Source: Azoarcus sp. CIB
GTDB taxonomy: Bacteria; Pseudomonadota; Gammaproteobacteria; Burkholderiales; Rhodocyclaceae
Assembly: GCF_001190925.1 (NCBI RefSeq)
Contig: NZ_CP011072.1
Span: 1,736,001 to 1,800,000 of the forward strand
Length of the DNA stretch: 64,000 nucleotides
Reading direction: 5' to 3'
The position numbers were made by a program, and so were the translations under genes. Positions within the stretch are counted from its first letter, which is position 1, and every line of letters begins with the position of its first letter. This document shows positions 1 through 64,000 of this stretch, piece by piece. Under the pieces are notes generated by a model that saw only the letters and a list, made by a program, of their open reading frames with translations, searched no databases and was not told the DNA's origin.

Positions 1-827
1 GTGGCGCCGGCCTTCTGCAGCGCCTCGATTTCGCGCAGCACGCTGTCGCGGTCGGCGGAAACCTCGGTCTCGCCCTTCTCAGCGTGCGAGTAATCCTCGA
101 CCTTGTAGGCGGTGGTCGTGACGAGGATCTCAAAGCGGTCGGCCTTCTCTTCGTAGGCGGGCAGGCTCTTCATGTAGGCGATGCAGCCCGGGAGGTCTTC
201 AGCGGTCACGAGCCAGGGGATCCAGCCGTCGCCGTGCACGGCGGCGCGGCGCATCGCAGCCTGCGAGTTGCCGCCGATGAAGATCGGCGGGTGCGGCTTC
301 TGTATCGGCTTGGGTTCGACGAGGATGTTGTCGAACTTGACGAAGTCGCCGTGGAACTTCGGATGCTCCGAGGTCCACACTTCTTTGAGCGCCTTGAGGT
401 ATTCGTCGGTCATCGGTCCGCGCTGTTCGAACGGAATGCCGAGGGTCTCGAACTCGCGTTCCAGGTGACCGACTGCGGTGCCGAGCGTGAAGCGTCCCCC
501 GGCGAGGAATTCCATCGTGCCGATTTGCTTGGCGAGCACCAGCGGATGGCGGTAGGGCAGCGCCAGGATGTAGGTGAGCATGTGGATGCGCTCGGTCGCG
601 CCCATCAACACTGCAGAGGCGGCGATGCCCTCGGCGAAGCGCGAACCCATCACCTCCTTCATGTCCGTGGGCATCACGATGTGCTCGGGGATTGTGAGCC
701 AGTCCCAGCTCAGGGAGTCGGCCTTCCGCGCATAGCGCAGGACTTCCGGGCCGCCGGCACGCGGCTCCCACGGGGCCATGGCGGCCGGGTAGTTGTTCAG
801 CGCAGGCGTTGCGAGGGCGAACTTCAT
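1..827 (-). CDS. LLM-class flavin oxidoreductase, C-terminus outside window
   Basis: Luciferase-like TIM-barrel oxidoreductase; the family uses FMN or F420 and acts on many substrates, so the substrate cannot be predicted. 275 codons are visible from the ATG at 827-825; the frame stays open to the window edge. Family landmarks seen: MKFALATPAL first strand, TIPEHI (residues 45-50), GGRFTLGTAVGH (110-121) and PPIFIGGNS (180-188). It lies 54 nt downstream of a CoA-transferase gene on the same strand, so it is probably the distal gene of the degradation operon. A role in oxidising the acyl substrate or its product is inference. Whether the cofactor is F420 or FMN is not decidable here. Confidence 0.85.
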   Translation of the reverse strand, partial: MKFALATPALNNYPAAMAPWEPRAGGPEVLRYARKADSLSWDWLTIPEHIVMPTDMKEVMGSRFAEGIAASAVLMGATERIHMLTYILALPYRHPLVLAKQIGTMEFLAGGRFTLGTAVGHLEREFETLGIPFEQRGPMTDEYLKALKEVWTSEHPKFHGDFVKFDNILVEPKPIQKPHPPIFIGGNSQAAMRRAAVHGDGWIPWLVTAEDLPGCIAYMKSLPAYEEKADRFEILVTTTAYKVEDYSHAEKGETEVSADRDSVLREIEALQKAGA

Positions 828-881
828 GGCGTGTCTCCGATGTATGGGCCGGGCGGCGGGGTGCCTGCGGGCCGGTGCGTG

Positions 882-2102
882 TCAGTAGATGATCCGGTCG
901 CGCTTGAGGCGCTCGTATTCCGCTTCCGGGATGTCGAGGAGCGTCCTGAACACGCGCTCGTTGTCCTGCCCGATGGTCGGGCCGGGCCGGATGTCGGGAC
1001 GGCTGCGGCTGGTTTTCACGTAGGCTCCGTAGATCGTTTCCTTGAAGCCCAGCGGGTGCGTGACCTCGATGAAGGTGTCGCGGGCGCGGTATTGCGGGTC
1101 ATGCAGCAGGTCGCCGACGTTCAGCACCGGGGACGCGGCGACGCCGTGCTCCTGCAGGCGCGCAGCGAGCTCGCGGTCGTCGAATCCGCGCGTCCATTGC
1201 GCGATGTGTTCGTGCAGGCGGTCGATCGTGGACACCCGCGCGGGCAGCGTCGCGAAGGCGGGCGTCGCGGCCCAGTCAGGGTTGCCCATCGCGGCGACGA
1301 GGCCTTGCCACTCCTCGTCCCGGCAGACGGCGATACTGATCCAGCGGTCGTCGCCGCGGCAGGGGAAGACGCCGTGCGGCGCTGCGGCGGCGGTGGGGTG
1401 TTCGTTGCTCTTCGGCCCGCCGCTGCGCCCGTTCAGCGTGTAGTCCATCCACGCCGGGGCAACCATCTGCATCACCGCCTCCTGCTGGGAGAAGTCGACG
1501 TGCTGGCCCGTACCGGTGTTGCGGCGGTGGTTGAGGGCGGCGAGCACCGCAAACGCACCGAAAATGCCCGCGAAGGGGTCCGAGAAGGCGTTCTCGACCG
1601 GCACCGGGTCGCCGCCCTTGTAACCGACGAGGCTGTCGAGGCCCGTCAGCGAAGTGAGGCTCAGGCCGTAGGTGCGCACGTGTTCGAGGGGACCGTAGAG
1701 GCCCGCCGCGGGCATCGAGAACAGGATGATGTCCTCCTTCACCTCGCGCAGGCGCTCGTAACCCAGGCCGAGGCGTTCCATGACGCCGGGGCCGAAGTTC
1801 TCGACGACGACATCGGCGGTCGCGATCAGCCGCAGCGCGAGTTCTAGCGCTTCGGGTTCCTTGAGGTTGAGCGACACCGATCCGTTGCCCGCCCAGCAGG
1901 CGTGGTTCGACAGGCTGCGGTCTGGCCCGGGGATGCCGTCGGCGAAGGGCGGCAGGTTGCGGGTCATGTCGACGCGCGCGGCCGATTCGATCTTGAGCAC
2001 CTCGGCGCCGAGGAAGCCGAGCGTCTGCCCGACCACTGGCCCCGCCCACACCCAGCCGAAATTGACGACGCGGACACCCTTCAGCGGCAGTTCGTTGGCC
2101 AT
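882..2102 (-). CDS. Class III (CaiB/BaiF) CoA-transferase, first of a tandem pair
   Basis: Family III CoA-transferases move CoA from a donor such as succinyl-CoA to a carboxylate through an aspartyl-CoA intermediate. The 406-residue length is normal. Seen: N-terminal CoA-binding motif with GAEVLKIES, and NAFSDPFAG containing the likely catalytic Asp (D175). The ATG at 2102 is preferred over the one at 2108 because GGGGGA sits 7 nt before it and almost touches the other. It follows another CoA-transferase gene by about 15 nt. The pair recalls BbsE/BbsF, the two subunits of succinyl-CoA:benzylsuccinate CoA-transferase, so the two products may form a heteromer. Its acceptor acid is unknown. Confidence 0.9.
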   Translation of the reverse strand: MANELPLKGVRVVNFGWVWAGPVVGQTLGFLGAEVLKIESAARVDMTRNLPPFADGIPGPDRSLSNHACWAGNGSVSLNLKEPEALELALRLIATADVVVENFGPGVMERLGLGYERLREVKEDIILFSMPAAGLYGPLEHVRTYGLSLTSLTGLDSLVGYKGGDPVPVENAFSDPFAGIFGAFAVLAALNHRRNTGTGQHVDFSQQEAVMQMVAPAWMDYTLNGRSGGPKSNEHPTAAAAPHGVFPCRGDDRWISIAVCRDEEWQGLVAAMGNPDWAATPAFATLPARVSTIDRLHEHIAQWTRGFDDRELAARLQEHGVAASPVLNVGDLLHDPQYRARDTFIEVTHPLGFKETIYGAYVKTSRSRPDIRPGPTIGQDNERVFRTLLDIPEAEYERLKRDRIIY

Positions 2103-2117
2103 GTCCATTTCCCCCGA

Positions 2118-3350
2118 TCAGATCACGTTGCGTTGCGCGAGTCGGCGCACGTCCGCGGCGCCCAAGGCCAACAGTTCGCGGTAGACCTCTGCGTTGTGCT
2201 GGCCGAGCAGCGGCGCAGGGCGTTCCGGTCCGCCGGGGCAGGCCGGGAGCTTGAAGGGGGCGCCGAGGTTCTTCAGCCGGCCGAGCTGCGGGTGCTCCAT
2301 GTCGACGAAGTAGTCGCGCGCCTGCAGATGCGGCTGCGCGGCGGCCTCCGCGATGGTGAACACCGCCGTCACCGGGCAACCCGCGGCTTGGCACTTCTCC
2401 ATGATTTCCATCTTGCCGTGCTGCAGCGTCCACTCGCGGATGAACTCGTAGATGACATCTGCATTCTGGGCGCGCGAGTACATGTCCTGGAACATCTCCA
2501 GGCTCGCCCATTCCGGGTCGTCCATCACCTTGCGCAGCCCGTTCCACTGGCCCGGTTCGAGTGCCAGCATCCATACGTGACCGTCGCGACAGGGCAGGAT
2601 CGTGGCTGGCGCGCCGAGCGGCATGCCGACACCGGTGCGCTTGTCGAAGCGGCCTTCCTGCGCGTAGCAGCCGATGTTCTGGCCGCCAACGAAGGTCGCG
2701 GCGATCGCCTCGGCGCAGGACACGTCGACCTGCTGCCCGCCCCCGGCGAGCTCACGGCCATAGACGGCGGCGAGTCCCCATGCCGCCGCGGTGACCGCGC
2801 CGAAGTAGTCCGCGGCGAAAGTGCCGTGCTCGAGCGGCGTTTCGCCTGGCCGACCGCAGTAGCGGGAACTCGCGCCGGACAGGTGGTAGGCGTTCAGGTC
2901 GTAGCCGTTCCAGCCGCTGTAGGGGCCGGTCTGCCCGAAGGGAGTGATGGAGATCACGACCAGGTCGGGGTTGGTCTCCGCAAGGGTCGCGTAATCGAGC
3001 CCCCACGCACGCATGCGCTGCGGCAGGTTGTTCTCGATCAGCACGTCGCTGTGTTCCAGCAGGCGGAGGAACAGCCGACGGCCTTCGGGGTGGGCGACAT
3101 CGCAGGTGATGCCGCGCTTGTTGGTGTTGTGGAAGAAGTACAGTCCGCTCTTTTCGACGTGCGGCACGTCACCCGGGAACGGCCCCGCAGTGCGCGCAGC
3201 GTCGCCCTCGGGCAGCTCGACCTTGATCACGTCGGCCCCGTAGTCGCTGAAGAGTTTCGCGCAGTAAGGGGCCGAGACCATCTGGCCGAAGTCGATGACG
3301 CGGATGCCGGCCAGAGCGCCGCGCGGGGCGGCAGGGGTGTTGGGGATCAT
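2118..3350 (-). CDS. Class III (CaiB/BaiF) CoA-transferase, second of a tandem pair
   Basis: 410-residue member of the family III CoA-transferases. Seen: GIRVIDFGQMVSAPYC and GADVIKVE at the N-terminus, FGQTGPYSGWNGYD near residue 140, and HGTFAADYFGA with a candidate catalytic Asp (D181). Start at 3350 is supported by GGAGG 6 nt upstream. It is a paralogue of the next gene downstream rather than a duplicate: the two differ throughout. Tandem divergent CoA-transferases in one operon suggest either a two-subunit enzyme or two successive CoA-transfer steps. I favour a heteromer by analogy with BbsEF, but cannot show it. Confidence 0.9.
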   Translation of the reverse strand: MIPNTPAAPRGALAGIRVIDFGQMVSAPYCAKLFSDYGADVIKVELPEGDAARTAGPFPGDVPHVEKSGLYFFHNTNKRGITCDVAHPEGRRLFLRLLEHSDVLIENNLPQRMRAWGLDYATLAETNPDLVVISITPFGQTGPYSGWNGYDLNAYHLSGASSRYCGRPGETPLEHGTFAADYFGAVTAAAWGLAAVYGRELAGGGQQVDVSCAEAIAATFVGGQNIGCYAQEGRFDKRTGVGMPLGAPATILPCRDGHVWMLALEPGQWNGLRKVMDDPEWASLEMFQDMYSRAQNADVIYEFIREWTLQHGKMEIMEKCQAAGCPVTAVFTIAEAAAQPHLQARDYFVDMEHPQLGRLKNLGAPFKLPACPGGPERPAPLLGQHNAEVYRELLALGAADVRRLAQRNVI

Positions 3351-3366
3351 GGAGCCTCCGCGGGGA

Positions 3367-4140
3367 TCAGGGCAGGAACTTCAGCAGGCGTTCGGGGGCG
3401 TGCGTGAAGTCGCGCACCGTGCCCGCGCTGCGCAGCGCCCGTTCGACGGCCCCTGCGTTGTACGAGTAGCAGGCGCCCTGCGGCATGCCGTCGGAGATGC
3501 CCGGATGCGCTGCGACCGGTTCGAAGCTGTGGCGCCGCGCCTGGGCGACGAAATACGCGCGCTGCAGTGCGACGGCGGCCTCGCGCGGCATGCCGTCGAA
3601 GGCTTGCGACGCCCATGCGTGGAAGCCACGCATCACCGGCTTGCCGGCGAGTTCTTCCGGCGCGGTGATCGTGTGCGCGCGTGGCGTGGCGATGTGCCAT
3701 TCGTGGACTGGAGCGCCGTCGCAGGCGATGCGCGCGCGGGTGATGCCGTCGCGTTCGTCGTCTACCGCCATGTCGTAAAGGCGCGTCGTCCGTTCCTCGC
3801 CGCGGTGTGCGGCGGCATGCGCGACGGCAAGGATCGTCAGGTCGTGCATGTGCGTGCAGTTGTCGCCCGGGACGAGGCGGCTGCGCAACGTCGCTTCGTC
3901 CTCGTCGAGGCGATGGCCGATGGCGCGCTGGAGCGGGCGTACCGCCTCGGCGCAGGTGTTGAACGGGATGCGCATCGGCTGCACCTCGACGGTCGTGACG
4001 CGCTCGCCGTCGTGCCACAGGCGCAGGCGGAAGCCGTGGTTGCAGTCCTCCAGCTCGACGGCCACCTCGCCCGGCGCCACGCTCACGCGGAGGCGACGAC
4101 GGAAGATGCCGGTTCCGTAATGCGGGTTCGGGTGCGCCAT
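3367..4140 (-). CDS. DUF2889-like protein of unknown function
   Basis: 257 residues, soluble, no signal peptide or membrane segment. The NCTHMHDL segment near residue 94 (with a Cys and two His) and the overall layout resemble DUF2889, a family without known function that recurs beside CoA-ester degradation genes. Several conserved-looking His, Cys and Asp residues could bind metal, but no catalytic motif is recognisable. A GAGGAAG ribosome site precedes the ATG at 4140. It sits between the CoA-transferase pair and an acyl-CoA dehydrogenase with short gaps (16 and 37 nt), so it belongs to the operon. Assignment to the family is from memory of its pattern and is moderately sure. Confidence 0.65.
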   Translation of the reverse strand: MAHPNPHYGTGIFRRRLRVSVAPGEVAVELEDCNHGFRLRLWHDGERVTTVEVQPMRIPFNTCAEAVRPLQRAIGHRLDEDEATLRSRLVPGDNCTHMHDLTILAVAHAAAHRGEERTTRLYDMAVDDERDGITRARIACDGAPVHEWHIATPRAHTITAPEELAGKPVMRGFHAWASQAFDGMPREAAVALQRAYFVAQARRHSFEPVAAHPGISDGMPQGACYSYNAGAVERALRSAGTVRDFTHAPERLLKFLP

Positions 4141-4177
4141 GCGGGCTTCCTCGTTCAGGCGGGCGGTCGTGGGCGGA

Positions 4178-5341
4178 TCAGACGGTGAAGGGATCGGGGA
4201 TGGTCCGCTCGCCGTCGCGGTCGAGGATGTCGGCGGCGATCAGCTCCTCGAGGTAGGACGAATCCCACCAGTTCATCTGCAGCTGCTTGGCGCGGCGGTA
4301 GAAGAGCTGGATGTCGTAGTCGAGCGTGAAGCCGATGCCGCCGTGCACCTGCTGGGCCATGTGCGTGACCTCGCGGAAGGCGCGGCAGGCGAAGAGCTTG
4401 GCCATCGCCGCGAGGCGCTTCACGTCCTTGCCCGAGGCGTGCGCCCAGGCGGCTTCGAGCACCAGCATCTTCGCGCCGTCGACCACGGCGCTCGCGTCGG
4501 CCATGTAGTGCGCGAGCGACTGGAAGGCGCCGATCGGCTTGCCGAACTGCTCGCGCTCCTTCGAATACTGGACGGTGATCTCGAGCGCGCGTTCGGCGCC
4601 GCCCGCGGCCCAGGCCGCGAGCAGGATGATGCCGTCGTACATCGCGGCCTCCCACGCCTGCCAGCCCCGCCCTTCGGCGCCGACGTGGTTCTCTGCACTG
4701 ACCCGGACATTGTCGAAATCGACGCGGTACTGGGTGTCGGAAGCCATCGAGTGCTGCTGCGTCAGCGTGACGCCGGGCGCCTTCGTATCGACGAGGAACA
4801 GGTCGATGGCGTCCGCGGCCTCGCCCGTGCGGGCCAGCACGAGGAGCTGTTGCGCGGCGGCGGCGTGGAACACGTGCCGCTTGGTGCCGGACAGGACATA
4901 GTCGTCGCCCTGCCGCGTGGCGCGCAGCTGCACGCCCGCCGGGCCGAAGCCGCCGTCCGGTTCCAGCCACGCCGGCACCACGACGGTGTCGCCGGTTGCG
5001 ATGGCGCCGAGCAGCCCGCGCCGGTCCGCGGCTTCGCCCGCGTGACGCAGCGCCCCCGCCACCATCACCGTGCTGGGGAAGTAGGGTCCGGGCGCGAGGT
5101 GGCGGCCGAGCTGCTCGTAGATCACGGCGCAGTCGAGCATGCTCAGTCCCATGCCGCCGTCTTCCTCGCGGATCGCCATGCCGAGCAGGCCCGTCTCGCG
5201 CATCTGCTGCCACAGGTCGGCGGGGACGCCCATCGGGTCGTTTTCCATCTTGCGCACGACGTCCGTGCCGCTGAAGTCGGCGCACAGGTTGCGGGTCATG
5301 TCGCGGAGCATGTTCTGCTCGTCGGTGAACTTCAGGTCCAT
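4178..5341 (-). CDS. Acyl-CoA dehydrogenase, probable non-canonical subunit
   Basis: 387-residue flavoprotein of the acyl-CoA dehydrogenase fold. Seen: N-terminal helical domain, YSKEREQFGKPIGAFQSL in the C-terminal domain, and QVHGGIGFTLDYD near the C-terminus. The position that carries the catalytic Glu in medium-chain enzymes lies in RAKQLQMNWWDSS and has no Glu, and the alternative isovaleryl-type position reads MYDG rather than LDxER. Start at 5341 follows AGAGG. The other dehydrogenase of the operon keeps the alternative Glu, so the two may form an alpha2beta2 enzyme like the ChsE1-ChsE2 type. That pairing is inference; a separate second dehydrogenation is also possible. Confidence 0.88.
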   Translation of the reverse strand: MDLKFTDEQNMLRDMTRNLCADFSGTDVVRKMENDPMGVPADLWQQMRETGLLGMAIREEDGGMGLSMLDCAVIYEQLGRHLAPGPYFPSTVMVAGALRHAGEAADRRGLLGAIATGDTVVVPAWLEPDGGFGPAGVQLRATRQGDDYVLSGTKRHVFHAAAAQQLLVLARTGEAADAIDLFLVDTKAPGVTLTQQHSMASDTQYRVDFDNVRVSAENHVGAEGRGWQAWEAAMYDGIILLAAWAAGGAERALEITVQYSKEREQFGKPIGAFQSLAHYMADASAVVDGAKMLVLEAAWAHASGKDVKRLAAMAKLFACRAFREVTHMAQQVHGGIGFTLDYDIQLFYRRAKQLQMNWWDSSYLEELIAADILDRDGERTIPDPFTV

Positions 5342-5397
5342 TGGCAGCCTCTTGAAAGTGTGGCGGGCGAAAAGGTCGCGGTCATGGCGCGGGTGCC

Positions 5398-5886
5398 TTA
5401 CGGCAGCCAGCGATCGCCCTTGCGGGTCCAGGGATTGTCGGCAGCGTCGGCAGGGATGGCGACGCGTGCGCGGCCGGTCGTGCGCACTTCGTCGCCGACG
5501 GAAATCGTCAGCTCCAGGTCGGCCCAGTGGCATCCGGCTGCGTCGCGGGCGAGCTTGCGCACGATCCCGGAAAAGCACATCTCGTCGCCGGGGAAGACGG
5601 ATTTCTTCATCTCGAAGCGCAGGCGCCCGAGGCGGCCTTTCGGGCCGGTCCAGTCGGTGATGTAGCGTTCGAACCAGGCGGCGTTGTTGGGCGTGTTGAT
5701 GAATATGTTATTCACGCCGTTGCGCTCGACCGCGAAGTCCTTGTCATGGTGCATCGGCCGCCAGTCGCGACTCGCCAGCGCACCGAGCACGATGGTCGTC
5801 GCGCTCACGGGGTGGCGCAGCGCGGGCATTTCCTGGCCTTCGGCGATGTCGGCGGCAGTGATGCCGCACACCTCAGTCGCGCTCAT
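5398..5886 (-). CDS. MaoC-type (hot-dog) enoyl-CoA hydratase, catalytic subunit
   Basis: 162-residue single hot-dog domain. The hydratase-2 motif is present as DWRPMHHD with Asp41 and His46 in the places of the usual catalytic pair, so this chain should add water to an enoyl-CoA. It overlaps the upstream MaoC-like gene by 4 bp (ATGA at 5883-5886), which favours equal synthesis. The partner lacks the motif, matching heterodimeric hydratases such as ChsH1-ChsH2 where one subunit is catalytic. A 56-nt gap separates it from the next dehydrogenase gene. Substrate not known; a branched or cyclic enoyl-CoA is inferred from context. Confidence 0.85.
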   Translation of the reverse strand: MSATEVCGITAADIAEGQEMPALRHPVSATTIVLGALASRDWRPMHHDKDFAVERNGVNNIFINTPNNAAWFERYITDWTGPKGRLGRLRFEMKKSVFPGDEMCFSGIVRKLARDAAGCHWADLELTISVGDEVRTTGRARVAIPADAADNPWTRKGDRWLP

Positions 5887-6428
5887 TGCTCGGGCCTCCG
5901 GTAGCCCAGCATGGTGTAGATCTCGGTGCCGACCCATTCGCCATGCTGGTTGGTGGTTTCGACGTCGATTGTCCAGAATCGCCCGATGCCCAGCTTCGTC
6001 TGTTTGAGGGGGCCGATGCTGCGCACGATCTGGCGCGTCGTCAGCCGATCCCCGGGGCGTACCGGTTCGCCGAACACGGCTTCGTTGCTGGCGACGACCG
6101 CCTCGGGCAGGTCGAGGATCTGCTTGAGGTCGAAATGCGTCTGCAGCGCCTTGCGTTCGCCAGTCGCCCCCGGTGCCCAGTAATGCGGGCGGAACCACAC
6201 GGACATCATCGTCGGCGGCGCGATCGGGCCGCCCGTGACGGCCTCGGCGACGGCCGGATCCCAGAAAATCGGGTTGCCGTTCTGCACGGCCGCGCAGGTG
6301 TTGTAGACGTAGCCCATCTCGATCGGGAACTCGCCGGGCTCTTCGTAGAGCGGTGTGTCGATCATGCGCTGCGCCTCGTCGGGCAGGTCCGTGGCGTTGC
6401 GGCTGGCTTGCGGATCGCGCGCGCTCAT
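5883..6428 (-). CDS. MaoC-like dehydratase N-terminal-type protein, likely non-catalytic partner
   Basis: 181 residues with the FAS1/MaoC N-terminal hot-dog layout (GGPIAPPTMM, FGEPVRPGDRL, GEWVGTE). At the hydratase motif it reads NGNPIFWDPAVA, so the catalytic His is replaced by Phe. It probably binds the acyl chain while the downstream overlapping subunit does catalysis. The ATG at 6428 overlaps the stop of the racemase-like gene (ATGA, 6425-6428); a GTG at 6437 is a weaker alternative. Coupling on both sides (4-bp overlaps) makes it the middle of a tightly translated block. Heterodimer formation is inferred from adjacency and the lost motif. Confidence 0.83.
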   Translation of the reverse strand: MSARDPQASRNATDLPDEAQRMIDTPLYEEPGEFPIEMGYVYNTCAAVQNGNPIFWDPAVAEAVTGGPIAPPTMMSVWFRPHYWAPGATGERKALQTHFDLKQILDLPEAVVASNEAVFGEPVRPGDRLTTRQIVRSIGPLKQTKLGIGRFWTIDVETTNQHGEWVGTEIYTMLGYRRPEQ

Positions 6429-7585
6429 TCGATGCACCCCGCTGCGCGCAATTCGGCGATCTGGCCGGCGGGGAAGCCTGCTTCGGCGAGGATCGCGTCG
6501 GTATCGGTATGGCCCGGTGGTGCGACGTGGTGGACGGGCTGCTTGCGATCACCGCCGGCGAGCACCGGCGCGAGCTGTTCGAAGGCGCCACGGCGCGGAT
6601 GTTCGGCCGCCATGAAGGCCTTGCGCTCGCGGAACTGCGGATGCGCGGCCACTTCGGGGATCGCCAGCACCGGTGCGACGCAGGTGTCTGCCCCGGCGAG
6701 CAGGGTGACCCATTCGTCGCGGCTGCGCGTCAGGAAGCGTGCCGCGAAGGCCGCGCGCATCGCGTCCTGCTGCGCGTCGTCGTACTGGTGGTCGGCGAAG
6801 GCTTCGAGCTCGAGCAGTCGGCACAGGTTGCGGAAGAAGTGGCCTTCGATCGCGCCCACCGCGATATGCCTCCCGTCGCCCGCGGTATACACGCCGTACC
6901 ACGCGTATTTGCCGGTCAGCACGCCCGAGCCGGGCGCGGTGTCCTCGCCGGTCGCGAGGTACTGGTCGAGGTACAGCGACATCAGGTTCAGCACGCCGTC
7001 GGTGATCGCCACGTCGAGGCATGCGCCTTCGCCGGTGCGCTCCCGGCGCAGCAGCGCCGCGAGGATGGACTGCGCCGCGTGCATGCCGCCGCCCGCGCCG
7101 TCGGCGAGCGTCGCGCCGGGCAGGGCGGGGCGGCCTTCGGCGTCGCGCCCGCTGCAGGCGAGGAAGCCGGACATCGCCAGGTAGTTGATGTCGTGCCCGA
7201 CCCACTGCGCGCACGGCCCGTCCTGGCCGTAGCCGCTGGTGGAGCAGTAGATGATCTTCGGGTTGCGCGCGGCGATGTCGGCATAGCCCACCCCGAGCCG
7301 GGCGGCGACGCCGGGGCGGTAGCTCTCGATCACGACGTCCGCCTGCTCCGCCAGACGCAGCAGGGTGTCGCGGCCGGCGTCGGACTTGAGGTCGAGGCGG
7401 ATCTTCTGCGTGCCGCGCCCCGCACCGTAGGCGTGGAAGACGGGCTCGACCTGCTTGGCGCCCTTGGCCGCGACCGGCGCGACCTTGACGATGCGCATGC
7501 CGAAATCGGCGAGGATGCGCGAAGCGCGCGCGGCCGGGCCGACGCTCGCCAGATCGAGAACGGTGTAGCCGTCGAGGAAGTTCAT
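6425..7585 (-). CDS. Alpha-methylacyl-CoA racemase-like class III CoA-transferase family protein
   Basis: 386 residues. Unlike the two CoA-transferases downstream, it carries the racemase signature GHDINYLAMSG with His131 and an Asp162 in ATLADGAGGG, spaced like the His/Asp acid-base pair of alpha-methylacyl-CoA racemase (31 residues apart here). The C-terminal TGEGACLDVAITDG segment is also typical. Such enzymes invert the alpha-methyl centre of 2-methylacyl-CoA esters so that a stereospecific dehydrogenase can act. It starts 15 nt after the dehydrogenase gene and overlaps the MaoC-like gene. An epimerase for another alpha-branched CoA ester is the main alternative; a true CoA-transferase is less likely. 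Confidence 0.82.
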   Translation of the reverse strand: MNFLDGYTVLDLASVGPAARASRILADFGMRIVKVAPVAAKGAKQVEPVFHAYGAGRGTQKIRLDLKSDAGRDTLLRLAEQADVVIESYRPGVAARLGVGYADIAARNPKIIYCSTSGYGQDGPCAQWVGHDINYLAMSGFLACSGRDAEGRPALPGATLADGAGGGMHAAQSILAALLRRERTGEGACLDVAITDGVLNLMSLYLDQYLATGEDTAPGSGVLTGKYAWYGVYTAGDGRHIAVGAIEGHFFRNLCRLLELEAFADHQYDDAQQDAMRAAFAARFLTRSRDEWVTLLAGADTCVAPVLAIPEVAAHPQFRERKAFMAAEHPRRGAFEQLAPVLAGGDRKQPVHHVAPPGHTDTDAILAEAGFPAGQIAELRAAGCIE

Positions 7586-7600
7586 CGCGCGTCCGTCCGG

Positions 7601-8782
7601 TCAGAAATTCTTCGGCAGGTCGAGCTTGCGCTTGGCGATGATGTTGCGCTGCACCTGCGACGAGCCGCCGCCGATGGTGTCGATCACCGTGTAGGTGTAG
7701 CAGCTCTCCCCGCGGCCCTTGAGCGGCGCGTCCGCGGTGTGCAGCGCGAGCTGCCCGCCGGGGCCGACGATATCCATCGTCGCATCGGCCAGACGACGCG
7801 ACAGCTCGGTGGCGTACAGCTTGTATTCGGAGGCCTCGACAGTCGGGGTCTTGTTGCTGTTGAGCGCGGCATCGACGAACTTCACGCCGAGCACTCGCGC
7901 AACTTCGCACTCGGTCGCCAGTTCGGCGATCCTGTGGCGCACCACCGCGTCATCCTTGAGCGGCTTGCCGTCGCGCTTGGCCGTCTTCACGTGGTCGGCC
8001 AGCACTTCCACGCGCCCGCGGATCGGCGCGAACGTGAACATGCTGAAGCGTTCGATGTCGAGCGCTTCGGCGATGTACTGGAAGCCCTTGTTGAGCTCGC
8101 CGACGCGGTAGTCGTCATGCACGAACACGTTGTCGAAGAACACGGCGTTGGTGCGCTCGTTGCCCATCGTGTACATCGGGTGGATGGTGAGGCCCGGGTC
8201 GTCCATGCGCACGAGGAACAGGCTGATGCCATGGTGCTTCGGCGCGTCCGGATCGGTGCGCGCGCCGACCCAGTACCAGTCGGCGAAGTGCGCGGAGGTC
8301 GTGAACACTTTCTGGCCGTTGAGCACCCAGCCGTCGTCCTTGCGCTCGGCCTTCAGGCGCATCGCCGCGGCGTCCGAGCCGGCCGACGGTTCCGAATAGC
8401 CGACGGCGAATTCGATCTTCGCGTCGAGGATCTGCGGCAGGAATTCGCGTTTCAGCTTTTCCGAGCCGACATTGATCAGCGTCTTGCCGATGATGCCCAC
8501 GCCCTTGCCGATTTGCGGCGCGCCCACCGAGGATAGTTTTTCGTTGAGCAGGTATTCGAAGAAACCTTCGCCTTCCTGACCGCCGTATTCCTTCGGCCAC
8601 GTGATGCCGAGCCAGCCCTTTTCGGCGACCTTTTTCATGAAGGCGCGGCGCTCCGGCGTATCGCACACCTGTGCCATGTTTTCACGAGTGACGTCCATGA
8701 CTTTCGGGTCATGGTTTTCCTTCAGGAATTGATCGACCTCACGCAGGAATTCGCATTCTTTTTCGGAAAACTCAAAATCCAT
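7601..8782 (-). CDS. Acyl-CoA dehydrogenase, first gene of the minus-strand operon
   Basis: 393 residues. Seen: GYSEPSAGSDAA (about 128-139) and GWVLNGQKVFTTSA (151-164) of the middle domain, and GGGSSQVQRNIIAKRKL at the C-terminus. The medium-chain-type Glu is replaced by Gly there, but LDIER with Glu244 matches the catalytic Glu site of isovaleryl-CoA dehydrogenase, so this chain can be catalytic. GGGGA lies before the ATG at 8782. It heads the operon and faces etfA across a 535-bp divergent region; electrons would pass to ETF and then to the membrane Fe-S protein at 12034-14001. Similarity to FadE/ChsE proteins of sterol side-chain pathways is my reading of the motifs. Confidence 0.92.
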   Translation of the reverse strand: MDFEFSEKECEFLREVDQFLKENHDPKVMDVTRENMAQVCDTPERRAFMKKVAEKGWLGITWPKEYGGQEGEGFFEYLLNEKLSSVGAPQIGKGVGIIGKTLINVGSEKLKREFLPQILDAKIEFAVGYSEPSAGSDAAAMRLKAERKDDGWVLNGQKVFTTSAHFADWYWVGARTDPDAPKHHGISLFLVRMDDPGLTIHPMYTMGNERTNAVFFDNVFVHDDYRVGELNKGFQYIAEALDIERFSMFTFAPIRGRVEVLADHVKTAKRDGKPLKDDAVVRHRIAELATECEVARVLGVKFVDAALNSNKTPTVEASEYKLYATELSRRLADATMDIVGPGGQLALHTADAPLKGRGESCYTYTVIDTIGGGSSQVQRNIIAKRKLDLPKNF

Positions 8783-9317
8783 GTCTGTCCCCGCATCAGG
8801 AATTAATCAAGACGGCCGGGAAGTCGGCTATTGCCGCCATGCCGCCAATCGTTGAGCCGATTCTAGATTCCGATTTCGGGCGATGTTGTCCGGCGGCAGT
8901 TCCGAAGTGGCCGCAGGAATGTCAGATAAGGCCATGCCCGCCCTGGCAGGGCGCGGGCGACCGATCCTTGCATCGCGCAACCTGATTCGAACGAGATTTA
9001 TCCACGCGCGCCGCAGACCCTCCCCCCTCCCTTCAAGGGGAAGGAGCCCTTCGATCACCGGCTGAGGTTCGTTGCTAATCAAGTCGCCAAACGCCTTGCG
9101 TGACAAGGGTTTCGGGCTGGCCGGAAATGAATTGGCAAAGTCCCCTTCTGATTCGAAGCGGCGCAGTGCGAAAAAGGGCAGGCAATTAGACTGGATTCAG
9201 GAATCGGGATCCGGGACTGCGCCGATAACCCGCAGCAAAGTGGCCGCATGGAAATAGCACTGCCTCTGCCGGATGCCCGCTCGATCAATTCGTCGCACTG
9301 AACAAGGAGTCCTCGCT
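8783..9317. promoter_or_regulatory. Divergent intergenic control region between the two degradation operons
   Basis: 535 bp with no convincing gene between the divergent operons; it must hold promoters for both. Dyads seen: CGCCCT-GGC-AGGGCG at 8939-8953, CCTTG-N5-CAAGG at 9094-9108, and a CCCTTCAAGGGG palindromic repeat core at 9029-9040 that also occurs near 39.75 kb. AAGGAG at 9304-9309 is the etfA ribosome site. No regulator gene is present in the cluster, so a factor encoded elsewhere must act here. Which dyad is an operator cannot be decided from sequence alone. Confidence 0.5.
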
Positions 9318-10286
9318 ATGGCCGTTGTGCTGTGTTCCTGGGGTGATGCCATCGACGGCGGTACCGAAGAGGCGCTGACGCTCGCACGCAAGCTGGCGGG
9401 CTCGACCGGGGTGGAATTGCGCTGGCTGGTGCTCGGCAGTGCCGCGGACGCGGCGACCGAAGTGGCTGCCCGTTACGGCGTGAATCGCCTCGACCGCATC
9501 GAGGGAGCCGCGCAGGGGGTGACTGCAGGGCCGTCCGGACCGGATGCGCTCGTCGCAATCCTCGCCGCTTACTGCGGCAGCACCTCGCCCAGCACGGTGC
9601 TGTTCAATCAGGGCGCCGAATCGCGCGTCATCGCGGCGCGCCTCGCGGGCCGTCTCGGCGTGCCCGTGGTCGCAAACGTATTCGATGCCGAGCCCGCCGG
9701 CAACGGGCTGCACGTGACGGCGACGGCCTTCGGTGGCGACACGCATGCGGTCTACGAACTGACGGCGCCGGTCGCGGTGCTGTCGGTGACGACCACCTCG
9801 ATCGTCGCGGCGCCCGCCGCCGTGCCCACCGCCGTCGTGCAGCACGCCGTCGCGCTCGACACGGGCGCCGTCGGCGAACGCTTCGAAGTCATCTCCTCGC
9901 CGCAGGTCGCCGAAGCGCGTCTCGAGGACGCCCAGATCATCGTCTCGGGCGGTCGGGGCCTCGGCAGCAAGGAGAACTTCGAGATGGTCAAGGACATGGC
10001 GGCAGCCATAGGCGGGATGTGGGGCGGCTCGCGCGCCATCGTTGATGAGGGCTGGATCGACTCGTCGCATCAGGTCGGCCTCACCGGCAAGGTCACGCGT
10101 CCGGCGCTGTATATAGCCGTCGGCATCTCCGGCGCCAGCCAGCACATGGCCGGCTGCTCCGCGGCGAAGACCATCGTCGCGATCAACAAGGATGCCGACG
10201 CGTCGATCTTCCGCTACGCGCACTACGGGGTCGTGGGCGACTGCCTGGAGATCCTGCCCGAACTCATCAAGGCGGCGAAGGCATGA
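9318..10286 (+). CDS. etfA: Electron transfer flavoprotein alpha subunit (orphan)
   Basis: 322-residue ETF alpha chain. The C-terminal FAD domain is complete: [12 protein letters not shown], a GGSR/DEGW block, [24 protein letters not shown] and [11 protein letters not shown]. It would carry electrons from the acyl-CoA dehydrogenases to the Fe-S quinone reductase of the same operon. The ATG at 9318 has AAGGAG 8 nt upstream; longer in-frame starts lack one. ETF normally works as an alpha/beta dimer with etfB adjacent, but no beta gene exists here or elsewhere in the window. The DUF35 gene overlaps its stop (ATGA, 10283-10286). A beta subunit supplied from another locus is the simplest explanation. 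Confidence 0.93.
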
Positions 10287-10732
10287 CGGAGCGTTACACG
10301 ATGAATGAGATTGCCAACACTGCCGCCCTGCGCGAGCCCTGCGTCCCGGGACTGTTCTCGGAAGAGGAGGGCGCGCGCCTGCACGGTGCCCGCTGCAATT
10401 GCTGCAACACGCCGTACTTTCCGCGGGTGGCCACCTGCCGCAATCCGTCGTGTGACGAATCGCGGATCGTGCCCTGCACGTTCGGGGGCGAGGGAAACCT
10501 CTGGAGCTATTCGGTCGCGGACTTTCCGCCGCCGCCGCCCCACCGCTACGACCAGCCCTTCGTCCCGTACGCCATCGGCGTGGTCGACCTCGACAGCGGC
10601 CTGCGCGTGGTCGGGCAGATGGTGGATCCCGCCGAGGCCATGCAGGTCGGCGCGCGCGTCCGGCTCGTGATCGAACCGATCCATCACGGTGACGGCAAGG
10701 CCTTCACGTCGTGGAAATTCAAACTGCTCTGA
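10283..10732 (+). CDS. Zn-ribbon/OB-fold (DUF35) partner of a thiolase-like enzyme
   Basis: 149 residues. An N-terminal rubredoxin-like zinc ribbon has four Cys in CNCCNTP and CRNPSC, followed by an OB-fold ending in [12 protein letters not shown]. Proteins of this type bind tightly to thiolase-like partners: BbsA with BbsB, IpfE with IpfD, or the DUF35 domain of ChsH2 with the aldolase Ltp2. The following gene, 14 nt away, encodes such a partner, so a complex is very likely. Start codon overlaps the etfA stop. The OB domain is thought to help bind the CoA ester; it is unlikely to be catalytic by itself. Confidence 0.88.
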
Positions 10733-10746
10733 GCTCCGGGGGAAAC

Positions 10747-11940
10747 ATGCAGGAAGTCGTCGTTCTGGGAGTAGGGATGCATCGCTTCGGCAAGACCGGC
10801 GATGCGATCGTGGGGGAGAAGTCCGTCACCGAGTTGTGCCGCCATGCGGTGGACATGGCGATGAAGGACGCCGGCGTGTCGTGGAAACAGGTGCAGGCGG
10901 TGTCCGCCGCGAGTTCGCGTTTTTCGGGCGGGAAGGGCTGGGGCCTGAACGGCAACGACATCGTCGAGGATTTCGGCTGCACCGGCATCCCCGTCTACAA
11001 CCTCTCGGCCGGCTGCGCCGCCGGGGGCAACGCGTTCAACATCGGCTACTCGCTCGTCGCCGGCGGCATCCATGATCTCGTCCTCGTAGTCGGCGGCGAG
11101 GTGATGCCCAAGGGCATGATCCAGACCTCCGGCGTCGAGGACGCGAACGATCCCGAATACCTGCGCCAGCGCTGCGTCGGCATGCCAGGCCCGGCCTTCT
11201 GGGCGACCCTCGCGCGGCGCCGCATATTCGACTACGGCACGACCGAGGAGCAGATGGCCAAAGTCACCGTGAAGGCGCGCAAGTGCTCCGAGAGCAATCC
11301 CTTCGCGCGCTTCCAGAAGGCCGTGTCGCTCGACGAGGTGCTCGCGTCGCCCTACGTCAGCAATCCGCTGCGCCTGTTCGAGATCTGTCCGGTGTCGAAC
11401 GGCGCCGCCGCGGCGGTGATCTGCTCGAAGGAGATGGCGCGCCGCTTCACGTCGAAGCCGATCACGGTCGCAACCAGCGCCGTCGCCACCATCGGCTTCG
11501 ACGACGCCCTGCCGCGCAGCCTCGCCGGCCCGGTCCCCTCCGGCCCGAGCTTCCACACCGAGGCCAAGTCCGCCGTGATGAAGGCCTTCGAGCGTTCCGG
11601 TATCGGCCCGCGCGACATCAGCTTCACCGAATTGCAGGACAACACCTGCTACTACGAGCTCGCCTTCCCCGAGGAATGGGGGTTGTGCGAACCCGGCGAG
11701 GCCGAGCGCCTGCTGGAGGCGGGCGAGACCGCGCCCACCGGCCGGATGCCGATCAACCCTTCGGGCGGCTTCGTGTCCTTCGGCGAGGCCACCACGGCGA
11801 TGGGCGTGTTCCAGATCGCCGAACTCACCTGGCAGTTGCGCGGCCAGGCGGGCGGACGGCAGGTGCCGGATGCGAAGGTCGGGCTTGCCCAGACCAACGG
11901 CCTGGGTGGCAACGCGACCGCCGCCATCCTCAAGCGCTGA
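10747..11940 (+). CDS. Thiolase-like (SCP-x/Ltp2 class) protein, probable acyl-CoA aldolase
   Basis: 397 residues of the lipid-transfer-type thiolase family. The nucleophile position is kept (Cys90 in SAGCAAGG). Other thiolase residues are not: the HDCF-type motif reads ELQDNTCYYEL (Gln297 for His), the GHP motif reads FGEATTAMG (Glu347 for His), and the C-terminal loop is TNGLGG. Tyr302 and Tyr303 lie beside the changed motif. Ltp2-type retro-aldolases likewise lack thiolase catalysis residues and use tyrosines. With a DUF35 partner next to it and no hydroxyacyl-CoA dehydrogenase in the cluster, C-C cleavage of a beta-hydroxyacyl-CoA by retro-aldol is the best guess. A BbsB-like true thiolase is the alternative. 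Start 10747 follows GGGGGA. Confidence 0.85.
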   Translation: MQEVVVLGVGMHRFGKTGDAIVGEKSVTELCRHAVDMAMKDAGVSWKQVQAVSAASSRFSGGKGWGLNGNDIVEDFGCTGIPVYNLSAGCAAGGNAFNIGYSLVAGGIHDLVLVVGGEVMPKGMIQTSGVEDANDPEYLRQRCVGMPGPAFWATLARRRIFDYGTTEEQMAKVTVKARKCSESNPFARFQKAVSLDEVLASPYVSNPLRLFEICPVSNGAAAAVICSKEMARRFTSKPITVATSAVATIGFDDALPRSLAGPVPSGPSFHTEAKSAVMKAFERSGIGPRDISFTELQDNTCYYELAFPEEWGLCEPGEAERLLEAGETAPTGRMPINPSGGFVSFGEATTAMGVFQIAELTWQLRGQAGGRQVPDAKVGLAQTNGLGGNATAAILKR

Positions 11941-11965
11941 CTTCCTCCAGATACGACCGTTCGCC

Positions 11966-11987
11966 CCGAGCCTGCCAAAGGGCTCGG
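11966..11987. repeat. REP-like hairpin between thiolase-like and Fe-S genes
   Basis: Perfect 7-bp stem CCGAGCC / GGCTCGG (11966-11972 and 11981-11987) with an 8-nt loop. The surrounding wording (CGTTCGCCC before it, GGCACGACC after it) resembles the small palindromic intergenic repeats common in proteobacteria. It lies in the 93-bp gap of the operon and may adjust expression of the downstream membrane protein. Confidence 0.5.
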
Positions 11988-12033
11988 CACGACCGATCGC
12001 TGGTTACAAGGCTGATTACCCCGGGGCCCCGAC

Positions 12034-14001
12034 ATGTCCACGATCTCCGCACTCGACTACACTCTCCTCGCGATCCTGCTGGGGGGCGCACTGGTCAGCA
12101 TGCTCCTGGGCCTGAAGCGTCGCGCGGCGCGGATTGCAGCCGGCAAGGCGACCCCGGTCGGTGTCAGCCCGGGGCAGGCGTGGCGCGAGCGCCTGAACTT
12201 GCGTGCCTTTGCGTCGCGCGGCCTGTTCGCGTCGCGCCTCATCAAACGCCCGGTGGCCGGGCTCGCCCATGGCCTGATGTTCGTCGGTGCACTCGTCGCC
12301 ATCTTCGGCCACGCGGCCTTCCTGCTGAGTTTTGCCGGCGTGCCGGTGTATGAGGGGAAGTTCGGCCTTGCCGTGATGGAACTCGGGCGCGAACTCGCCG
12401 GCCTGCTGATGTTCGTGGGCGTGGCCTTCTTCCTCGTGCGGCGCCTCACGCGCCTCGAACGCCTGAACACCGGTGGCTTCCGCCGCGGCTTCGTCGCGAT
12501 GGAAGTGTTGTTCCTCGTCACCATCGCGGCCGGCTTCGCGGCCGAAGCCTTGCGGCTGGCGGCACCCGGATCCTTCAGTCGCGGCGAGTTCTTCGGCCTC
12601 GCGCTCGCGGGCGGGCTGCGCGACATCGGGCTCGGTGCCGACGCCCTCGGCTCGCACCTCGCGTGGTGGCTGCACGGCCTGCTGGGCGTCGCGTTCATCG
12701 GCCTGATCGCGCACACGCCGCTGTCGCACATGCTGCTTGCGCCCGCCAACGCCGCGCTCGCCCGCCGCCGCCCGGGGATCACGCTCGCCCCGATCGACTT
12801 CGATGCCGATCCGCCGGAGGGAAAGGAGGTCTCCTTCGGTGCCGCGAAACTCGCCGATCTCGACCGCAAGAAGCTGCTCGATTTCTCCGCCTGCCTGTGG
12901 TGCGGGCGCTGTCAGGAAGTGTGTCCGGCGGTGCAGACGGGCAAGGCATTGTCGCCAAAGAAGGTCATGACGACCTGCGCGAGCTACCTCGAAAGCGGAC
13001 GCCTCGACGATGTCGCGCTGATCGACGAAATCGGCCTGCAGGCGGTGTTCGACTGCACCACCTGCGCCGCCTGCGTGGAGGAGTGTCCCGCGAGCAACAG
13101 CCCCGCTGAAACCATCCTCGAGTTCCGCCGCCATTTCGTCATGGATCGCTCGGAAATGCCGGACACGCTCGCGCTCGCCAACCGCAACCTCGAATCACGC
13201 GGCCACCCCTTCGTCGGCACTGCCGCCAATCCGCACGACTGGCGGAAGGGGCTGGACGTGCCCTTCTTCGAGGCCGGAAAGTCCGAATACCTGCTCTGGA
13301 TCGGCTGCTCGGTCGCCTTCGAGCCGCGCGCCCAGGAAGTCGCCCGCGCGATGGTGCGCATTCTGGAGACCGCCGGGGTGTCCTACGGCATCCTCGAAGA
13401 GTCGCGCTGTACGGGCGACCCGGCGAAGATGGCCGGCGACGAGATGCAATTCGTCGAGATCGCCCAGGCCAACATCGAAGACTTCCGCGAGCGCAAGATC
13501 CAGAAAGTGATCACGATGTGCGCGCACTGCTTCAACAGCTTCGACCGTTACTACCCCGAACTCGGCGCCGACTGGCAGACGATCCCGCACTCCGTGCTGA
13601 TCGACCAGTTGATCACCGACGGCCGCCTGCAGGTCCTGCGCAACGACGCCGAGAAGATCACCTTCCACGACCCCTGCTACCTCGGCCGCCACAACGACAT
13701 CCTTGCCGAACCCCGCCGCGCCCTCGGCGCCGTCGCCCAACTCATCGAAATGCCGCGCAACCGCAAGGACAGCTTCTGCTGCGGCGCGGGCGGTGGCAAC
13801 TACTGGGGCGGGAAAGGTGGTACTGCGCGCATCAACGACGTGCGCATGCAGGAAGCTGTCGACACCGGCGCCGCGAAGGTTGCGACCTCGTGCTCGTTCT
13901 GCTTGCTGATGCTCACGTCGAGTGCGTCGAAACACGGGGAGGAAAGGCGCGTGTTTGATGTCGCGGAGTTGGTGGCGGAGGCGCTGCCGACGCGCGCGTA
14001 A
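12034..14001 (+). CDS. Membrane Fe-S ETF:quinone oxidoreductase (EMO-type)
   Basis: 655 residues in three parts. Residues 1-245 hold about five membrane helices resembling the nitrate reductase gamma cytochrome b domain. Next come two 4Fe-4S motifs, CLWCGRCQEVCP starting at Cys287 and CTTCAACVEECP starting at Cys341. The C-terminal half has two CCG (HdrD-type) domains, with CAHCFNSF and FCCGAGGGNYW. This is the layout of EMO proteins that pass electrons from ETF to the quinone pool. Placement behind etfA fits re-oxidation of the two acyl-CoA dehydrogenases. A weak ribosome site and a 93-nt gap precede the ATG. A heterodisulfide-reductase-like role is the alternative name for the same family. 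Confidence 0.9.
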   Translation: MSTISALDYTLLAILLGGALVSMLLGLKRRAARIAAGKATPVGVSPGQAWRERLNLRAFASRGLFASRLIKRPVAGLAHGLMFVGALVAIFGHAAFLLSFAGVPVYEGKFGLAVMELGRELAGLLMFVGVAFFLVRRLTRLERLNTGGFRRGFVAMEVLFLVTIAAGFAAEALRLAAPGSFSRGEFFGLALAGGLRDIGLGADALGSHLAWWLHGLLGVAFIGLIAHTPLSHMLLAPANAALARRRPGITLAPIDFDADPPEGKEVSFGAAKLADLDRKKLLDFSACLWCGRCQEVCPAVQTGKALSPKKVMTTCASYLESGRLDDVALIDEIGLQAVFDCTTCAACVEECPASNSPAETILEFRRHFVMDRSEMPDTLALANRNLESRGHPFVGTAANPHDWRKGLDVPFFEAGKSEYLLWIGCSVAFEPRAQEVARAMVRILETAGVSYGILEESRCTGDPAKMAGDEMQFVEIAQANIEDFRERKIQKVITMCAHCFNSFDRYYPELGADWQTIPHSVLIDQLITDGRLQVLRNDAEKITFHDPCYLGRHNDILAEPRRALGAVAQLIEMPRNRKDSFCCGAGGGNYWGGKGGTARINDVRMQEAVDTGAAKVATSCSFCLLMLTSSASKHGEERRVFDVAELVAEALPTRA

Positions 14002-14017
14002 ACCGCCTGAGGGCGGT
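14002..14017 (+). terminator. Hairpin directly after the Fe-S gene
   Basis: ACCGCC-TGAG-GGCGGT stem-loop starting at the base after the stop codon. There is no T run, so it is either a weak terminator or a 3'-end stabiliser. The following 14018-14356 stretch (about 340 bp) contains no gene I can support, only a lone DnaA-box match at 14109-14117 and a short CCACA-N5-TGTGG dyad. Confidence 0.45.
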
Positions 14018-14356
14018 CGTGGAGTCTCGCCTTCCTGCGCGTTGCCCCAATTTGAGGCGCGCCCGTGCGTCCCTGTAGCCGCGCGGCTTCGCGCTGGTTC
14101 CCCGCATCTTATCCACAGGCTCGCCCACAGAGATTGTGGAGGAAACCTCGGGGCGGTTATTCGGGTCAGCCGCCGAAACGTATACTTGCGCGCTCTTGGG
14201 CAAGCCAGTGTGTACGGCAACAACCGCCCACTCGCTTCTTGTACGCGTCTTGATGCCCCACACTTCACCACACGAAGGATGCTTCGCCCCCCTCATGCCC
14301 ACCCGGCACTCTGTTCAGAGGCCGGGACCGGATCGAGAGCGTGAAGGACTCGGCGC

Positions 14357-15225
14357 CTACTGCTGCGCGAGTTCCGCCTTCACCAGCGCTTCTATGAACT
14401 CGAAGGCTTCGGCGGGCACCCTTTCAACCAACTGCTTGCGCCGGTTCTTCGAGATCGCGCCCCCGTTTTGCAGCGCAGACGCGATCAGCAGGTGCTGGTC
14501 GTTCGACCGCAAATCGAATTCCTCGTTCACGGCCCTGCTGATGCGGTCGAAGCTCGCGAGAAATTCGGTCTCCTGCCGCAGATCGACGTTGAGGGCTTCT
14601 TCAGCCATCCGGAAGCCGAATTCGACACAAGGCGTGGCATCCCAGTAGCGATAGATCGAAGGCTGCCCCTTGAAGTCGAACGCGAATTGATCCTCGTCGA
14701 TCCACGCCACATCCCACAGCTTGCGGGCAGGCTTCGAGAAGGACTGCAGGGCCAGCAGATACTGCTCCTCGTGGCGCTTCATCGCGATTGACACGGGTAG
14801 CAGCAGGCCCCGTTCCAGTTGGCCGGACTGACACAAGGCGTGATGAAACAGGAAACGTGACAGGCGGCCGTTGCCATCCATGTAGGGGTGCAGGAACACG
14901 AAACCGAAGGACTCGACGGATGCCGCAACGATCGGGTCGATCTGTTTGGACAGGCTGTTCGCCACTGCCATGAAGGCAGGCATCAGGCTCGTCAGCAGGT
15001 CGGGGGCCGGCGGCACATAGGTGACGCTGCTTGCCCCGCGCAGCCCTCCGCCGCGTAGCCAGTTCTGCTCGTGACGAAAGCAGGCTGCCCGATCGTATGG
15101 GTTCGAGAGCGTCGCGGACTGCAGATCGGACAGGTACTGTTCCGTCAGTTCAACGTTCTCGTGCCCAGCGGGAAGGAGCTCAGGTTGAGCCTGCGCCGAA
15201 GGAATTCGTAGCCAACCAAGTCCAT
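14357..15225 (-). pseudogene. Fic-family protein gene with internal deletion and frameshift
   Basis: Fic enzymes transfer AMP or similar groups to target proteins. The catalytic motif is intact as HPYMDGNGR (His codon 14890-14888), and the C-terminal part runs normally to 14357. The frame is open from 15301 but has no ATG; the first usable start is a GTG at 15016, which would lose half the Fic domain (EQNWLRGG lies upstream). In another frame, ATG at 15225 encodes MDLVGYEFLRRRL, which I recognise as a typical N-terminus of this Fic subfamily, and stops at 15145. The roughly 250 residues normally between are absent. So a 5' end and a 3' end appear fused out of frame by a deletion. A short GTG-started product cannot be excluded. 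Confidence 0.7.
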
Positions 15226-15420
15226 GAAACGTTGCCCTCGTGCCCGGATATTTCGAAGCGGTACAGGATTTTTTTAATTCTTGGCCGTTTCGGAAAGTAT
15301 TTTATACGTATAGATATCCGGTGCTCACATCCCGCCATCCCTCTTGCGCGATGACCGGCGGAAGATCTCGTTGTAGCGCTGCGCCCGCTGATCTCGTCCG
15401 ATGTCGCCCGCAAAGGTCGA

Positions 15421-15924
15421 TCAGCCCGGCCTGCGGAAGTCATCCTCGATCCACGCCTGCGCGCTGGCCGTGGTCAGTTTGAATCCCGCATCCACGCGCA
15501 GTCGGGCCAGTTCTTCGCCCGCAGCGTCGTAGGCCCCCAGCAGGGCATGGGGATCGTACTCGTCGACAACAATGTCGAGCGTGACGCTGACCGGGCCGGA
15601 CTCCGTGTTCACGGTGAGTTTCTTGTGAAGCGTCGCGTGCAGCTGTTGCTCATGGCGGCGTAGGACTTCGGAGGCGGTCTTGACCAGGGTGTTGAATGCT
15701 GTGGGGTCAAGGGGCTTCGGGTTCTTCTTGTCGCGCCCCATCGTCCAAGGCCCCACTAGGGCGGGCTCGGGCTCGCCATCTTTGATCATTTCGACCGCCC
15801 ATCCCTCGTCGTCCATGTTCTTGATGACGCGGGCGGTCCAGCCGTCGTCCTGCCATAGGCGCGGCTCTTTCACGCGGACGACTCCGTCGTCCACTTCGGC
15901 TTCGTTCATTGCATTCGATGTCAT
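15421..15924 (-). CDS. Hypothetical protein
   Basis: 167 residues (162 if the ATG at 15909 is used), acidic, without signal peptide or membrane segment. I do not recognise a family. The N-terminal third has a pattern of short strands (DDGWTARVIKN, EGWAVEMIKDG), and the C-terminal half, with the VSVTLDIVVDEYDP segment, ends in a probable helix. No clear ribosome site precedes either start. It stands alone: 195 bp from the broken Fic gene and 137 bp from the divergent RIO kinase gene. Its frame is clean and codon use is like its neighbours, so I treat it as real. Confidence 0.65.
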   Translation of the reverse strand: MTSNAMNEAEVDDGVVRVKEPRLWQDDGWTARVIKNMDDEGWAVEMIKDGEPEPALVGPWTMGRDKKNPKPLDPTAFNTLVKTASEVLRRHEQQLHATLHKKLTVNTESGPVSVTLDIVVDEYDPHALLGAYDAAGEELARLRVDAGFKLTTASAQAWIEDDFRRPG

Positions 15925-16061
15925 GGGTGGATTTTACGTCCCCCACGATCACGACGCGAATCATGGTTCGTAAGGATTACGCGCCGAACGAGTTCTGCCC
16001 CGATGGGAGGTGGTAATCTACTCGGTTAGCCCCATTCCATGCAGTTCAGCAGGACCAAAGT

Positions 16062-16910
16062 ATGAAAACCCCAAGCAGAATCGAGCCGCTGGTGACCGAC
16101 GGCCTCGTCGACCGCGTCACGCGCCAGCTAATGAGCGGCAAGGAGGCGATGGTGTTTGTCGTTGAGTGCGGCGAGGAAGTGCGCTGCGCCAAAGTCTACA
16201 AGGAAGCCAACAAGCGCGCCTTCCGTCAGGCAGTCGACTACACCGAAGGCCGCAAGGTCAAGAACAGCCGGCAGGCGCGCGCAATGGCAAAGGGTTCGCG
16301 CTATGGGCGGCAGGAGCAGGAGGCCGCCTGGCAAAGCGCCGAGGTCGATGCGCTATATCGCCTGGCCGCGGCCGGCGTGCGCGTGCCGACGCCGTACAAC
16401 TTCCACGAAGGTGTGTTGTTGATGGAGCTGGTGGCCGACGAGAACGGCGAACCGGCGCCGCGGCTCAACGACATCGTGATGAGCGAAGAGGATGCGCGGC
16501 GCTACCACGCCTTTCTGGTGCGTCAGGTGGTGCGCATGCTGTGTGCGGGCATCGTCCACGGCGACTTGTCCGAATACAACATCCTGGTCGATGCCGATGG
16601 ACCGGTGATCATCGATCTGCCGCAGGCGATCGGTGCGGCCGCCAACAACAACGCCAGCCGCATGCTGGAGCGGGACGTCGACAACCTCGCCGCCTACTTC
16701 GGCCAGTTCGCGCCGGAGCTACTGACCACCGATTACGGCAAGGAAATCTGGTCGCTCTACGAGTCCGGTAGCCTGCATCCGGACATCGAATTGACCGGCA
16801 ACTTCAAGCGTGACGAGAAGCTCGCCGACCTGGACGAAGTCATGCAGGTCATCGAGGCGGCGCGCGCCGAAGATGCCGCGCGGCGGGCGCGCATGGACGA
16901 GTCCATGTAG
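16062..16910 (+). CDS. RIO1-family serine protein kinase
   Basis: 282-residue atypical protein kinase. Seen: SGKEAMVF as the P-loop-like nucleotide site, CAKVYKE with the ATP-binding Lys, HGDLSEYNILVD with catalytic Asp168, and VIIDLPQA with metal-binding Asp185. The protein has the RIO domain nearly alone, as in other proteobacterial members (PA4780 type) whose physiological targets are mostly unknown; ribosome-related or stress roles are proposed. AGGA lies 8 nt before the ATG. It is monocistronic; the next gene converges on it. Confidence 0.9.
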   Translation: MKTPSRIEPLVTDGLVDRVTRQLMSGKEAMVFVVECGEEVRCAKVYKEANKRAFRQAVDYTEGRKVKNSRQARAMAKGSRYGRQEQEAAWQSAEVDALYRLAAAGVRVPTPYNFHEGVLLMELVADENGEPAPRLNDIVMSEEDARRYHAFLVRQVVRMLCAGIVHGDLSEYNILVDADGPVIIDLPQAIGAAANNNASRMLERDVDNLAAYFGQFAPELLTTDYGKEIWSLYESGSLHPDIELTGNFKRDEKLADLDEVMQVIEAARAEDAARRARMDESM

Positions 16911-16945
16911 CTGGACAGGTAACGCGGCCGACCTTGCCGCCGGAG

Positions 16946-17296
16946 TCAGTTGCGTGGGGCCTCGCGATCCTCTTCGCGAATTTCGCGCAGGACTTCGCCT
17001 TCGATCACCGTACCGTCGGCGGCCGGGCCTCGCGGGGCGGGCCCTCTGGCCTGCGCCTGGGCTTGGGCTTCCTGCATCACCTTGCGCAGATTGCGGGTCT
17101 TCCACCAAAGATAGCCCCAGATCAGCCCGCCCACGGCCACCACCACCGCAAAGAACAGGATGGAGAAGGTCAGCGCCAGGCCGAACACGAGCACGGCAAC
17201 GGCGATCGCGGCGATCTTCTGCAGCGGGCCGACAGGCTTGGGCGGGTGCTGCTTCAGGTTATTGAACAGGGCGTCGAGTCTCGGATCGCGTTGCAT
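16946..17296 (-). CDS. Small membrane protein, unknown function
   Basis: 116 residues from the ATG at 17296, which has AGGA upstream; in-frame extensions to 17479 are not supported. A short cytoplasmic N-terminus (MQRDPRLDALFNNLKQ) is followed by two close hydrophobic segments (about residues 27-60), a basic stretch WWKTRNLRKV, then a Gln/Ala-rich and acidic tail. No enzymatic motif. It converges on the RIO kinase gene and lies 121 nt from yheS, reading in the same direction as yheS. Confidence 0.7.
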   Translation of the reverse strand: MQRDPRLDALFNNLKQHPPKPVGPLQKIAAIAVAVLVFGLALTFSILFFAVVVAVGGLIWGYLWWKTRNLRKVMQEAQAQAQARGPAPRGPAADGTVIEGEVLREIREEDREAPRN

Positions 17297-17417
17297 GCGG
17301 GTTCCTGCGTGTGGCTTGGTGTAGCGGATGGACGAGAGATCGCGAAGAAGGTTCCGGTGAGCCGGAGCCGATTCTCGCATTCGCGCACCGCAAAGCGATG
17401 ACTGCCGCTTCGCGGCT

Positions 17418-19352
17418 TCAGCCCCGGCTTGCCGCTTCGATCTCCTCGGAAAGCTGCAGCCAGCTGTCCTCGTGGGCATTCAGGGTTTCGTCGATCTGCT
17501 GCAACTCCTTTCCCAATTCAGCGAGTAGCTGCACCGACGGCGATCCGGCCAGTCGGGCTTCGGTGGCGTGCTTGCGCGCCTGTACTTCCAGGATCGTTTG
17601 CTCCAGCTTGCCCAGGTCGCGTTTGAGGCTCTTGAGCTTCTCCGGGCTGATCCGGTGGGCGGCAACCGGCGCCGGCGCGGGCTCGTGCTTCGGACTCTTG
17701 AGCGCGGCTTTGAGCTCTTCGCGGGCGCGGCGGGCTTCGTCGAGCAGGTATTGCTGGTAATCGTCCAGGTCCCCGTCGAAGGGTTCGACGCCGCCGCGGG
17801 AGACTAGCCAGAACTCATCGCACACCGAGCGCAGCAAGGCCCGATCGTGGGAGACCAGCATCACCGTGCCCTCGAATTCGTTGAGCGCCATCGCCAGCGC
17901 TTCGCGGGTCGCGAGGTCGAGGTGGTTGGTCGGTTCGTCCAGCAACAGCAGGTTGGGGCGTTGCCACACGAGCATGCACAGCACGAGGCGCGCTTTTTCG
18001 CCGCCGCTCATGGTGCCCACCGGCTGCTGCACCATGTCGCCACTGAAGTTGAAGGTGCCAAGGAAGGTGCGCAGATCCTGCTCGCGACCGCTCTGGCCGG
18101 CCGGGAGGCCCTCGCGCGCCATGCGCACCATGTGTTCGAGCGGGTTGTCCTGCGGGCGCAGCACGTCCAGTTCCTGCTGGGCGAAGTACCCGATGCGCAA
18201 CCCCTTGCCCTCGGTGACGACGCCGCTGGTGGGGGCGAGGTCACGCGCGATGGTCTTCACCAGCGTGGACTTGCCGCGGCCGTTGGCGCCGAGGATGCCG
18301 ATGCGCTCGCCGGCCATCACCGACTTGTTCACCCCACGCACGATCACCGTCGGCGGCGTGCCTGCGGGGGCGTCGTCGGGCGGCGGATAGCCGAAGCAGG
18401 CTTCCTCCATCGCCAGCATCGGGTTGGGCAGGTTGAGCGGTTCCTTGAACTCGAAGGTGAAGTCGGCGCTGGCGAGCACCGGTGCGAGCTTGTCCATGCG
18501 ATCCAGCGCCTTGACCCGGCTCTGGGCCTGCTTGGCCTTGCTCGCTTTGGCCTTGAAGCGGGCGATGAACTTCTGCAGGTGGGCGATCTTGTCCTGCTGC
18601 TTCGAGTAGGCGTTCTGCTGCAACTCCAGCTGCAGGGCGCGCGTGTCCTCGAAGGTCGAGTAGTTGCCGCCGTACCGCGTCAGCTTGTGGTTGTCGATGT
18701 GCACCGTGACGTCGGTGATGGCGTCGAGGAATTCGCGGTCGTGGCTGATGACCACCAGCGTGCCGGCGTAGCGCTTGAGCCAGGCTTCCAACCAGACGAG
18801 GGCGTCGAGGTCGAGGTGGTTGGTCGGTTCGTCGAGCAGCAGCAGGTCGGATGGGCACATCAGTGCCCGGGCGAGCTGCAGGCGCATCCGCCAGCCGCCG
18901 GAGAAGCTGTTCACCGGATTGCACAGTTCGGTGGTCTTGAAGCCGAGCCCGAGGATCAGCGCCTGGGATCGTGCCTGGGCGTCGTGGGCGCCCGCGTCGT
19001 GCAGCGCCATGTAGGCGTAGGCCATGCGTTCGCCGTCGTCGCTGGCTTCGGCGGCGGCGACTTCCTGCTGCGCGGCGAGCAGGGCGGTGTCGCCCTCGAT
19101 GACGAAGTCGGTGGCCGACTGGCTGGTCTCCGGCATGTCCTGTGCGACCTGCGCCATGCGCCAGGCCGCCGGGATGTTGAAGTCGCCCGCGTCTTCATGC
19201 AGCGTGCCGTTGAGCAGGCCGAACAGCGAGGACTTGCCGGCGCCGTTGCGCCCGACCAGGCCGACTTTTTCGCCGGGGTTGAGGATGACGGAGGTGTTGT
19301 CGAGCAACACCTTGGCGCCACGTCGCAGGGTGACGTCCTTGAGGGTGATCAT
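17418..19352 (-). CDS. yheS: ABC-F ATPase, YheS type
   Basis: 644 residues with two ABC domains and no membrane part, the ABC-F layout of ribosome-associated translation factors. First domain: GRNGAGKSS Walker A, SGGWRMRLQLA signature, LLLDEPTNHLDLDALVWLE. A linker rich in Lys and Gln (KAKASKAKQAQSRVKAL) follows. Second domain: GANGRGKST, SGGEKARLV, LLLDEPTNHLD. A C-terminal coiled coil with EKLKSLKRDLGKLEQ closes the protein. The order and linker match E. coli YheS closely. The start at 19352 is chosen because MITLKDVTLRRG begins the conserved domain; upstream extension is not conserved-looking. Confidence 0.93.
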   Translation of the reverse strand: MITLKDVTLRRGAKVLLDNTSVILNPGEKVGLVGRNGAGKSSLFGLLNGTLHEDAGDFNIPAAWRMAQVAQDMPETSQSATDFVIEGDTALLAAQQEVAAAEASDDGERMAYAYMALHDAGAHDAQARSQALILGLGFKTTELCNPVNSFSGGWRMRLQLARALMCPSDLLLLDEPTNHLDLDALVWLEAWLKRYAGTLVVISHDREFLDAITDVTVHIDNHKLTRYGGNYSTFEDTRALQLELQQNAYSKQQDKIAHLQKFIARFKAKASKAKQAQSRVKALDRMDKLAPVLASADFTFEFKEPLNLPNPMLAMEEACFGYPPPDDAPAGTPPTVIVRGVNKSVMAGERIGILGANGRGKSTLVKTIARDLAPTSGVVTEGKGLRIGYFAQQELDVLRPQDNPLEHMVRMAREGLPAGQSGREQDLRTFLGTFNFSGDMVQQPVGTMSGGEKARLVLCMLVWQRPNLLLLDEPTNHLDLATREALAMALNEFEGTVMLVSHDRALLRSVCDEFWLVSRGGVEPFDGDLDDYQQYLLDEARRAREELKAALKSPKHEPAPAPVAAHRISPEKLKSLKRDLGKLEQTILEVQARKHATEARLAGSPSVQLLAELGKELQQIDETLNAHEDSWLQLSEEIEAASRG

Positions 19353-19539
19353 GAGATAAGGCTCTGGTATCTGGGGATTGCAGTTGCGGGCGGATAGGGA
19401 AACGAACGCGCACGGGACCGCACTGCGGAGCTCGACCGAATCGGGAAGGACGCAAGGATACGTGCTTTGGGGGTGTGATGGTGCTGCAGGCGAAGGCGCC
19501 GCCTGCTTAATGGGAACTGCCCCGATTCGCTTGCTGCCA

Positions 19540-20442
19540 TCAAACGTGAGTCCCGAAGAGCTCACCCACGAATTTCACAAACGCGCTGATCTTTGCCGGT
19601 TGGTGGCGGCTGGGCGGGTAGAGGATGGATATTGGAGGGCCCGGTGCAGTCCATTCCGCCAATATCGGCACCAATGTCCCTTTCTCGATGTGCGGCTGAA
19701 GCGAGAGGGACAAGAGCTGGATGACGCCCGCGCCGGATAGTGCTGCGTCGATCAACGATTCAGCGTGATTGATCCAGATGCGGGCGTCGGGCGTGTGCTC
19801 GGTAGCGGCACCGTCTCGCTCGAAGAACCACGGGACTGGCTGGCCCGTCGTCGGCTGCAGAAAACCAAGCTGCGGACACCTCGCCAGGTCGGCAGGGGAA
19901 CCCGGCGTGCCGTGCCTGGCCAGGAAATCCGGCGATGCGCAGCAGACATGGCGCGTGCGGTGAATGGTTTTTGCCACGCGCCCGGAGTCTTTCAGGTTGC
20001 CGATGCGGATCGAGACGTCCACCCCTCTCTCTTCAGGGGCGACGATCTGGTCGCCGAGCGTCATCTTCACCGTAACCTCGGGGTAAAGCGCCGCAAAACG
20101 GGGCAAAGCCGGAGCGATATAGATGCGCCCGATGGCCGTCGGCACGTCGACCCGGAGAACACCTTTGGGAACCAGCGTTGCGCCGCGCAGGCGCTCCTCC
20201 ATCTCGCCCAATCCGTCCAGGAGTTCGCGGGCCCGCTCGTAGCACGCCTTGCCCTCGTCGGTCAGGGAGAGCTTGCGAGTCGTTCGATTGAGCAAGCGAA
20301 CCCCCAGGTGACGTTCCAGATTCGTCAGATGGTTGGTCACAGAGGAATTCGACATCTCGAGCTGCCGCGCCGTGCACGTGAAGCTGCCGGCTTCGACGAT
20401 ACGGCAGAACACTCGCAAGGCTTCGAAGCGGTCGATGCTCAT
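19540..20442 (-). CDS. LysR-family transcriptional regulator
   Basis: 300 residues. N-terminal winged helix (residues 1-60: FEALRVFCRIVEAGSFTCTARQL, shown here in part as SFTCTARQLEMSNSSVTNHL) and a C-terminal substrate-binding domain. It is of the CrgA-like branch that often regulates a divergent oxidoreductase or redox-stress gene. It is transcribed divergently from a doxX gene across 121 bp containing two dyads, so it probably controls that gene. The co-inducer is unknown. Confidence 0.92.
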   Translation of the reverse strand: MSIDRFEALRVFCRIVEAGSFTCTARQLEMSNSSVTNHLTNLERHLGVRLLNRTTRKLSLTDEGKACYERARELLDGLGEMEERLRGATLVPKGVLRVDVPTAIGRIYIAPALPRFAALYPEVTVKMTLGDQIVAPEERGVDVSIRIGNLKDSGRVAKTIHRTRHVCCASPDFLARHGTPGSPADLARCPQLGFLQPTTGQPVPWFFERDGAATEHTPDARIWINHAESLIDAALSGAGVIQLLSLSLQPHIEKGTLVPILAEWTAPGPPISILYPPSRHQPAKISAFVKFVGELFGTHV

Positions 20443-20458
20443 TATTTCGATTTACCGA

Positions 20459-20509
20459 AGAATGTTTTTAACCATTCTACATTTGTGGATTTTGCTTTAG
20501 AAGCCACAA
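20459..20509. promoter_or_regulatory. Two dyads in the lysR/doxX divergent promoter
   Basis: AGAATG-N8-CATTCT at 20459-20464/20473-20478 and TTGTGG-N15-CCACAA at 20483-20488/20504-20509. The region is clearly more AT-rich than its surroundings. The second dyad holds a T-N11-A-like spacing inside its arms, as expected for LysR sites. Likely binding sites for the adjacent regulator. Confidence 0.5.
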
Positions 20510-20563
20510 TGCGACCCGAAATCGGCCGAACGTCTTAGAACCTTTTCTTCACAGGAGCAAATC

Positions 20564-21001
20564 ATGGCCAGCATACAGAACGGACAGACAGCAGGTCTCC
20601 TTATCGGGCGAATCCTCCTGGGTCTGATCTTCGTCATTTCCGGCATCGGCAAGATCGGGAAGTTTGCCGGCGTTGCCGGGTACATGAGTTCGAAGGGCAT
20701 CCCCATGAGCGAAGTGCTCCTGGTCGGCACGATCGCCCTTGAAGTGCTTGGCGGACTGGCCATCATCACCGGATGGAAAGCGCGATGGGCGGCGGCTGCC
20801 ATCGTTCTTTTCCTGGTTCCGGCGACGTTGGTGTTCCATCAATTCTGGGCAGCCGATCAGGCCAGCTATCAGAACCAGCTCAATCACTTCCTGAAGAATC
20901 TCGCGATCATGGGCGGCATGATCTACATCGTTCTTGCGGGCCCGGGGAAGCTCAGCCTGGACCGCGGTGCCGATAACGAGGCGATGTCTTCCGCACGCTA
21001 G
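20564..21001 (+). CDS. DoxX-family membrane protein
   Basis: 145 residues with four membrane helices. The N-terminus shows LLIGRILLGLIFVISGIGKI, shared by DoxX/DoxD proteins, where the small-residue helix and the GKI motif are typical. Members are linked to quinone-dependent redox or thiol stress functions, but the reaction of this one is not known. AGGAGC precedes the ATG at 20564. Divergent from lysR, it is likely the regulated target. Confidence 0.88.
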   Translation: MASIQNGQTAGLLIGRILLGLIFVISGIGKIGKFAGVAGYMSSKGIPMSEVLLVGTIALEVLGGLAIITGWKARWAAAAIVLFLVPATLVFHQFWAADQASYQNQLNHFLKNLAIMGGMIYIVLAGPGKLSLDRGADNEAMSSAR

Positions 21002-21190
21002 AAAGATCCGCTTGACCGCAAGTCACCACTAGCGGCTCCCCGCATCAGGGGCGCTGCGCTGGTGAAATCCCTGCAACGCCGCCACCCACAGCGTGGTGGC
21101 GTTGTAGGAGCGCCTGAAGCTTTGCAATACCGGGTAAATTAGCGCATTTGGCTTATTTCCGGCCGACTCCCGGCCGACTCGCACGGAACA

Positions 21191-21319
21191 GACAAGCTCG
21201 GCCCCTTGCTCAAGCTCAGGTACAACAACGCGATCGCCGACGCGTTCGCGGATCTGGGCTCGCCGGATGTGGTTCGCAAGGCGTTCGTCGGGTTTCAGCG
21301 CTACCTGTATCAGGGGTAG
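21191..21319 (+). pseudogene. Remnant of type I restriction enzyme HsdR C-terminus
   Basis: An open stretch ending at TAG 21317-21319 reads LLKLRYNNAIADAF then ADLGSPDVVRKAFVGFQRYLYQG. I recognise this as the extreme C-terminus of HsdR subunits (LKY-NAI-DAV-DLG-P, FxGFQxYLYQ). The upstream 190 bp back to doxX contain no further HsdR sequence, and no HsdS or HsdM gene is present. It is therefore a 40-codon scar of a lost type I restriction-modification locus. Confidence 0.7.
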
Positions 21320-21596
21320 CGATTCACTCCGGGACAAGGTTCGTGAAGCGCCGGACGAGGGCGTTCGCCTGCTGGCTCAACGCAGGGCACCGCAGAATCG
21401 CTATCCCACTTCTGGCACTACCTCTTCGAATTGAGCAGAATTAGCGGTTAGTGCTGGCGCCCCCGTGCGCGTCCGTATCGGGCCATCGCACCTTCCGGCG
21501 GAGGTGTCCTGGACCCGCAGCGCGGGATTTCGCGTACGGGCACGGGAGCGGAGACAGCGCCGATTGCGCAATGCGGAGATAGGGAAGGGGACAGGA

Positions 21597-22303
21597 TTGC
21601 ATCGGCAACTGAGCGGCACATTCAACTTTCGCAGCCTGGCAGGTTTGCCGACGAATGACGGCCGCCGTATCGCGGGACATGTGGTGCTGCGCTCGGACCA
21701 GCTGGATCGTCTGCAGCCAGCGGACTGGGAGGTGCTTGCTTCGCTTGGCGTGAAGACGGTGTGCGACTTGCGTACGGCTGCGGAGCGCAATCGGTTTCCG
21801 AACCGTCTGCCGGAGCAGGGCATGAGGCAGATTCCGATCGAACTCGTCGGTGATGTGCGCTCCAACCCCGAACTGATCGAGCCGCTGCGCACGGGTCACG
21901 GTGCCGAAGGCGCGGTGGCGATGATGAGGCAGATGTACCGCCAGTTTCCCGAGGCGCTCGCGCCACACTTGGCGACGCTGTTCCGGCTTTTCCGCGAGGA
22001 CGAAGTGCCGGTGCTCGTGCTCTGCGTCGTCGGGAAAGATCGCACCGGCTTCACCGTCGCGGTGATCCTGCATGCGCTGGGCGTCGCGCCGCGACGGCAC
22101 GGATCATCCAGCGCATCACCGAGCGGCACGTCACCGAAGAGATGGTCGATGCGATCCTCGATGCGAGGCCGGAGTATTTGAATTCGGCGCTCGATGCGGT
22201 GACCGAGCGCTATGGTTCGATGCAGGACTACCTGCGGGTGCGTGCCGGCCTGGACGAACGGGCGCTCGGCGAGTTGCGCGACCGCTGGTTGGAATCGCGC
22301 TGA
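21597..22303 (+). pseudogene. Tyrosine/serine phosphatase gene with a frameshift
   Basis: DSP-like phosphatase of the SIW14/PF13350 type. The 5' part reads GTFNFRSLAGLPTNDGRR, LRSDQLDRL and the signature LCVVGKDRTGF (active-site Cys and Arg kept; the usual His before Cys is Leu). After HALGV near 22085-22100 the frame is lost; the expected continuation IIQRITERHVTEEMVDAI and LDARPEYLNSALDAV runs in another frame to TGA 22301-22303. Restoring one base near 22090-22105 would rejoin them. Start is uncertain; TTG 21597 follows AAGGGGA. Either a recent pseudogene or a sequencing error. Confidence 0.75.
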
Positions 22304-22536
22304 AGCCGGGTGCATCGTGGCAGCGGACGCGCGATGGCGGGGCTAGGTGCCTTTCGCCGTCCCGCCCTCCGGCTTCCTGAGGAATAGAACACGTAGCCGT
22401 AGTTACGGAACGCATCTCGGCACAGTTCAAGGCGCACTGACGCGCGAACCACCCGGAAACATCCGCGCATAGCCGAACTTCATTGACCGCGTCCCGCGGC
22501 TTCGGCAAGCTTCGAGGTTTTTGTCGGAGAGGGCGG

Positions 22537-23409
22537 ATGCATAACGAGCGCTTCGTCGGCGCGGCTTACGTCGCAGTATCGGCATCGGCGTTCGGTGCGA
22601 TGGCGATCTTTGCCCGTTTTGCGCGCGACAGCGGTGCGGACGTCGTGACGGTCCTGTTCCTGCGCTTCGTGATTTCCGCCGTGCTCATGGCTGTCGTGAT
22701 GCTGGCGACCCGGCGCCGCTGGCCTTCCGCGCGGAATGCGGCGATTCTCGCCGCGATGGGCGGGATCGGGTACGTCGCCCAGTCGTACGCGTTCTTCGAG
22801 GCGCTGAATTACGCCTCGGCTGGCCTGGTCGCCCTGTTGCTGTATCTCTACCCGATCCTCGTGACGGTGCTGGGCGCGGTGTTCCTGCGGCAACGGCTCA
22901 CGACGGGGCGGGTGATGGCCGTGCTGACCGCGCTGGCGGGAACGGCGCTGACGATCGGCGGCGAGCTCAGCGGACGGCCGCTGGGGGTGATCCTCGGGGT
23001 GAGCGCGGCCCTGATCTATTCCGTCTATATCCTCGTTGGTAACCGCGTGATGAGTCAGGAGGCGCCGCTGGCGAGTGCGACCGTGGTGATGATGGCCGCG
23101 GCCGTGGTGTTTGGTGGACTGCTCGGGGTTTCCGGTGCCGCGTGGCCGCAAGGGGCGACGGGCTGGGTCGCCGTGCTGCTGATCGCCGTGGTGTCCACCG
23201 TCATTGCGATGGTCAGCTTCTTCGTCGGACTGCAGAAACTGGGCGCGGCCGATGCCGCATGCCTGTCGACGCTCGAGCCGGTCGTCACCTTCGTGCTCGC
23301 GGCGATCTTCCTCGGCGAGGCGATCGAGCTCAATGAGGTGCTGGGCGGAGCGGTGATCCTCGGTGCGGTGATCTGGCTCGCGCGGCACCCGCCGGCGGCG
23401 ACATTCTGA
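22537..23409 (+). CDS. EamA-family (DMT) transporter
   Basis: 290 residues with ten predicted helices in two EamA repeats (first about 8-140, second about 150-287). Seen: GAMAIFARFARDSGADVVTVLFLR at the start of repeat one (quoted in part as FARDSGADVV), and LEPVVTFVLAAIFLGE in repeat two. Such proteins export or exchange amino acids, purines or other metabolites; the substrate is not predictable. The ATG at 22537 has GGAGAGG upstream. The gene ends at a hairpin shared with the convergent carbonic anhydrase gene. Confidence 0.9.
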   Translation: MHNERFVGAAYVAVSASAFGAMAIFARFARDSGADVVTVLFLRFVISAVLMAVVMLATRRRWPSARNAAILAAMGGIGYVAQSYAFFEALNYASAGLVALLLYLYPILVTVLGAVFLRQRLTTGRVMAVLTALAGTALTIGGELSGRPLGVILGVSAALIYSVYILVGNRVMSQEAPLASATVVMMAAAVVFGGLLGVSGAAWPQGATGWVAVLLIAVVSTVIAMVSFFVGLQKLGAADAACLSTLEPVVTFVLAAIFLGEAIELNEVLGGAVILGAVIWLARHPPAATF

Positions 23410-23418
23410 CAAGTGCGT

Positions 23419-23437
23419 GGGGAACATGACGTTCCCC
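23419..23437. terminator. Symmetric hairpin between convergent genes
   Basis: GGGGAAC-ATGAC-GTTCCCC, a perfect 7-bp stem, 10 bp after the EamA stop and about 32 bp before the end of the convergent carbonic anhydrase gene. Position fits a bidirectional terminator, although no long T run follows. Confidence 0.55.
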
Positions 23438-23468
23438 GTGCGCGTCGCAGGACCCCGCTGCAGCCCGC

Positions 23469-24017
23469 TCAGTCGCGGCGCTTGGGCAGGTCGGGCGTGA
23501 TGTGGCGCAACTCGGCGGCGTACATGCGCGAGTTCTGCACATAGTTCAGGGCATTCTGGCGCAGGTCGGCGATGTCCTCGTCGGTGAGCTCGCGGATGAT
23601 GCGCCCCGGTGAGCCGACGACCAGGGAGCGGTCGGGGATGACCTTGCCTTCCGGAATCAGCGCGTTGGCGCCGATGATGCAGTTCTTGCCGATCACTGCA
23701 TGATTCAGGACGACCGCGTTGATGCCAATGAGCGTGTCGTCGCCGACCGTGCAGCCGTGCAGCATGACCATGTGCCCGACGGTGACGCCGGAGCCGATCT
23801 TCAGCGGCACGCCGTCGTCGGTGTGCAGGACCGAGCCGTCCTGGACATTGGTGTTGTCGCCGATCGTGATCGGATCGTTGTCGCCGCGGATCACGACGTT
23901 GTACCAGACACTCACGTTGGATCCGGCTGCCACACGCCCGATCACCGTGGCGTTGTCCGCTACCCAGCACCCGTCGCCGAAGTTCGGGGTATGTTCGCCC
24001 AGGGCGTAAATCGCCAT
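23469..24017 (-). CDS. Gamma-carbonic anhydrase family hexapeptide protein
   Basis: 182-residue left-handed beta-helix protein (YrdA/PaaY type). Hexapeptide repeats fill residues 12-150 (GDGCWVADNATVIGRV, GDDTLIGINAVVLN). The three zinc-ligand His are present in SVLHTDDG and GHMVMLHGC. Family members hydrate CO2 or, in the PaaY case, hydrolyse CoA thioesters. Start at 24017 chosen at MAIYALGEHTP, where the family begins; the longer frame is Arg-rich and unlike it. It is divergent from rlmJ with 98 bp between. Confidence 0.9.
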   Translation of the reverse strand: MAIYALGEHTPNFGDGCWVADNATVIGRVAAGSNVSVWYNVVIRGDNDPITIGDNTNVQDGSVLHTDDGVPLKIGSGVTVGHMVMLHGCTVGDDTLIGINAVVLNHAVIGKNCIIGANALIPEGKVIPDRSLVVGSPGRIIRELTDEDIADLRQNALNYVQNSRMYAAELRHITPDLPKRRD

Positions 24018-24115
24018 CTTTCTTGTCTCCGTTGGAGCCGGCGGTGCGCGCCAGCGGCCCGCAATCATAGCAGGCAGTGTTAGCATTCGGCGCCTGACTC
24101 CGTTCCGCATCCTCC

Positions 24116-24961
24116 ATGCTCAGTTACCGCCACGCCTTCCATGCCGGCAACCATGCCGACGTCCTCAAGCACTTCGTCCTGATCGAGCTGCTGCGCTATT
24201 TCAATCGCAAGGACAAGCCGTGGTGGTACATCGACACGCATGCCGGTGCGGGTTGCTATGCGCTCGACAGCGAACAGGCCGGCAAGACCGCTGAATTCTC
24301 GGGCGGGATCGGACGCCTGTGGGAGCGCGACGATCTGCCGGAGGCGCTGCGCGCCTACATCGACGCGGTCGCCCAGTTCAATCCGCACCGGCGCCTGACC
24401 TTCTACCCGGGCTCCCCCGCGCTGGCCATGACGCAACTGCGCGATCAGGACCGCATGCGCCTGTTCGAACTGCATCCGGCCGACGTGTCGCTGCTCGAAC
24501 AGACCTTCGCGCGCGATACGGATCGCGTGCTGATCCGCAAGGCCGACGGGTTTGCCGGTTTGCGCGGACTTCTGCCGCCGGCGGTGCGGCGTGCCGTGGC
24601 GCTGATCGACCCGCCGTACGAGATGAAGGAGGATTACCGCCGCGTAGTCGATACCGTCGCGGACGCGATGAAGCGCTTTCCGGGCGGCACTTACGCGGTG
24701 TGGTACCCCATGCTTGCGCGCCCTGAAGCACGGCAGCTGCCGGAGCGGCTGGCCGACCTCGGTGCAGAGAGCTGGCTCGACGTGCGGCTCGCGGTGCGCA
24801 AACCGACGCGCGACGGCATCGGGATGTTCGGCAGTGGCCTCTACATCGTCAATCCGCCGTGGGTGTTGCCGCAGACGCTCGAGTCGGTGATGCCGTGGCT
24901 GGTGCGCGCGCTCGGTGAGGACGAGGGCGCGGGTTTCGACCTGGAGCATCACATCGAATGA
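24116..24961 (+). CDS. rlmJ: 23S rRNA (adenine2030-N6)-methyltransferase
   Basis: 281 residues matching RlmJ end to end. Seen: the MLSYRHAFHAGNHADVLKH N-terminus that is diagnostic of the family, YIDTHAGAG for S-adenosylmethionine binding, and the IDPPYE catalytic motif for N6-adenine methylation. It modifies A2030 of 23S rRNA. Its stop overlaps the start of the mazG-like gene (ATGA, 24958-24961), so the two are translated together. Confidence 0.95.
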   Translation: MLSYRHAFHAGNHADVLKHFVLIELLRYFNRKDKPWWYIDTHAGAGCYALDSEQAGKTAEFSGGIGRLWERDDLPEALRAYIDAVAQFNPHRRLTFYPGSPALAMTQLRDQDRMRLFELHPADVSLLEQTFARDTDRVLIRKADGFAGLRGLLPPAVRRAVALIDPPYEMKEDYRRVVDTVADAMKRFPGGTYAVWYPMLARPEARQLPERLADLGAESWLDVRLAVRKPTRDGIGMFGSGLYIVNPPWVLPQTLESVMPWLVRALGEDEGAGFDLEHHIE

Positions 24962-25314
24962 GCGGGCAGGACAGCCTCGACGCGCTGCGCGACGCGCTGC
25001 GTGCGTTTGCCGCCGAACGCGACTGGGAGCGCTTCCATACGCCCAAGAACCTGGCCATGGCCCTGTCCGGCGAAGCCGGCGAGGTGATCGAGCATTTCCA
25101 GTGGCTGAGCGGCGACGAGTCCGCCGCATTGCCGGAGCCGGCACGCGCGGAAGTGGCGATGGAACTGGCCGACGTGCTGCTGTACCTCGTGCGCCTGGCC
25201 GACGTTCTCGGTGTCGACCTGGCAGACGCCGCGAGGACGAAAATGCGCATCAACGCCGAGCGCTATCCGGTCGACAAATCCCGCGGACGGTCGGACAAAT
25301 GCGATCGCCTCTGA
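24958..25314 (+). CDS. MazG-like nucleotide pyrophosphohydrolase
   Basis: 118-residue all-alpha NTP pyrophosphatase of the MazG-like/RS21-C6 type. Metal-binding residues are present in SGEAGEVIEHFQW and ELADVLLYLVRLAD (the E-x2-E and E-x2-D pattern). These enzymes cleave noncanonical dNTPs or dCTP to the monophosphate and clean the nucleotide pool. Start overlaps the rlmJ stop. The KMRINAERYP segment near the end is typical of the family. Confidence 0.9.
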   Translation: MSGQDSLDALRDALRAFAAERDWERFHTPKNLAMALSGEAGEVIEHFQWLSGDESAALPEPARAEVAMELADVLLYLVRLADVLGVDLADAARTKMRINAERYPVDKSRGRSDKCDRL

Positions 25315-25374
25315 GGCGCCGCAGGATTCTGCGAAAATGAACAATTCCGCGTTCGCATAGTGGTCGGCTGAAAG

Positions 25375-26958
25375 TTGGAACTCAAGCATATAGACGAAAT
25401 CGACAAGGCCACGCGCCAGGGGCACGGCGAACTGCTGCGCCTTGGGGCGACCATGTTCTTCGTCGTGGGCGTGATGCTGTATGCGGCGCTGAAGGGCGGT
25501 TCCGAAGGTGGGGTGCTCGTGGTGGTCGGCGCCGTCCTCGGTGCGTACATGGCCATGAACATCGGCGCCAACGACGTTGCGAACAACGTCGGGCCTGCCG
25601 TGGGCGCGCAGGCGCTGACGCTCACTGGCGCGCTCGGCCTGGCGGTGGTGTTCGAGGCTGCGGGCGCCCTGATCGCGGGGGGCGACGTGATCCGCACGAT
25701 ACGCAGCGGCATCATCGATCCCGCGAATATCGGCGACGCCTGGACCATGGTGTGGGTCATGATGGCCGCACTCCTTGCCGGCGGACTCTGGATCAACGTC
25801 GCGACGGCTTTCGGCATGCCGGTGTCGACGACGCATTCGATCGTCGGCGCGGTGCTGGGGGCCGGTGTCGCAGCGCTGGGGCCGGACGTCGTGAACTGGA
25901 AGGTCATCGGTGCGATTGCCGCGAGCTGGGTGATCTCGCCGGTGCTGGCCGGACTGTTTGCGGCGCTGTTTCTTTACCTGATCAAACGCATCATCACCTA
26001 TCAGGTCGACATGGTCGCCGCGGCGCGGCGCATGCTGCCCGGGCTCGTGGCGCTCATGGCTTGGTCGTTCTGGACCTTCCTGCTGATGCAGGGCTTCGGG
26101 CGTTTGTGGGCGGCCGATTTCACCGTGGCGGCAGGCAGCGGCATTGTCGCCGCGGGGGCCGTGTACCTGTACGTGCGGCGTGCTCTGTCGAACCCGAACT
26201 ACATCATCGCGAATACCAAGTCGGGCGTGAACCGTCTGTTCAACCATCCACTGATCTTCGCCGCCGCGTTGCTGTGCTTTGCGCACGGCTCGAACGACGT
26301 GGCGAACGCTGTGGGACCGCTCGCGTCGATCGTCGATTCGCTCGCGCACCTCGACGGACCCGTCGCGCGTCTGACACCGGTACCGTTCTGGGTGTTGTTG
26401 ACTGGTGCTCTCGGCCTGGTGGTGGGGCTTGCGCTGTTCGGCTCCCGGGTGATCCACACGCTGGGCGAGGAGATCACCGAACTCGACCAGATGCGCGCCT
26501 TCTGTGTGGCACTGTCGTCGGCCGTGACGGTGATTACCGCCAGCGCGCTGGGCCTGCCGGTAAGCACGACCCATATCGCGGTCGGCGCAGTGATCGGCGT
26601 CGGCTTTCTGCGCGAGTACCTCAAGGGGAACTACGCGCGCATGGTTGCGGACATGAGGGCGCAACATCCGGCAGGCGATCAGGCGGCGATGGACGCTTTC
26701 CTCGGCCGTTTCGAGCGTGCCGGCGTGCCGGAAAAGAAGGCGCTGCTCGCCGAGCTGAAGGCGCGTTCGAAGCAGAAGTCGGATCCGGCGAATTTCTCGA
26801 AGCGGGAGCGCAGGGTATTGCGCGAGGTTTATCGGAAGGAACTGGTCACGCGCACGCAGCTGCAGCGCATCTTCGCGGCGTGGCTGCTGACGGTGCCATT
26901 GTCCGCACTGCTCGGCGGTTTGTTCTTTGCTGTGATGGACGGTATGAAGCTCGAATGA
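25375..26958 (+). CDS. PiT-family inorganic phosphate permease
   Basis: 527 residues with two PiT repeats: GANDVANNVGPAVGA near residue 62 and GSNDVANAVGPLA near 305, plus the paired MPVSTTHSIVGA and LPVSTTHIAVGA motifs. About ten helices, with a charged cytoplasmic segment after the second repeat (residues 420-495). It imports phosphate with protons or as metal-phosphate. The TTG at 25375 is the first start after an in-frame stop; its ribosome site is poor, so ATG 25453 remains possible. Confidence 0.9.
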   Translation: MELKHIDEIDKATRQGHGELLRLGATMFFVVGVMLYAALKGGSEGGVLVVVGAVLGAYMAMNIGANDVANNVGPAVGAQALTLTGALGLAVVFEAAGALIAGGDVIRTIRSGIIDPANIGDAWTMVWVMMAALLAGGLWINVATAFGMPVSTTHSIVGAVLGAGVAALGPDVVNWKVIGAIAASWVISPVLAGLFAALFLYLIKRIITYQVDMVAAARRMLPGLVALMAWSFWTFLLMQGFGRLWAADFTVAAGSGIVAAGAVYLYVRRALSNPNYIIANTKSGVNRLFNHPLIFAAALLCFAHGSNDVANAVGPLASIVDSLAHLDGPVARLTPVPFWVLLTGALGLVVGLALFGSRVIHTLGEEITELDQMRAFCVALSSAVTVITASALGLPVSTTHIAVGAVIGVGFLREYLKGNYARMVADMRAQHPAGDQAAMDAFLGRFERAGVPEKKALLAELKARSKQKSDPANFSKRERRVLREVYRKELVTRTQLQRIFAAWLLTVPLSALLGGLFFAVMDGMKLE

Positions 26959-26995
26959 CGACCCGGTGCCTGCATCCGGTCTTGCGGAGTCCCCG

Positions 26996-27328
26996 ATGAT
27001 AAGTTTTGCCGAGTTGCTGGCCCTGATGCTGCTGTGCCTGTGTGGCTGGTTCTGGCTGGACGGGGCCAGGACGCGCGAAATCGGCGTTCAGGCGGCGAGG
27101 GCAGCATGCCGTCGCGAAGGCGTGCAGTTCCTCGACGAAACCGTCTCGAGCCGCTCGTTCCGGTTCGTCCGCGACGAGGACGGGCGGCTGTGTCCGCAGC
27201 GCGTCTATGAGTTCGAGTACTCGGTTTCGGGCAACGACCGCGTGCACGGTTCGGTGACGCTGCGCGGCAAGGAGGTCGTGATGCTCGAGATCGGCGCGCA
27301 AGGGGTGCCGACCTTCACGCTTCACTAA
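26996..27328 (+). CDS. DUF3301 family protein
   Basis: 110 residues. One N-terminal membrane helix (ISFAELLALMLLCLCGWFW, residues 2-20) anchors a small domain with LDETVSSRSFRFVRDEDGRL and YEFEYS, typical of DUF3301, a family of unknown function in proteobacteria. The ATG at 26996 follows CGGAG. The gene lies 37 nt after the phosphate permease and probably shares its transcript; it ends 10 nt from the convergent folE. Confidence 0.8.
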   Translation: MISFAELLALMLLCLCGWFWLDGARTREIGVQAARAACRREGVQFLDETVSSRSFRFVRDEDGRLCPQRVYEFEYSVSGNDRVHGSVTLRGKEVVMLEIGAQGVPTFTLH

Positions 27329-27338
27329 ACGCGGGAGG

Positions 27339-27980
27339 TCAGCGCGCGCCGCGCCCTGCGACGGCGTGCAGGAACTCGCTGCGCAGGTGTTCGCGCGTCT
27401 CGAATTCGCCGGCGAAGGCCTGCGTGACGACGCGCTCGTCGCCGCGCCGGTCCTCGCCCAGCAGCAGGCACAGCTGCTCCGCCTCGATGATGCACGCCGC
27501 ACCCCGCGCATGGCCGTGCTGGAGCAAGGCATCGGCGATGTCGCGCGTCATCCATTCCTGGTACGTGAAGCGGTGCCCGATGGCGTCGACCAGGCGGGCA
27601 ATGCGCCCGAAGCCGTGCAGGCGTCCGCCGGGAAGGTAGGCGACATGCGCGACGCCGCGGAAGGGTACGAGATGGTGCGGGCACACGCCATGCACGGCGA
27701 TGCCGCGAATCACGACCATGTCCGAGCGCTCGTCGGGGAAGCCGTCGCCCAGTGCCTCGGCGGGGTCGAGCTCGTATCCGCCAAGCAGGCGCCGTTGCCA
27801 CAGTTCGCGCACGCGCGTGGCGGTGCGGCCCATGTGGGTGGTGTCGGGGGCAATGCCGCAGGCGGCCAGGAGGTCGTTGACCGCACGTTCGAACGCCGCG
27901 GGGTCGAATGCGCCGCTGCGCGGTATGCCGACGCCGGTGCACGGCGCGTGGCGCGGGTGGTGCTCGTCGAAGTCGCTCAT
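27339..27980 (-). CDS. folE: GTP cyclohydrolase I
   Basis: 213 residues. The zinc site is complete: Cys100 and His103 in VCPHHLVPF and Cys171 in EQLCLLLGED. Other landmarks are YLPGGRLHGFGRIARLVD and TRHxFL-like REHLRSEFLHAV at the end. The enzyme converts GTP to dihydroneopterin triphosphate for folate or pterin synthesis. The His-His pair follows Pro instead of the usual Glu (CPHH for CEHH), and the C-terminal segment is short on the usual Ser/Thr run; this is a divergent copy, perhaps an accessory one. It is followed upstream by an unrelated kinase-like gene on the same strand. Confidence 0.88.
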   Translation of the reverse strand: MSDFDEHHPRHAPCTGVGIPRSGAFDPAAFERAVNDLLAACGIAPDTTHMGRTATRVRELWQRRLLGGYELDPAEALGDGFPDERSDMVVIRGIAVHGVCPHHLVPFRGVAHVAYLPGGRLHGFGRIARLVDAIGHRFTYQEWMTRDIADALLQHGHARGAACIIEAEQLCLLLGEDRRGDERVVTQAFAGEFETREHLRSEFLHAVAGRGAR

Positions 27981-28008
27981 CGTGGCCCTTTGTACGGTGG
28001 GGAATCGC

Positions 28009-28605
28009 TCAGGCGATGAATACCGGGTCGGAGAATACCAGCGTGCCGTCCCTGCGCATCATGATGTTGTCCGCGTTGAGGATGTCCGGCAGCACCTGAT
28101 ACTCCTCGACGAAGTCCGACAGCGCCTTCAATGCGAGCTTCAGCGATTCGCTTATCGCGGGCGGCGCGAGGCTCACATGGTATAGCGCGATCCTGCCCAT
28201 GTCCCCACCCAGTTGCGTACGTTCGAGGCAGGCCGACCAGTAGCCGTCGATCAACAGGGCGGCCTGATCGGCTGCCGTGGTTCCGTCCTGCAGCGGGTAG
28301 AGACGCTCCATCTCGAGGAGATGGAAGGGGAAGCCGGAGGCTGCGCGCCCGATCGCGCCGTGGTGTGCGTACACCACCGGGAAGTGGGGACCCCGCGGGC
28401 GGTCGTCGGCCGTGTAGAGGAACAGGTCGGCGGGCGAACTGACGACTTTGTAGACCCGGTCGGGATCGGGGTGTTGCAGCACGATGCTGTATTCGCCCCG
28501 TCCGATTTCCCTCAAGCCCGCGAGCAGGGCATGAGGGGGGATCGGATCGGGCAGGCGGAGTCCGATACGACCGAGTCGGGCGCGTGCTTCGGCGAGATCG
28601 ATCAC
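28009..28605 (-). CDS. Small kinase-like protein of unknown function
   Basis: 198 residues from a GTG at 28605. The N-terminal half has GRGEYSIVLQHPD then RVYKVVSS, which looks like a kinase glycine loop and Lys, and the C-terminal half ends NADNIMMRRDGTLVFSDP, like the catalytic-loop Asn and metal-binding Asp of small aminoglycoside-type kinases. The usual HxD is not present, so activity is uncertain. It begins 14 nt after fabI and presumably shares its transcript. I do not know the family. Confidence 0.6.
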   Translation of the reverse strand: MIDLAEARARLGRIGLRLPDPIPPHALLAGLREIGRGEYSIVLQHPDPDRVYKVVSSPADLFLYTADDRPRGPHFPVVYAHHGAIGRAASGFPFHLLEMERLYPLQDGTTAADQAALLIDGYWSACLERTQLGGDMGRIALYHVSLAPPAISESLKLALKALSDFVEEYQVLPDILNADNIMMRRDGTLVFSDPVFIA

Positions 28606-28619
28606 CGCCGCCTCGCGTC

Positions 28620-29399
28620 TCAGGCCATGATGTTGTAGCCGGCGTCCACAAAATGGACCCCGCCGGTGACCAGCCGCCCGGCGTCGGAGACGAGGAAGGC
28701 CGTCAGCGCGCCGATGTCCTCCGGCGTGACGAGGGCGTGCATCGGCGAGCGCTCGACCGCGGTCGCCATCAGGCCGTCGAAGCCGGCGATGCCCGATGCG
28801 GCGCGCGTCATCAGCGGGCCGGGGGAGACGGCGTTCACGCGGATGTTCTTGCTGCCGAGTTCGAACGCCATGTAGCGGGTCGCAGCTTCCAGCGCGGCCT
28901 TGCACAGGCCCATCACGCCGTAGTTGGGGATCACCTTTTCGCTGCCGAGGTAGGTCATGGTGACGAGCGATCCGCCGCCGGCGCGCTCCAGCAGCGGCTC
29001 GACCATCTTGGCGAGGCGCACGAAGGAATGCGTCGACACGTCCATCGCCATCGCGAAGCCGTCCGCCGAGGTGTCGACTACGCGGCCGTGCAGGTCGTCG
29101 CGCTTGGCGAAGGCCATGCTGTGGATTGCGAAGTCGAGCTTGCCGTGGCGCGCCGCGATCTTGTCATGCACGTCGGCGAGGGTTTCCGGGCGCGTCACGT
29201 CCAGGAGATACACGTCCTCGACGCCGAGGCGATTGACGACGGGCTCGATGAAGGCGCGCGTCTTGTCGTTCTGATACGTGATGATGAGCTTCGCACCTGC
29301 CTCGGCACACGCTTCGGCGATGCCGGTGGAAATGGATTTTTCGTTGGCGATGCCTGTGATCAGGCCGACCTTGCCTTCGAGATTGACGATCGGTTTCAT
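28620..29399 (-). CDS. fabI: Enoyl-[acyl-carrier-protein] reductase (NADH)
   Basis: 259-residue SDR-type reductase for the last step of each fatty acid elongation cycle. Seen: GIANEKSISTGIA for NADH binding, DFAIHSMAFA, the catalytic YxxxxxxK in NYGVMGLCKAA, and SPGPLMTRAASGI of the flexible loop. ATG 29399 has GAGGA upstream and begins the conserved domain. Divergent from a HAD-like gene over 186 bp. A kinase-like gene follows within 14 nt, which is unusual for fabI. Confidence 0.95.
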   Translation of the reverse strand: MKPIVNLEGKVGLITGIANEKSISTGIAEACAEAGAKLIITYQNDKTRAFIEPVVNRLGVEDVYLLDVTRPETLADVHDKIAARHGKLDFAIHSMAFAKRDDLHGRVVDTSADGFAMAMDVSTHSFVRLAKMVEPLLERAGGGSLVTMTYLGSEKVIPNYGVMGLCKAALEAATRYMAFELGSKNIRVNAVSPGPLMTRAASGIAGFDGLMATAVERSPMHALVTPEDIGALTAFLVSDAGRLVTGGVHFVDAGYNIMA

Positions 29400-29585
29400 G
29401 GGGAATCCTCGGGAAAACTGGAACGGAAATGGTGCACTGCGGCAGTACGATGCTGCGCTTATGTCTTTAGCAATAGGTGAAACCCGCAATTCGCCATTTT
29501 TAAAGGCTACTTGCCAGATTTTGCGCAATGCAGCATTCTAGCATCCGGTGCGCCTTCGCGCCGTTACTCTATCGGTAACCAATCA

Positions 29586-30089
29586 ATGACTCGGCATAGC
29601 TACATCTTCATGGATTTCGACGGCGTCACCCACCCGTGGGGCGAGGTCGAGGATTTTCGCTGCCTGCCGCACATCGAGGCGGTCGTGCGCGACTATGAAG
29701 AAGCGCGCATCGTCATCACTTCGGACTGGCGAATGCTGTTTTCGCTGTCCAAACTGGTCGGGCGCTTCGCCGAGGACATCCGTCCGCGGGTGTGTGGCGC
29801 GACGCCGCATGTCATTCCCAAGAACGGCGCCGAACTGCACGGTTTGCGCGAACGCGAGGCGATGCTGTGGCTCGCGCAGCACGTGCCCGACGTGTCGACG
29901 GCGTCGTGGTGCGCGGTGGATGATGCGCCCGGCAACTGGCTGACCCGTTCCCGGCTGGTGCTCACCGACTTCAAACGCGGTTTCGGCGACGAGGACGCGG
30001 CGCACCTGCGGCGCACGCTCGACAGCTTCCGCGCCGGCACCGCACAGCCGCCGAAGTCGCGCGAGCCCTCCTTCCTGCGGCGAGCCTGA
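29586..30089 (+). CDS. HAD-like domain protein
   Basis: 167 residues. The N-terminal MDFDGVTHP is the HAD nucleophile motif (two Asp), ITSDWR the second motif, and DDAPGNW the metal-binding motif. It resembles HAD domains of Swiss-army-knife RNA-repair proteins, occurring alone here. Start ATG 29586 is preferred over upstream in-frame codons because the domain begins there. Target unknown; phosphatase activity is expected from intact residues. Confidence 0.78.
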   Translation: MTRHSYIFMDFDGVTHPWGEVEDFRCLPHIEAVVRDYEEARIVITSDWRMLFSLSKLVGRFAEDIRPRVCGATPHVIPKNGAELHGLREREAMLWLAQHVPDVSTASWCAVDDAPGNWLTRSRLVLTDFKRGFGDEDAAHLRRTLDSFRAGTAQPPKSREPSFLRRA

Positions 30090-30098
30090 CGGGCGGGG

Positions 30099-31091
30099 TC
30101 AAATCGACCAGAGCGGCGCTTCGTCCATCGCGGCCACCTGCTCGCGCAGCTCCAGCACCCGGTCCTGCCAGTAGCGCTGGGTGTTGAACCATGGGAAGGC
30201 GAGCGGGAAGGCCGGGTCGTTCCAGCGACGGGCGATCCACGCCGAGTAGTGGATGAGGCGCAGCGTGCGCAGCGCCTCCACCAGATGCAGCTCGCGCGGG
30301 GAAAACTCGTGGAAGTCCTCGTACCCGGCCAGCACGTCGCCGAGCTGCCGGCTCATCTCCTCGCGCGAACCCGACAGCAGCATCCACAGATCCTGCACGG
30401 CGGGTCCCATGCGGGTGTCGTCGAAGTCGACGAACTGCGGCCCCGGGGCCGCGGCCGACTCGCTCCATAGCACGTTGCCGGCGTGGCAGTCGCCATGCAG
30501 CCGGATGTGCGCGACGGTGCCGGCGCGCTCGAAGCAGCGTCGCACCCCGTCGAGCGCCTGGTCCACGGTGCTCGTCCAAGCCGCAAGCAGGTCGGCGGGG
30601 ATGAAGTCGTGGTCGAGGAGGTAGCGTCTCGGTTCGACGCCGAAGGTTGCGATATCCAGCGTCGGCCTTTCCCGGTAGGGTTGCAAGGCGCCGACGGCGT
30701 GGATGCGGCCGATGAAGCGCCCCATCCATTCGAGCGTCGCCGGATCGCACAACTCCGGAGCCCGGCCGCCAGCACGCGGAAAGACCGCGAAGCGCTGGTC
30801 GGCGAAATGGTGCAGCGTGGCGCCTGCAATCGCGAGCGGAGCGATGACGGGAATCTCCCGCGCGGCGAGTTCGGTGACGAAAGCATGTTCTTCGGCGATG
30901 GCTTCGTCGCTCCAGCGCGCGGCGCGATAGAACTTCACGATCAGCGGCAGGGCGTCCTCCATGCCGACCTGATAGACGCGGTTCTCGTAGCTGTTCAGGG
31001 CCAGCATGCGACCGTCGGGACGCAGCCCGACACTCTCGAGCGCGTCGAGAAGGAGATCGGGGGTCAGGGATTCGAAGGGCAGGTCGGACAT
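30099..31091 (-). CDS. srkA: Stress-response serine/threonine protein kinase
   Basis: 330 residues, the length of SrkA (YihE/RdoA). Seen: LNSYENRVYQVG in the N-lobe, LIVKFYRAARW with the ATP Lys, LHGDCHAGNVLW with catalytic Asp, and FVDFDDTRMGPAVQDLW with the metal Asp. The kinase protects against stress-induced death in E. coli; its substrates are not settled. It is divergent from the next gene by 138 bp and ends 9 nt from the convergent HAD gene. Confidence 0.92.
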   Translation of the reverse strand: MSDLPFESLTPDLLLDALESVGLRPDGRMLALNSYENRVYQVGMEDALPLIVKFYRAARWSDEAIAEEHAFVTELAAREIPVIAPLAIAGATLHHFADQRFAVFPRAGGRAPELCDPATLEWMGRFIGRIHAVGALQPYRERPTLDIATFGVEPRRYLLDHDFIPADLLAAWTSTVDQALDGVRRCFERAGTVAHIRLHGDCHAGNVLWSESAAAPGPQFVDFDDTRMGPAVQDLWMLLSGSREEMSRQLGDVLAGYEDFHEFSPRELHLVEALRTLRLIHYSAWIARRWNDPAFPLAFPWFNTQRYWQDRVLELREQVAAMDEAPLWSI

Positions 31092-31229
31092 GTTCGTCGG
31101 GGTTCGGGAGGATGGGCACATTCTGTCAGGAATGGCGCAATGCACAAGACCGACCGCAGCAGCGTCGGACGATATTTGCCGTCCGCTTGCGCGGGGCTCA
31201 GAATACGCCCCTTTTGCCGGACCGCAGAC

Positions 31230-32009
31230 ATGACGCAAGACGTATCCGCCGACACGATCCCGGTCGACTCGCTCGCCGCCCTGGCGGCGGTCGATGTGCA
31301 GAAGCTCGCTGCGCGCATGGCGCAGGACAGCTTTGCGCAGGTGTTCCGCCTGACGCTGGACGAGGATGATGCCGGCCGTGCGCGCGGCGTCGAGACGCTT
31401 GCCGCGGCGCTCGGCAACTGGAGCCGCGCGGCCGCCGACGACGACGCCCGCGCACTGCGCCTGGCGATGCTTGTCTCGGGGCTGGACCAGTGGGGGCTCG
31501 CGTACAGCCAGGCGTTCGGATTGGTCGCGATCCCCGGCCTGTCGGAACTCCTCGGCGCCTTGCACACCGCGCTGGGCCCCGAGCAGGAAGCACGTTTTCA
31601 GCGTCAGTTCGCGGCGATCGCCGAAGGCGAGGGCGACGCGATCGACTTCAAGATCGACCTCAGGCGCGGCATCCATCTCGCCCTCTGGCACGCGATGATC
31701 GCGAGCGACGAACGCGAGCAGGCGACGGCGATCCTGACCCGGCTCGGCGGGATGATGTTCGCGCTGACGGAACTGATGCCGGTGCTCGGCTGGCGCCTGG
31801 TGGCCGATGCGGTCGCGCATATCCAGATCCAGTGCCTGGCCAAAGGGCTGGCTGCCGACGGGCTGGCGCGCGAGATGAACGAGGCGCTGTTCGGTGCCTT
31901 GTCGAAGGAGCTGCCAGCGCAGTTCCGCGACCGCGTGATGGCGCATGCGACGCATGCGGTGCTCGCGTGGCAGCAGGCGCGCCGCCCCGCCGGAACCCCG
32001 ACGCACTGA
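31230..32009 (+). CDS. Conserved hypothetical helical protein
   Basis: 259 residues, mostly alpha-helical, rich in Ala, Leu and acidic residues, no signal peptide. No known motif. Two related-looking halves are not obvious. AGACATG start at 31230, reached after a TGA-free run that continues far upstream, so the start rests on the break in helix-like sequence. It is followed by yaeQ after 54 nt in the same direction. Probably a lineage-specific protein of the order; function unknown. Confidence 0.65.
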   Translation: MTQDVSADTIPVDSLAALAAVDVQKLAARMAQDSFAQVFRLTLDEDDAGRARGVETLAAALGNWSRAAADDDARALRLAMLVSGLDQWGLAYSQAFGLVAIPGLSELLGALHTALGPEQEARFQRQFAAIAEGEGDAIDFKIDLRRGIHLALWHAMIASDEREQATAILTRLGGMMFALTELMPVLGWRLVADAVAHIQIQCLAKGLAADGLAREMNEALFGALSKELPAQFRDRVMAHATHAVLAWQQARRPAGTPTH

Positions 32010-32063
32010 AGCGCGGCACAACCAATCAACAGCGGCCTGAGGCCGCAGCGGGAATCGAACGAC

Positions 32064-32609
32064 ATGGCCCTCAAGGCAACCATTTTCAAGGTCGAGCTCG
32101 TGGTCGCCGACATGGACCGCAACTACTACGGCGACCACAACCTGACGATCGCACGCCATCCGTCCGAGACCGACGAACGGATGATGGTGCGTATCCTCGC
32201 GTTTGCGCTGTACGCCGATCCCGCGCTCGCTTTTGCCAAGGGCTTGTGCGTCGACGATGAACCGGACCTGTGGCAGAAGGATCTGACCGGCCTCGTCGAG
32301 CGCTGGATCGACGTCGGTCAGCCGGACGAGAAATGGATCCGCAAGGCCTGCGGCCGCGCGCGCGAAGTCGTCGTGATGAGCTACGGGCGAGCGGCGGACG
32401 TCTGGTGGAACGGCATTCGCGACAAACTCACGCGGCTGACGAACCTCACCGTGCTGAACCTGCCCGGGGACGTCGCCCCGGCGCTCGCTGCGCTGACCGC
32501 ACGCAGCATGCGCCTGCAATGCACGATACAGGACGGGCAGCTGTGGATCACGGACGGGACCGAGACGGTGTCCGTCGAGCCGGAGCGCCTGATGGGGCCG
32601 CGCGGCTGA
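32064..32609 (+). CDS. yaeQ: YaeQ family protein
   Basis: 181 residues matching YaeQ: MALKATIFKVELVVADMDR at the start (19 residues), RHPSETDERMMVRILAFAL and MRLQCTIQDGQLWI near the end. The fold is related to PD-(D/E)XK nucleases; a link to transcription elongation was proposed long ago, but its job is not established. Likely in one transcript with the preceding hypothetical gene. Confidence 0.92.
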   Translation: MALKATIFKVELVVADMDRNYYGDHNLTIARHPSETDERMMVRILAFALYADPALAFAKGLCVDDEPDLWQKDLTGLVERWIDVGQPDEKWIRKACGRAREVVVMSYGRAADVWWNGIRDKLTRLTNLTVLNLPGDVAPALAALTARSMRLQCTIQDGQLWITDGTETVSVEPERLMGPRG

Positions 32610-32745
32610 TCGCCCACGGCGGGAAACCATGTGGCATTCGTGACGGGGTTCCCGCCGCTCGTCGTCGCAGATTCGCCTTTTTCGGTCGGACACCGTAGAT
32701 TAGACAGGGATGTCGGCTTTCCGATTGCTGCAGGGGGGATCGGTC

Positions 32746-33699
32746 ATGAGGCGCAGTCTGGCGGGTTGCATGCTTCTCGGATATCTCGCGAGCGGGTGGG
32801 CGGCGGGGGCGGACGTGTCAGGCACGCCGCAGCCGGCCGGATCCGGATCGTCCATTCTCGACCGCAGCCGTGTGATGGTGCACGGCTTCACCGAGGGCGT
32901 TGCACGGCACGTCGACAGCTGGTTCGGTGACAGGCCGTTCGAGCAGGGCGGGAGCGTGTCGGGCAGAATCGGCTTCAAGTTCCTCACCCGGCAGCACGAG
33001 AGCCCGGACGCGAGCTTCCGCTTCGGTGCAAAGCTCGACATGCCGAACGTGAAGGAAAAGACCTATCTGTTCTTCGGCCAGGAGAACGAGCGGGAGCTCC
33101 TCATCGACCAGCCCGAGCCCTTCACCCGGCGCGAACTGCTGCTTGCCGAGGACCGCAGGGAGGACCAGACCTTTTTCGCCGGAGTCGGCTACGCGTTGCG
33201 CGACAACATCGACTTCCGTGCGGGTCTGCGCAGCGGCATCAAGCCTTATGCCCAGGCGCGCTACAAGATGGCTTGGGCGCTGGGAGAGCGCAACCGCATC
33301 GACTTCCGCGAGACGCTCTTCTGGAACCGCAAGGACGGTGTCGGTTCGACGACCGCGCTGAGCTTCGGTCACGGCTTCACCCGGACCCTGGCGTTTCGCT
33401 GGCAGCTTGCCGGAACGATCTCGGACGAGACGGACGGCTTGGCGTGGTCGAACAGTATGGGTATCTTCAAGAACTTCGGCGACCAGCATACCTTGTCGCT
33501 GGAAGCCCTCATCGGCGGAGCGACCGCGGGTTCGGACAATGTGTCCGAAACCGGCGTGCGTGCGATCTGGAAGCAGCCGGTGTATCGGGACTGGACGCTC
33601 GTCGAGGTGAGCCTGGGACACTTCTGGCCGCAGGGCGATGCGAAGGACGAGAACCGGCGCGGCTGGGCGCTGGGCGTCGGCTTCGAGATCCTCTTTTGA
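32746..33699 (+). CDS. Predicted outer-membrane beta-barrel protein
   Basis: 317 residues with an N-terminal signal peptide (MRRSLAGCMLLGYLASGWAA, cleavage near 21). Past residue 60 the chain is a run of amphipathic strands with aromatic girdles (GRIGFKFL, TFFAGVGYAL, RWQLAGTI) and ends in GWALGVGFEILF, a C-terminal Phe typical of outer-membrane barrels. ATG 32746 has GGGGGA 7 nt upstream; the earlier ATG 32710 would spoil the signal peptide. Function unknown. It precedes the CBS-domain gene by 86 bp. Confidence 0.75.
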   Translation: MRRSLAGCMLLGYLASGWAAGADVSGTPQPAGSGSSILDRSRVMVHGFTEGVARHVDSWFGDRPFEQGGSVSGRIGFKFLTRQHESPDASFRFGAKLDMPNVKEKTYLFFGQENERELLIDQPEPFTRRELLLAEDRREDQTFFAGVGYALRDNIDFRAGLRSGIKPYAQARYKMAWALGERNRIDFRETLFWNRKDGVGSTTALSFGHGFTRTLAFRWQLAGTISDETDGLAWSNSMGIFKNFGDQHTLSLEALIGGATAGSDNVSETGVRAIWKQPVYRDWTLVEVSLGHFWPQGDAKDENRRGWALGVGFEILF

Positions 33700-33785
33700 C
33701 TCGGTAAAGCCCCGCGTCGGCTGCAGGCACGCGGCGGCGCATGGCGGCCGCGGGGGGCTGCTGCGGAGGAGTGCGGAGTTTTATC

Positions 33786-35090
33786 GTGAGTCTGTCGAAT
33801 CAGTTGCTGGTCATTGCCGCGCTCATCGCTTTGAGCGCGTTCTTTTCGATTTCGGAGATTTCTCTCGCTGCGTCGCGAAAGATCAAGCTGCGGCTGATGG
33901 CCGCGGGCGGCGACGCGGCCGCGGCGCGGGTGCTCGCGCTGCAGGAGAACCCGGGCCATTTTTTCACCGTGGTGCAGGTCGGGCTGAACGCCATCGCGAT
34001 CCTGGGCGGCATCGTCGGCGAATCGGCGCTGTCGCCCGCGATTTCGGGCGTGATCGCGCTCGTCTATGACGGACCGATGCTCGACACGCTGAGCTTCGTG
34101 CTGTCCTTCATCGTCGTGACCTCGCTGTTCATCCTTTTCGCCGACCTGATTCCGCGTCGACTGGGGATGGTCGCGCCCGAGCGCGTCGCGGTCGCGGTGG
34201 TGAAGCCGATGCAGGTGTTCCTGATTGCGTTCGCCCCGGCCGTGTGGCTCTTCGACGGGCTCGCGAACCGCCTGTTCGCGCTGTTCAAGCTGCCCAACGT
34301 GCGCGCGGAGGACATCACTTCGGCGGATATCGTTGCGATGGCCGAGGCCGGTGCCCTGACTGGCACCCTGCTAAACCAGGAGCGTGAGCTCATCATGAAC
34401 GTGTTCGAGCTCGATACGCGGACGGTCGGCTCGGCGATGACGAACCGCGAGAACATCGTCTTCTTCACGCTCAACGAATCCGAGGAGGGCATCCGCAAGA
34501 AGCTCACCGATCAGCCGCACGGCAAGTTCCCGGTGTGCGAGAACACGATCGACACGGTGGTCGGCTATGTGGACCTGAAGGACATCTTCACGCGCATCCT
34601 GTCCGGGCAGAAACTCTCGCTGCGCGCGGACCCGATGGTGCGCAGCGTGCTCGTCATTCCCGACACGCTCACGCTTTTCGAAGCGCTGGACCGCTTCCGC
34701 GCAGCGCGCGAGGACTTCGCGCTGATTGTTAACGAATATGCCCTGATCGTGGGCCTGCTGAGCCTGCAGGACGTCATGAACACGGTGATGGGCGAACTGG
34801 GAAGCACGCTGCAGGAGGAGCTCATCGTCAAGCGCGACGCCGATTCGTGGCTGATCGACGGCATTACGCCGATCGAGGACGTGATGCACGCGCTGGAGAT
34901 CGACGAATTCGAAGGTAGCGAGAACTACGAGACCCTCGCCGGCTTCATGATGTATGCCCTGCGGAAGGTGCCCAAGCGCACCGATTCGGTGAGCTACGGC
35001 GGCTACAAGTTCGAGGTGGTCGACATCGACAATTACCGCATCGACCAACTCCTCGTCACGCGCGAATCCGCTGCGGCCCCTGCGAGCTAG
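33786..35090 (+). CDS. CNNM/CorC-type membrane protein with CBS domains
   Basis: 434 residues. DUF21 membrane domain (residues 1-190, four helices: SEISLAASRKIKLRLM, FADLIPRRLG), a CBS pair (about 205-340) and a CorC_HlyC domain at the C-terminus (about 355-430). This is the UPF0053/YtfL-YfjD layout, linked to magnesium/cobalt or cation transport. The GTG at 33786 is preceded by GGAG; an ATG at 33741 is less likely because the conserved part starts later. Cytoplasmic CBS domains probably sense adenine nucleotides. Confidence 0.88.
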   Translation: MSLSNQLLVIAALIALSAFFSISEISLAASRKIKLRLMAAGGDAAAARVLALQENPGHFFTVVQVGLNAIAILGGIVGESALSPAISGVIALVYDGPMLDTLSFVLSFIVVTSLFILFADLIPRRLGMVAPERVAVAVVKPMQVFLIAFAPAVWLFDGLANRLFALFKLPNVRAEDITSADIVAMAEAGALTGTLLNQERELIMNVFELDTRTVGSAMTNRENIVFFTLNESEEGIRKKLTDQPHGKFPVCENTIDTVVGYVDLKDIFTRILSGQKLSLRADPMVRSVLVIPDTLTLFEALDRFRAAREDFALIVNEYALIVGLLSLQDVMNTVMGELGSTLQEELIVKRDADSWLIDGITPIEDVMHALEIDEFEGSENYETLAGFMMYALRKVPKRTDSVSYGGYKFEVVDIDNYRIDQLLVTRESAAAPAS

Positions 35091-35105
35091 GGCTGCCCGA
35101 CCGGC

Positions 35106-36626
35106 TCAGGTTTCGTCCAGCCCGAAGCGGATGCCCTGCGCGAGGGGCAGCGCGCCCGAATAGTTGATCGTGCAGGTCGCGCGGCGCATGTAGCCCTTCC
35201 ACGCGTCCGAGCCCGATTCGCGTCCGCCGCCGGTGTCCTTTTCGCCGCCGAACGCTCCGCCGATTTCGGCACCCGAGGGGCCGATATTGACGTTGGCGAT
35301 TCCGCAGTCGCTCCCCGCGGCGGACAGGAAGCGTTCGGCTTCGGCAAGATCCTGCGTGAAGATCGACGACGCGAGCCCCTGGGGCACGTCGTTGTGCAAC
35401 GCGATCGCCTCGTCGAGGGTGGAATAGCGCATCGCGTAAAGGATGGGGGCGAAGGTCTCGCGGCGGACGATGTCGTGCTGCGCGGGCATTTCGACCAGCG
35501 CCGGGCGCCGGTAGCAACCGCCTTCGGAGCCGCGCACCGTCACCGTTTCGCCGCCGAACACCTTGCCGCCCGCTGCCTTTGCTTCGGCGAGGGCGGCATC
35601 CATCGCCGCCCCGGCGCCGGTGTCGATCAGCGGGCCGACAAGGGTTGAGGTGTCGAGGGGGCTGCCGACGGGAATGCGGCGCCAGGCCGCGCGCAGCCGC
35701 TCGAGCAACGTGTCGGCGATCGATTCATGCACGATCAGGCGGCGCAGCGTCGTGCAGCGCTGTCCGGCCGTGCCCGCCGCGGCAAAGAGGATGGCGCGTT
35801 CGGTGAGCGCGAGATCGGCGCTGGGGCACACGATGGCGGCATTGTTCCCGCCCAGCTCGAGGATGGAGCGTCCCAGGCGCGCTGCGACGCGCGGCGCCAG
35901 TGCGCGCCCCATGCCGCAGGAGCCGGTCGCGGAAAAGACCACTATGCGGCGGTCGTCCGCGAGCAGAGCCGCGTGCTCGCGGCCACCGGTCACGACTTCG
36001 AGCAGGCCCGCCGGGGCCTCGCTCACGCCGCGGCATGCGCGCTCGAACAGGGCCCTGCAGGCGAGCGCGGTGAGGGGCGTGCGTTCCGATGGCTTCCACA
36101 CCACGCTGTCGCCACACACCCACGCCAGCATCGCATTCCATGCCCATACCGCGACAGGGAAATTGAAGGCCGACACGACGGCGACCACTCCGGCCGGGTG
36201 CCATTGCTCCATCATGCGGTGGCCCGGCCGCTCGCTGGCGATCGTGAGACCGTACAGCTGCCGCGAGAGGCCACAGGCGAAGTCGCAGATGTCGATCATC
36301 TCCTGCACTTCGCCGAGCCCTTCCTGGCGGATCTTGCCGGTTTCGATCGTGACGAGCGTGCCGAGGTCGGTCTTGTGATCACGCAGCAGGTTGCCGAAGC
36401 GCCGCACGAGTTCGCCGCGCCGCGGAGCGGGCACGCTGCGCCAGGCGAGGAAGGCGTCATGCGCGCGCGCAATGGCCGCCTCCGTCGCGGCCTTGTCGGC
36501 GGCTCCGACCCGGCCGATCAGGCTGCCGTCGATCGGGCTATGGACGGCAAGCTCGCCGCCGTCGAAGCGCTCCTTCGCGACGCCGAGCGAGGCCAGCAGC
36601 GAGGAAGTCAGGGATGCGAGTTCCAT
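35106..36626 (-). CDS. ALDH7-family aldehyde dehydrogenase (piperideine-6-carboxylate type)
   Basis: 506 residues. Seen: catalytic Cys291 in GQRCTTLRR, general-base Glu257 in LELGGNN, NAD site FSATGSCGMG, and the family-specific C-terminus GPSGAEIGGAFGGEKDTGG. The latter is typical of ALDH7 enzymes that oxidise alpha-aminoadipate semialdehyde/L-piperideine-6-carboxylate in lysine catabolism (AmaB). No lysine-pathway partner is adjacent, so the substrate remains probable, not proven. Convergent with the CBS gene 15 bp away. Confidence 0.88.
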   Translation of the reverse strand: MELASLTSSLLASLGVAKERFDGGELAVHSPIDGSLIGRVGAADKAATEAAIARAHDAFLAWRSVPAPRRGELVRRFGNLLRDHKTDLGTLVTIETGKIRQEGLGEVQEMIDICDFACGLSRQLYGLTIASERPGHRMMEQWHPAGVVAVVSAFNFPVAVWAWNAMLAWVCGDSVVWKPSERTPLTALACRALFERACRGVSEAPAGLLEVVTGGREHAALLADDRRIVVFSATGSCGMGRALAPRVAARLGRSILELGGNNAAIVCPSADLALTERAILFAAAGTAGQRCTTLRRLIVHESIADTLLERLRAAWRRIPVGSPLDTSTLVGPLIDTGAGAAMDAALAEAKAAGGKVFGGETVTVRGSEGGCYRRPALVEMPAQHDIVRRETFAPILYAMRYSTLDEAIALHNDVPQGLASSIFTQDLAEAERFLSAAGSDCGIANVNIGPSGAEIGGAFGGEKDTGGGRESGSDAWKGYMRRATCTINYSGALPLAQGIRFGLDET

Positions 36627-36664
36627 GATCGGCCTCCGGGAGCAGATGCCGCGTTGACCCGTCC

Positions 36665-36967
36665 CTATGCGGAATCGTTCTGGAGCGAGCCGGGCGTTCC
36701 CCGCGTGTAGCGGAAAAGGGGCTTGTCACATTGCGAGCAGGCGACGACGCGACGGTCGTCGCCGGAATCGTTGATTCCGAACTCGCGGGTGTCTATCGAG
36801 CGGCAGTGTGCGCACACGACCGAATCGAGGCCGTGCGAGGCGAGGTATTGGTCGCGTTCGGGCAGGTTGCGCTGTGCCTCTTGCTGCCGCATGAACACGT
36901 GGAGAATGGCGAGGGTGCCGAACAGGAAGACGGCGGCGACCAGGACGGGGAAGGGAACATCGGACAT
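36665..36967 (-). CDS. Small membrane-anchored zinc-ribbon protein
   Basis: 100 residues. One N-terminal membrane helix (VPFPVLVAAVFLFGTLAILHVF in part: FPVLVAAVFLFGTLAIL, residues 6-23) and a cytoplasmic or periplasmic zinc ribbon with two CxxC pairs (VVCAHC and VACSQC). ATG 36967 is taken at MSDVPFP; the longer frame reads unlike a protein. It lies 38 nt upstream of the ALDH gene on the same strand. Function unknown. Confidence 0.7.
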   Translation of the reverse strand: MSDVPFPVLVAAVFLFGTLAILHVFMRQQEAQRNLPERDQYLASHGLDSVVCAHCRSIDTREFGINDSGDDRRVVACSQCDKPLFRYTRGTPGSLQNDSA

Positions 36968-37061
36968 GGGGGGACCCGCGGTCTGTTTGTGAACCAACAG
37001 CCTACCAGCGCACAACCGGTGCGTACTTCACCGTGATCAAGTTTGACGCCCCGTGTGCGGC

Positions 37062-37949
37062 TCAGTAGACGAAACGCTCGCGCAGGTCTTGCAGGTTCAG
37101 TTCGGCGAGGATGCTCTCCAGCCGCTCGCGCGCGTTGCCGCGGCGCTGGCCGGTGGCGCGGGCGATGATGAGTTCGTTCTTCATCGAATGTTCCCAGCCG
37201 ACAAGTTCCGTGACCGTGAGCTGGTAGCCGTGCGACTCGAGCAGCAGGCAGCGCAGCACGTTGGTGAGCTGGCTGCCGAATTCGCGCGTGTGGATCGGGT
37301 GGCGCCACAGCTCGGACAGCGGGGTGCGGCCGAAGGATTCGTTCTTGTGCTTGCGCAGCGTGGCCGCGACTTCGGCCTGGCAGCAGGGCACCAGCACGAT
37401 GAAGCGCGCACGCTTCTCGAGCGCGAAGCGGATGGCGTCGTCGGTGGCGGTATTGCAGGCGTGCAGCGCCGTGACGATGTCGATGTGCTCGGGCAGCTCG
37501 GCCGAGCGGATCGATTCCTCGACCGAGAGGTTCAGGAAGCTCATGCGCTCGAAGCCGAGCCGGTCCGCGAGTTCGCGCGACTTCGCGACGAGCTCCTCGC
37601 GGGTCTCGATGCCGTAGATGTGGCCACCGGTTTTGCCACCCTCGCGCGACTTCAGGAACAGGTCGTACAGGATGAAGCCGAGGTAGGACTTGCCGGCGCC
37701 ATGGTCGGCGAGCGTGAGGTCCCCACGCGCGCTCATGACTTCGTCGAGCAGGGGCTCGATGAAGTTGTAGAGGTGGTACACCTGCTTCAGCTTGCGCCGG
37801 CTGTCCTGGTTGAGCTTGCCGTCGCGGGTGAGGATGTGGAGCTCCTTGAGGAGCTCGATCGACTGTCCCGGCCGGACATCGGGAATCGCAGCCGGTGCGG
37901 CGGGGAGTGCGGGCCGGGCCGCCGCAGGCTTGTGGCGCGTGCTGCTCAC
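37062..37949 (-). CDS. SAM-dependent methyltransferase, METTL25-like
   Basis: 295 residues. The class I methyltransferase motif is LADHGAGKSYLGF (about residue 80), followed by YGIETR and a VPCCQAE motif characteristic of the PF13679 group (methyltransferase type 32). Target unknown, possibly RNA or protein. Start 37949 overlaps the DUF1415 gene stop by 4 bp, so both are co-translated. The first 28 residues are Ala/Pro-rich. Confidence 0.8.
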   Translation of the reverse strand: MSSTRHKPAAARPALPAAPAAIPDVRPGQSIELLKELHILTRDGKLNQDSRRKLKQVYHLYNFIEPLLDEVMSARGDLTLADHGAGKSYLGFILYDLFLKSREGGKTGGHIYGIETREELVAKSRELADRLGFERMSFLNLSVEESIRSAELPEHIDIVTALHACNTATDDAIRFALEKRARFIVLVPCCQAEVAATLRKHKNESFGRTPLSELWRHPIHTREFGSQLTNVLRCLLLESHGYQLTVTELVGWEHSMKNELIIARATGQRRGNARERLESILAELNLQDLRERFVY

Positions 37950-38506
37950 TTCTTCTCGTCCTGCATTCCGGGAATGCCGAGCGACTTCCAGCCGTCGAGC
38001 CCGAGCTTTGTCACCGTCTCGATGTTGCGGTCGTAGATCGCCTCGGCTTCCGGGTAGGCCGCAACGGCGCGCTCGATGCTCTCCTCGCGCAGCAGGTGCA
38101 GGGTGGGGAAGGGCGAGCGGTTGGTGAAGTTCGCGATATCGTCCTCGGCGGTGTCCTCGAATTGGAAGCGCGGATGGAAGCTCGCCACCTGCAGGATGCC
38201 TTCGAGCTCGTGCTCGATGACCGCTTCCTCCGCGATGCCGGCGATCTCGTTGAAGTCGAGGAAATCGGGAAACAGGGTGGGATGGATGAGCAGGGTCGTG
38301 TCGACGTCCTGCGGGTCAGCGGCGGCGAGAAATTCGAGCTCGCGGTCGAGGTCCTCGAGGAAGGCGTCCACATGCTTCGCCTCGCTGACGACGATGCGCA
38401 CCTGGTTCTTCACATACACCGACTTGGCGAAGGGGCACAGGTTGAGCCCGATCACCGCTTTTTCGATCCACTGGCGCGTGGCCGCGATCACTTCGTCACG
38501 ATTCAT
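37946..38506 (-). CDS. DUF1415 family protein
   Basis: 186 residues with the family's conserved segments: WIEKAVIGLNLCPFAK near the start, HPRFQFEDT in the middle and NFTNRSPFPTLHLLRE (one Asn/Thr/Arg/Ser cluster). The single Cys and the His/Arg-rich segments suggest an enzyme, but no reaction is known. Divergent from the ylqF-like gene; overlaps the following methyltransferase gene (ATGA). Confidence 0.9.
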   Translation of the reverse strand: MNRDEVIAATRQWIEKAVIGLNLCPFAKSVYVKNQVRIVVSEAKHVDAFLEDLDRELEFLAAADPQDVDTTLLIHPTLFPDFLDFNEIAGIAEEAVIEHELEGILQVASFHPRFQFEDTAEDDIANFTNRSPFPTLHLLREESIERAVAAYPEAEAIYDRNIETVTKLGLDGWKSLGIPGMQDEKK

Positions 38507-38594
38507 GCACTACCCCTCGAAAGGGCGCCATTTTGCCCCAATAGCAGGCCGAAGGAGGCGATAATGCGCGCCTTGTCCAACACTTACTGTCCAG

Positions 38595-39503
38595 ATGTCC
38601 ATCCAGTGGTTTCCCGGTCACATGACCTCGGCGCGCAAGAAGGCGGCCGAGACCATGGCAATGACCGACGTCGTGATCGAGGTGCTCGACGCCCGCATCC
38701 CCGAGGCGAGCAGCAACCCGATGATCCGCGAATTGCGCCTGTTCCGGCAGCGTCCGTGCCTCAAGCTGCTCAATAAGGCCGACCTCGCGGATCCCGTCAC
38801 GACCCGCGCCTGGTTGGACTTCTTCAACGCGCAGGCCGGCGTGAAGGCGGTGGCGCTGTCGTGCAAGAAGCCGGGCGATGTCGCGCGCGTGCCCGGGCTG
38901 TGCCAGGCGCTGGCGCCGCACCGCACCGACGGCACGAAGCCCTTGCGCATCATGATCATGGGCATCCCGAACGTGGGCAAATCCACACTGATGAACGCGC
39001 TGCTCAAGCGGCGCGTCGCTGCGGTCGGCGACGAGCCGGCGGTCACGAAGTCGCAGCAGACCTTCGATCTCGGCTCGCACATGACGATCACCGACACGCC
39101 GGGCCTGATGTGGCCGAAGATCGACCACGATTCGGACGGCTTCATGCTCGCGGCGAGCCACGCGATCGGCCGCAACGCGGTGATCGACGAGGAGGTCGCC
39201 GCCTTCCTCGGTGACGTGCTGGTGGAGCGCTACCCGGATCTGGTCGCGACGCGCTACGGCGTCGCCCCCGAACGCATGGAGGCGCTCGATGGCGTTGGCG
39301 TGGTCGAGATCGTCGCGGCGCGGCGCGGTTGCCGCCTCAAGGGCGGCGCGCCAGACCTGGAAAAGGCCGCGCAGATCTTCCTGACCGACTACCGCAGCGG
39401 CGCCCTCGGGCGCATCAGCCTCGAGACGCCCGAAAGCCGCCGCGCGATGCTCGAAGCCGGCCGCGGTGTCAGTCCTCGAGCCGGAACCCCACCTTCAGCT
39501 TGA
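38595..39503 (+). CDS. Circularly permuted GTPase for 50S ribosome assembly (YlqF/RbgA family)
   Basis: 302 residues. GTP motifs occur in permuted order: NKAD (G4) at about 62 before GIPNVGKST (G1) at about 124 and DTPG (G3) at about 167, as in YlqF/RbgA, which helps late 50S maturation. N-terminal WFPGHM is the other hallmark. The 3' end overlaps the convergent dodecin gene by 35 bp (39469-39503); the extra Ser/Pro tail may be dispensable. Confidence 0.92.
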   Translation: MSIQWFPGHMTSARKKAAETMAMTDVVIEVLDARIPEASSNPMIRELRLFRQRPCLKLLNKADLADPVTTRAWLDFFNAQAGVKAVALSCKKPGDVARVPGLCQALAPHRTDGTKPLRIMIMGIPNVGKSTLMNALLKRRVAAVGDEPAVTKSQQTFDLGSHMTITDTPGLMWPKIDHDSDGFMLAASHAIGRNAVIDEEVAAFLGDVLVERYPDLVATRYGVAPERMEALDGVGVVEIVAARRGCRLKGGAPDLEKAAQIFLTDYRSGALGRISLETPESRRAMLEAGRGVSPRAGTPPSA

Positions 39504-39678
39504 CCTGGTAGTGCGCGACCTTGCCGTCGGTGATGTGGCCGCGGATCTCGGTCGCCTCGAACCAGTCGAGATGACGGATCGTCTTGCCGGCGGTCTCGAT
39601 GGCGTTGCGGATCGCGGCATCGACGCTGTCCGGGGACGAACCGACGATTTCGACGAGTTTGTAGGTGTGGGCGGACAT
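39469..39678 (-). CDS. Dodecin (flavin-binding protein)
   Basis: 69 residues, a full-length dodecin. Seen: YKLVEIVGSSPDSVDAAI at the start, the flavin-stacking Trp in LDWFEATEIRG, and YQVKLKVGFRLED at the end. Dodecamers store riboflavin or FMN and limit free flavin. AAAGGAG lies 8 nt before the ATG. Its 3' end overlaps the 3' end of the ylqF-like gene on the other strand. Confidence 0.95.
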   Translation of the reverse strand: MSAHTYKLVEIVGSSPDSVDAAIRNAIETAGKTIRHLDWFEATEIRGHITDGKVAHYQVKLKVGFRLED

Positions 39679-39745
39679 CGCGGTCTCCTTTGTTGTTCGG
39701 GGTCGAGATCCCAGTATAGATAGGCGAACCGGCGGCGCACGGTTG

Positions 39746-39910
39746 CTCCCTCCCCTTCAAGGGGAGGGTTGGGGTGGGGATGGGTTAAGCAGGCGGGACG
39801 GAAACCCATCCCCCTCCTAACCAGTAGTCTCGGCTGCGCCTCGCCGCTCCACAGGCGACGAGCAGTGCTCGCCGAAACCCCTGTTCCGCCCCCTTTGAAG
39901 GGGGAGGAAC
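39746..39910. repeat. Cluster of palindromic repeats
   Basis: CCCCTTCAAGGGGAGGG-like palindrome near 39750-39767, an imperfect 20-bp inverted pair ending in GGGGATGGGTT (39776-39786) and AACCCATCCCC (39803-39813), and a third palindrome CCCCCTTTGAAGGGGG near 39889-39904. The core matches a copy near 9.03 kb. Together with the following 130 bp this fills the 364-bp gap 39679-40042 with no gene. It looks like a nested small mobile or REP-type repeat. Confidence 0.6.
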
Positions 39911-39940
39911 ACAATGCCGTGCGCCATTTCGCTGCGCGGG

Positions 39941-39980
39941 CATATGCGCAGGGAATCAGTCGCGCTTATGTGCGCATATG
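39941..39980. promoter_or_regulatory. Perfect 10-bp inverted repeat upstream of MFS gene
   Basis: CATATGCGCA at 39941-39950 and TGCGCATATG at 39971-39980, arms on the same face of the helix (30 bp apart start to start). It sits 62 bp upstream of the MFS start. A candidate operator; no local regulator gene is adjacent. Confidence 0.5.
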
Positions 39981-40042
39981 TTGCACTTGCGCGATGCGTA
40001 CCCATACCGTAGCGTATTGATCCGCACACCACGGCCCCGACG

Positions 40043-41245
40043 ATGAGCGAATCACAAAAACAACGACTGAAGGTCCTGAGTGCCGGCATCCTGAGCCTGA
40101 TCCTGGTGATGGGCGTTGCACGTTTCGCCTACACCCCCCTGTTGCCGCTGATGCAGCAGCAGGCGGGCCTCGGAGTGGCCGACGGCGGCTGGCTGGCAGC
40201 GTGGAACTACGCGGGCTATCTCAGCGGCGCGCTGATCGCCTCGATGACCAGCGACCTCGTGCTCAAGGACCGCCTCTACCGTATCGCGCTGGTCGTCGCC
40301 GTGATCACCACGGTGGCGATGGGCCTCACGACGGATGTGTTCTGGTGGTCGGTGTCCCGCTTCCTTGCTGGTCTGAGCACCGCCGGGGGGATGCTGCTGG
40401 GGACCGGGTTGATCCTGAACTGGCTCATCCGCCACCAGCACCGCTCCGAGCTGGGAATCCACTTCACCGGCATCGGCCTCGGCATCGCGGGCTGTGCGGC
40501 CGCTGTGGCGCTGATGACGCACTGGCTGGACTGGCGCACGCAGTGGTTCGTGTTCAGCGCGCTGGGCGTGCTGCTGCTGATTCCCGCGTGGCGTTGGCTG
40601 CCCCCGCCCGACAGTACGTCCCTCACGGTCGGCGGACAGAAGATGGAGGACAACCCGCCGGGGGCGGGCTTCCTGCGCGTGTTCATGGCGGCGTATTTCT
40701 GCGCAGGCGTCGGCTACGTCGTCAGCGCGACCTTCATCGTCGCGATCATCGACAAGCTACCCGGCCTGGGTGGGCGGGGCCCGCTCGTGTTCCTCGTGCT
40801 CGGGCTGTCCGCCGTACCGGCGTGCATCGTGTGGGACTTCATCGCGCGCCGGGTCGGTTACCTGAATTCGCTGCTGCTGTCGTTCGTGCTGCAGATCGTG
40901 GGCATCCTGCTACCGCTGGCGGGCGGCCTGATCCCGGCCATCCTCGGGGCGACCCTTTTCGGCGGCAACTTCATCGGCGCGGTGAGCCTCGTCCTCACGA
41001 TGGCCGGCCGCTACTATCCGACCCGGCCGGCGAAGATGATGGGAAAGATGACCATTGCCTACGGCATCGCGCAGATCGCCGGGCCGGCAGTCACCGGCAC
41101 GCTCGCGGCGCGCGGCGGCAGCTACGCGGATGGCCTGTACATGGCGGCGGGGGTGATGACCGTCGGAACGGTTCTGGTCGTGGTGCTCAAGGTAATGGCC
41201 GCGCGGGGGCCCGAAAACACAGTGACGGCAGGCAATCCCGTTTAA
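40043..41245 (+). CDS. MFS transporter, YbfB/YjiJ family
   Basis: 400 residues, twelve helices. The N-terminal GVARFAYTPLLPLM segment and GGWLAAWNYAGYLSGAL are hallmarks of the YbfB/YjiJ branch of the major facilitator superfamily, whose substrates are mostly unknown. A cytoplasmic loop with charged residues (about 195-210) separates the halves. The upstream 10-bp inverted repeat may regulate it. The next gene follows after 56 bp and may share the transcript. Confidence 0.9.
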   Translation: MSESQKQRLKVLSAGILSLILVMGVARFAYTPLLPLMQQQAGLGVADGGWLAAWNYAGYLSGALIASMTSDLVLKDRLYRIALVVAVITTVAMGLTTDVFWWSVSRFLAGLSTAGGMLLGTGLILNWLIRHQHRSELGIHFTGIGLGIAGCAAAVALMTHWLDWRTQWFVFSALGVLLLIPAWRWLPPPDSTSLTVGGQKMEDNPPGAGFLRVFMAAYFCAGVGYVVSATFIVAIIDKLPGLGGRGPLVFLVLGLSAVPACIVWDFIARRVGYLNSLLLSFVLQIVGILLPLAGGLIPAILGATLFGGNFIGAVSLVLTMAGRYYPTRPAKMMGKMTIAYGIAQIAGPAVTGTLAARGGSYADGLYMAAGVMTVGTVLVVVLKVMAARGPENTVTAGNPV

Positions 41246-41301
41246 AATCGCGGCCTTCGACGTGCTCGGCACGTCCCCGAGAACCTGCGACCGGAATCAC
41301 C

Positions 41302-42927
41302 ATGCTGCGAATCAACGAACTCAGGCTGCCCCTCGATCACCCCGAGGGCGCCCTGAGGGACGCCATCGTTGCCCGCCTGGGCATCCAGCCCGCCGAACTG
41401 GGCGAGTTCACTGTGTTCAAGCGCAGCTACGACGCGCGCAAGGTGAGTGCGATCACGCTCAGCTACACGATCGACGTGCAGCTCGCGAACGAGGACGCAG
41501 TGCTGGCGAAGTTCGCCGGCGACCGCAACGTGGTCCGCACCCCCGATACCAATTACCGCTTCGTCGGCAAGGCGCCGGAGCAGCTCGCCCATCGGCCGGT
41601 GGTCGTCGGCTTCGGCCCGTGCGGCATCTTCGCGGCGCTGATCCTCGCGCAGATGGGCTTCCGCCCCATCGTGCTGGAGCGCGGCAAGGCGGTGCGCGAG
41701 CGCACCAAGGACACCTGGGGTCTGTGGCGGAAGGGCGTGCTCGACCCCGAGTCGAACGTGCAGTTCGGCGAAGGCGGGGCAGGTACTTTTTCGGACGGCA
41801 AGCTCTACAGCCAGATCAAGGACCCGAAGCACTACGGGCGCAAGGTGCTGACCGAGTTCGTGAAGGCCGGTGCGCCGGAAGAGATCCTGTACGTGAGCAA
41901 GCCGCACATCGGCACCTTCCGCCTCGTCGGCATGGTCGAGAACATGCGCGCGGACATCATCGCGCTGGGCGGCGAGATCCGCTTCCAGCAGCGCGTGGCA
42001 GACGTGCGGATCGAGGACGGGCACCTGCGCGGCGTCGTGCTCGCGAACGGTGAGGAAATCCGCTCGGATCACGTCATCCTCGCGCTCGGCCACAGCGCGC
42101 GCGACACCTTCGAGATGCTGCACGAGCGCGGCGTGTACATGGAGGCCAAGCCGTTCTCGGTCGGCTTCCGCGTCGAACATCCCCAGTCGCTGATCGACAA
42201 CGCGCGCTTCGGCCCCAACGCCGGACATCCGGTGCTGGGCGCGGCCGACTACAAGCTCGTCCATCACGCGAAGAACGGCCGCTCCGTGTACAGCTTCTGC
42301 ATGTGTCCGGGCGGAACGGTCGTCGCGGCGACGTCCGAGCCGAACCGCGTCGTCACCAACGGCATGAGCCAGTATTCGCGCAACGAGCGCAACGCCAACG
42401 CCGGCATCGTCGTCGGCATCACGCCGGACGATTATCCGGGCGGCCCGCTTGCGGGCATTGCGTTCCAGCGTCACTGGGAATCGCGCGCCTACGAGCTGGG
42501 TGGCGGCGACTACATCGCGCCGGGCCAGCTCGTCGGCGACTTCGTCAAGGGGCAGCCGTCCAGCGTGCTCGGTTCGGTCGAGCCGTCGTACAAGCCGGGG
42601 GTGAAGCTGGGCGACCTGTCCACGAGCCTGCCCGACTACGCGATCGCCGCGGTACGCGAGGCGCTGCCGGCCTTCGAGCGCCAGATCAAGGGTTTCTCGA
42701 TGCGCGATGCGGTGCTCACCGGGGTCGAGACGCGCACCTCGTCGCCGCTGCGCATCACGCGTGGCGGGGACTGCCAGAGCCTCAACGTGAAGGGTTTGTT
42801 CCCGGCGGGCGAGGGTGCGGGATATGCTGGCGGAATTCTCTCGGCGGGGGTCGACGGCATCCGCGTTGCCGAGGCGGTGGCCACGTCCATCCTCGGCGAC
42901 GTGACCGTGGTGGCGGAGGAGGCGTGA
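41302..42927 (+). CDS. FAD-dependent oxidoreductase, COG2509 type
   Basis: 541 residues. An N-terminal domain of about 90 residues (FTVFKRSYDARK) precedes an FAD-binding Rossmann domain with VVVGFGPCGIFAAL and GEGGAGTFSDGKL. C-terminal GLFPAGEGAGYAGGILSAG closes the FAD site. Family members are uncharacterised dehydrogenases, often near RNA-modification or tetrapyrrole genes. ATG 41302 begins the conserved part; the long open frame upstream lies inside the MFS gene. Stop overlaps slyX by one base (TGATG). Confidence 0.88.
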   Translation: MLRINELRLPLDHPEGALRDAIVARLGIQPAELGEFTVFKRSYDARKVSAITLSYTIDVQLANEDAVLAKFAGDRNVVRTPDTNYRFVGKAPEQLAHRPVVVGFGPCGIFAALILAQMGFRPIVLERGKAVRERTKDTWGLWRKGVLDPESNVQFGEGGAGTFSDGKLYSQIKDPKHYGRKVLTEFVKAGAPEEILYVSKPHIGTFRLVGMVENMRADIIALGGEIRFQQRVADVRIEDGHLRGVVLANGEEIRSDHVILALGHSARDTFEMLHERGVYMEAKPFSVGFRVEHPQSLIDNARFGPNAGHPVLGAADYKLVHHAKNGRSVYSFCMCPGGTVVAATSEPNRVVTNGMSQYSRNERNANAGIVVGITPDDYPGGPLAGIAFQRHWESRAYELGGGDYIAPGQLVGDFVKGQPSSVLGSVEPSYKPGVKLGDLSTSLPDYAIAAVREALPAFERQIKGFSMRDAVLTGVETRTSSPLRITRGGDCQSLNVKGLFPAGEGAGYAGGILSAGVDGIRVAEAVATSILGDVTVVAEEA

Positions 42928-43127
42928 TGGAAGGCCGCCTCGACCGCATCGAAAGCAAGCTCGCACTCGCCGAGGACGCAATCGACGAACTCAACATGAC
43001 GGTGTTCCGCCAGCAGCAGCTGATCGACCGCCTGCAAAAGCAGGTGCTTGAACTGCACCGCCAGATCTCCTCCGGGGCGCCCGGCGAGCGGCGCGACCTG
43101 CGCGAGGAAATTCCGCCGCATTACTGA
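42927..43127 (+). CDS. slyX: SlyX family protein
   Basis: 66-residue coiled-coil protein. The sequence RIESKLALAEDAIDELN then QQQLIDRLQKQVLEL forms one continuous heptad run, followed by the PPHY C-terminus shared by SlyX proteins. Function unknown. The start overlaps the stop of the flavoprotein gene by one base, so it is translationally coupled. Confidence 0.9.
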   Translation: MEGRLDRIESKLALAEDAIDELNMTVFRQQQLIDRLQKQVLELHRQISSGAPGERRDLREEIPPHY

Positions 43128-43220
43128 GAGGTGGTGGACTGGCCGAGCGTCACTGCGGTCGTCTAGAGTGGGGAAGGCGCAGGCCCGGCGGCGGGCCCGC
43201 TTCACTTCAGGAGAGACGTC

Positions 43221-43466
43221 ATGACCGAGCCGGAACCGACCATCGCGCAGAAGGCGCCCTATGCCGTCGAGCTGGAAGCCGGCAAGAGCTATTACTGGTG
43301 CCGCTGCGGCAACAGCAAGAACCAGCCGTTCTGCGACGGATCGCACAAGGGCGGTCCGTTCCTGCCGGTGAACTTCACGGCGCAGGAGACGGGCACGGCC
43401 TATCTGTGCGGCTGCAAGCACACCGGCAACCAACCCTATTGCGACGGCACGCACAAGACGCTGTAA
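43221..43466 (+). CDS. Two-domain CDGSH iron-sulfur protein
   Basis: 81 residues with two CDGSH-type 2Fe-2S sites: CRCGNSKNQPFCDGSH and CGCKHTGNQPYCDGTH, each giving three Cys and one His. Such small proteins are redox-active and are thought to exchange electrons or clusters; the partner here is unknown. GGAG lies 9 nt before the ATG at 43221. Confidence 0.93.
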   Translation: MTEPEPTIAQKAPYAVELEAGKSYYWCRCGNSKNQPFCDGSHKGGPFLPVNFTAQETGTAYLCGCKHTGNQPYCDGTHKTL

Positions 43467-43560
43467 GGGGGCGGTGACCGTATCCCTCACCCTCGCGGAC
43501 GGAACGCGGATTGCCGGAGCGCAAGCACCGGGGCGGTGCGGCAACGAGTGGGGAATATCG

Positions 43561-43577
43561 CCCTTGGATGCCAAGGG
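43561..43577 (+). promoter_or_regulatory. Hairpin ahead of the hybrid kinase gene
   Basis: CCCTTGG-ATG-CCAAGGG perfect 7-bp stem in the 188-bp gap between the CDGSH gene and the hybrid kinase. It could end the upstream transcript or be an operator; no T run follows (GGTGATAAG). The rest of the gap holds no gene. Confidence 0.4.
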
Positions 43578-43654
43578 GGTGATAAGATCGCCCCAAAGCA
43601 AATAACGGCGACATTTCGTATCCCCGTTCGCCCCGATGCGCGAGGTGCGTCCCG

Positions 43655-48162
<4,508 letters not shown>

Positions 48163-48166
<4 letters not shown>

Positions 48167-49377
48167 AGATACTCGTGATCGATGACGAACCGTTCGCGCG
48201 GAAGCTCCTCATGCATCAGCTCGGGCGACTGGGGGTCGAACACGCGCAGCCGTGTGCGAGCGCGCAGGAGGCCTTGGCGCTGCTCGAGCGTCCGGGTGAA
48301 AGTCCCGATCTGATCTTCTGCGACCTGCAGATGCCGGAGATGGACGGCGTCGAGTTCGTCCGGCACCTGGTGCGTGCGGGTTATGCGGGCGGTCTGGTAC
48401 TGGTCAGCGGCGAGGACGAGCGGCTCGTGCAGACCGCGGCGAAGCTCGCCCGGGCGCACAAGCTGAAGGTGCTCGGTGCGCTCAACAAGCCGGTGCCGAT
48501 CGACAGCCTGAAGCAGTTCCTCGATGGCGACGTCGCTCACAGTCCCGCCCAGGGGCGTAACGAACGCAAGACTTACTCCGCTGAGCGTTTGCGGCGTGCG
48601 ATTGCCGACGGCGAGCTGGTCAATCACTACCAGCCCAAGGTCGAGCTCCCTTCGGGCGCGGTCGCCGGGTTCGAGACCCTGGTGCGCTGGCGGCACCCGG
48701 AGGACGGACTGATCTTTCCCGATCAGTTCATTCCGCTCGCCGAAGAGAGCGGACTGATCAACGAACTCACGCGGTCGGTGTTGCGCACGGCCTTGCGTCA
48801 TGCGCGCGCATGGAGCGACGACGGCTTCCCGCTGCAGGTGGCGGTCAACGTGTCGATGGATAATCTGGTGTCGTTGGACTTCCCGGATTTCGTCGAGCGC
48901 GCGCTTGGCGAGGCCGGTATTGCGGCAAGCGGCCTGTTGCTGGAGGTTACGGAGAGCCGCCTGATGAAAGATCCGCTGGCGCCGCTGGAAGTGCTAACGC
49001 GCCTGCGGCTCAAGCGCATCGGATTGTCGATCGACGACTTCGGCACCGGACACTCCTCGCTCGCCCAGGTGCGCGACATTCCGTTCAGCGAACTCAAGGT
49101 CGACCGCGGTTTCGTGCATGGCGCCTGGCGCGATGCCTCGCTGCGCGCGATTCTGGAGGCGAGCCTTGGGATGGCTCGCCAGCTCGGCATGAAGACGGTC
49201 GCGGAAGGGGTGGAGGACAGGGAGGACTGGGACTTCCTGCGCGACAGCGATTGCGAACTGGCGCAGGGTTGGTTCATCGCCAAGGCAATGCCGCCCGAAC
49301 AGATACCGGACTGGATCGCCGACTGGGAAGTGCGGCGGCCGACGGTCGTGGATTTCGGAACACGATCAACACCCTAA
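48163..49377 (+). CDS. Response regulator with EAL domain (c-di-GMP phosphodiesterase)
   Basis: 404 residues: receiver (1-120, phospho-Asp54 in FCDLQMPEMDG) and an EAL domain (about 135-385). The catalytic set appears intact: Glu171 (ETL in place of EAL), Asn229, Glu261, Asp291-Asp292 (DDFGTGHSS), Lys312 (LKVDRGF) and Glu348/Glu351 (AEGVE). Thus it should hydrolyse c-di-GMP to pGpG when activated by phosphorylation. It is coupled by a 4-bp overlap to the hybrid kinase and overlaps the convergent GTPase gene by 4 bp at its end. The kinase-relay-to-PDE link is inferred from coupling. Confidence 0.92.
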
Positions 49378-50411
49378 CAGGGGGCGATCACGCACTCCGC
49401 AAAGCCGGCACGTAGTTCGTCCGCCTGCAGCCGGCGGCCGATCACGACGATGCGCGAGCGCCGCGTGTCGTCATTCCAGTCCGTGCCGTAGTCGAAGCCG
49501 GCGAGACGGTGCACGCCCTGGAACACCAGCCGGCTCGCCTGGCCGGGAATCGCGAGCACGCCCTTGTAGCGGAGCAGGTCGTCGCCGTGGCGGTCGAGGA
49601 GTCCCTGCACGAAGGTGCCGATGCGGTCGAGGTCGACGTCGCCGGCGTGTTCGAGCAGCAGCGAGCCGATCTCGTCGCTGTGCGCCGCAGCGCCAAAAAT
49701 CGCTCCTGCCTCCGCGACCGGGCGGAAGCGCGGTGTCGCGGGGGCTTCGTCGGCGAGCAGGTTTTCGTTGAGGTTGAAGCCGCGGATATCGAGCAGGAAG
49801 CCGACATCGAGTTCGCCGGTTACGAGTTGGCGGATCGGCGCTCGCGGGTTGATGCGCGCGAGCCGGTCGAGCAGTGCGTCGAGCACATCGGCTGCGACGC
49901 CCTCGCTCTTGGATACGAGCAGGCGGTCGGCGAAACCGATTTGTTTCAGCAGGACGGGGTGTTCGGCGAGCTGACGCGGGGCGTGGACGGCATCGACCAC
50001 CGTGAGCACTGCGTCGAGGAGGTAGGCCTCGGCGAGCTCGGGTTCGGCGAAGAAGGTCTGGATCACCGGCCCGGGATCGGCGAGGCCGGTGGTTTCGATG
50101 ACGATGCGGTCGAAGGCGAGCTCGCCGCTGTCGCGGCGCGCCTTCAGGTCGACGAGGTTCTTCGCCAAGTCGCCGCGCACAGTGCAGCACAGGCAGCCGT
50201 TGGTCATCTCGACGACTTCCGCGCTTTGCTGCACGAGCAGCTCGCTGTCGATGTTGACCGGCCCGAACTCGTTTTCGATGACCGCGATGCGGTGCCCGTG
50301 GGCCGTCGTCAGGATGCGGTTCAGCAGCGTCGTCTTGCCGGCGCCGAGAAAACCGGTGAGGACCGTGACCGGAATCGGGACAGAGGAAGGGTTGGGGTTG
50401 GGGTGTTGCAT
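49374..50411 (-). CDS. COG0523 GTPase / metallochaperone-like protein (YjiA type)
   Basis: 345 residues. P-loop GFLGAGKTTLLNR, CxCC metal motif in NGCLCCTV, ETTGLADP, VSKSEG as the base-specificity loop, and a C-terminal CobW_C domain. Such proteins move metals (zinc, cobalt) into targets; the cargo here is unknown. ATG 50411 follows AAGGA. With yjiX and cstA upstream it matches the E. coli btsT-yjiX-yjiA order, so it is likely the YjiA orthologue. Confidence 0.88.
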   Translation of the reverse strand: MQHPNPNPSSVPIPVTVLTGFLGAGKTTLLNRILTTAHGHRIAVIENEFGPVNIDSELLVQQSAEVVEMTNGCLCCTVRGDLAKNLVDLKARRDSGELAFDRIVIETTGLADPGPVIQTFFAEPELAEAYLLDAVLTVVDAVHAPRQLAEHPVLLKQIGFADRLLVSKSEGVAADVLDALLDRLARINPRAPIRQLVTGELDVGFLLDIRGFNLNENLLADEAPATPRFRPVAEAGAIFGAAAHSDEIGSLLLEHAGDVDLDRIGTFVQGLLDRHGDDLLRYKGVLAIPGQASRLVFQGVHRLAGFDYGTDWNDDTRRSRIVVIGRRLQADELRAGFAECVIAPC

Positions 50412-50449
50412 GCTCGATCCTTGTTCCGTTCCGGTTTCTTGACGGTTCC

Positions 50450-50644
50450 TCAACAGCAGCGGCCGGTGCCGCCGCCGTAGCGCGCTTCCTGACGCTCGCG
50501 GAAGAATTCCTCGTAGCTCATCACCGGCCGGTCGGGGTGCGTCGCCTTCATGTGCGCGACGTAGGTATCGTAGTCAGGCAGGCCTACCATCAGGCGGGCG
50601 GCCTGCCCGAGATACTTGCCGAGCTTGGAGAGGTCGTTGAACAC
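50450..50644 (-). CDS. YbdD/YjiX family small protein
   Basis: 64 residues, with [19 protein letters not shown] and a terminal GRCC; this is the DUF466 family always found behind cstA genes. GTG start at 50644, four bases after the cstA stop. Presumed accessory to the transporter; role unknown. Confidence 0.9.
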
Positions 50645-50648
50645 GGGC

Positions 50649-52730
50649 TTACGCCGCGGCGCCCTGCGAGGACGTGCCCGGTGCGCCGACTTCCTGCGTA
50701 GTCGGATGCGCCACGCGGTAGGCCTGGTAGCAGGTGCGTGCGCCGAACACCAGGATGCTCAGGACGACGAGCATGAAGAACGCGGTCAGTCCGGCATCGA
50801 TCTGGTTGTTGAGGATGATCTGGTGCATCTGGTCCAGCGACTTCGCCGGTGCGAGCAGGTCGCCGCGGGCAAGGGCGTCCTGATAGCGCGACGACTGGGC
50901 GAGGAAGCCGATCTTCGGGTTGGCGTCGAACACTTTCTGCCAGCCGGCGGTCAGCGTGCAGGCGAGCAGCCACACCATCGGCAGGACCGTCACCCACGCG
51001 AAACGCTCGCGCTTCATCTTGAACAGCACGACCGTGCAGAGGATCAGCGCGACGGCGGCGAGCATCTGGTTGGCGATGCCGAACAGCGGCCACAAGGTAT
51101 TGATGCCGCCCAGCGGATCGACCACGCCCTGGTAGAGGAAGTAGCCCCACGCAGTGACGCACAGCGCGGTGGCGATCGCGTTGCCGGCCCAGGAGTCGGT
51201 GCGCTTCATCGCGGGGACGAAGGTGCCGAGCAGGTCCTGCAGCATGAAGCGACCCGCACGCGTACCGGCATCGACTGCGGTGAGGATGAAGAGCGCCTCG
51301 AACAGGATCGCGAAGTGGTACCAGAAGCCCATCATCGCGGTGCCGCCGAACATCTTCGAGAAGATCTGCGCCATGCCTACCGCAAGGGTCGGCGCGCCGC
51401 CGGCACGCGCGATGATCGTGTTCTCGCCGACCGCGGCCGCGGTGCCGGTGAGCGTTTCCGGCGTTACCACGAAGCCCCAGCTCGAGATCACTTGCGCAGC
51501 GCTTTCGGCCGTCGGCCCGAGCACGGCGAGCGGGCTGTTCATCGCGAAATACACGCCCGGGTCGATGATGGATGCGGCAACCAGCGCCATGATCGCGACG
51601 AACGATTCCATGAGCATGCCGCCATAGCCGATCAGGGGCATGTGCGACTCGTTCTCGATCATCTTCGGGGTGGTGCCGGAAGAAATCAGCGCATGGAAGC
51701 CGGATACGGCGCCGCAGGCGATGGTGATGAAGAGGAAGGGGAACAGGCTGCCCGACCAGGCGGGGCCGGTGCCGTCGATGAAGCGCGTGACCGCCGGCAT
51801 TTCGAGGTCGGGCGCGACGAACAGGATGCCGACCGCGAGCGCGAGGATCGCGCCTATCTTGAGGAAGGTCGACAGGTAGTCGCGCGGCGCGAGCAGCAGC
51901 CACACGGGGAGCACGGAGGCGACGAAGCCGTAGCCGATCAGCAACCAGGTAAGTTGCGTGCCGGTGAAGGTGAACAGCGCCGCCAGCGCGGGATCGGCAG
52001 CGATCTTGCCGCCGCCCACAATGGCCCAGATCAGCAGCACGAAGCCGATCACCGAGATCTCGCCGATACGCCCCGGGCGGATGTAGCGCGCGTAGATGCC
52101 CATGAAGATCGCGATCGGGATCGTCGCGGCGACGGTGAAGGTGCCCCACGGGCTTTCGGCCAGCGCCTTCACGACGATCAGCGCGAGCACCGCGAGGATG
52201 ATCACCATGATCATGAAGGTGCCGAACAGCGCGATCACGCCGGGAATCGGCCCGAGTTCGGACTTGATCAGGTCGCCGAGCGAGCGGCCGTCGCGGCGCG
52301 TGGACACGAATAGCACCATGAAATCCTGCACTGCGCCGGCCAGCACGACGCCAGCCAGGATCCACAACATGCCCGGCAGGTAGCCCATCTGCGCCGCAAG
52401 CACCGGGCCGACCAGCGGGCCGACCAGCGGGCCGGCGCCGGCGATGGCGGCGAAATGGTGGCCGAACAGCACGTACTTGTTGGTCGGCACGTAGTCGAGG
52501 CCATCGTTGTTGCGGCAGGCCGGGGTACTGCGGTCGGGATCCAGCGACATCACCCGTTTCGCGATGAACAGGCTGTAGTAGCGATACGCGATGAGGTAAA
52601 CGGAAACCGCGGCGACCACGATCCACAGGGCGTTGATCGTTTCACCGCGATTGAGTGCGATATATGCGAGCGCGAAAGCGCCGAAGATGCCGACAAGCGC
52701 CCACAGCGCGTGTCTCGACAGCGTGGCCAT
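50649..52730 (-). CDS. cstA: Carbon starvation protein A-type transporter
   Basis: 693 residues with about sixteen to eighteen membrane helices and the CstA landmarks [19 protein letters not shown] and [17 protein letters not shown]. coli paralogues import peptides or pyruvate; gene order with yjiX and a COG0523 GTPase suggests the BtsT (pyruvate) type. The upstream 170 bp carry a CCCGGCAC hairpin and a 22-bp palindrome facing a divergent two-component system, which probably controls it. Confidence 0.92.
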
Positions 52731-52798
52731 CTATACTCCTCCTCTCTCCGGATAGGCCGTTGAATCAGGCTCTGGTCTTACCGGATCTGGTTCCGGGT

Positions 52799-52818
52799 CC
52801 CGGCACCCGTGTGCCGGG
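52799..52818. promoter_or_regulatory. Hairpin in the cstA leader
   Basis: CCCGGCAC-CCGT-GTGCCGGG, perfect 8-bp stem, 69 bp upstream of the cstA start. Either an operator or an RNA hairpin in the cstA leader. Confidence 0.45.
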
Positions 52819-52878
52819 GATCACACATTAATGTCGCGGAACGGCGCTCCGCGGACCATTCGCACTACTACTTTCCGG

Positions 52879-52900
52879 GTCTGCGTAGTACTACGCAGAC
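52879..52900. promoter_or_regulatory. 22-bp perfect palindrome between cstA and the two-component genes
   Basis: Perfect dyad centred at 52889/52890 with core CTGCGTAGT and its exact complement, 11 bp per arm. It lies about 60 bp before the kinase start and about 150 bp before cstA, in the only intergenic space they share. Best candidate for the binding site of the LuxR-type regulator at 54328-54972. Confidence 0.6.
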
Positions 52901-52960
52901 ATGCCGGGGGACTGCCACGCGGCTCTACAATCGCGAGCAGGCAACGGGGGAGAGGAAGGC

Positions 52961-54331
52961 TTGCGACTCAAGCACAAAGTCATCGTCCTGGCTGTCCTGC
53001 CGCTCATTGCGGCGGTGGCCGCGATCGCGATCCTCGTCGCGATGCAGGCGCGCGACCTCGAGCGGCAGCAGGAAAGCGTGCTGAACGAGGCGATGCTCGC
53101 GGCGAAACGTGCCGAGCTGCAGCACTACGTCCAGCTCGCGCAAACCTCCATCGACCACCTGTATTCGTCGGGGCGCGACGACGAGGTGACCAAGGCGGAG
53201 GCAAAGCGCATCCTCAGCGAGATGAACTACGGCGACGACGGTTACTTCTTCGCCTACGACGTCACCGGCCTCAACATCGTGCATCCGCGCCAGTCCGAGC
53301 TTGTCGGCCGCAATCTGTGGGACAAGCAGGATTCCGAGGGACTCCCCGTCATCCAGCGCCTGATCGCCGCGACGGCGTCCGGCGACGGGTTTCTCCAGTA
53401 CAAGTGGAACAAACCCTCGACGGGCAAGGAAACCGACAAGCTGGGCTATGTGGTGAAGCTCGATCGCTGGGGCTGGGTGCTCGGGACCGGCATCTACCTC
53501 GACGACGTCGAGAGCATCCGCAGCAAGCTGCGCGACCGGATGTCGTCACGCATCGCGGCAACCGTCGTGGGCTTCACGGTCGTGGGGATCGTCGCGGCGC
53601 TTATCGTGTTCGCCGGCGGCATGGCGCTGAACATCAGCGAACACCAGCTCGCCGACCGCCGGCTGAAGGCGCTCGCGCAGCGCATCGTGACCTCGCACGA
53701 GGAGGAGCGCACGCGCGTCGCACGCGACCTGCACGACGGCCTCAGCCAGTTGCTGGTGTCGGTCAAGTTCCACCTCGAACTCGCCAAGGAGCGCGCGCTT
53801 GCGGGGCGTGACGACGTGGCGGAGCACATCACCAAGGGGCTCGAAGGACTTGGCGTGGCGATCGGCGAGATCCGCAGCATCTCGCACAACCTCCGCCCTT
53901 CGCTGCTCGACAACCTCGGGCTGTCCGCCGCCCTGCGGCAACTCCTAGACGAGTTCCACCTGCGCACCGGCATCGTGGTCGACGCCGACATCGGCAAGGT
54001 CGATCTGCTCGCCGACGAGGCAGGCGCGACGACGCTGTATCGCATCGCGCAGGAAGCATTGACGAACATCGAACGTCACGCCGTCGCCCATCACGTCCGC
54101 ATCGCCCTTGCGTCCGGGGGCGGGGCAGTCCGCCTCGTGATCGCCGACGACGGGCGCGGCTTCGACACCTCCCGCATCGATCACCCGCGCAGCGGCGGAA
54201 TCGGCCTGCGCAACATGCGCGAGCGCATCGAGCATCATGGCGGGAAGCTTGCGGTCAGCTCCGTGCCCGGCCATACCGAGCTCAGTGCGCTGCTGCCGTG
54301 CCCGAATGCGAAGAAAGGAAACCTGACATGA
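52961..54331 (+). CDS. Cache-domain sensor histidine kinase (HisKA_3)
   Basis: 456 residues from a TTG at 52961 preceded by GGGGGAGAGGA. Membrane helices at about 7-30 and 195-220 flank a single Cache sensor (about 35-185, with GYFFAYDVTGLNIVHP and GWVLGTGIY). The cytoplasmic part has a HisKA_3 dimerisation domain with phospho-His258 in ARDLHDGLSQ and an ATPase domain (DDGRGF, GIGLRNMRERIE). It senses a small ligand, possibly a carboxylate given its divergent partner cstA. Stop overlaps the regulator gene by 4 bp. Confidence 0.9.
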   Translation: MRLKHKVIVLAVLPLIAAVAAIAILVAMQARDLERQQESVLNEAMLAAKRAELQHYVQLAQTSIDHLYSSGRDDEVTKAEAKRILSEMNYGDDGYFFAYDVTGLNIVHPRQSELVGRNLWDKQDSEGLPVIQRLIAATASGDGFLQYKWNKPSTGKETDKLGYVVKLDRWGWVLGTGIYLDDVESIRSKLRDRMSSRIAATVVGFTVVGIVAALIVFAGGMALNISEHQLADRRLKALAQRIVTSHEEERTRVARDLHDGLSQLLVSVKFHLELAKERALAGRDDVAEHITKGLEGLGVAIGEIRSISHNLRPSLLDNLGLSAALRQLLDEFHLRTGIVVDADIGKVDLLADEAGATTLYRIAQEALTNIERHAVAHHVRIALASGGGAVRLVIADDGRGFDTSRIDHPRSGGIGLRNMRERIEHHGGKLAVSSVPGHTELSALLPCPNAKKGNLT

Positions 54332-54972
54332 GCGATACCACCGATCCCGGCACGCGGATTCGCCTGCTGCTCGTCGACGACCACCAGCTCGTCCGCGACG
54401 GCCTGCGCGCGCGGCTGGGCGACATCCCGGAGATCGACATCGTCGGCGAGGCGGCCAACGGCGAGCAGGCCCTGACCGGCGCGGAAACCCTGCGCCCGGA
54501 CCTCGCGCTGGTCGATGTTGGCCTTCCCGACATCAACGGCATCGAACTGACCACGGCGCTCGCGCAACGGCGCCCGGAGCTGCGTGTGCTGATCCTAAGC
54601 ATGTACGACAGCCAAGGCTACGTGATGTCGGCGATGCGTGCGGGCGCGCGCGGCTATGTGCTCAAGGATGCGCCCTCGGCCGAGATCATCGCGGCGATCC
54701 GGGCGGTCGCCGCCGGCGGTGTCTACTTCAGCAGCGCCCTGACCGCGGCGCTGTCGACACAGGCGGACGACGCGACGGCCCTGACGGAGCGGGAACGGGA
54801 AGTGCTGATCTTCGTCGCCCAGGGCGACAGCAACAAGCGCATCGCGCAGAAGCTGGACGTCAGCGTGCGCACTGTCGAGACGCATCGCCTGAACCTGCGC
54901 CGCAAGCTCGGCATCGAGACGGCGGCGGGGCTCGCGAGCTATGCGCTGAAGCGCGGCTGGCTCAGGGGTTGA
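54328..54972 (+). CDS. LuxR/NarL-type response regulator
   Basis: 214 residues: receiver with phospho-Asp63 in LVDVGLPDINGIE and Lys in VLKDAPS, then a GerE-type helix-turn-helix (SNKRIAQKLDVSVRTVETHR). ATG 54328 follows AAAGGAAA and overlaps the kinase stop. It should bind DNA as a dimer when phosphorylated; the 22-bp palindrome upstream of the pair is the natural target and would link it to cstA. Confidence 0.92.
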   Translation: MSDTTDPGTRIRLLLVDDHQLVRDGLRARLGDIPEIDIVGEAANGEQALTGAETLRPDLALVDVGLPDINGIELTTALAQRRPELRVLILSMYDSQGYVMSAMRAGARGYVLKDAPSAEIIAAIRAVAAGGVYFSSALTAALSTQADDATALTEREREVLIFVAQGDSNKRIAQKLDVSVRTVETHRLNLRRKLGIETAAGLASYALKRGWLRG

Positions 54973-54987
54973 GCTGCCGCGCGGCGA

Positions 54988-55893
54988 TCAGGATTTCTCG
55001 CCGCGCGCCGCCAGATAGATCCCCGCAAGGAGCAGCGCGAAGCCGCCGAACTGCAGCGGCGCGAAACCCTCGCCAAAGAAGATGAAGGCCATCGCCGCGC
55101 TGCCGACGGGCTCGCCGAGCGTGACCACCGCGACGAAGGTCGCCGAGACGTGGCGCAGCGACCAGTTGTAGGCGGTGTGTCCGAGCAGTTGCGGCCCGAG
55201 CGCCATGCCGGCCAGCACCGCCCACGCGGTGACGCTGAAGCCGCTGAGCGGGGCCCCGCTGCTGCTGCTTGCGGCGACCAGGAACAGCGCGGCGGTGCCG
55301 TACGCAAGCCACACATAGGCGGGCAGCGGCAGCCCCGCCCGCAAGCGGCGGCCGATCAGCAGGTAGGCCGAGAAGCACCACGACCCGACCAGCGCCAGCA
55401 GGTTGCCGAGCATCGGGTTCGCCCCGGCGCCGGCGTTCTGGCTGTCGCTCCAGAAGATCAGCAGGCTCCCGCCGAAGGACAGCGCGATGCCGCCCAGCAT
55501 CATGCGGCTGGGGCGCTCGCGAAACAGCACGAAGGACGCCAGGCCGATCCACAGCGGGTTGGTGGTCACCAGCGCCGTACTGGAAGCGACCGAGGTGTAT
55601 TCCAGCGAGGTGATCCAGGTGCCGAAGTGCAGCGCAAGAAAGAAACCCGCCGCCAGGGCGAGCAGCCCCTGGTGACGGTTCAGCCTTGCGAGCACGTTCC
55701 CCGACTGCAGCAGCGCAATCGGCGTCACGACGAGCGCTGCCAGCCCAAGCCGCCAGCTCGCCACGGCGAGCGAGGGCACCCCTTCGGCCTGCGCCAGGCG
55801 CGCGAAGATCGCACCGAAGGAGATCGCCAGCAGCCCGATGCCCAGCACGACAAAGGGCATCCAGCGCGGCGGGGCGGCAGTTTGTCCCGTCAA
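54988..55893 (-). CDS. EamA-family (DMT) transporter in the liv operon
   Basis: 301 residues, ten helices in two EamA repeats. TTG 55893 overlaps the livF stop (ATTGA) with GAGGGCGGG upstream, so it is co-translated; ATG 55860 is the alternative. Seen: SFGAIFARLAQAEGVPS and LEYTSVASSTALVTTNPLW in repeat one, HVSATFVAVVTLGEP in repeat two. A permease of this kind in a branched-chain amino acid uptake operon is unusual and may export an excess or by-product of the same metabolite. Substrate unknown. Confidence 0.88.
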   Translation of the reverse strand: MTGQTAAPPRWMPFVVLGIGLLAISFGAIFARLAQAEGVPSLAVASWRLGLAALVVTPIALLQSGNVLARLNRHQGLLALAAGFFLALHFGTWITSLEYTSVASSTALVTTNPLWIGLASFVLFRERPSRMMLGGIALSFGGSLLIFWSDSQNAGAGANPMLGNLLALVGSWCFSAYLLIGRRLRAGLPLPAYVWLAYGTAALFLVAASSSSGAPLSGFSVTAWAVLAGMALGPQLLGHTAYNWSLRHVSATFVAVVTLGEPVGSAAMAFIFFGEGFAPLQFGGFALLLAGIYLAARGEKS

Positions 55894-56603
55894 TGCCCGC
55901 CCTCGAGGTAGGCCGCGCGCACTTCGGGGCTCGCGAGCAGCTCCTGGCCCGTGCCCGCGAGCACGATCTCGCCGTGCTGCAGCACGTAGCCGCGATGGGC
56001 GCAGCGCAGCGCATGGTGGGCGTTCTGCTCGACCAGTAGCACCGTCATGCCGTGCTCGGTGTTGAGTTCGCGGATGATCTGGAAGATGCGCTTGATGTAG
56101 ATCGGCGCGAGGCCCAGCGACGGCTCGTCGAGCAGCAGCAGCTTGGGCCGGCTCATCAGCGCGCGGCCGATCGCCAGCATCTGCTGTTCGCCGCCCGACA
56201 GTGTGCCGGCGCGCTGCGATGCCCGCTCCTCGAGGATCGGAAACATCGCGTACACCCGCTTGATGTCGGCGTTGAAGTTCGCCGGGTCGGCGAAGGCCGT
56301 GCCCATCAGCAGATTCTCCATCACCGTCATGCGCGGGAAGATGCGACGCCCTTCCGGCACGATCGCGATGCCGCGGCGCGAGATCAGGTGGCTCGGCACG
56401 CGCGTGATGTCCTCGCCGTCGAACACGATGCGCCCCGACGAGGCGCCCGGCTTGCCGAACAGGCTCATCATCAGCGTCGACTTGCCCGCACCGTTGGCGC
56501 CGATCAGCGTGACGATCTCGCCGACCTGGACCGTCACATCGACACCGCGCAGCGCGTGAATATGGCCGTAATGGGCGTGCACGCCCTCCATGTGCAGCAT
56601 CAT
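55890..56603 (-). CDS. livF: High-affinity branched-chain amino acid-type ABC transporter ATPase
   Basis: 237 residues. Walker A GANGAGKST, signature LSGGEQQMLAIGRAL, Walker B LLLLDEPSLGLAP. It pairs with LivG to energise uptake through LivH/LivM. Start at the first of two ATGs (56603), overlapping the livG stop. Operon position is standard for liv systems, which also carry aromatic acids or amides in many betaproteobacteria. Confidence 0.92.
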   Translation of the reverse strand: MMLHMEGVHAHYGHIHALRGVDVTVQVGEIVTLIGANGAGKSTLMMSLFGKPGASSGRIVFDGEDITRVPSHLISRRGIAIVPEGRRIFPRMTVMENLLMGTAFADPANFNADIKRVYAMFPILEERASQRAGTLSGGEQQMLAIGRALMSRPKLLLLDEPSLGLAPIYIKRIFQIIRELNTEHGMTVLLVEQNAHHALRCAHRGYVLQHGEIVLAGTGQELLASPEVRAAYLEGGH

Positions 56604-57426
56604 GCGGCGATCCCCCCGGATGCGGTTTCGTCGTCATCCTCGCCGAGATAGGCCTTGATGACTTGCGGGTCGTTGCGGATTTCCTCCGGCGTGCCTTCGG
56701 CGATCTTGCGCCCGTAGTTCAGCACGCAGATGTGGTCCGACACGTTCATCACGACGCTCATGTCGTGCTCGATCAGCAGGATCGCGATGCCTTCCTCGCG
56801 GCACAGCGACAGCAGCAGCGTGTTGAGCTCCGCCGATTCGCGCGGGTTCAGGCCCGCAGCCGGCTCGTCCAGACACAGCAGCACCGGATCGACGCACAGC
56901 GCACGCGCGATCTCGATGCGCCGCTGCGTGCCGTAGGGCAGGTCACCCGCGGCGACGTCGGCGATATCGGTCAGGCCGAGCCGTTCGAGCCAGTGCGCGG
57001 CCGTCTTCAATGCCTCGGCCTCGGCCTTGCGGTAGCGCGGCAGGCGGAAGATGCCGCCGATCGAGAATCCCGAGGCTTTCTGCAGGAAGTTGTGCTGCGC
57101 GACGATCAGGTTCTCCAGCACCGTCATCTTCGGGAACAGGCGGATGTTCTGGAAGGTGCGCACGACCTGCGCATCGCGTGCGACGCGATGCCCGGTCATC
57201 GACTCCAGGCGCATCTCGCCCTTCTTCGGATGCACGAGGCGCACGCTGCCGGTGGTCGGCTTGTAGAAACCGGTCAGGCAGTTGAAAAAGGTCGTCTTGC
57301 CGGCGCCGTTGGGGCCGATGATCGCGGTGATCTTGCCCGCCGGGACCGACACCGACAGATCGTCGATCGCCGTCAGGCCGCCGAAACGCATCGTCAGGTT
57401 CTCGACCGAGAGCAGGGTAGCGGTGC

Positions 57427-57430
<4 letters not shown>
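56600..57430 (-). CDS. livG: Branched-chain amino acid-type ABC transporter ATPase
   Basis: 276 residues. Walker A GPNGAGKTT, signature PYGTQRRIEIARAL, Walker B LLCLDEPAAGLNP, and the switch His in LIEHDMSVVM. The insert GEMRLESMTGHRVARDAQVVRTFQ is normal for LivG. ATG 57430 overlaps the livM stop by 4 bp. Confidence 0.92.
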
Positions 57431-59642
<2,212 letters not shown>

Positions 59643-59734
59643 AGCAGTCTCCTTTCTCGTTTTGTGTGTGTTTCTCGCGAGCGGCGTCCGCTGGCCCGAT
59701 CGGCGGACCGCGCGGGGCGTCATCCCGTGAGAGT

Positions 59735-59787
59735 GCGCCGCCGGCCTTGTGGACCGGCGGCGCGTTGGCCGGGCGGATCGCCCGGCC
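59735..59787 (-). terminator. Two tandem hairpins between binding-protein gene and livH
   Basis: First, GCGCCGCCGG/CCGGCGGCGC (59735-59744, 59754-59763), 10 bp perfect. Second, GGCCGGGC/GCCCGGCC (59767-59774, 59780-59787), 8 bp perfect. No T runs. They lie in the transcript just after the binding-protein gene and probably cause partial termination or mRNA stabilisation, giving more binding protein than permease. Confidence 0.65.
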
Positions 59788-59808
59788 GGTGACTAAACCA
59801 AAGAAGGA

Positions 59809-60906
59809 TTACTTGGCGGCGTAGTCGTACTGGCCGCCCTTCCACTGGTACACGACGAAGCCGGGCTGCTTCTGGTCGCCCTTGGCGTCGAAGGCGAGTT
59901 CGCCGATCACAGTCTTGAAGGTGTTACCGCGCATCGTCTTCTCCAGGTCGGCGAACTTGGTGCTTTTGGCCTGGGTCGCGGCGTCGGCGAAGAGCTGCAT
60001 CGCCGCGTAGGCGTACATCACGTAGCCTTCGGGCTCCACCTTGGCGTCGCGGAAGCGTTTCACGATCGGCGCCGCATCCGGGTTCTTGCGCGGATCGGGC
60101 GAGAACGTGAACATCACGTTGTCGGAGTTGGCGCCGGCAGCGGTGACGAGCTCCGAGTTGGTCATCGTGTCGCCGCCCATCACGGTCAGCTTCAGGCCGG
60201 CCTGCTGCGCCTGGCGCAGGATCAGGGCGACTTCGGTGTGATAGCCGCCGTAGGCCAGCACTTCGATGCCGGCCTGCTTGAGCTTGGTCACGATCCCCGA
60301 GTAATCCTTCTCGCCCGCAGTGATCGACTCGCGCAGCGTCGGCTTCAGGCCCTTGGCGGTCATCGCCTTGGCCATCTCGTCGGCCAGGCCCTTGCCGTAG
60401 GCGCTCTTGTCGTCGAGCACGGCGGCCTTCTTGCCCTTGAACTTGTCGGCGATGTAGCTGCCGGCGACCAAGCCCTGCTGGTCGTCACGACCCATGATGC
60501 GGAAGATGTTCTTCAGCCCGCGCTCGGTGACCTGCGGGTTGGTCGACACGGTCGCCATCGGGATGTCGGCCTCGACATACACTTCCGACGCCGGGATCGT
60601 CGAGCTCGAGCACCAGTGGCCGTGCATGAACACGATCTTCTTGTTGACCATCGTGTTCGCGACCGAGACCGCCTGCTTCGGGTCGCAGGCGTCGTCGCCG
60701 ACTTCCAGCTTCAGCTTCTGCCCGAGCACGCCGCCCTTGGCATTGATGTCGGCGATCGCCATCTCCGCACCGCGGCGGATCTGGTCGCCGGCCGAGGCGT
60801 ACTGGCCGGTCATCGGGCCCGCGATCGCCACCGTCAGGTCGGCGTGGGCGAGCTGCGCCTGCGCGCCGAGCGCGAGGAAGGCGGTCGCAATCAGGGTCTT
60901 CTTCAT
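59809..60906 (-). CDS. Periplasmic substrate-binding protein of a liv-type ABC transporter
   Basis: 365 residues with a signal peptide (MKKTLIATAFLALGAQAQLA, cleavage after HA). Type I periplasmic-binding fold: AIAGPMTGQYASAGDQ, DDACDPKQAVSVANTMV, GGVLGQKLKLEVGDD and a conserved ligand-loop STIPASEVYVEADIP. The ATG overlaps the GntR stop by 4 bp (60903-60906). Ligand could be branched-chain amino acids or an aromatic or amide compound; not decidable. Confidence 0.92.
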   Translation of the reverse strand: MKKTLIATAFLALGAQAQLAHADLTVAIAGPMTGQYASAGDQIRRGAEMAIADINAKGGVLGQKLKLEVGDDACDPKQAVSVANTMVNKKIVFMHGHWCSSSTIPASEVYVEADIPMATVSTNPQVTERGLKNIFRIMGRDDQQGLVAGSYIADKFKGKKAAVLDDKSAYGKGLADEMAKAMTAKGLKPTLRESITAGEKDYSGIVTKLKQAGIEVLAYGGYHTEVALILRQAQQAGLKLTVMGGDTMTNSELVTAAGANSDNVMFTFSPDPRKNPDAAPIVKRFRDAKVEPEGYVMYAYAAMQLFADAATQAKSTKFADLEKTMRGNTFKTVIGELAFDAKGDQKQPGFVVYQWKGGQYDYAAK

Positions 60907-61595
60907 GTGTTTCCTCCGTGGTGTCTGTGGTCTTTCAGGTACTGCACGAGCGACGCCCCCGCATCGAGCACATGGGCCCGCGTCAGGGACGCCGCAGCGT
61001 CGGGGTCGCGCCTTGCGAACGCATCGAGGATCGCGCTGTGCTCGCTCTGCGTCTTGGGCATCTCGGTCTGCGCCGTCATCGCCAGCAGCGCGCGCACGTA
61101 GCGCTCCAGCTTGTCGTAGAGCGCGCGGATCTCGGCCAGCAGGATGGGCCGGTCGGCGTCGGCGTAAAGCGTCGAATGGAACAGCCAGTTCAGTTCGCCC
61201 CAGCGTCCGGGGTCTTGCGACGCGCCGAACTCGGCCAGCTTCTGGCGAGCTTCGTTCAGGCGTTCGTCGCTGATGCGGGCTGCTGCGAGCCCGGCGGCGC
61301 GTGCTTCGAGCATCGCGCGGATGTCCATGTATTCGAGGATTTCGGCCGGCGACAGGCCGGCCACCACGGCACCACGGTTCTTCGTGAAGCGTACCAAGCC
61401 CTCCGCCTCCAGCCGCTTCAGTGCTTCGCGCACCGGGATCTTGCTGACATGGAATCGGGCCGCGATCTCATCCTGGCGAAGCACCACACCGGTCGCGAGG
61501 TGCCCACTGACAATCGCATCGCGCAGCGAACCGGCAATCTGGTCGGACGCCGAGAGACGCAAGACGCGCGGGACTGCGAGTTGTTCGAGTGGCAT
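60903..61595 (-). CDS. GntR-family (FadR/FCD) transcriptional regulator
   Basis: 230 residues: winged helix (15-75, KIPVREALKRLEAEGLV) and an FCD ligand domain with metal-binding His (LFHSTLY, SEHSAILDA, RAHVLD). It opens the liv operon, its stop overlapping the binding-protein start, so regulator and transporter form one transcript. It likely senses the transported ligand or a catabolite. A candidate operator lies 26 bp upstream. Confidence 0.92.
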   Translation of the reverse strand: MPLEQLAVPRVLRLSASDQIAGSLRDAIVSGHLATGVVLRQDEIAARFHVSKIPVREALKRLEAEGLVRFTKNRGAVVAGLSPAEILEYMDIRAMLEARAAGLAAARISDERLNEARQKLAEFGASQDPGRWGELNWLFHSTLYADADRPILLAEIRALYDKLERYVRALLAMTAQTEMPKTQSEHSAILDAFARRDPDAAASLTRAHVLDAGASLVQYLKDHRHHGGNT

Positions 61596-61620
61596 AGCCG
61601 TGGAGGGTCTTGTGTAAGAT

Positions 61621-61635
61621 CGTATACGTTATACG
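61621..61635. promoter_or_regulatory. Operator candidate for the GntR regulator
   Basis: CGTATA-CGT-TATACG, perfect 6-bp arms with 3-nt spacer, directly upstream of the regulator start; FCD-type GntR sites often have a GTATAC-like core. It probably overlaps the operon promoter. Confidence 0.55.
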
Positions 61636-61720
61636 GAGCGGCGCGAAAACTACCCGCCCGCGCAACGGAATGCAAGCTGCACTGCAATATCAGGATTTGC
61701 CGATCTTTTCGGCGTTGCGC

Positions 61721-61933
61721 TCAGGCGTCGGGGAGCTTCAGTTCCGCCCACATGACCCACTGTCCGCAGGCATTGCGGGGACTGCGCAGGGTGCCGTGCC
61801 ACGGCCCCTCGTTGCACGGTCCGCGGGCATCGTCCTCGTACTCGACCTCGCCCGGATTCGCTCCGGGCTTGCGCGCGCCGCCCCAGCGTTTGCACGAAAC
61901 GCAGCGCTTGCGGTCGGCGGGCTGGACGGCCAT
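61721..61933 (-). CDS. Small Cys/Trp-rich protein
   Basis: 70 residues from ATG 61933. Four Cys in CVSCKRWGG, GPCNEGPWHG and NACGQWVMW, with many Trp and Gly; a zinc- or cluster-binding fold is likely. Family not recognised. It lies 23 nt after a thioredoxin-fold gene on the same strand, so the two may work together in redox or metal handling. Confidence 0.65.
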   Translation of the reverse strand: MAVQPADRKRCVSCKRWGGARKPGANPGEVEYEDDARGPCNEGPWHGTLRSPRNACGQWVMWAELKLPDA

Positions 61934-61956
61934 GGCGGTGAAACGGGAGGAGGGGT

Positions 61957-62355
61957 TCAGGCCGCCTTGCGTGCGAGATGCGTCTCGAGCGCCGGGCGAA
62001 GATTGCACTCCTGCTGCCAGCCTCGCCGCTCGTCATTGGCGAAGGCATACGCACGCGCCTCGTCATCGCCGAGGGCGGCCAGGGTTTCCAGCGTGCGTTG
62101 CAGGAATACGTGCTGCGGCAGCATCGTGCCGAAGAACTGCACCAGATCGCCGCGCTGGATCAGCAGCGTGGGGAAGTTCTCGATGTCGAGGTCGCCCGCC
62201 ACGTCGGCATCGTCCTCCACATCCACCCAATGGAAAGCAGCCTGCGGCCATTTCGCCGCGAGCGCCTCGAATCCGGCGCGGTATTCGCGGCACGTACCGC
62301 ACCATTCGGCGCACAGGCAGACGACAAGCAGTTCGGGCAACGCGGGGGTGTCCAT
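61957..62355 (-). CDS. Thioredoxin-fold protein
   Basis: 132 residues. A WCGTC active site (CAEWCGTCREYR) near residue 18 and NFPTLLIQRG, the cis-Pro region of thioredoxins; the C-terminal 35 residues are an extra helix. No signal peptide, so a cytoplasmic thiol-disulfide protein. It precedes the Cys-rich gene by 23 nt. Substrate unknown. Confidence 0.85.
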   Translation of the reverse strand: MDTPALPELLVVCLCAEWCGTCREYRAGFEALAAKWPQAAFHWVDVEDDADVAGDLDIENFPTLLIQRGDLVQFFGTMLPQHVFLQRTLETLAALGDDEARAYAFANDERRGWQQECNLRPALETHLARKAA

Positions 62356-62437
62356 CGGCGGAAACGGTCGGGGCAATGACCCCGAGGCTAGCATATCCGG
62401 CGTCGAAAACGCTCCGCTTCGTCCGCCGGCAGCGGAA

Positions 62438-63049
62438 TCACGCGACCGGCCTGATGCTGAATACCGCCGGGTCGTCGCAATGCTCGAGCAGGATCCGGCG
62501 CACCCTGTCCTGCCAGAGGCGTCCGAAGCGCGCCGCGAGTTCGCTATCGCCCGGCGCATGCAGGCAGCGCCCCAGCAGTTCGGGCATTTCCGGGTCGGCC
62601 GGCACCGACGACAGGTCCGTTTGCGCGTCGACGGCCGCCCCCGTGTCCAGGCGCGTAAAGCGCATCGCCAGAGGCAGCTCAGCGGCGAAGTCCAGCAGGC
62701 CGCGGCGCACGAAGCGGCCCCCCAGCCCCTTGAACCCGCCGTCGTGCGCGGCACCGGTCAGCAACGTGACGACGCTCGCGATCACCCCCGTGACGCCCTC
62801 GTCGACGCGTCCGCGGAACGCGACCCTGACGCCGCCACGCTCGGGCAGTTGATCCGGATAGAGTGCCTGCAGTGCATGCACGCAGACCATGTATGCCGAC
62901 GCGACGGTGGGGCAGGAATGGCCGGCGAGCTTCACCGCATCCTCGTACCCGTACGCGATCACGCCGCCCTCGCTCGCGCCGAGAAAGGCCGCCAGCGGGT
63001 CGCGCACTTCGATCCGACGCACGTCGGTAAAAAATTCCGGAAACCGCAT
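62438..63049 (-). CDS. FmdE-like protein (formylmethanofuran dehydrogenase subunit E domain)
   Basis: 203 residues. The KLAGHSCPTVASAYMVCVHAL segment (quoted in part as GHSCPTVASAYM) is the His/Cys motif of FmdE-type proteins, which bind metal or iron-sulfur clusters. No other methanofuran gene is nearby, so the role is unknown; such orphan domains occur in many bacteria. ATG 63049 begins the conserved domain. It is divergent from the sugar dehydrogenase gene across about 190 bp. Confidence 0.75.
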   Translation of the reverse strand: MRFPEFFTDVRRIEVRDPLAAFLGASEGGVIAYGYEDAVKLAGHSCPTVASAYMVCVHALQALYPDQLPERGGVRVAFRGRVDEGVTGVIASVVTLLTGAAHDGGFKGLGGRFVRRGLLDFAAELPLAMRFTRLDTGAAVDAQTDLSSVPADPEMPELLGRCLHAPGDSELAARFGRLWQDRVRRILLEHCDDPAVFSIRPVA

Positions 63050-63240
63050 TCGAGACCTCTTATCCTTTCGTGTGTTGGCGGCATTTGCCGGGTGGCTTGC
63101 GCCGGGGCGCGCCATCCGGCAACTTCGGTCATGTTCCAAGGATCTCAGCAAGGCTGCCGTCGTCTCATTGATGCCCGTCAAATCGCTATCCGGGCTCGTA
63201 CCAGGCCAATAACCAATTGTTCGAATGGGAAGGGGGCTCC

Positions 63241-64000
63241 ATGAGGTGGTTCTCATCGCTTCACGCCACGCCAGGCGTCGATGGTTCGGGCTGCAACGCA
63301 CGCCTTGCACGCTGCATTGGTTCGGTGCTGATGGTCTCTACCCTTTGGCTGTCGCCCGCGACATGCGCGCAAACGGTGGTCCGTAGCGAGGCCGGGCCGG
63401 TCCGCGTCACCGAGGTCGCGCGCGGGCTCGAAACCCCCTGGTCGCTCGCCTTTCTGCCCGACGGAAACATGCTCGTCACCGAGCGCGCCGGACGGCTGCG
63501 CGTCGTGACGCCGGACGGCAAGCTGTCGGCACCGATCCAGAATGTTCCGCGCGTCCATGCGAGCGGGCAGGGCGGGTTGCTCGACGTCGTCGTCGGGCCC
63601 GATTTCGCTCGCGACCGCCTCATCTGGCTGTCCTTCGCGCAGCCGACCCAGAAAGGTGCCCGCACCGCCGTTGCGCGGGCGCGGCTGGACGAATCCTCCC
63701 GCAGCCTGCAGAACGTCGAGGTCGTGTTCGCCCAGCGCGACGATCCGGACGGCCGCAATCACTGGGGGTCGCGACTCGTGTTCGACCGCGACGGCAAGCT
63801 CTTCGTCACGCTGGGCGACCGCCACGCCTATCGCGACAGCGCTCAGGACCTGGGCAGTCATCTCGGCAAGATCGTCCGCATCCGGCCCGACGGCGCCATC
63901 CCGCCCGACAACCCATTTGTCGGCAAGACCGGCGCATTGCCCGAAATCTGGTCCTACGGCCACCGCAACGTGCAGGGCGTGGCGCTGCACCCCGTCACGG
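63241..64000 (+). CDS. PQQ-dependent aldose sugar dehydrogenase-type protein (partial)
   Basis: 253 codons visible, 3' end outside the window. Signal peptide (residues about 1-46, ending TCAQ), then a six-bladed beta-propeller of the glucose/sorbosone dehydrogenase family: LETPWSLAFLPDGNMLVTER, NHWGSRLVFDRDGKLFVTLG and SYGHRNVQGVA near the edge. The RNHWG and GHRN motifs match YliI/Asd-type soluble quinoprotein sugar dehydrogenases, with PQQ as the expected cofactor. AAGGGGG precedes the ATG. Confidence 0.9.
   Translation, partial: MRWFSSLHATPGVDGSGCNARLARCIGSVLMVSTLWLSPATCAQTVVRSEAGPVRVTEVARGLETPWSLAFLPDGNMLVTERAGRLRVVTPDGKLSAPIQNVPRVHASGQGGLLDVVVGPDFARDRLIWLSFAQPTQKGARTAVARARLDESSRSLQNVEVVFAQRDDPDGRNHWGSRLVFDRDGKLFVTLGDRHAYRDSAQDLGSHLGKIVRIRPDGAIPPDNPFVGKTGALPEIWSYGHRNVQGVALHPVT

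Follow-up and report, generated by a model that had tools for sequence, protein, structure and literature searches.

We analysed a 64,000-nucleotide stretch of the Azoarcus sp. CIB genome (contig NZ_CP011072.1, positions 1,736,001–1,800,000; hereafter the window), which carries two divergent operons at one edge (Table 1). The source genome is Aromatoleum-like, at 98% to A. toluclasticum. The open reading frames and protein families are as an earlier note on this DNA had described them, with corrections to the end of the first MaoC gene (5398) and to the ATG of the thiolase-like gene (10747). The division into two divergent operons also stands, but the minus-strand operon continues on the same strand for 7.3 kb beyond the window edge, through genes for the LLM oxidoreductase, an enoyl-CoA hydratase, a SnoaL-like protein, CoxM, CoxS and CoxL, thereby reaching a molybdenum hydroxylase of AtcABC make-up; a further CoA-transferase-like gene, read from the sequence without a profile scan, follows CoxL on that strand. 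A scan of positions 8700–9400 for a sigma-70-like promoter or a terminator found neither.

Table 1. Genes and features of the two divergent operons, in window positions (a negative number lies beyond the window edge).
Feature	Position	Strand	Evidence
F420-type LLM oxidoreductase	3..827, on to -96 beyond the window	-	TIGR03619, 203.2 bits (above cut-off of 166.9)
Class III CoA-transferase	882..2108	-	PF02515, 323.3 bits
Class III CoA-transferase	2118..3350	-	PF02515, 336.5 bits
DUF2889 protein	3367..4140	-	PF11136, 36 bits
Acyl-CoA dehydrogenase, unequal partner	4178..5341 (about)	-	PF00441 among profile matches
ChsH1-like MaoC hydratase with Asp/His motif	5398..5886 (about)	-	PDB matches, alignment
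ChsH2-like MaoC protein with Phe/Tyr for the His, without fused DUF35	5883..6437	-	PDB matches, alignment
AMACR/MCR-like class III CoA-transferase family member, GHDINY	6425..7585	-	PF02515, 289.1 bits
Acyl-CoA dehydrogenase, second, unequal	7601..8782	-	PDB matches, LDIERF
Divergent intergenic region	8783..9317		Between the two operons
ETF alpha	9318..10286 (about)	+	PF00766, 114.3 bits; PF01012, 63.6 bits
DUF35, four-Cys zinc ribbon and OB fold	10283..10732	+	PF01796, 57.8 bits
Thiolase-like protein, Cys90/Glu347 'GEA' family	10747..11940	+	Profile, motif, tree and fold comparisons
Fe-S/CCG (HdrD/TfrB-like) protein	12034..14001	+	PF02754, 108.3 bits; 4Fe-4S models

The profile, PDB and motif evidence bears out the CoA-transferases, ChsH-type pair, ChsE-like dehydrogenase and racemase-like motif that the earlier note had read in these genes. 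The first MaoC protein scores 21.6 bits, under the 27-bit Pfam cut-off, and its sole PDB matches at E≤0.01 are 4w78_B and 4wnb_B (1.1e-12; query 5464–5898). These are the short, dyad-bearing chain of the steroid hydratase, which is named ChsH1 in 4wnb and ChsH2 in 4w78. The RDWRPMHHD segment of the Azoarcus protein aligns with RDFQDVHHD of that chain, and RDWRPxHH is kept in all 19 aligned sequences, some of which are the same gene in duplicate. The second MaoC protein (184 aa, MaoC only, with DUF35 encoded by a separate gene) matches just 4w78_A and 4wnb_A at the same threshold (1e-4), and its His is replaced by Phe or Tyr in 19/19 sequences. The sequence comparisons thus support assignment of the two as a ChsH1/ChsH2-type hydratase. 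An arrangement in which one chain bears the dyad and the other has lost its His is described for steroid hydratases in the relevant part of PMC11321319.

For the acyl-CoA dehydrogenase at 4178–5341, 4l1f ranks first among PDB entries and Tcur3481 (6wy8_A) second. The place aligned by eye to the LDIERF glutamate holds Glu in six, Asp in seven and Gln in three of 16 sequences; there being no uniform residue, these sequences do not bear out a ChsE-type division into a catalytic and an inert subunit. The top matches of the dehydrogenase at 7601–8782 are Tcur3483 (6wy8_B, 2.2e-58), 6wy9_A and 4x28_A (4.8e-56), which we take to be steroid enzymes. Its LDIERF motif retains the Glu in 4/4 sequences and the protein is probably catalytic, supporting the presence of a ChsE-like dehydrogenase in the block. 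The 6425–7585 protein displays GHD[ILV]NY in all 15 sequences, presumably the AMACR/MCR racemase motif, and its assignment as racemase-like is supported on that motif. Elsewhere in the operons, the ETF alpha gene has no adjoining ETF beta gene at the locus, an ETF-domain gene near -35.6 kb being read as beta, and the Fe-S/CCG protein may be the ETF oxidase that delivers electrons to quinone. A fold search with the DUF2889 protein gave no match at E≤0.001, using a model (pLDDT 55.6) that was not usable.

The same gene order recurs at 60–98% identity in A. toluclasticum (L028) and T. butanivorans (L032), and also in a Halioglobus MAG (L036), so that chance is no issue for the grouping of the genes; the earlier note had proposed such a search of other genomes. 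In the Halioglobus MAG both gene sets lie on one strand and DUF2889 is missing. L028 and L032 carry the DUF2889 gene whole, and five other loci (L162, L163, L165, L166 and L167) have the first 48–66 residues of it at their edge. DUF35 adjoins the thiolase-like gene in all 18 clade-I loci (L028–L045). As raw co-occurrence counts, a Sal-like protein at ≥66% identity is encoded in 14 of these 18 genomes and a ChsH1-like one at ≥56% likewise in 14, leaving four without each at those levels, and the AMACR-MaoC-MaoC-dehydrogenase order is seen in 12 of the 14 genomes with a ChsH1-like protein. One 17 kb contig (L183) carries the ChsH module and a Sal-DUF35 operon on the same strand; the ChsH1-like copy in L168 has an in-frame TGA within its open frame. 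A plasmid search at 1e-60 returned three records, at 36–44% identity.

The molybdenum enzyme beyond the window edge shows the subunits of the xanthine oxidase family (MoCoBD_1/2 for Mo, FAD_binding_5 for FAD and Fer2_2 for 2Fe-2S), which makes this CoxM/S/L-type enzyme a putative AtcABC. PMC5554518 describes AtcABC as a three-part enzyme of that family, and PMC9980454 reports atcABC for T. butanivorans and, together with kshAB, for Azoarcus and Aromatoleum. The link between the block and the Mo genes is seen here and in A. toluclasticum, and in 2/18 clade-I loci (L029 and L039) the thiolase-like gene lies within 10 kb of a CoxL-type gene; the T. butanivorans locus is covered to a point inside the LLM gene, short of any Mo genes. 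Anaerobic 2,3-seco clusters that contain atcABC are those of Sterolibacterium denitrificans and Thauera sp. GDN1. By the legend to figure 11 of PMC6678751, a three-subunit xanthine-oxidase-type enzyme, a CoA-transferase and an ETF gene are shared with our locus, and the figure also lists F420 genes; but the genes that the legend gives around AtcABC (SEDNCHOL_10168–10178) include no MaoC protein, acyl-CoA dehydrogenase or racemase, whereas here the block shares an operon with the Mo enzyme. A literature search on Aromatoleum, F420 and CoA transferase together found nothing, and the main text of PMC4810484 contains none of the six taxon terms looked for.

Steroid ring genes, whose proximity had also been suggested as a check, do lie nearby: homologues of KshA (KshA structures being the only matches at 1e-20), HsaA (378.5 bits) and delta4-ketosteroid dehydrogenase (4at0, 1.5e-90) are all within 82 kb. 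The island also holds HsaE/F/G types, with the HsaA-like, HsaB-type and HsaE-type proteins below their cut-offs; an HsaC-type gene was sought in it and not found. Type I CoA-transferase pairs of the IpdAB family occur only elsewhere in the genome. An NPD protein at -36972 was considered as IpdC and set aside, being not closest to the gene read as IpdC, and a region near 2.34 Mb was rejected as a steroid cluster, its PF00890/PF01144 matches lying, by their translations, amid other genes. The absence of a 3-hydroxyacyl-CoA dehydrogenase from the operons is upheld over a wide interval: the 3HCDH_N profile (genome-wide, E≤0.001) matches 13 places, none between 856,630 and 1,982,332. Some five SDR-like genes at other places in the island, identified from their translations, may encode hydroxy-dehydrogenases.

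The DUF35 protein retains its Cys pattern in the 16 sequences displayed, and its thiolase-like neighbour differs from the known aldolases at the catalytic residues. It carries QDNT in place of the Y-D-[CH]-[FY] of Sal and Ltp2, although 49 of its 78 relatives do have Tyr at the aldolase position (YDLS). Cys90 is kept in 78/78 sequences, and in all of them the His of the thiolase GHP motif is replaced by Glu347 (GEA). By alignment the N-terminal nucleophilic Cys is absent from Sal and Ltp2, as the relevant section of PMC8399759 also states. A tree places the protein with SCP2-thiolase and BbsB, opposite the aldolases (100/99, with several long branches flagged), and Foldseek ranks SCP2-thiolase first, Ltp2 19th and Sal 50th. 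The BbsAB benzoylsuccinyl-CoA thiolase (PDB 7pxp) likewise has a DUF35 partner and an N-terminal Cys and falls on the same side of the tree, but BbsB keeps GHP where the Azoarcus protein has GEA; the BbsB model gives it 171.5 against a cut-off of 750, and the BbsA/BbsB scores are below cut-offs. By contrast, a Sal/Ltp2-type protein about 26 kb away (L011:4237-5400), with its own DUF35 (L011:5415-5846), displays YDCF, has MGGAA and no N-terminal Cys. It resembles the DUF35-bound thiolase fold of the Sal-Shy bile-acid aldolase (PDB 9myr), with YDCF for YDCY, a fold family from which the window protein departs in its QDNT, Cys90 and Glu347. On these sequence features, the aldolase is most likely this upstream pair rather than the one in the window.

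We favour, at a probability of roughly 60%, a reading that places the two operons in an island of an Aromatoleum strain for catabolism of the steroid nucleus by the 2,3-seco type of route, beside 9,10-seco-type genes, with the Sal-like/DUF35 pair as the most likely aldolase. The block is most likely for breakdown of the nucleus because the operon extends into AtcABC-type genes and the KshA, HsaA-like and delta4-ketosteroid dehydrogenase homologues lie nearby. From the gene content, order, motifs and conservation described above, we infer a substrate, a chemistry and an assignment of steps as follows. A CoA-transferase would activate a bulky steroid-derived acid and the AMACR-like enzyme would set its alpha-carbon. 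An acyl-CoA dehydrogenase would then desaturate it, passing electrons through ETF and the Fe-S membrane protein to quinone, and the ChsH1/ChsH2-type hydratase would add water. With a ring carbon in the beta position, hydration would give a tertiary alcohol; as this is not open to oxidation, it would need aldol cleavage, most likely by the Sal-like/DUF35 pair, the window pair having different catalytic residues. Double-bond formation, hydration and retro-aldol cleavage of the 2,3-seco acid are described in the reviews PMC6678751 and PMC8399759.

The earlier note had seen in these genes the logic of steroid side-chain removal. The sequence comparisons support the steroid link, but the AtcABC-like enzyme in the same operon makes a fragment of the nucleus the more likely substrate. 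Degradation of a C17 side chain, of the kind found in bile acids or sterols, with release of propionyl-CoA as in the igr operon, is accordingly rather unlikely, although the nearest known enzyme set is that of igr and TA441 ORF40-44 (ChsE1E2-ChsH1H2-Ltp2; PMC12502768) and the island encodes, besides the Sal-like aldolase, a hydratase of EchA19-like type (288 bits against a cut-off of 400). Both systems combine two unequal acyl-CoA dehydrogenases, a catalytic and an inert MaoC protein, DUF35 and a thiolase-fold protein without a 3-hydroxyacyl-CoA dehydrogenase. Here, however, DUF35 is not fused to the ChsH2-like protein, the thiolase-like protein of the window lacks the aldolase residues, and the AMACR-like protein, CoA-transferases, DUF2889, LLM oxidoreductase and Mo hydroxylase are in the operon.

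It is less probable still that the substrate is a bulky or alicyclic acid other than a steroid, such as a terpenoid, naphthenic or hydroaromatic acid, and that the block stands beside steroid-like genes by accident. MAGs of Chloroflexota, Binatota and Myxococcota do encode relatives of the thiolase-like protein, and the island has an Oah-type hydratase that scores above its cut-off and an OYE protein whose nearest match is 2-naphthoyl-CoA reductase; but the best ChsH1-like match in the Chloroflexota and Binatota MAGs is only 33–37%, and the inert ChsH2-type partner and the KshA and delta4-ketosteroid dehydrogenase homologues indicate steroids. The original proposal that the window thiolase-like/DUF35 pair is itself the retro-aldolase of the hydratase product can draw on the DUF35 partner, the Tyr in many relatives and a position next to the ChsH/ChsE-like genes, divergent here and in L028 and L032 and on one strand with them in L036, but with motifs, tree and fold all against it we consider it improbable.

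Under the favoured steroid-nucleus reading, the window pair might conceivably open the A-ring in the anaerobic pathway, though we regard this as a long shot: Cys would attack the C3 carbonyl of an AtcABC-made 1,3-dione, break C2–C3 and hand the acyl group on to CoA, so that the CoA thioester of the 2,3-seco acid would form directly, with no ligase involved. One literature search on the Cys/Glu thiolase-fold family showed no assigned reaction among the papers it listed. Two reviews, PMC6678751 (2019) and PMC8399759 (2021), state that the enzyme opening the A-ring and the reactions cleaving the B-ring are unknown for steroid breakdown without oxygen. The block supplies a short list of candidate genes for oxygen-free steroid breakdown, in a genus with established genetics. 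It also draws attention to a family of thiolase-fold proteins, present in actinobacteria too, that have a conserved Cys/Glu pair.

The thiolase-like protein of the window (10747-11940) and its DUF35 neighbour had been taken in the earlier note to be the retro-aldolase of a steroid-type side-chain system. This assignment is not supported, since the thiolase-like protein lacks the aldolase residues, and its tree position and fold place it with SCP2-thiolase and not with Sal or Ltp2. The Sal paper singles out, for CtSal, the YDCY Tyr and Cys and, for TcLtp2, two Tyr residues, one of them in YDHF. A review (PMC8399759) describes Sal1 as lacking the N-terminal Cys found in thiolases. The window protein displays Cys90, QDNT and GEA. 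All 78 best rows contain Cys90, Asp298 and Glu347; they come from 79 loci, less L049 on account of its length, and these loci represent the best 80 of 549 relatives. The motif in these rows reads QDN[TC] in 18, [AP]DN[ST] in 11 and YDLS in 49. The YDLS rows (L058-L106, GEA family) are mostly actinobacterial, delta-proteobacterial and Myxococcota by record title, and a more distant relative in genome G157 retains GHP. In a tree of 76 rows, with several long branches flagged, the window protein groups with SCP2-thiolase and BbsB, and the Sal/Ltp2 proteins fall on the opposite side (100/99). An AlphaFold model (pLDDT 86.2) points the same way, with SCP2-thiolase ranked best by predicted structure, Ltp2 19th and Sal 50th.

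A second thiolase-fold protein lies outside the window, at -15763 counted back from window base 1 (L011:4237-5400, a locus of this genome). It matches TcLtp2 at 1.8e-80, contains YDCF and lacks the N-terminal Cys; a DUF35 gene of its own comes next. The residue comparison therefore gives the island two thiolase-fold/DUF35 pairs, with aldolase residues solely in the out-of-window pair, which on these sequence features is the candidate aldolase. A further Sal-like paralogue, with YDPF rather than YDCF, occurs in four genomes (L158-L161), adjoining CoA-transferases in L160 and L161.

The gene list compiled for the window is borne out by Pfam and NCBIfam profile searches. The genome is a single contig of 5,257,030 bases, of which the window covers 1,736,001-1,800,000, and the minus operon does not stop at the window edge: further genes follow on its strand, no gap exceeding about 160 bases. 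These out-of-window genes recur in identical order in A. toluclasticum (L182), at 86-97%. The SnoaL-like protein encoded within the operon has an apparent signal peptide, and the DUF2889 protein (3367-4140) accompanies the module in several genomes.

Genes of the minus operon at and beyond the window edge (negative positions are numbered backwards from window base 1)
Gene	Coordinates	Location	Assignment
LLM	-96 to 827	minus operon	
enoyl-CoA hydratase	-1086	minus operon, beyond window edge	
SnoaL-like protein	-1855 to -1199	minus operon, beyond window edge	
CoxM, CoxS, CoxL	-2813 to -5784	minus operon, beyond window edge	
CoA-transferase-like	-7266	minus operon, beyond window edge	by reading translation

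The acyl-CoA dehydrogenase at 7601-8782 has as its closest PDB matches Tcur3483 and 4x28, both steroid enzymes; that at 4178-5341 is less clear-cut, matching 4l1f first and Tcur3481 second. At E≤0.01, the sole PDB matches are the short ChsH chain (1.1e-12) for the MaoC protein at ~5398-5886, and the long ChsH chain (1e-4) for that at 5883-6437. The ChsH1/ChsH2 molecule labels are swapped between PDB entries 4w78 and 4wnb, and naming here was set by chain length, dyad and adjacency to Ltp2 in the mycobacterial locus, where the 143-residue protein next to Ltp2 matches 5464-5898 at 30.6%. The Asp/His motif is present in 19/19 rows of the shorter protein, and its His is replaced by Phe or Tyr in 19/19 rows of the longer (some rows being one gene fetched twice). 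The dyad is likewise confined to ChsH1 according to PMC11321319, in which ChsH2-MaoC has lost it and accommodates the steroid rings. Unlike ChsH2, the window partner has no fused DUF35; the two halves, MaoC and DUF35, likewise work in C. testosteroni TA441 when produced apart (PMC12502768).

Relatives of the window thiolase-like protein at 60-98% were collected at 18 loci (L028-L045), including proteins of Aromatoleum toluclasticum (98% identity) and Thauera butanivorans (86%). DUF35 adjoins the gene in 18/18 and ETF-alpha in 16/18. Across the class, the protein was matched at 1e-60 or better in 5/369 genomes, its own counted. A Sal-like match at 1e-90 was found in 16/18 genomes, with at least 66% identity in 14, all with YDCF; a ChsH1-like match at 1e-10 was found in 18/18, with at least 56% in 14. 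The order AMACR-MaoC-MaoC-ACAD is kept in 12 of the latter 14, the loci spanning only ~2.6-3.4 kb. In genome G372 a single 17 kb contig (L183) bears both the Sal-DUF35 operon and the hydratase module; the window-type pair is on a different contig beside CoxL-type genes, NPD and ETF (L029).

Upstream of the window lie homologues of KshA, of delta4-ketosteroid dehydrogenase (4at0, 1.5e-90) and of HsaA (378.5 bits, under the cut-off of 450), an HsaB/C1-type reductase scoring under its cut-off, and HsaE/F/G-type enzymes, of which F and G exceed theirs; the island holds no IpdAB-family or HsaC-type gene. Close to the KshA/HsaA-type genes, a gene at genome 1,668,360-1,669,553 (L023:12360-13553) matches the model for Oah, 6-oxocyclohex-1-ene-1-carbonyl-CoA hydratase (559.5 bits; cut-off 464.45). 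An OYE-family protein (L011:10509-12494), whose best PDB match is 2-naphthoyl-CoA reductase (6qkg, 5.3e-65) and which has relatives near the module in other loci, is a possible delta4-ketosteroid reductase. This betaproteobacterial steroid-type island also includes genes for F420 synthesis and use, at -51616 to -47851 (L009:8384-12149) and L011:9916-10434, comprising FbiC/CofGH-type, CofC, F420:NADP oxidoreductase, F420H2-quinone reductase and two LLM proteins.

The lack of a hydroxyacyl-CoA dehydrogenase extends beyond the window, where the earlier note had named such a gene, if close by, as a refutation. A whole-genome 3HCDH_N search at E≤0.001 returned 13 places (10 above 150 bits), none of them between 856,630 and 1,982,332. 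About five SDR-like genes, read from translations, are present in the wider island, so that oxidation of a secondary alcohol is possible.

AtcABC is a three-part enzyme of the xanthine-oxidase family (PMC5554518); PMC9980454 reports atcABC in Azoarcus, Aromatoleum and T. butanivorans, and kshAB in the first two of these. According to reviews, the 2,3-seco acid undergoes activation, desaturation, hydration and then retro-aldol cleavage, and its breakdown is hindered by acyl-CoA dehydrogenase inhibitors; they give the enzyme that opens ring A, and the B-ring steps, as unknown (PMC6678751; PMC8399759). Since the beta-carbon of this acid, C5, is a ring carbon, hydration would yield a tertiary alcohol, the case argued in the earlier note. 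More speculatively, B-ring breakdown could generate at C10 an alpha-methyl compound on which the AMACR-like enzyme would act; loss of that unit in the form of propionyl-CoA would then yield the C9 ketone of HIP.
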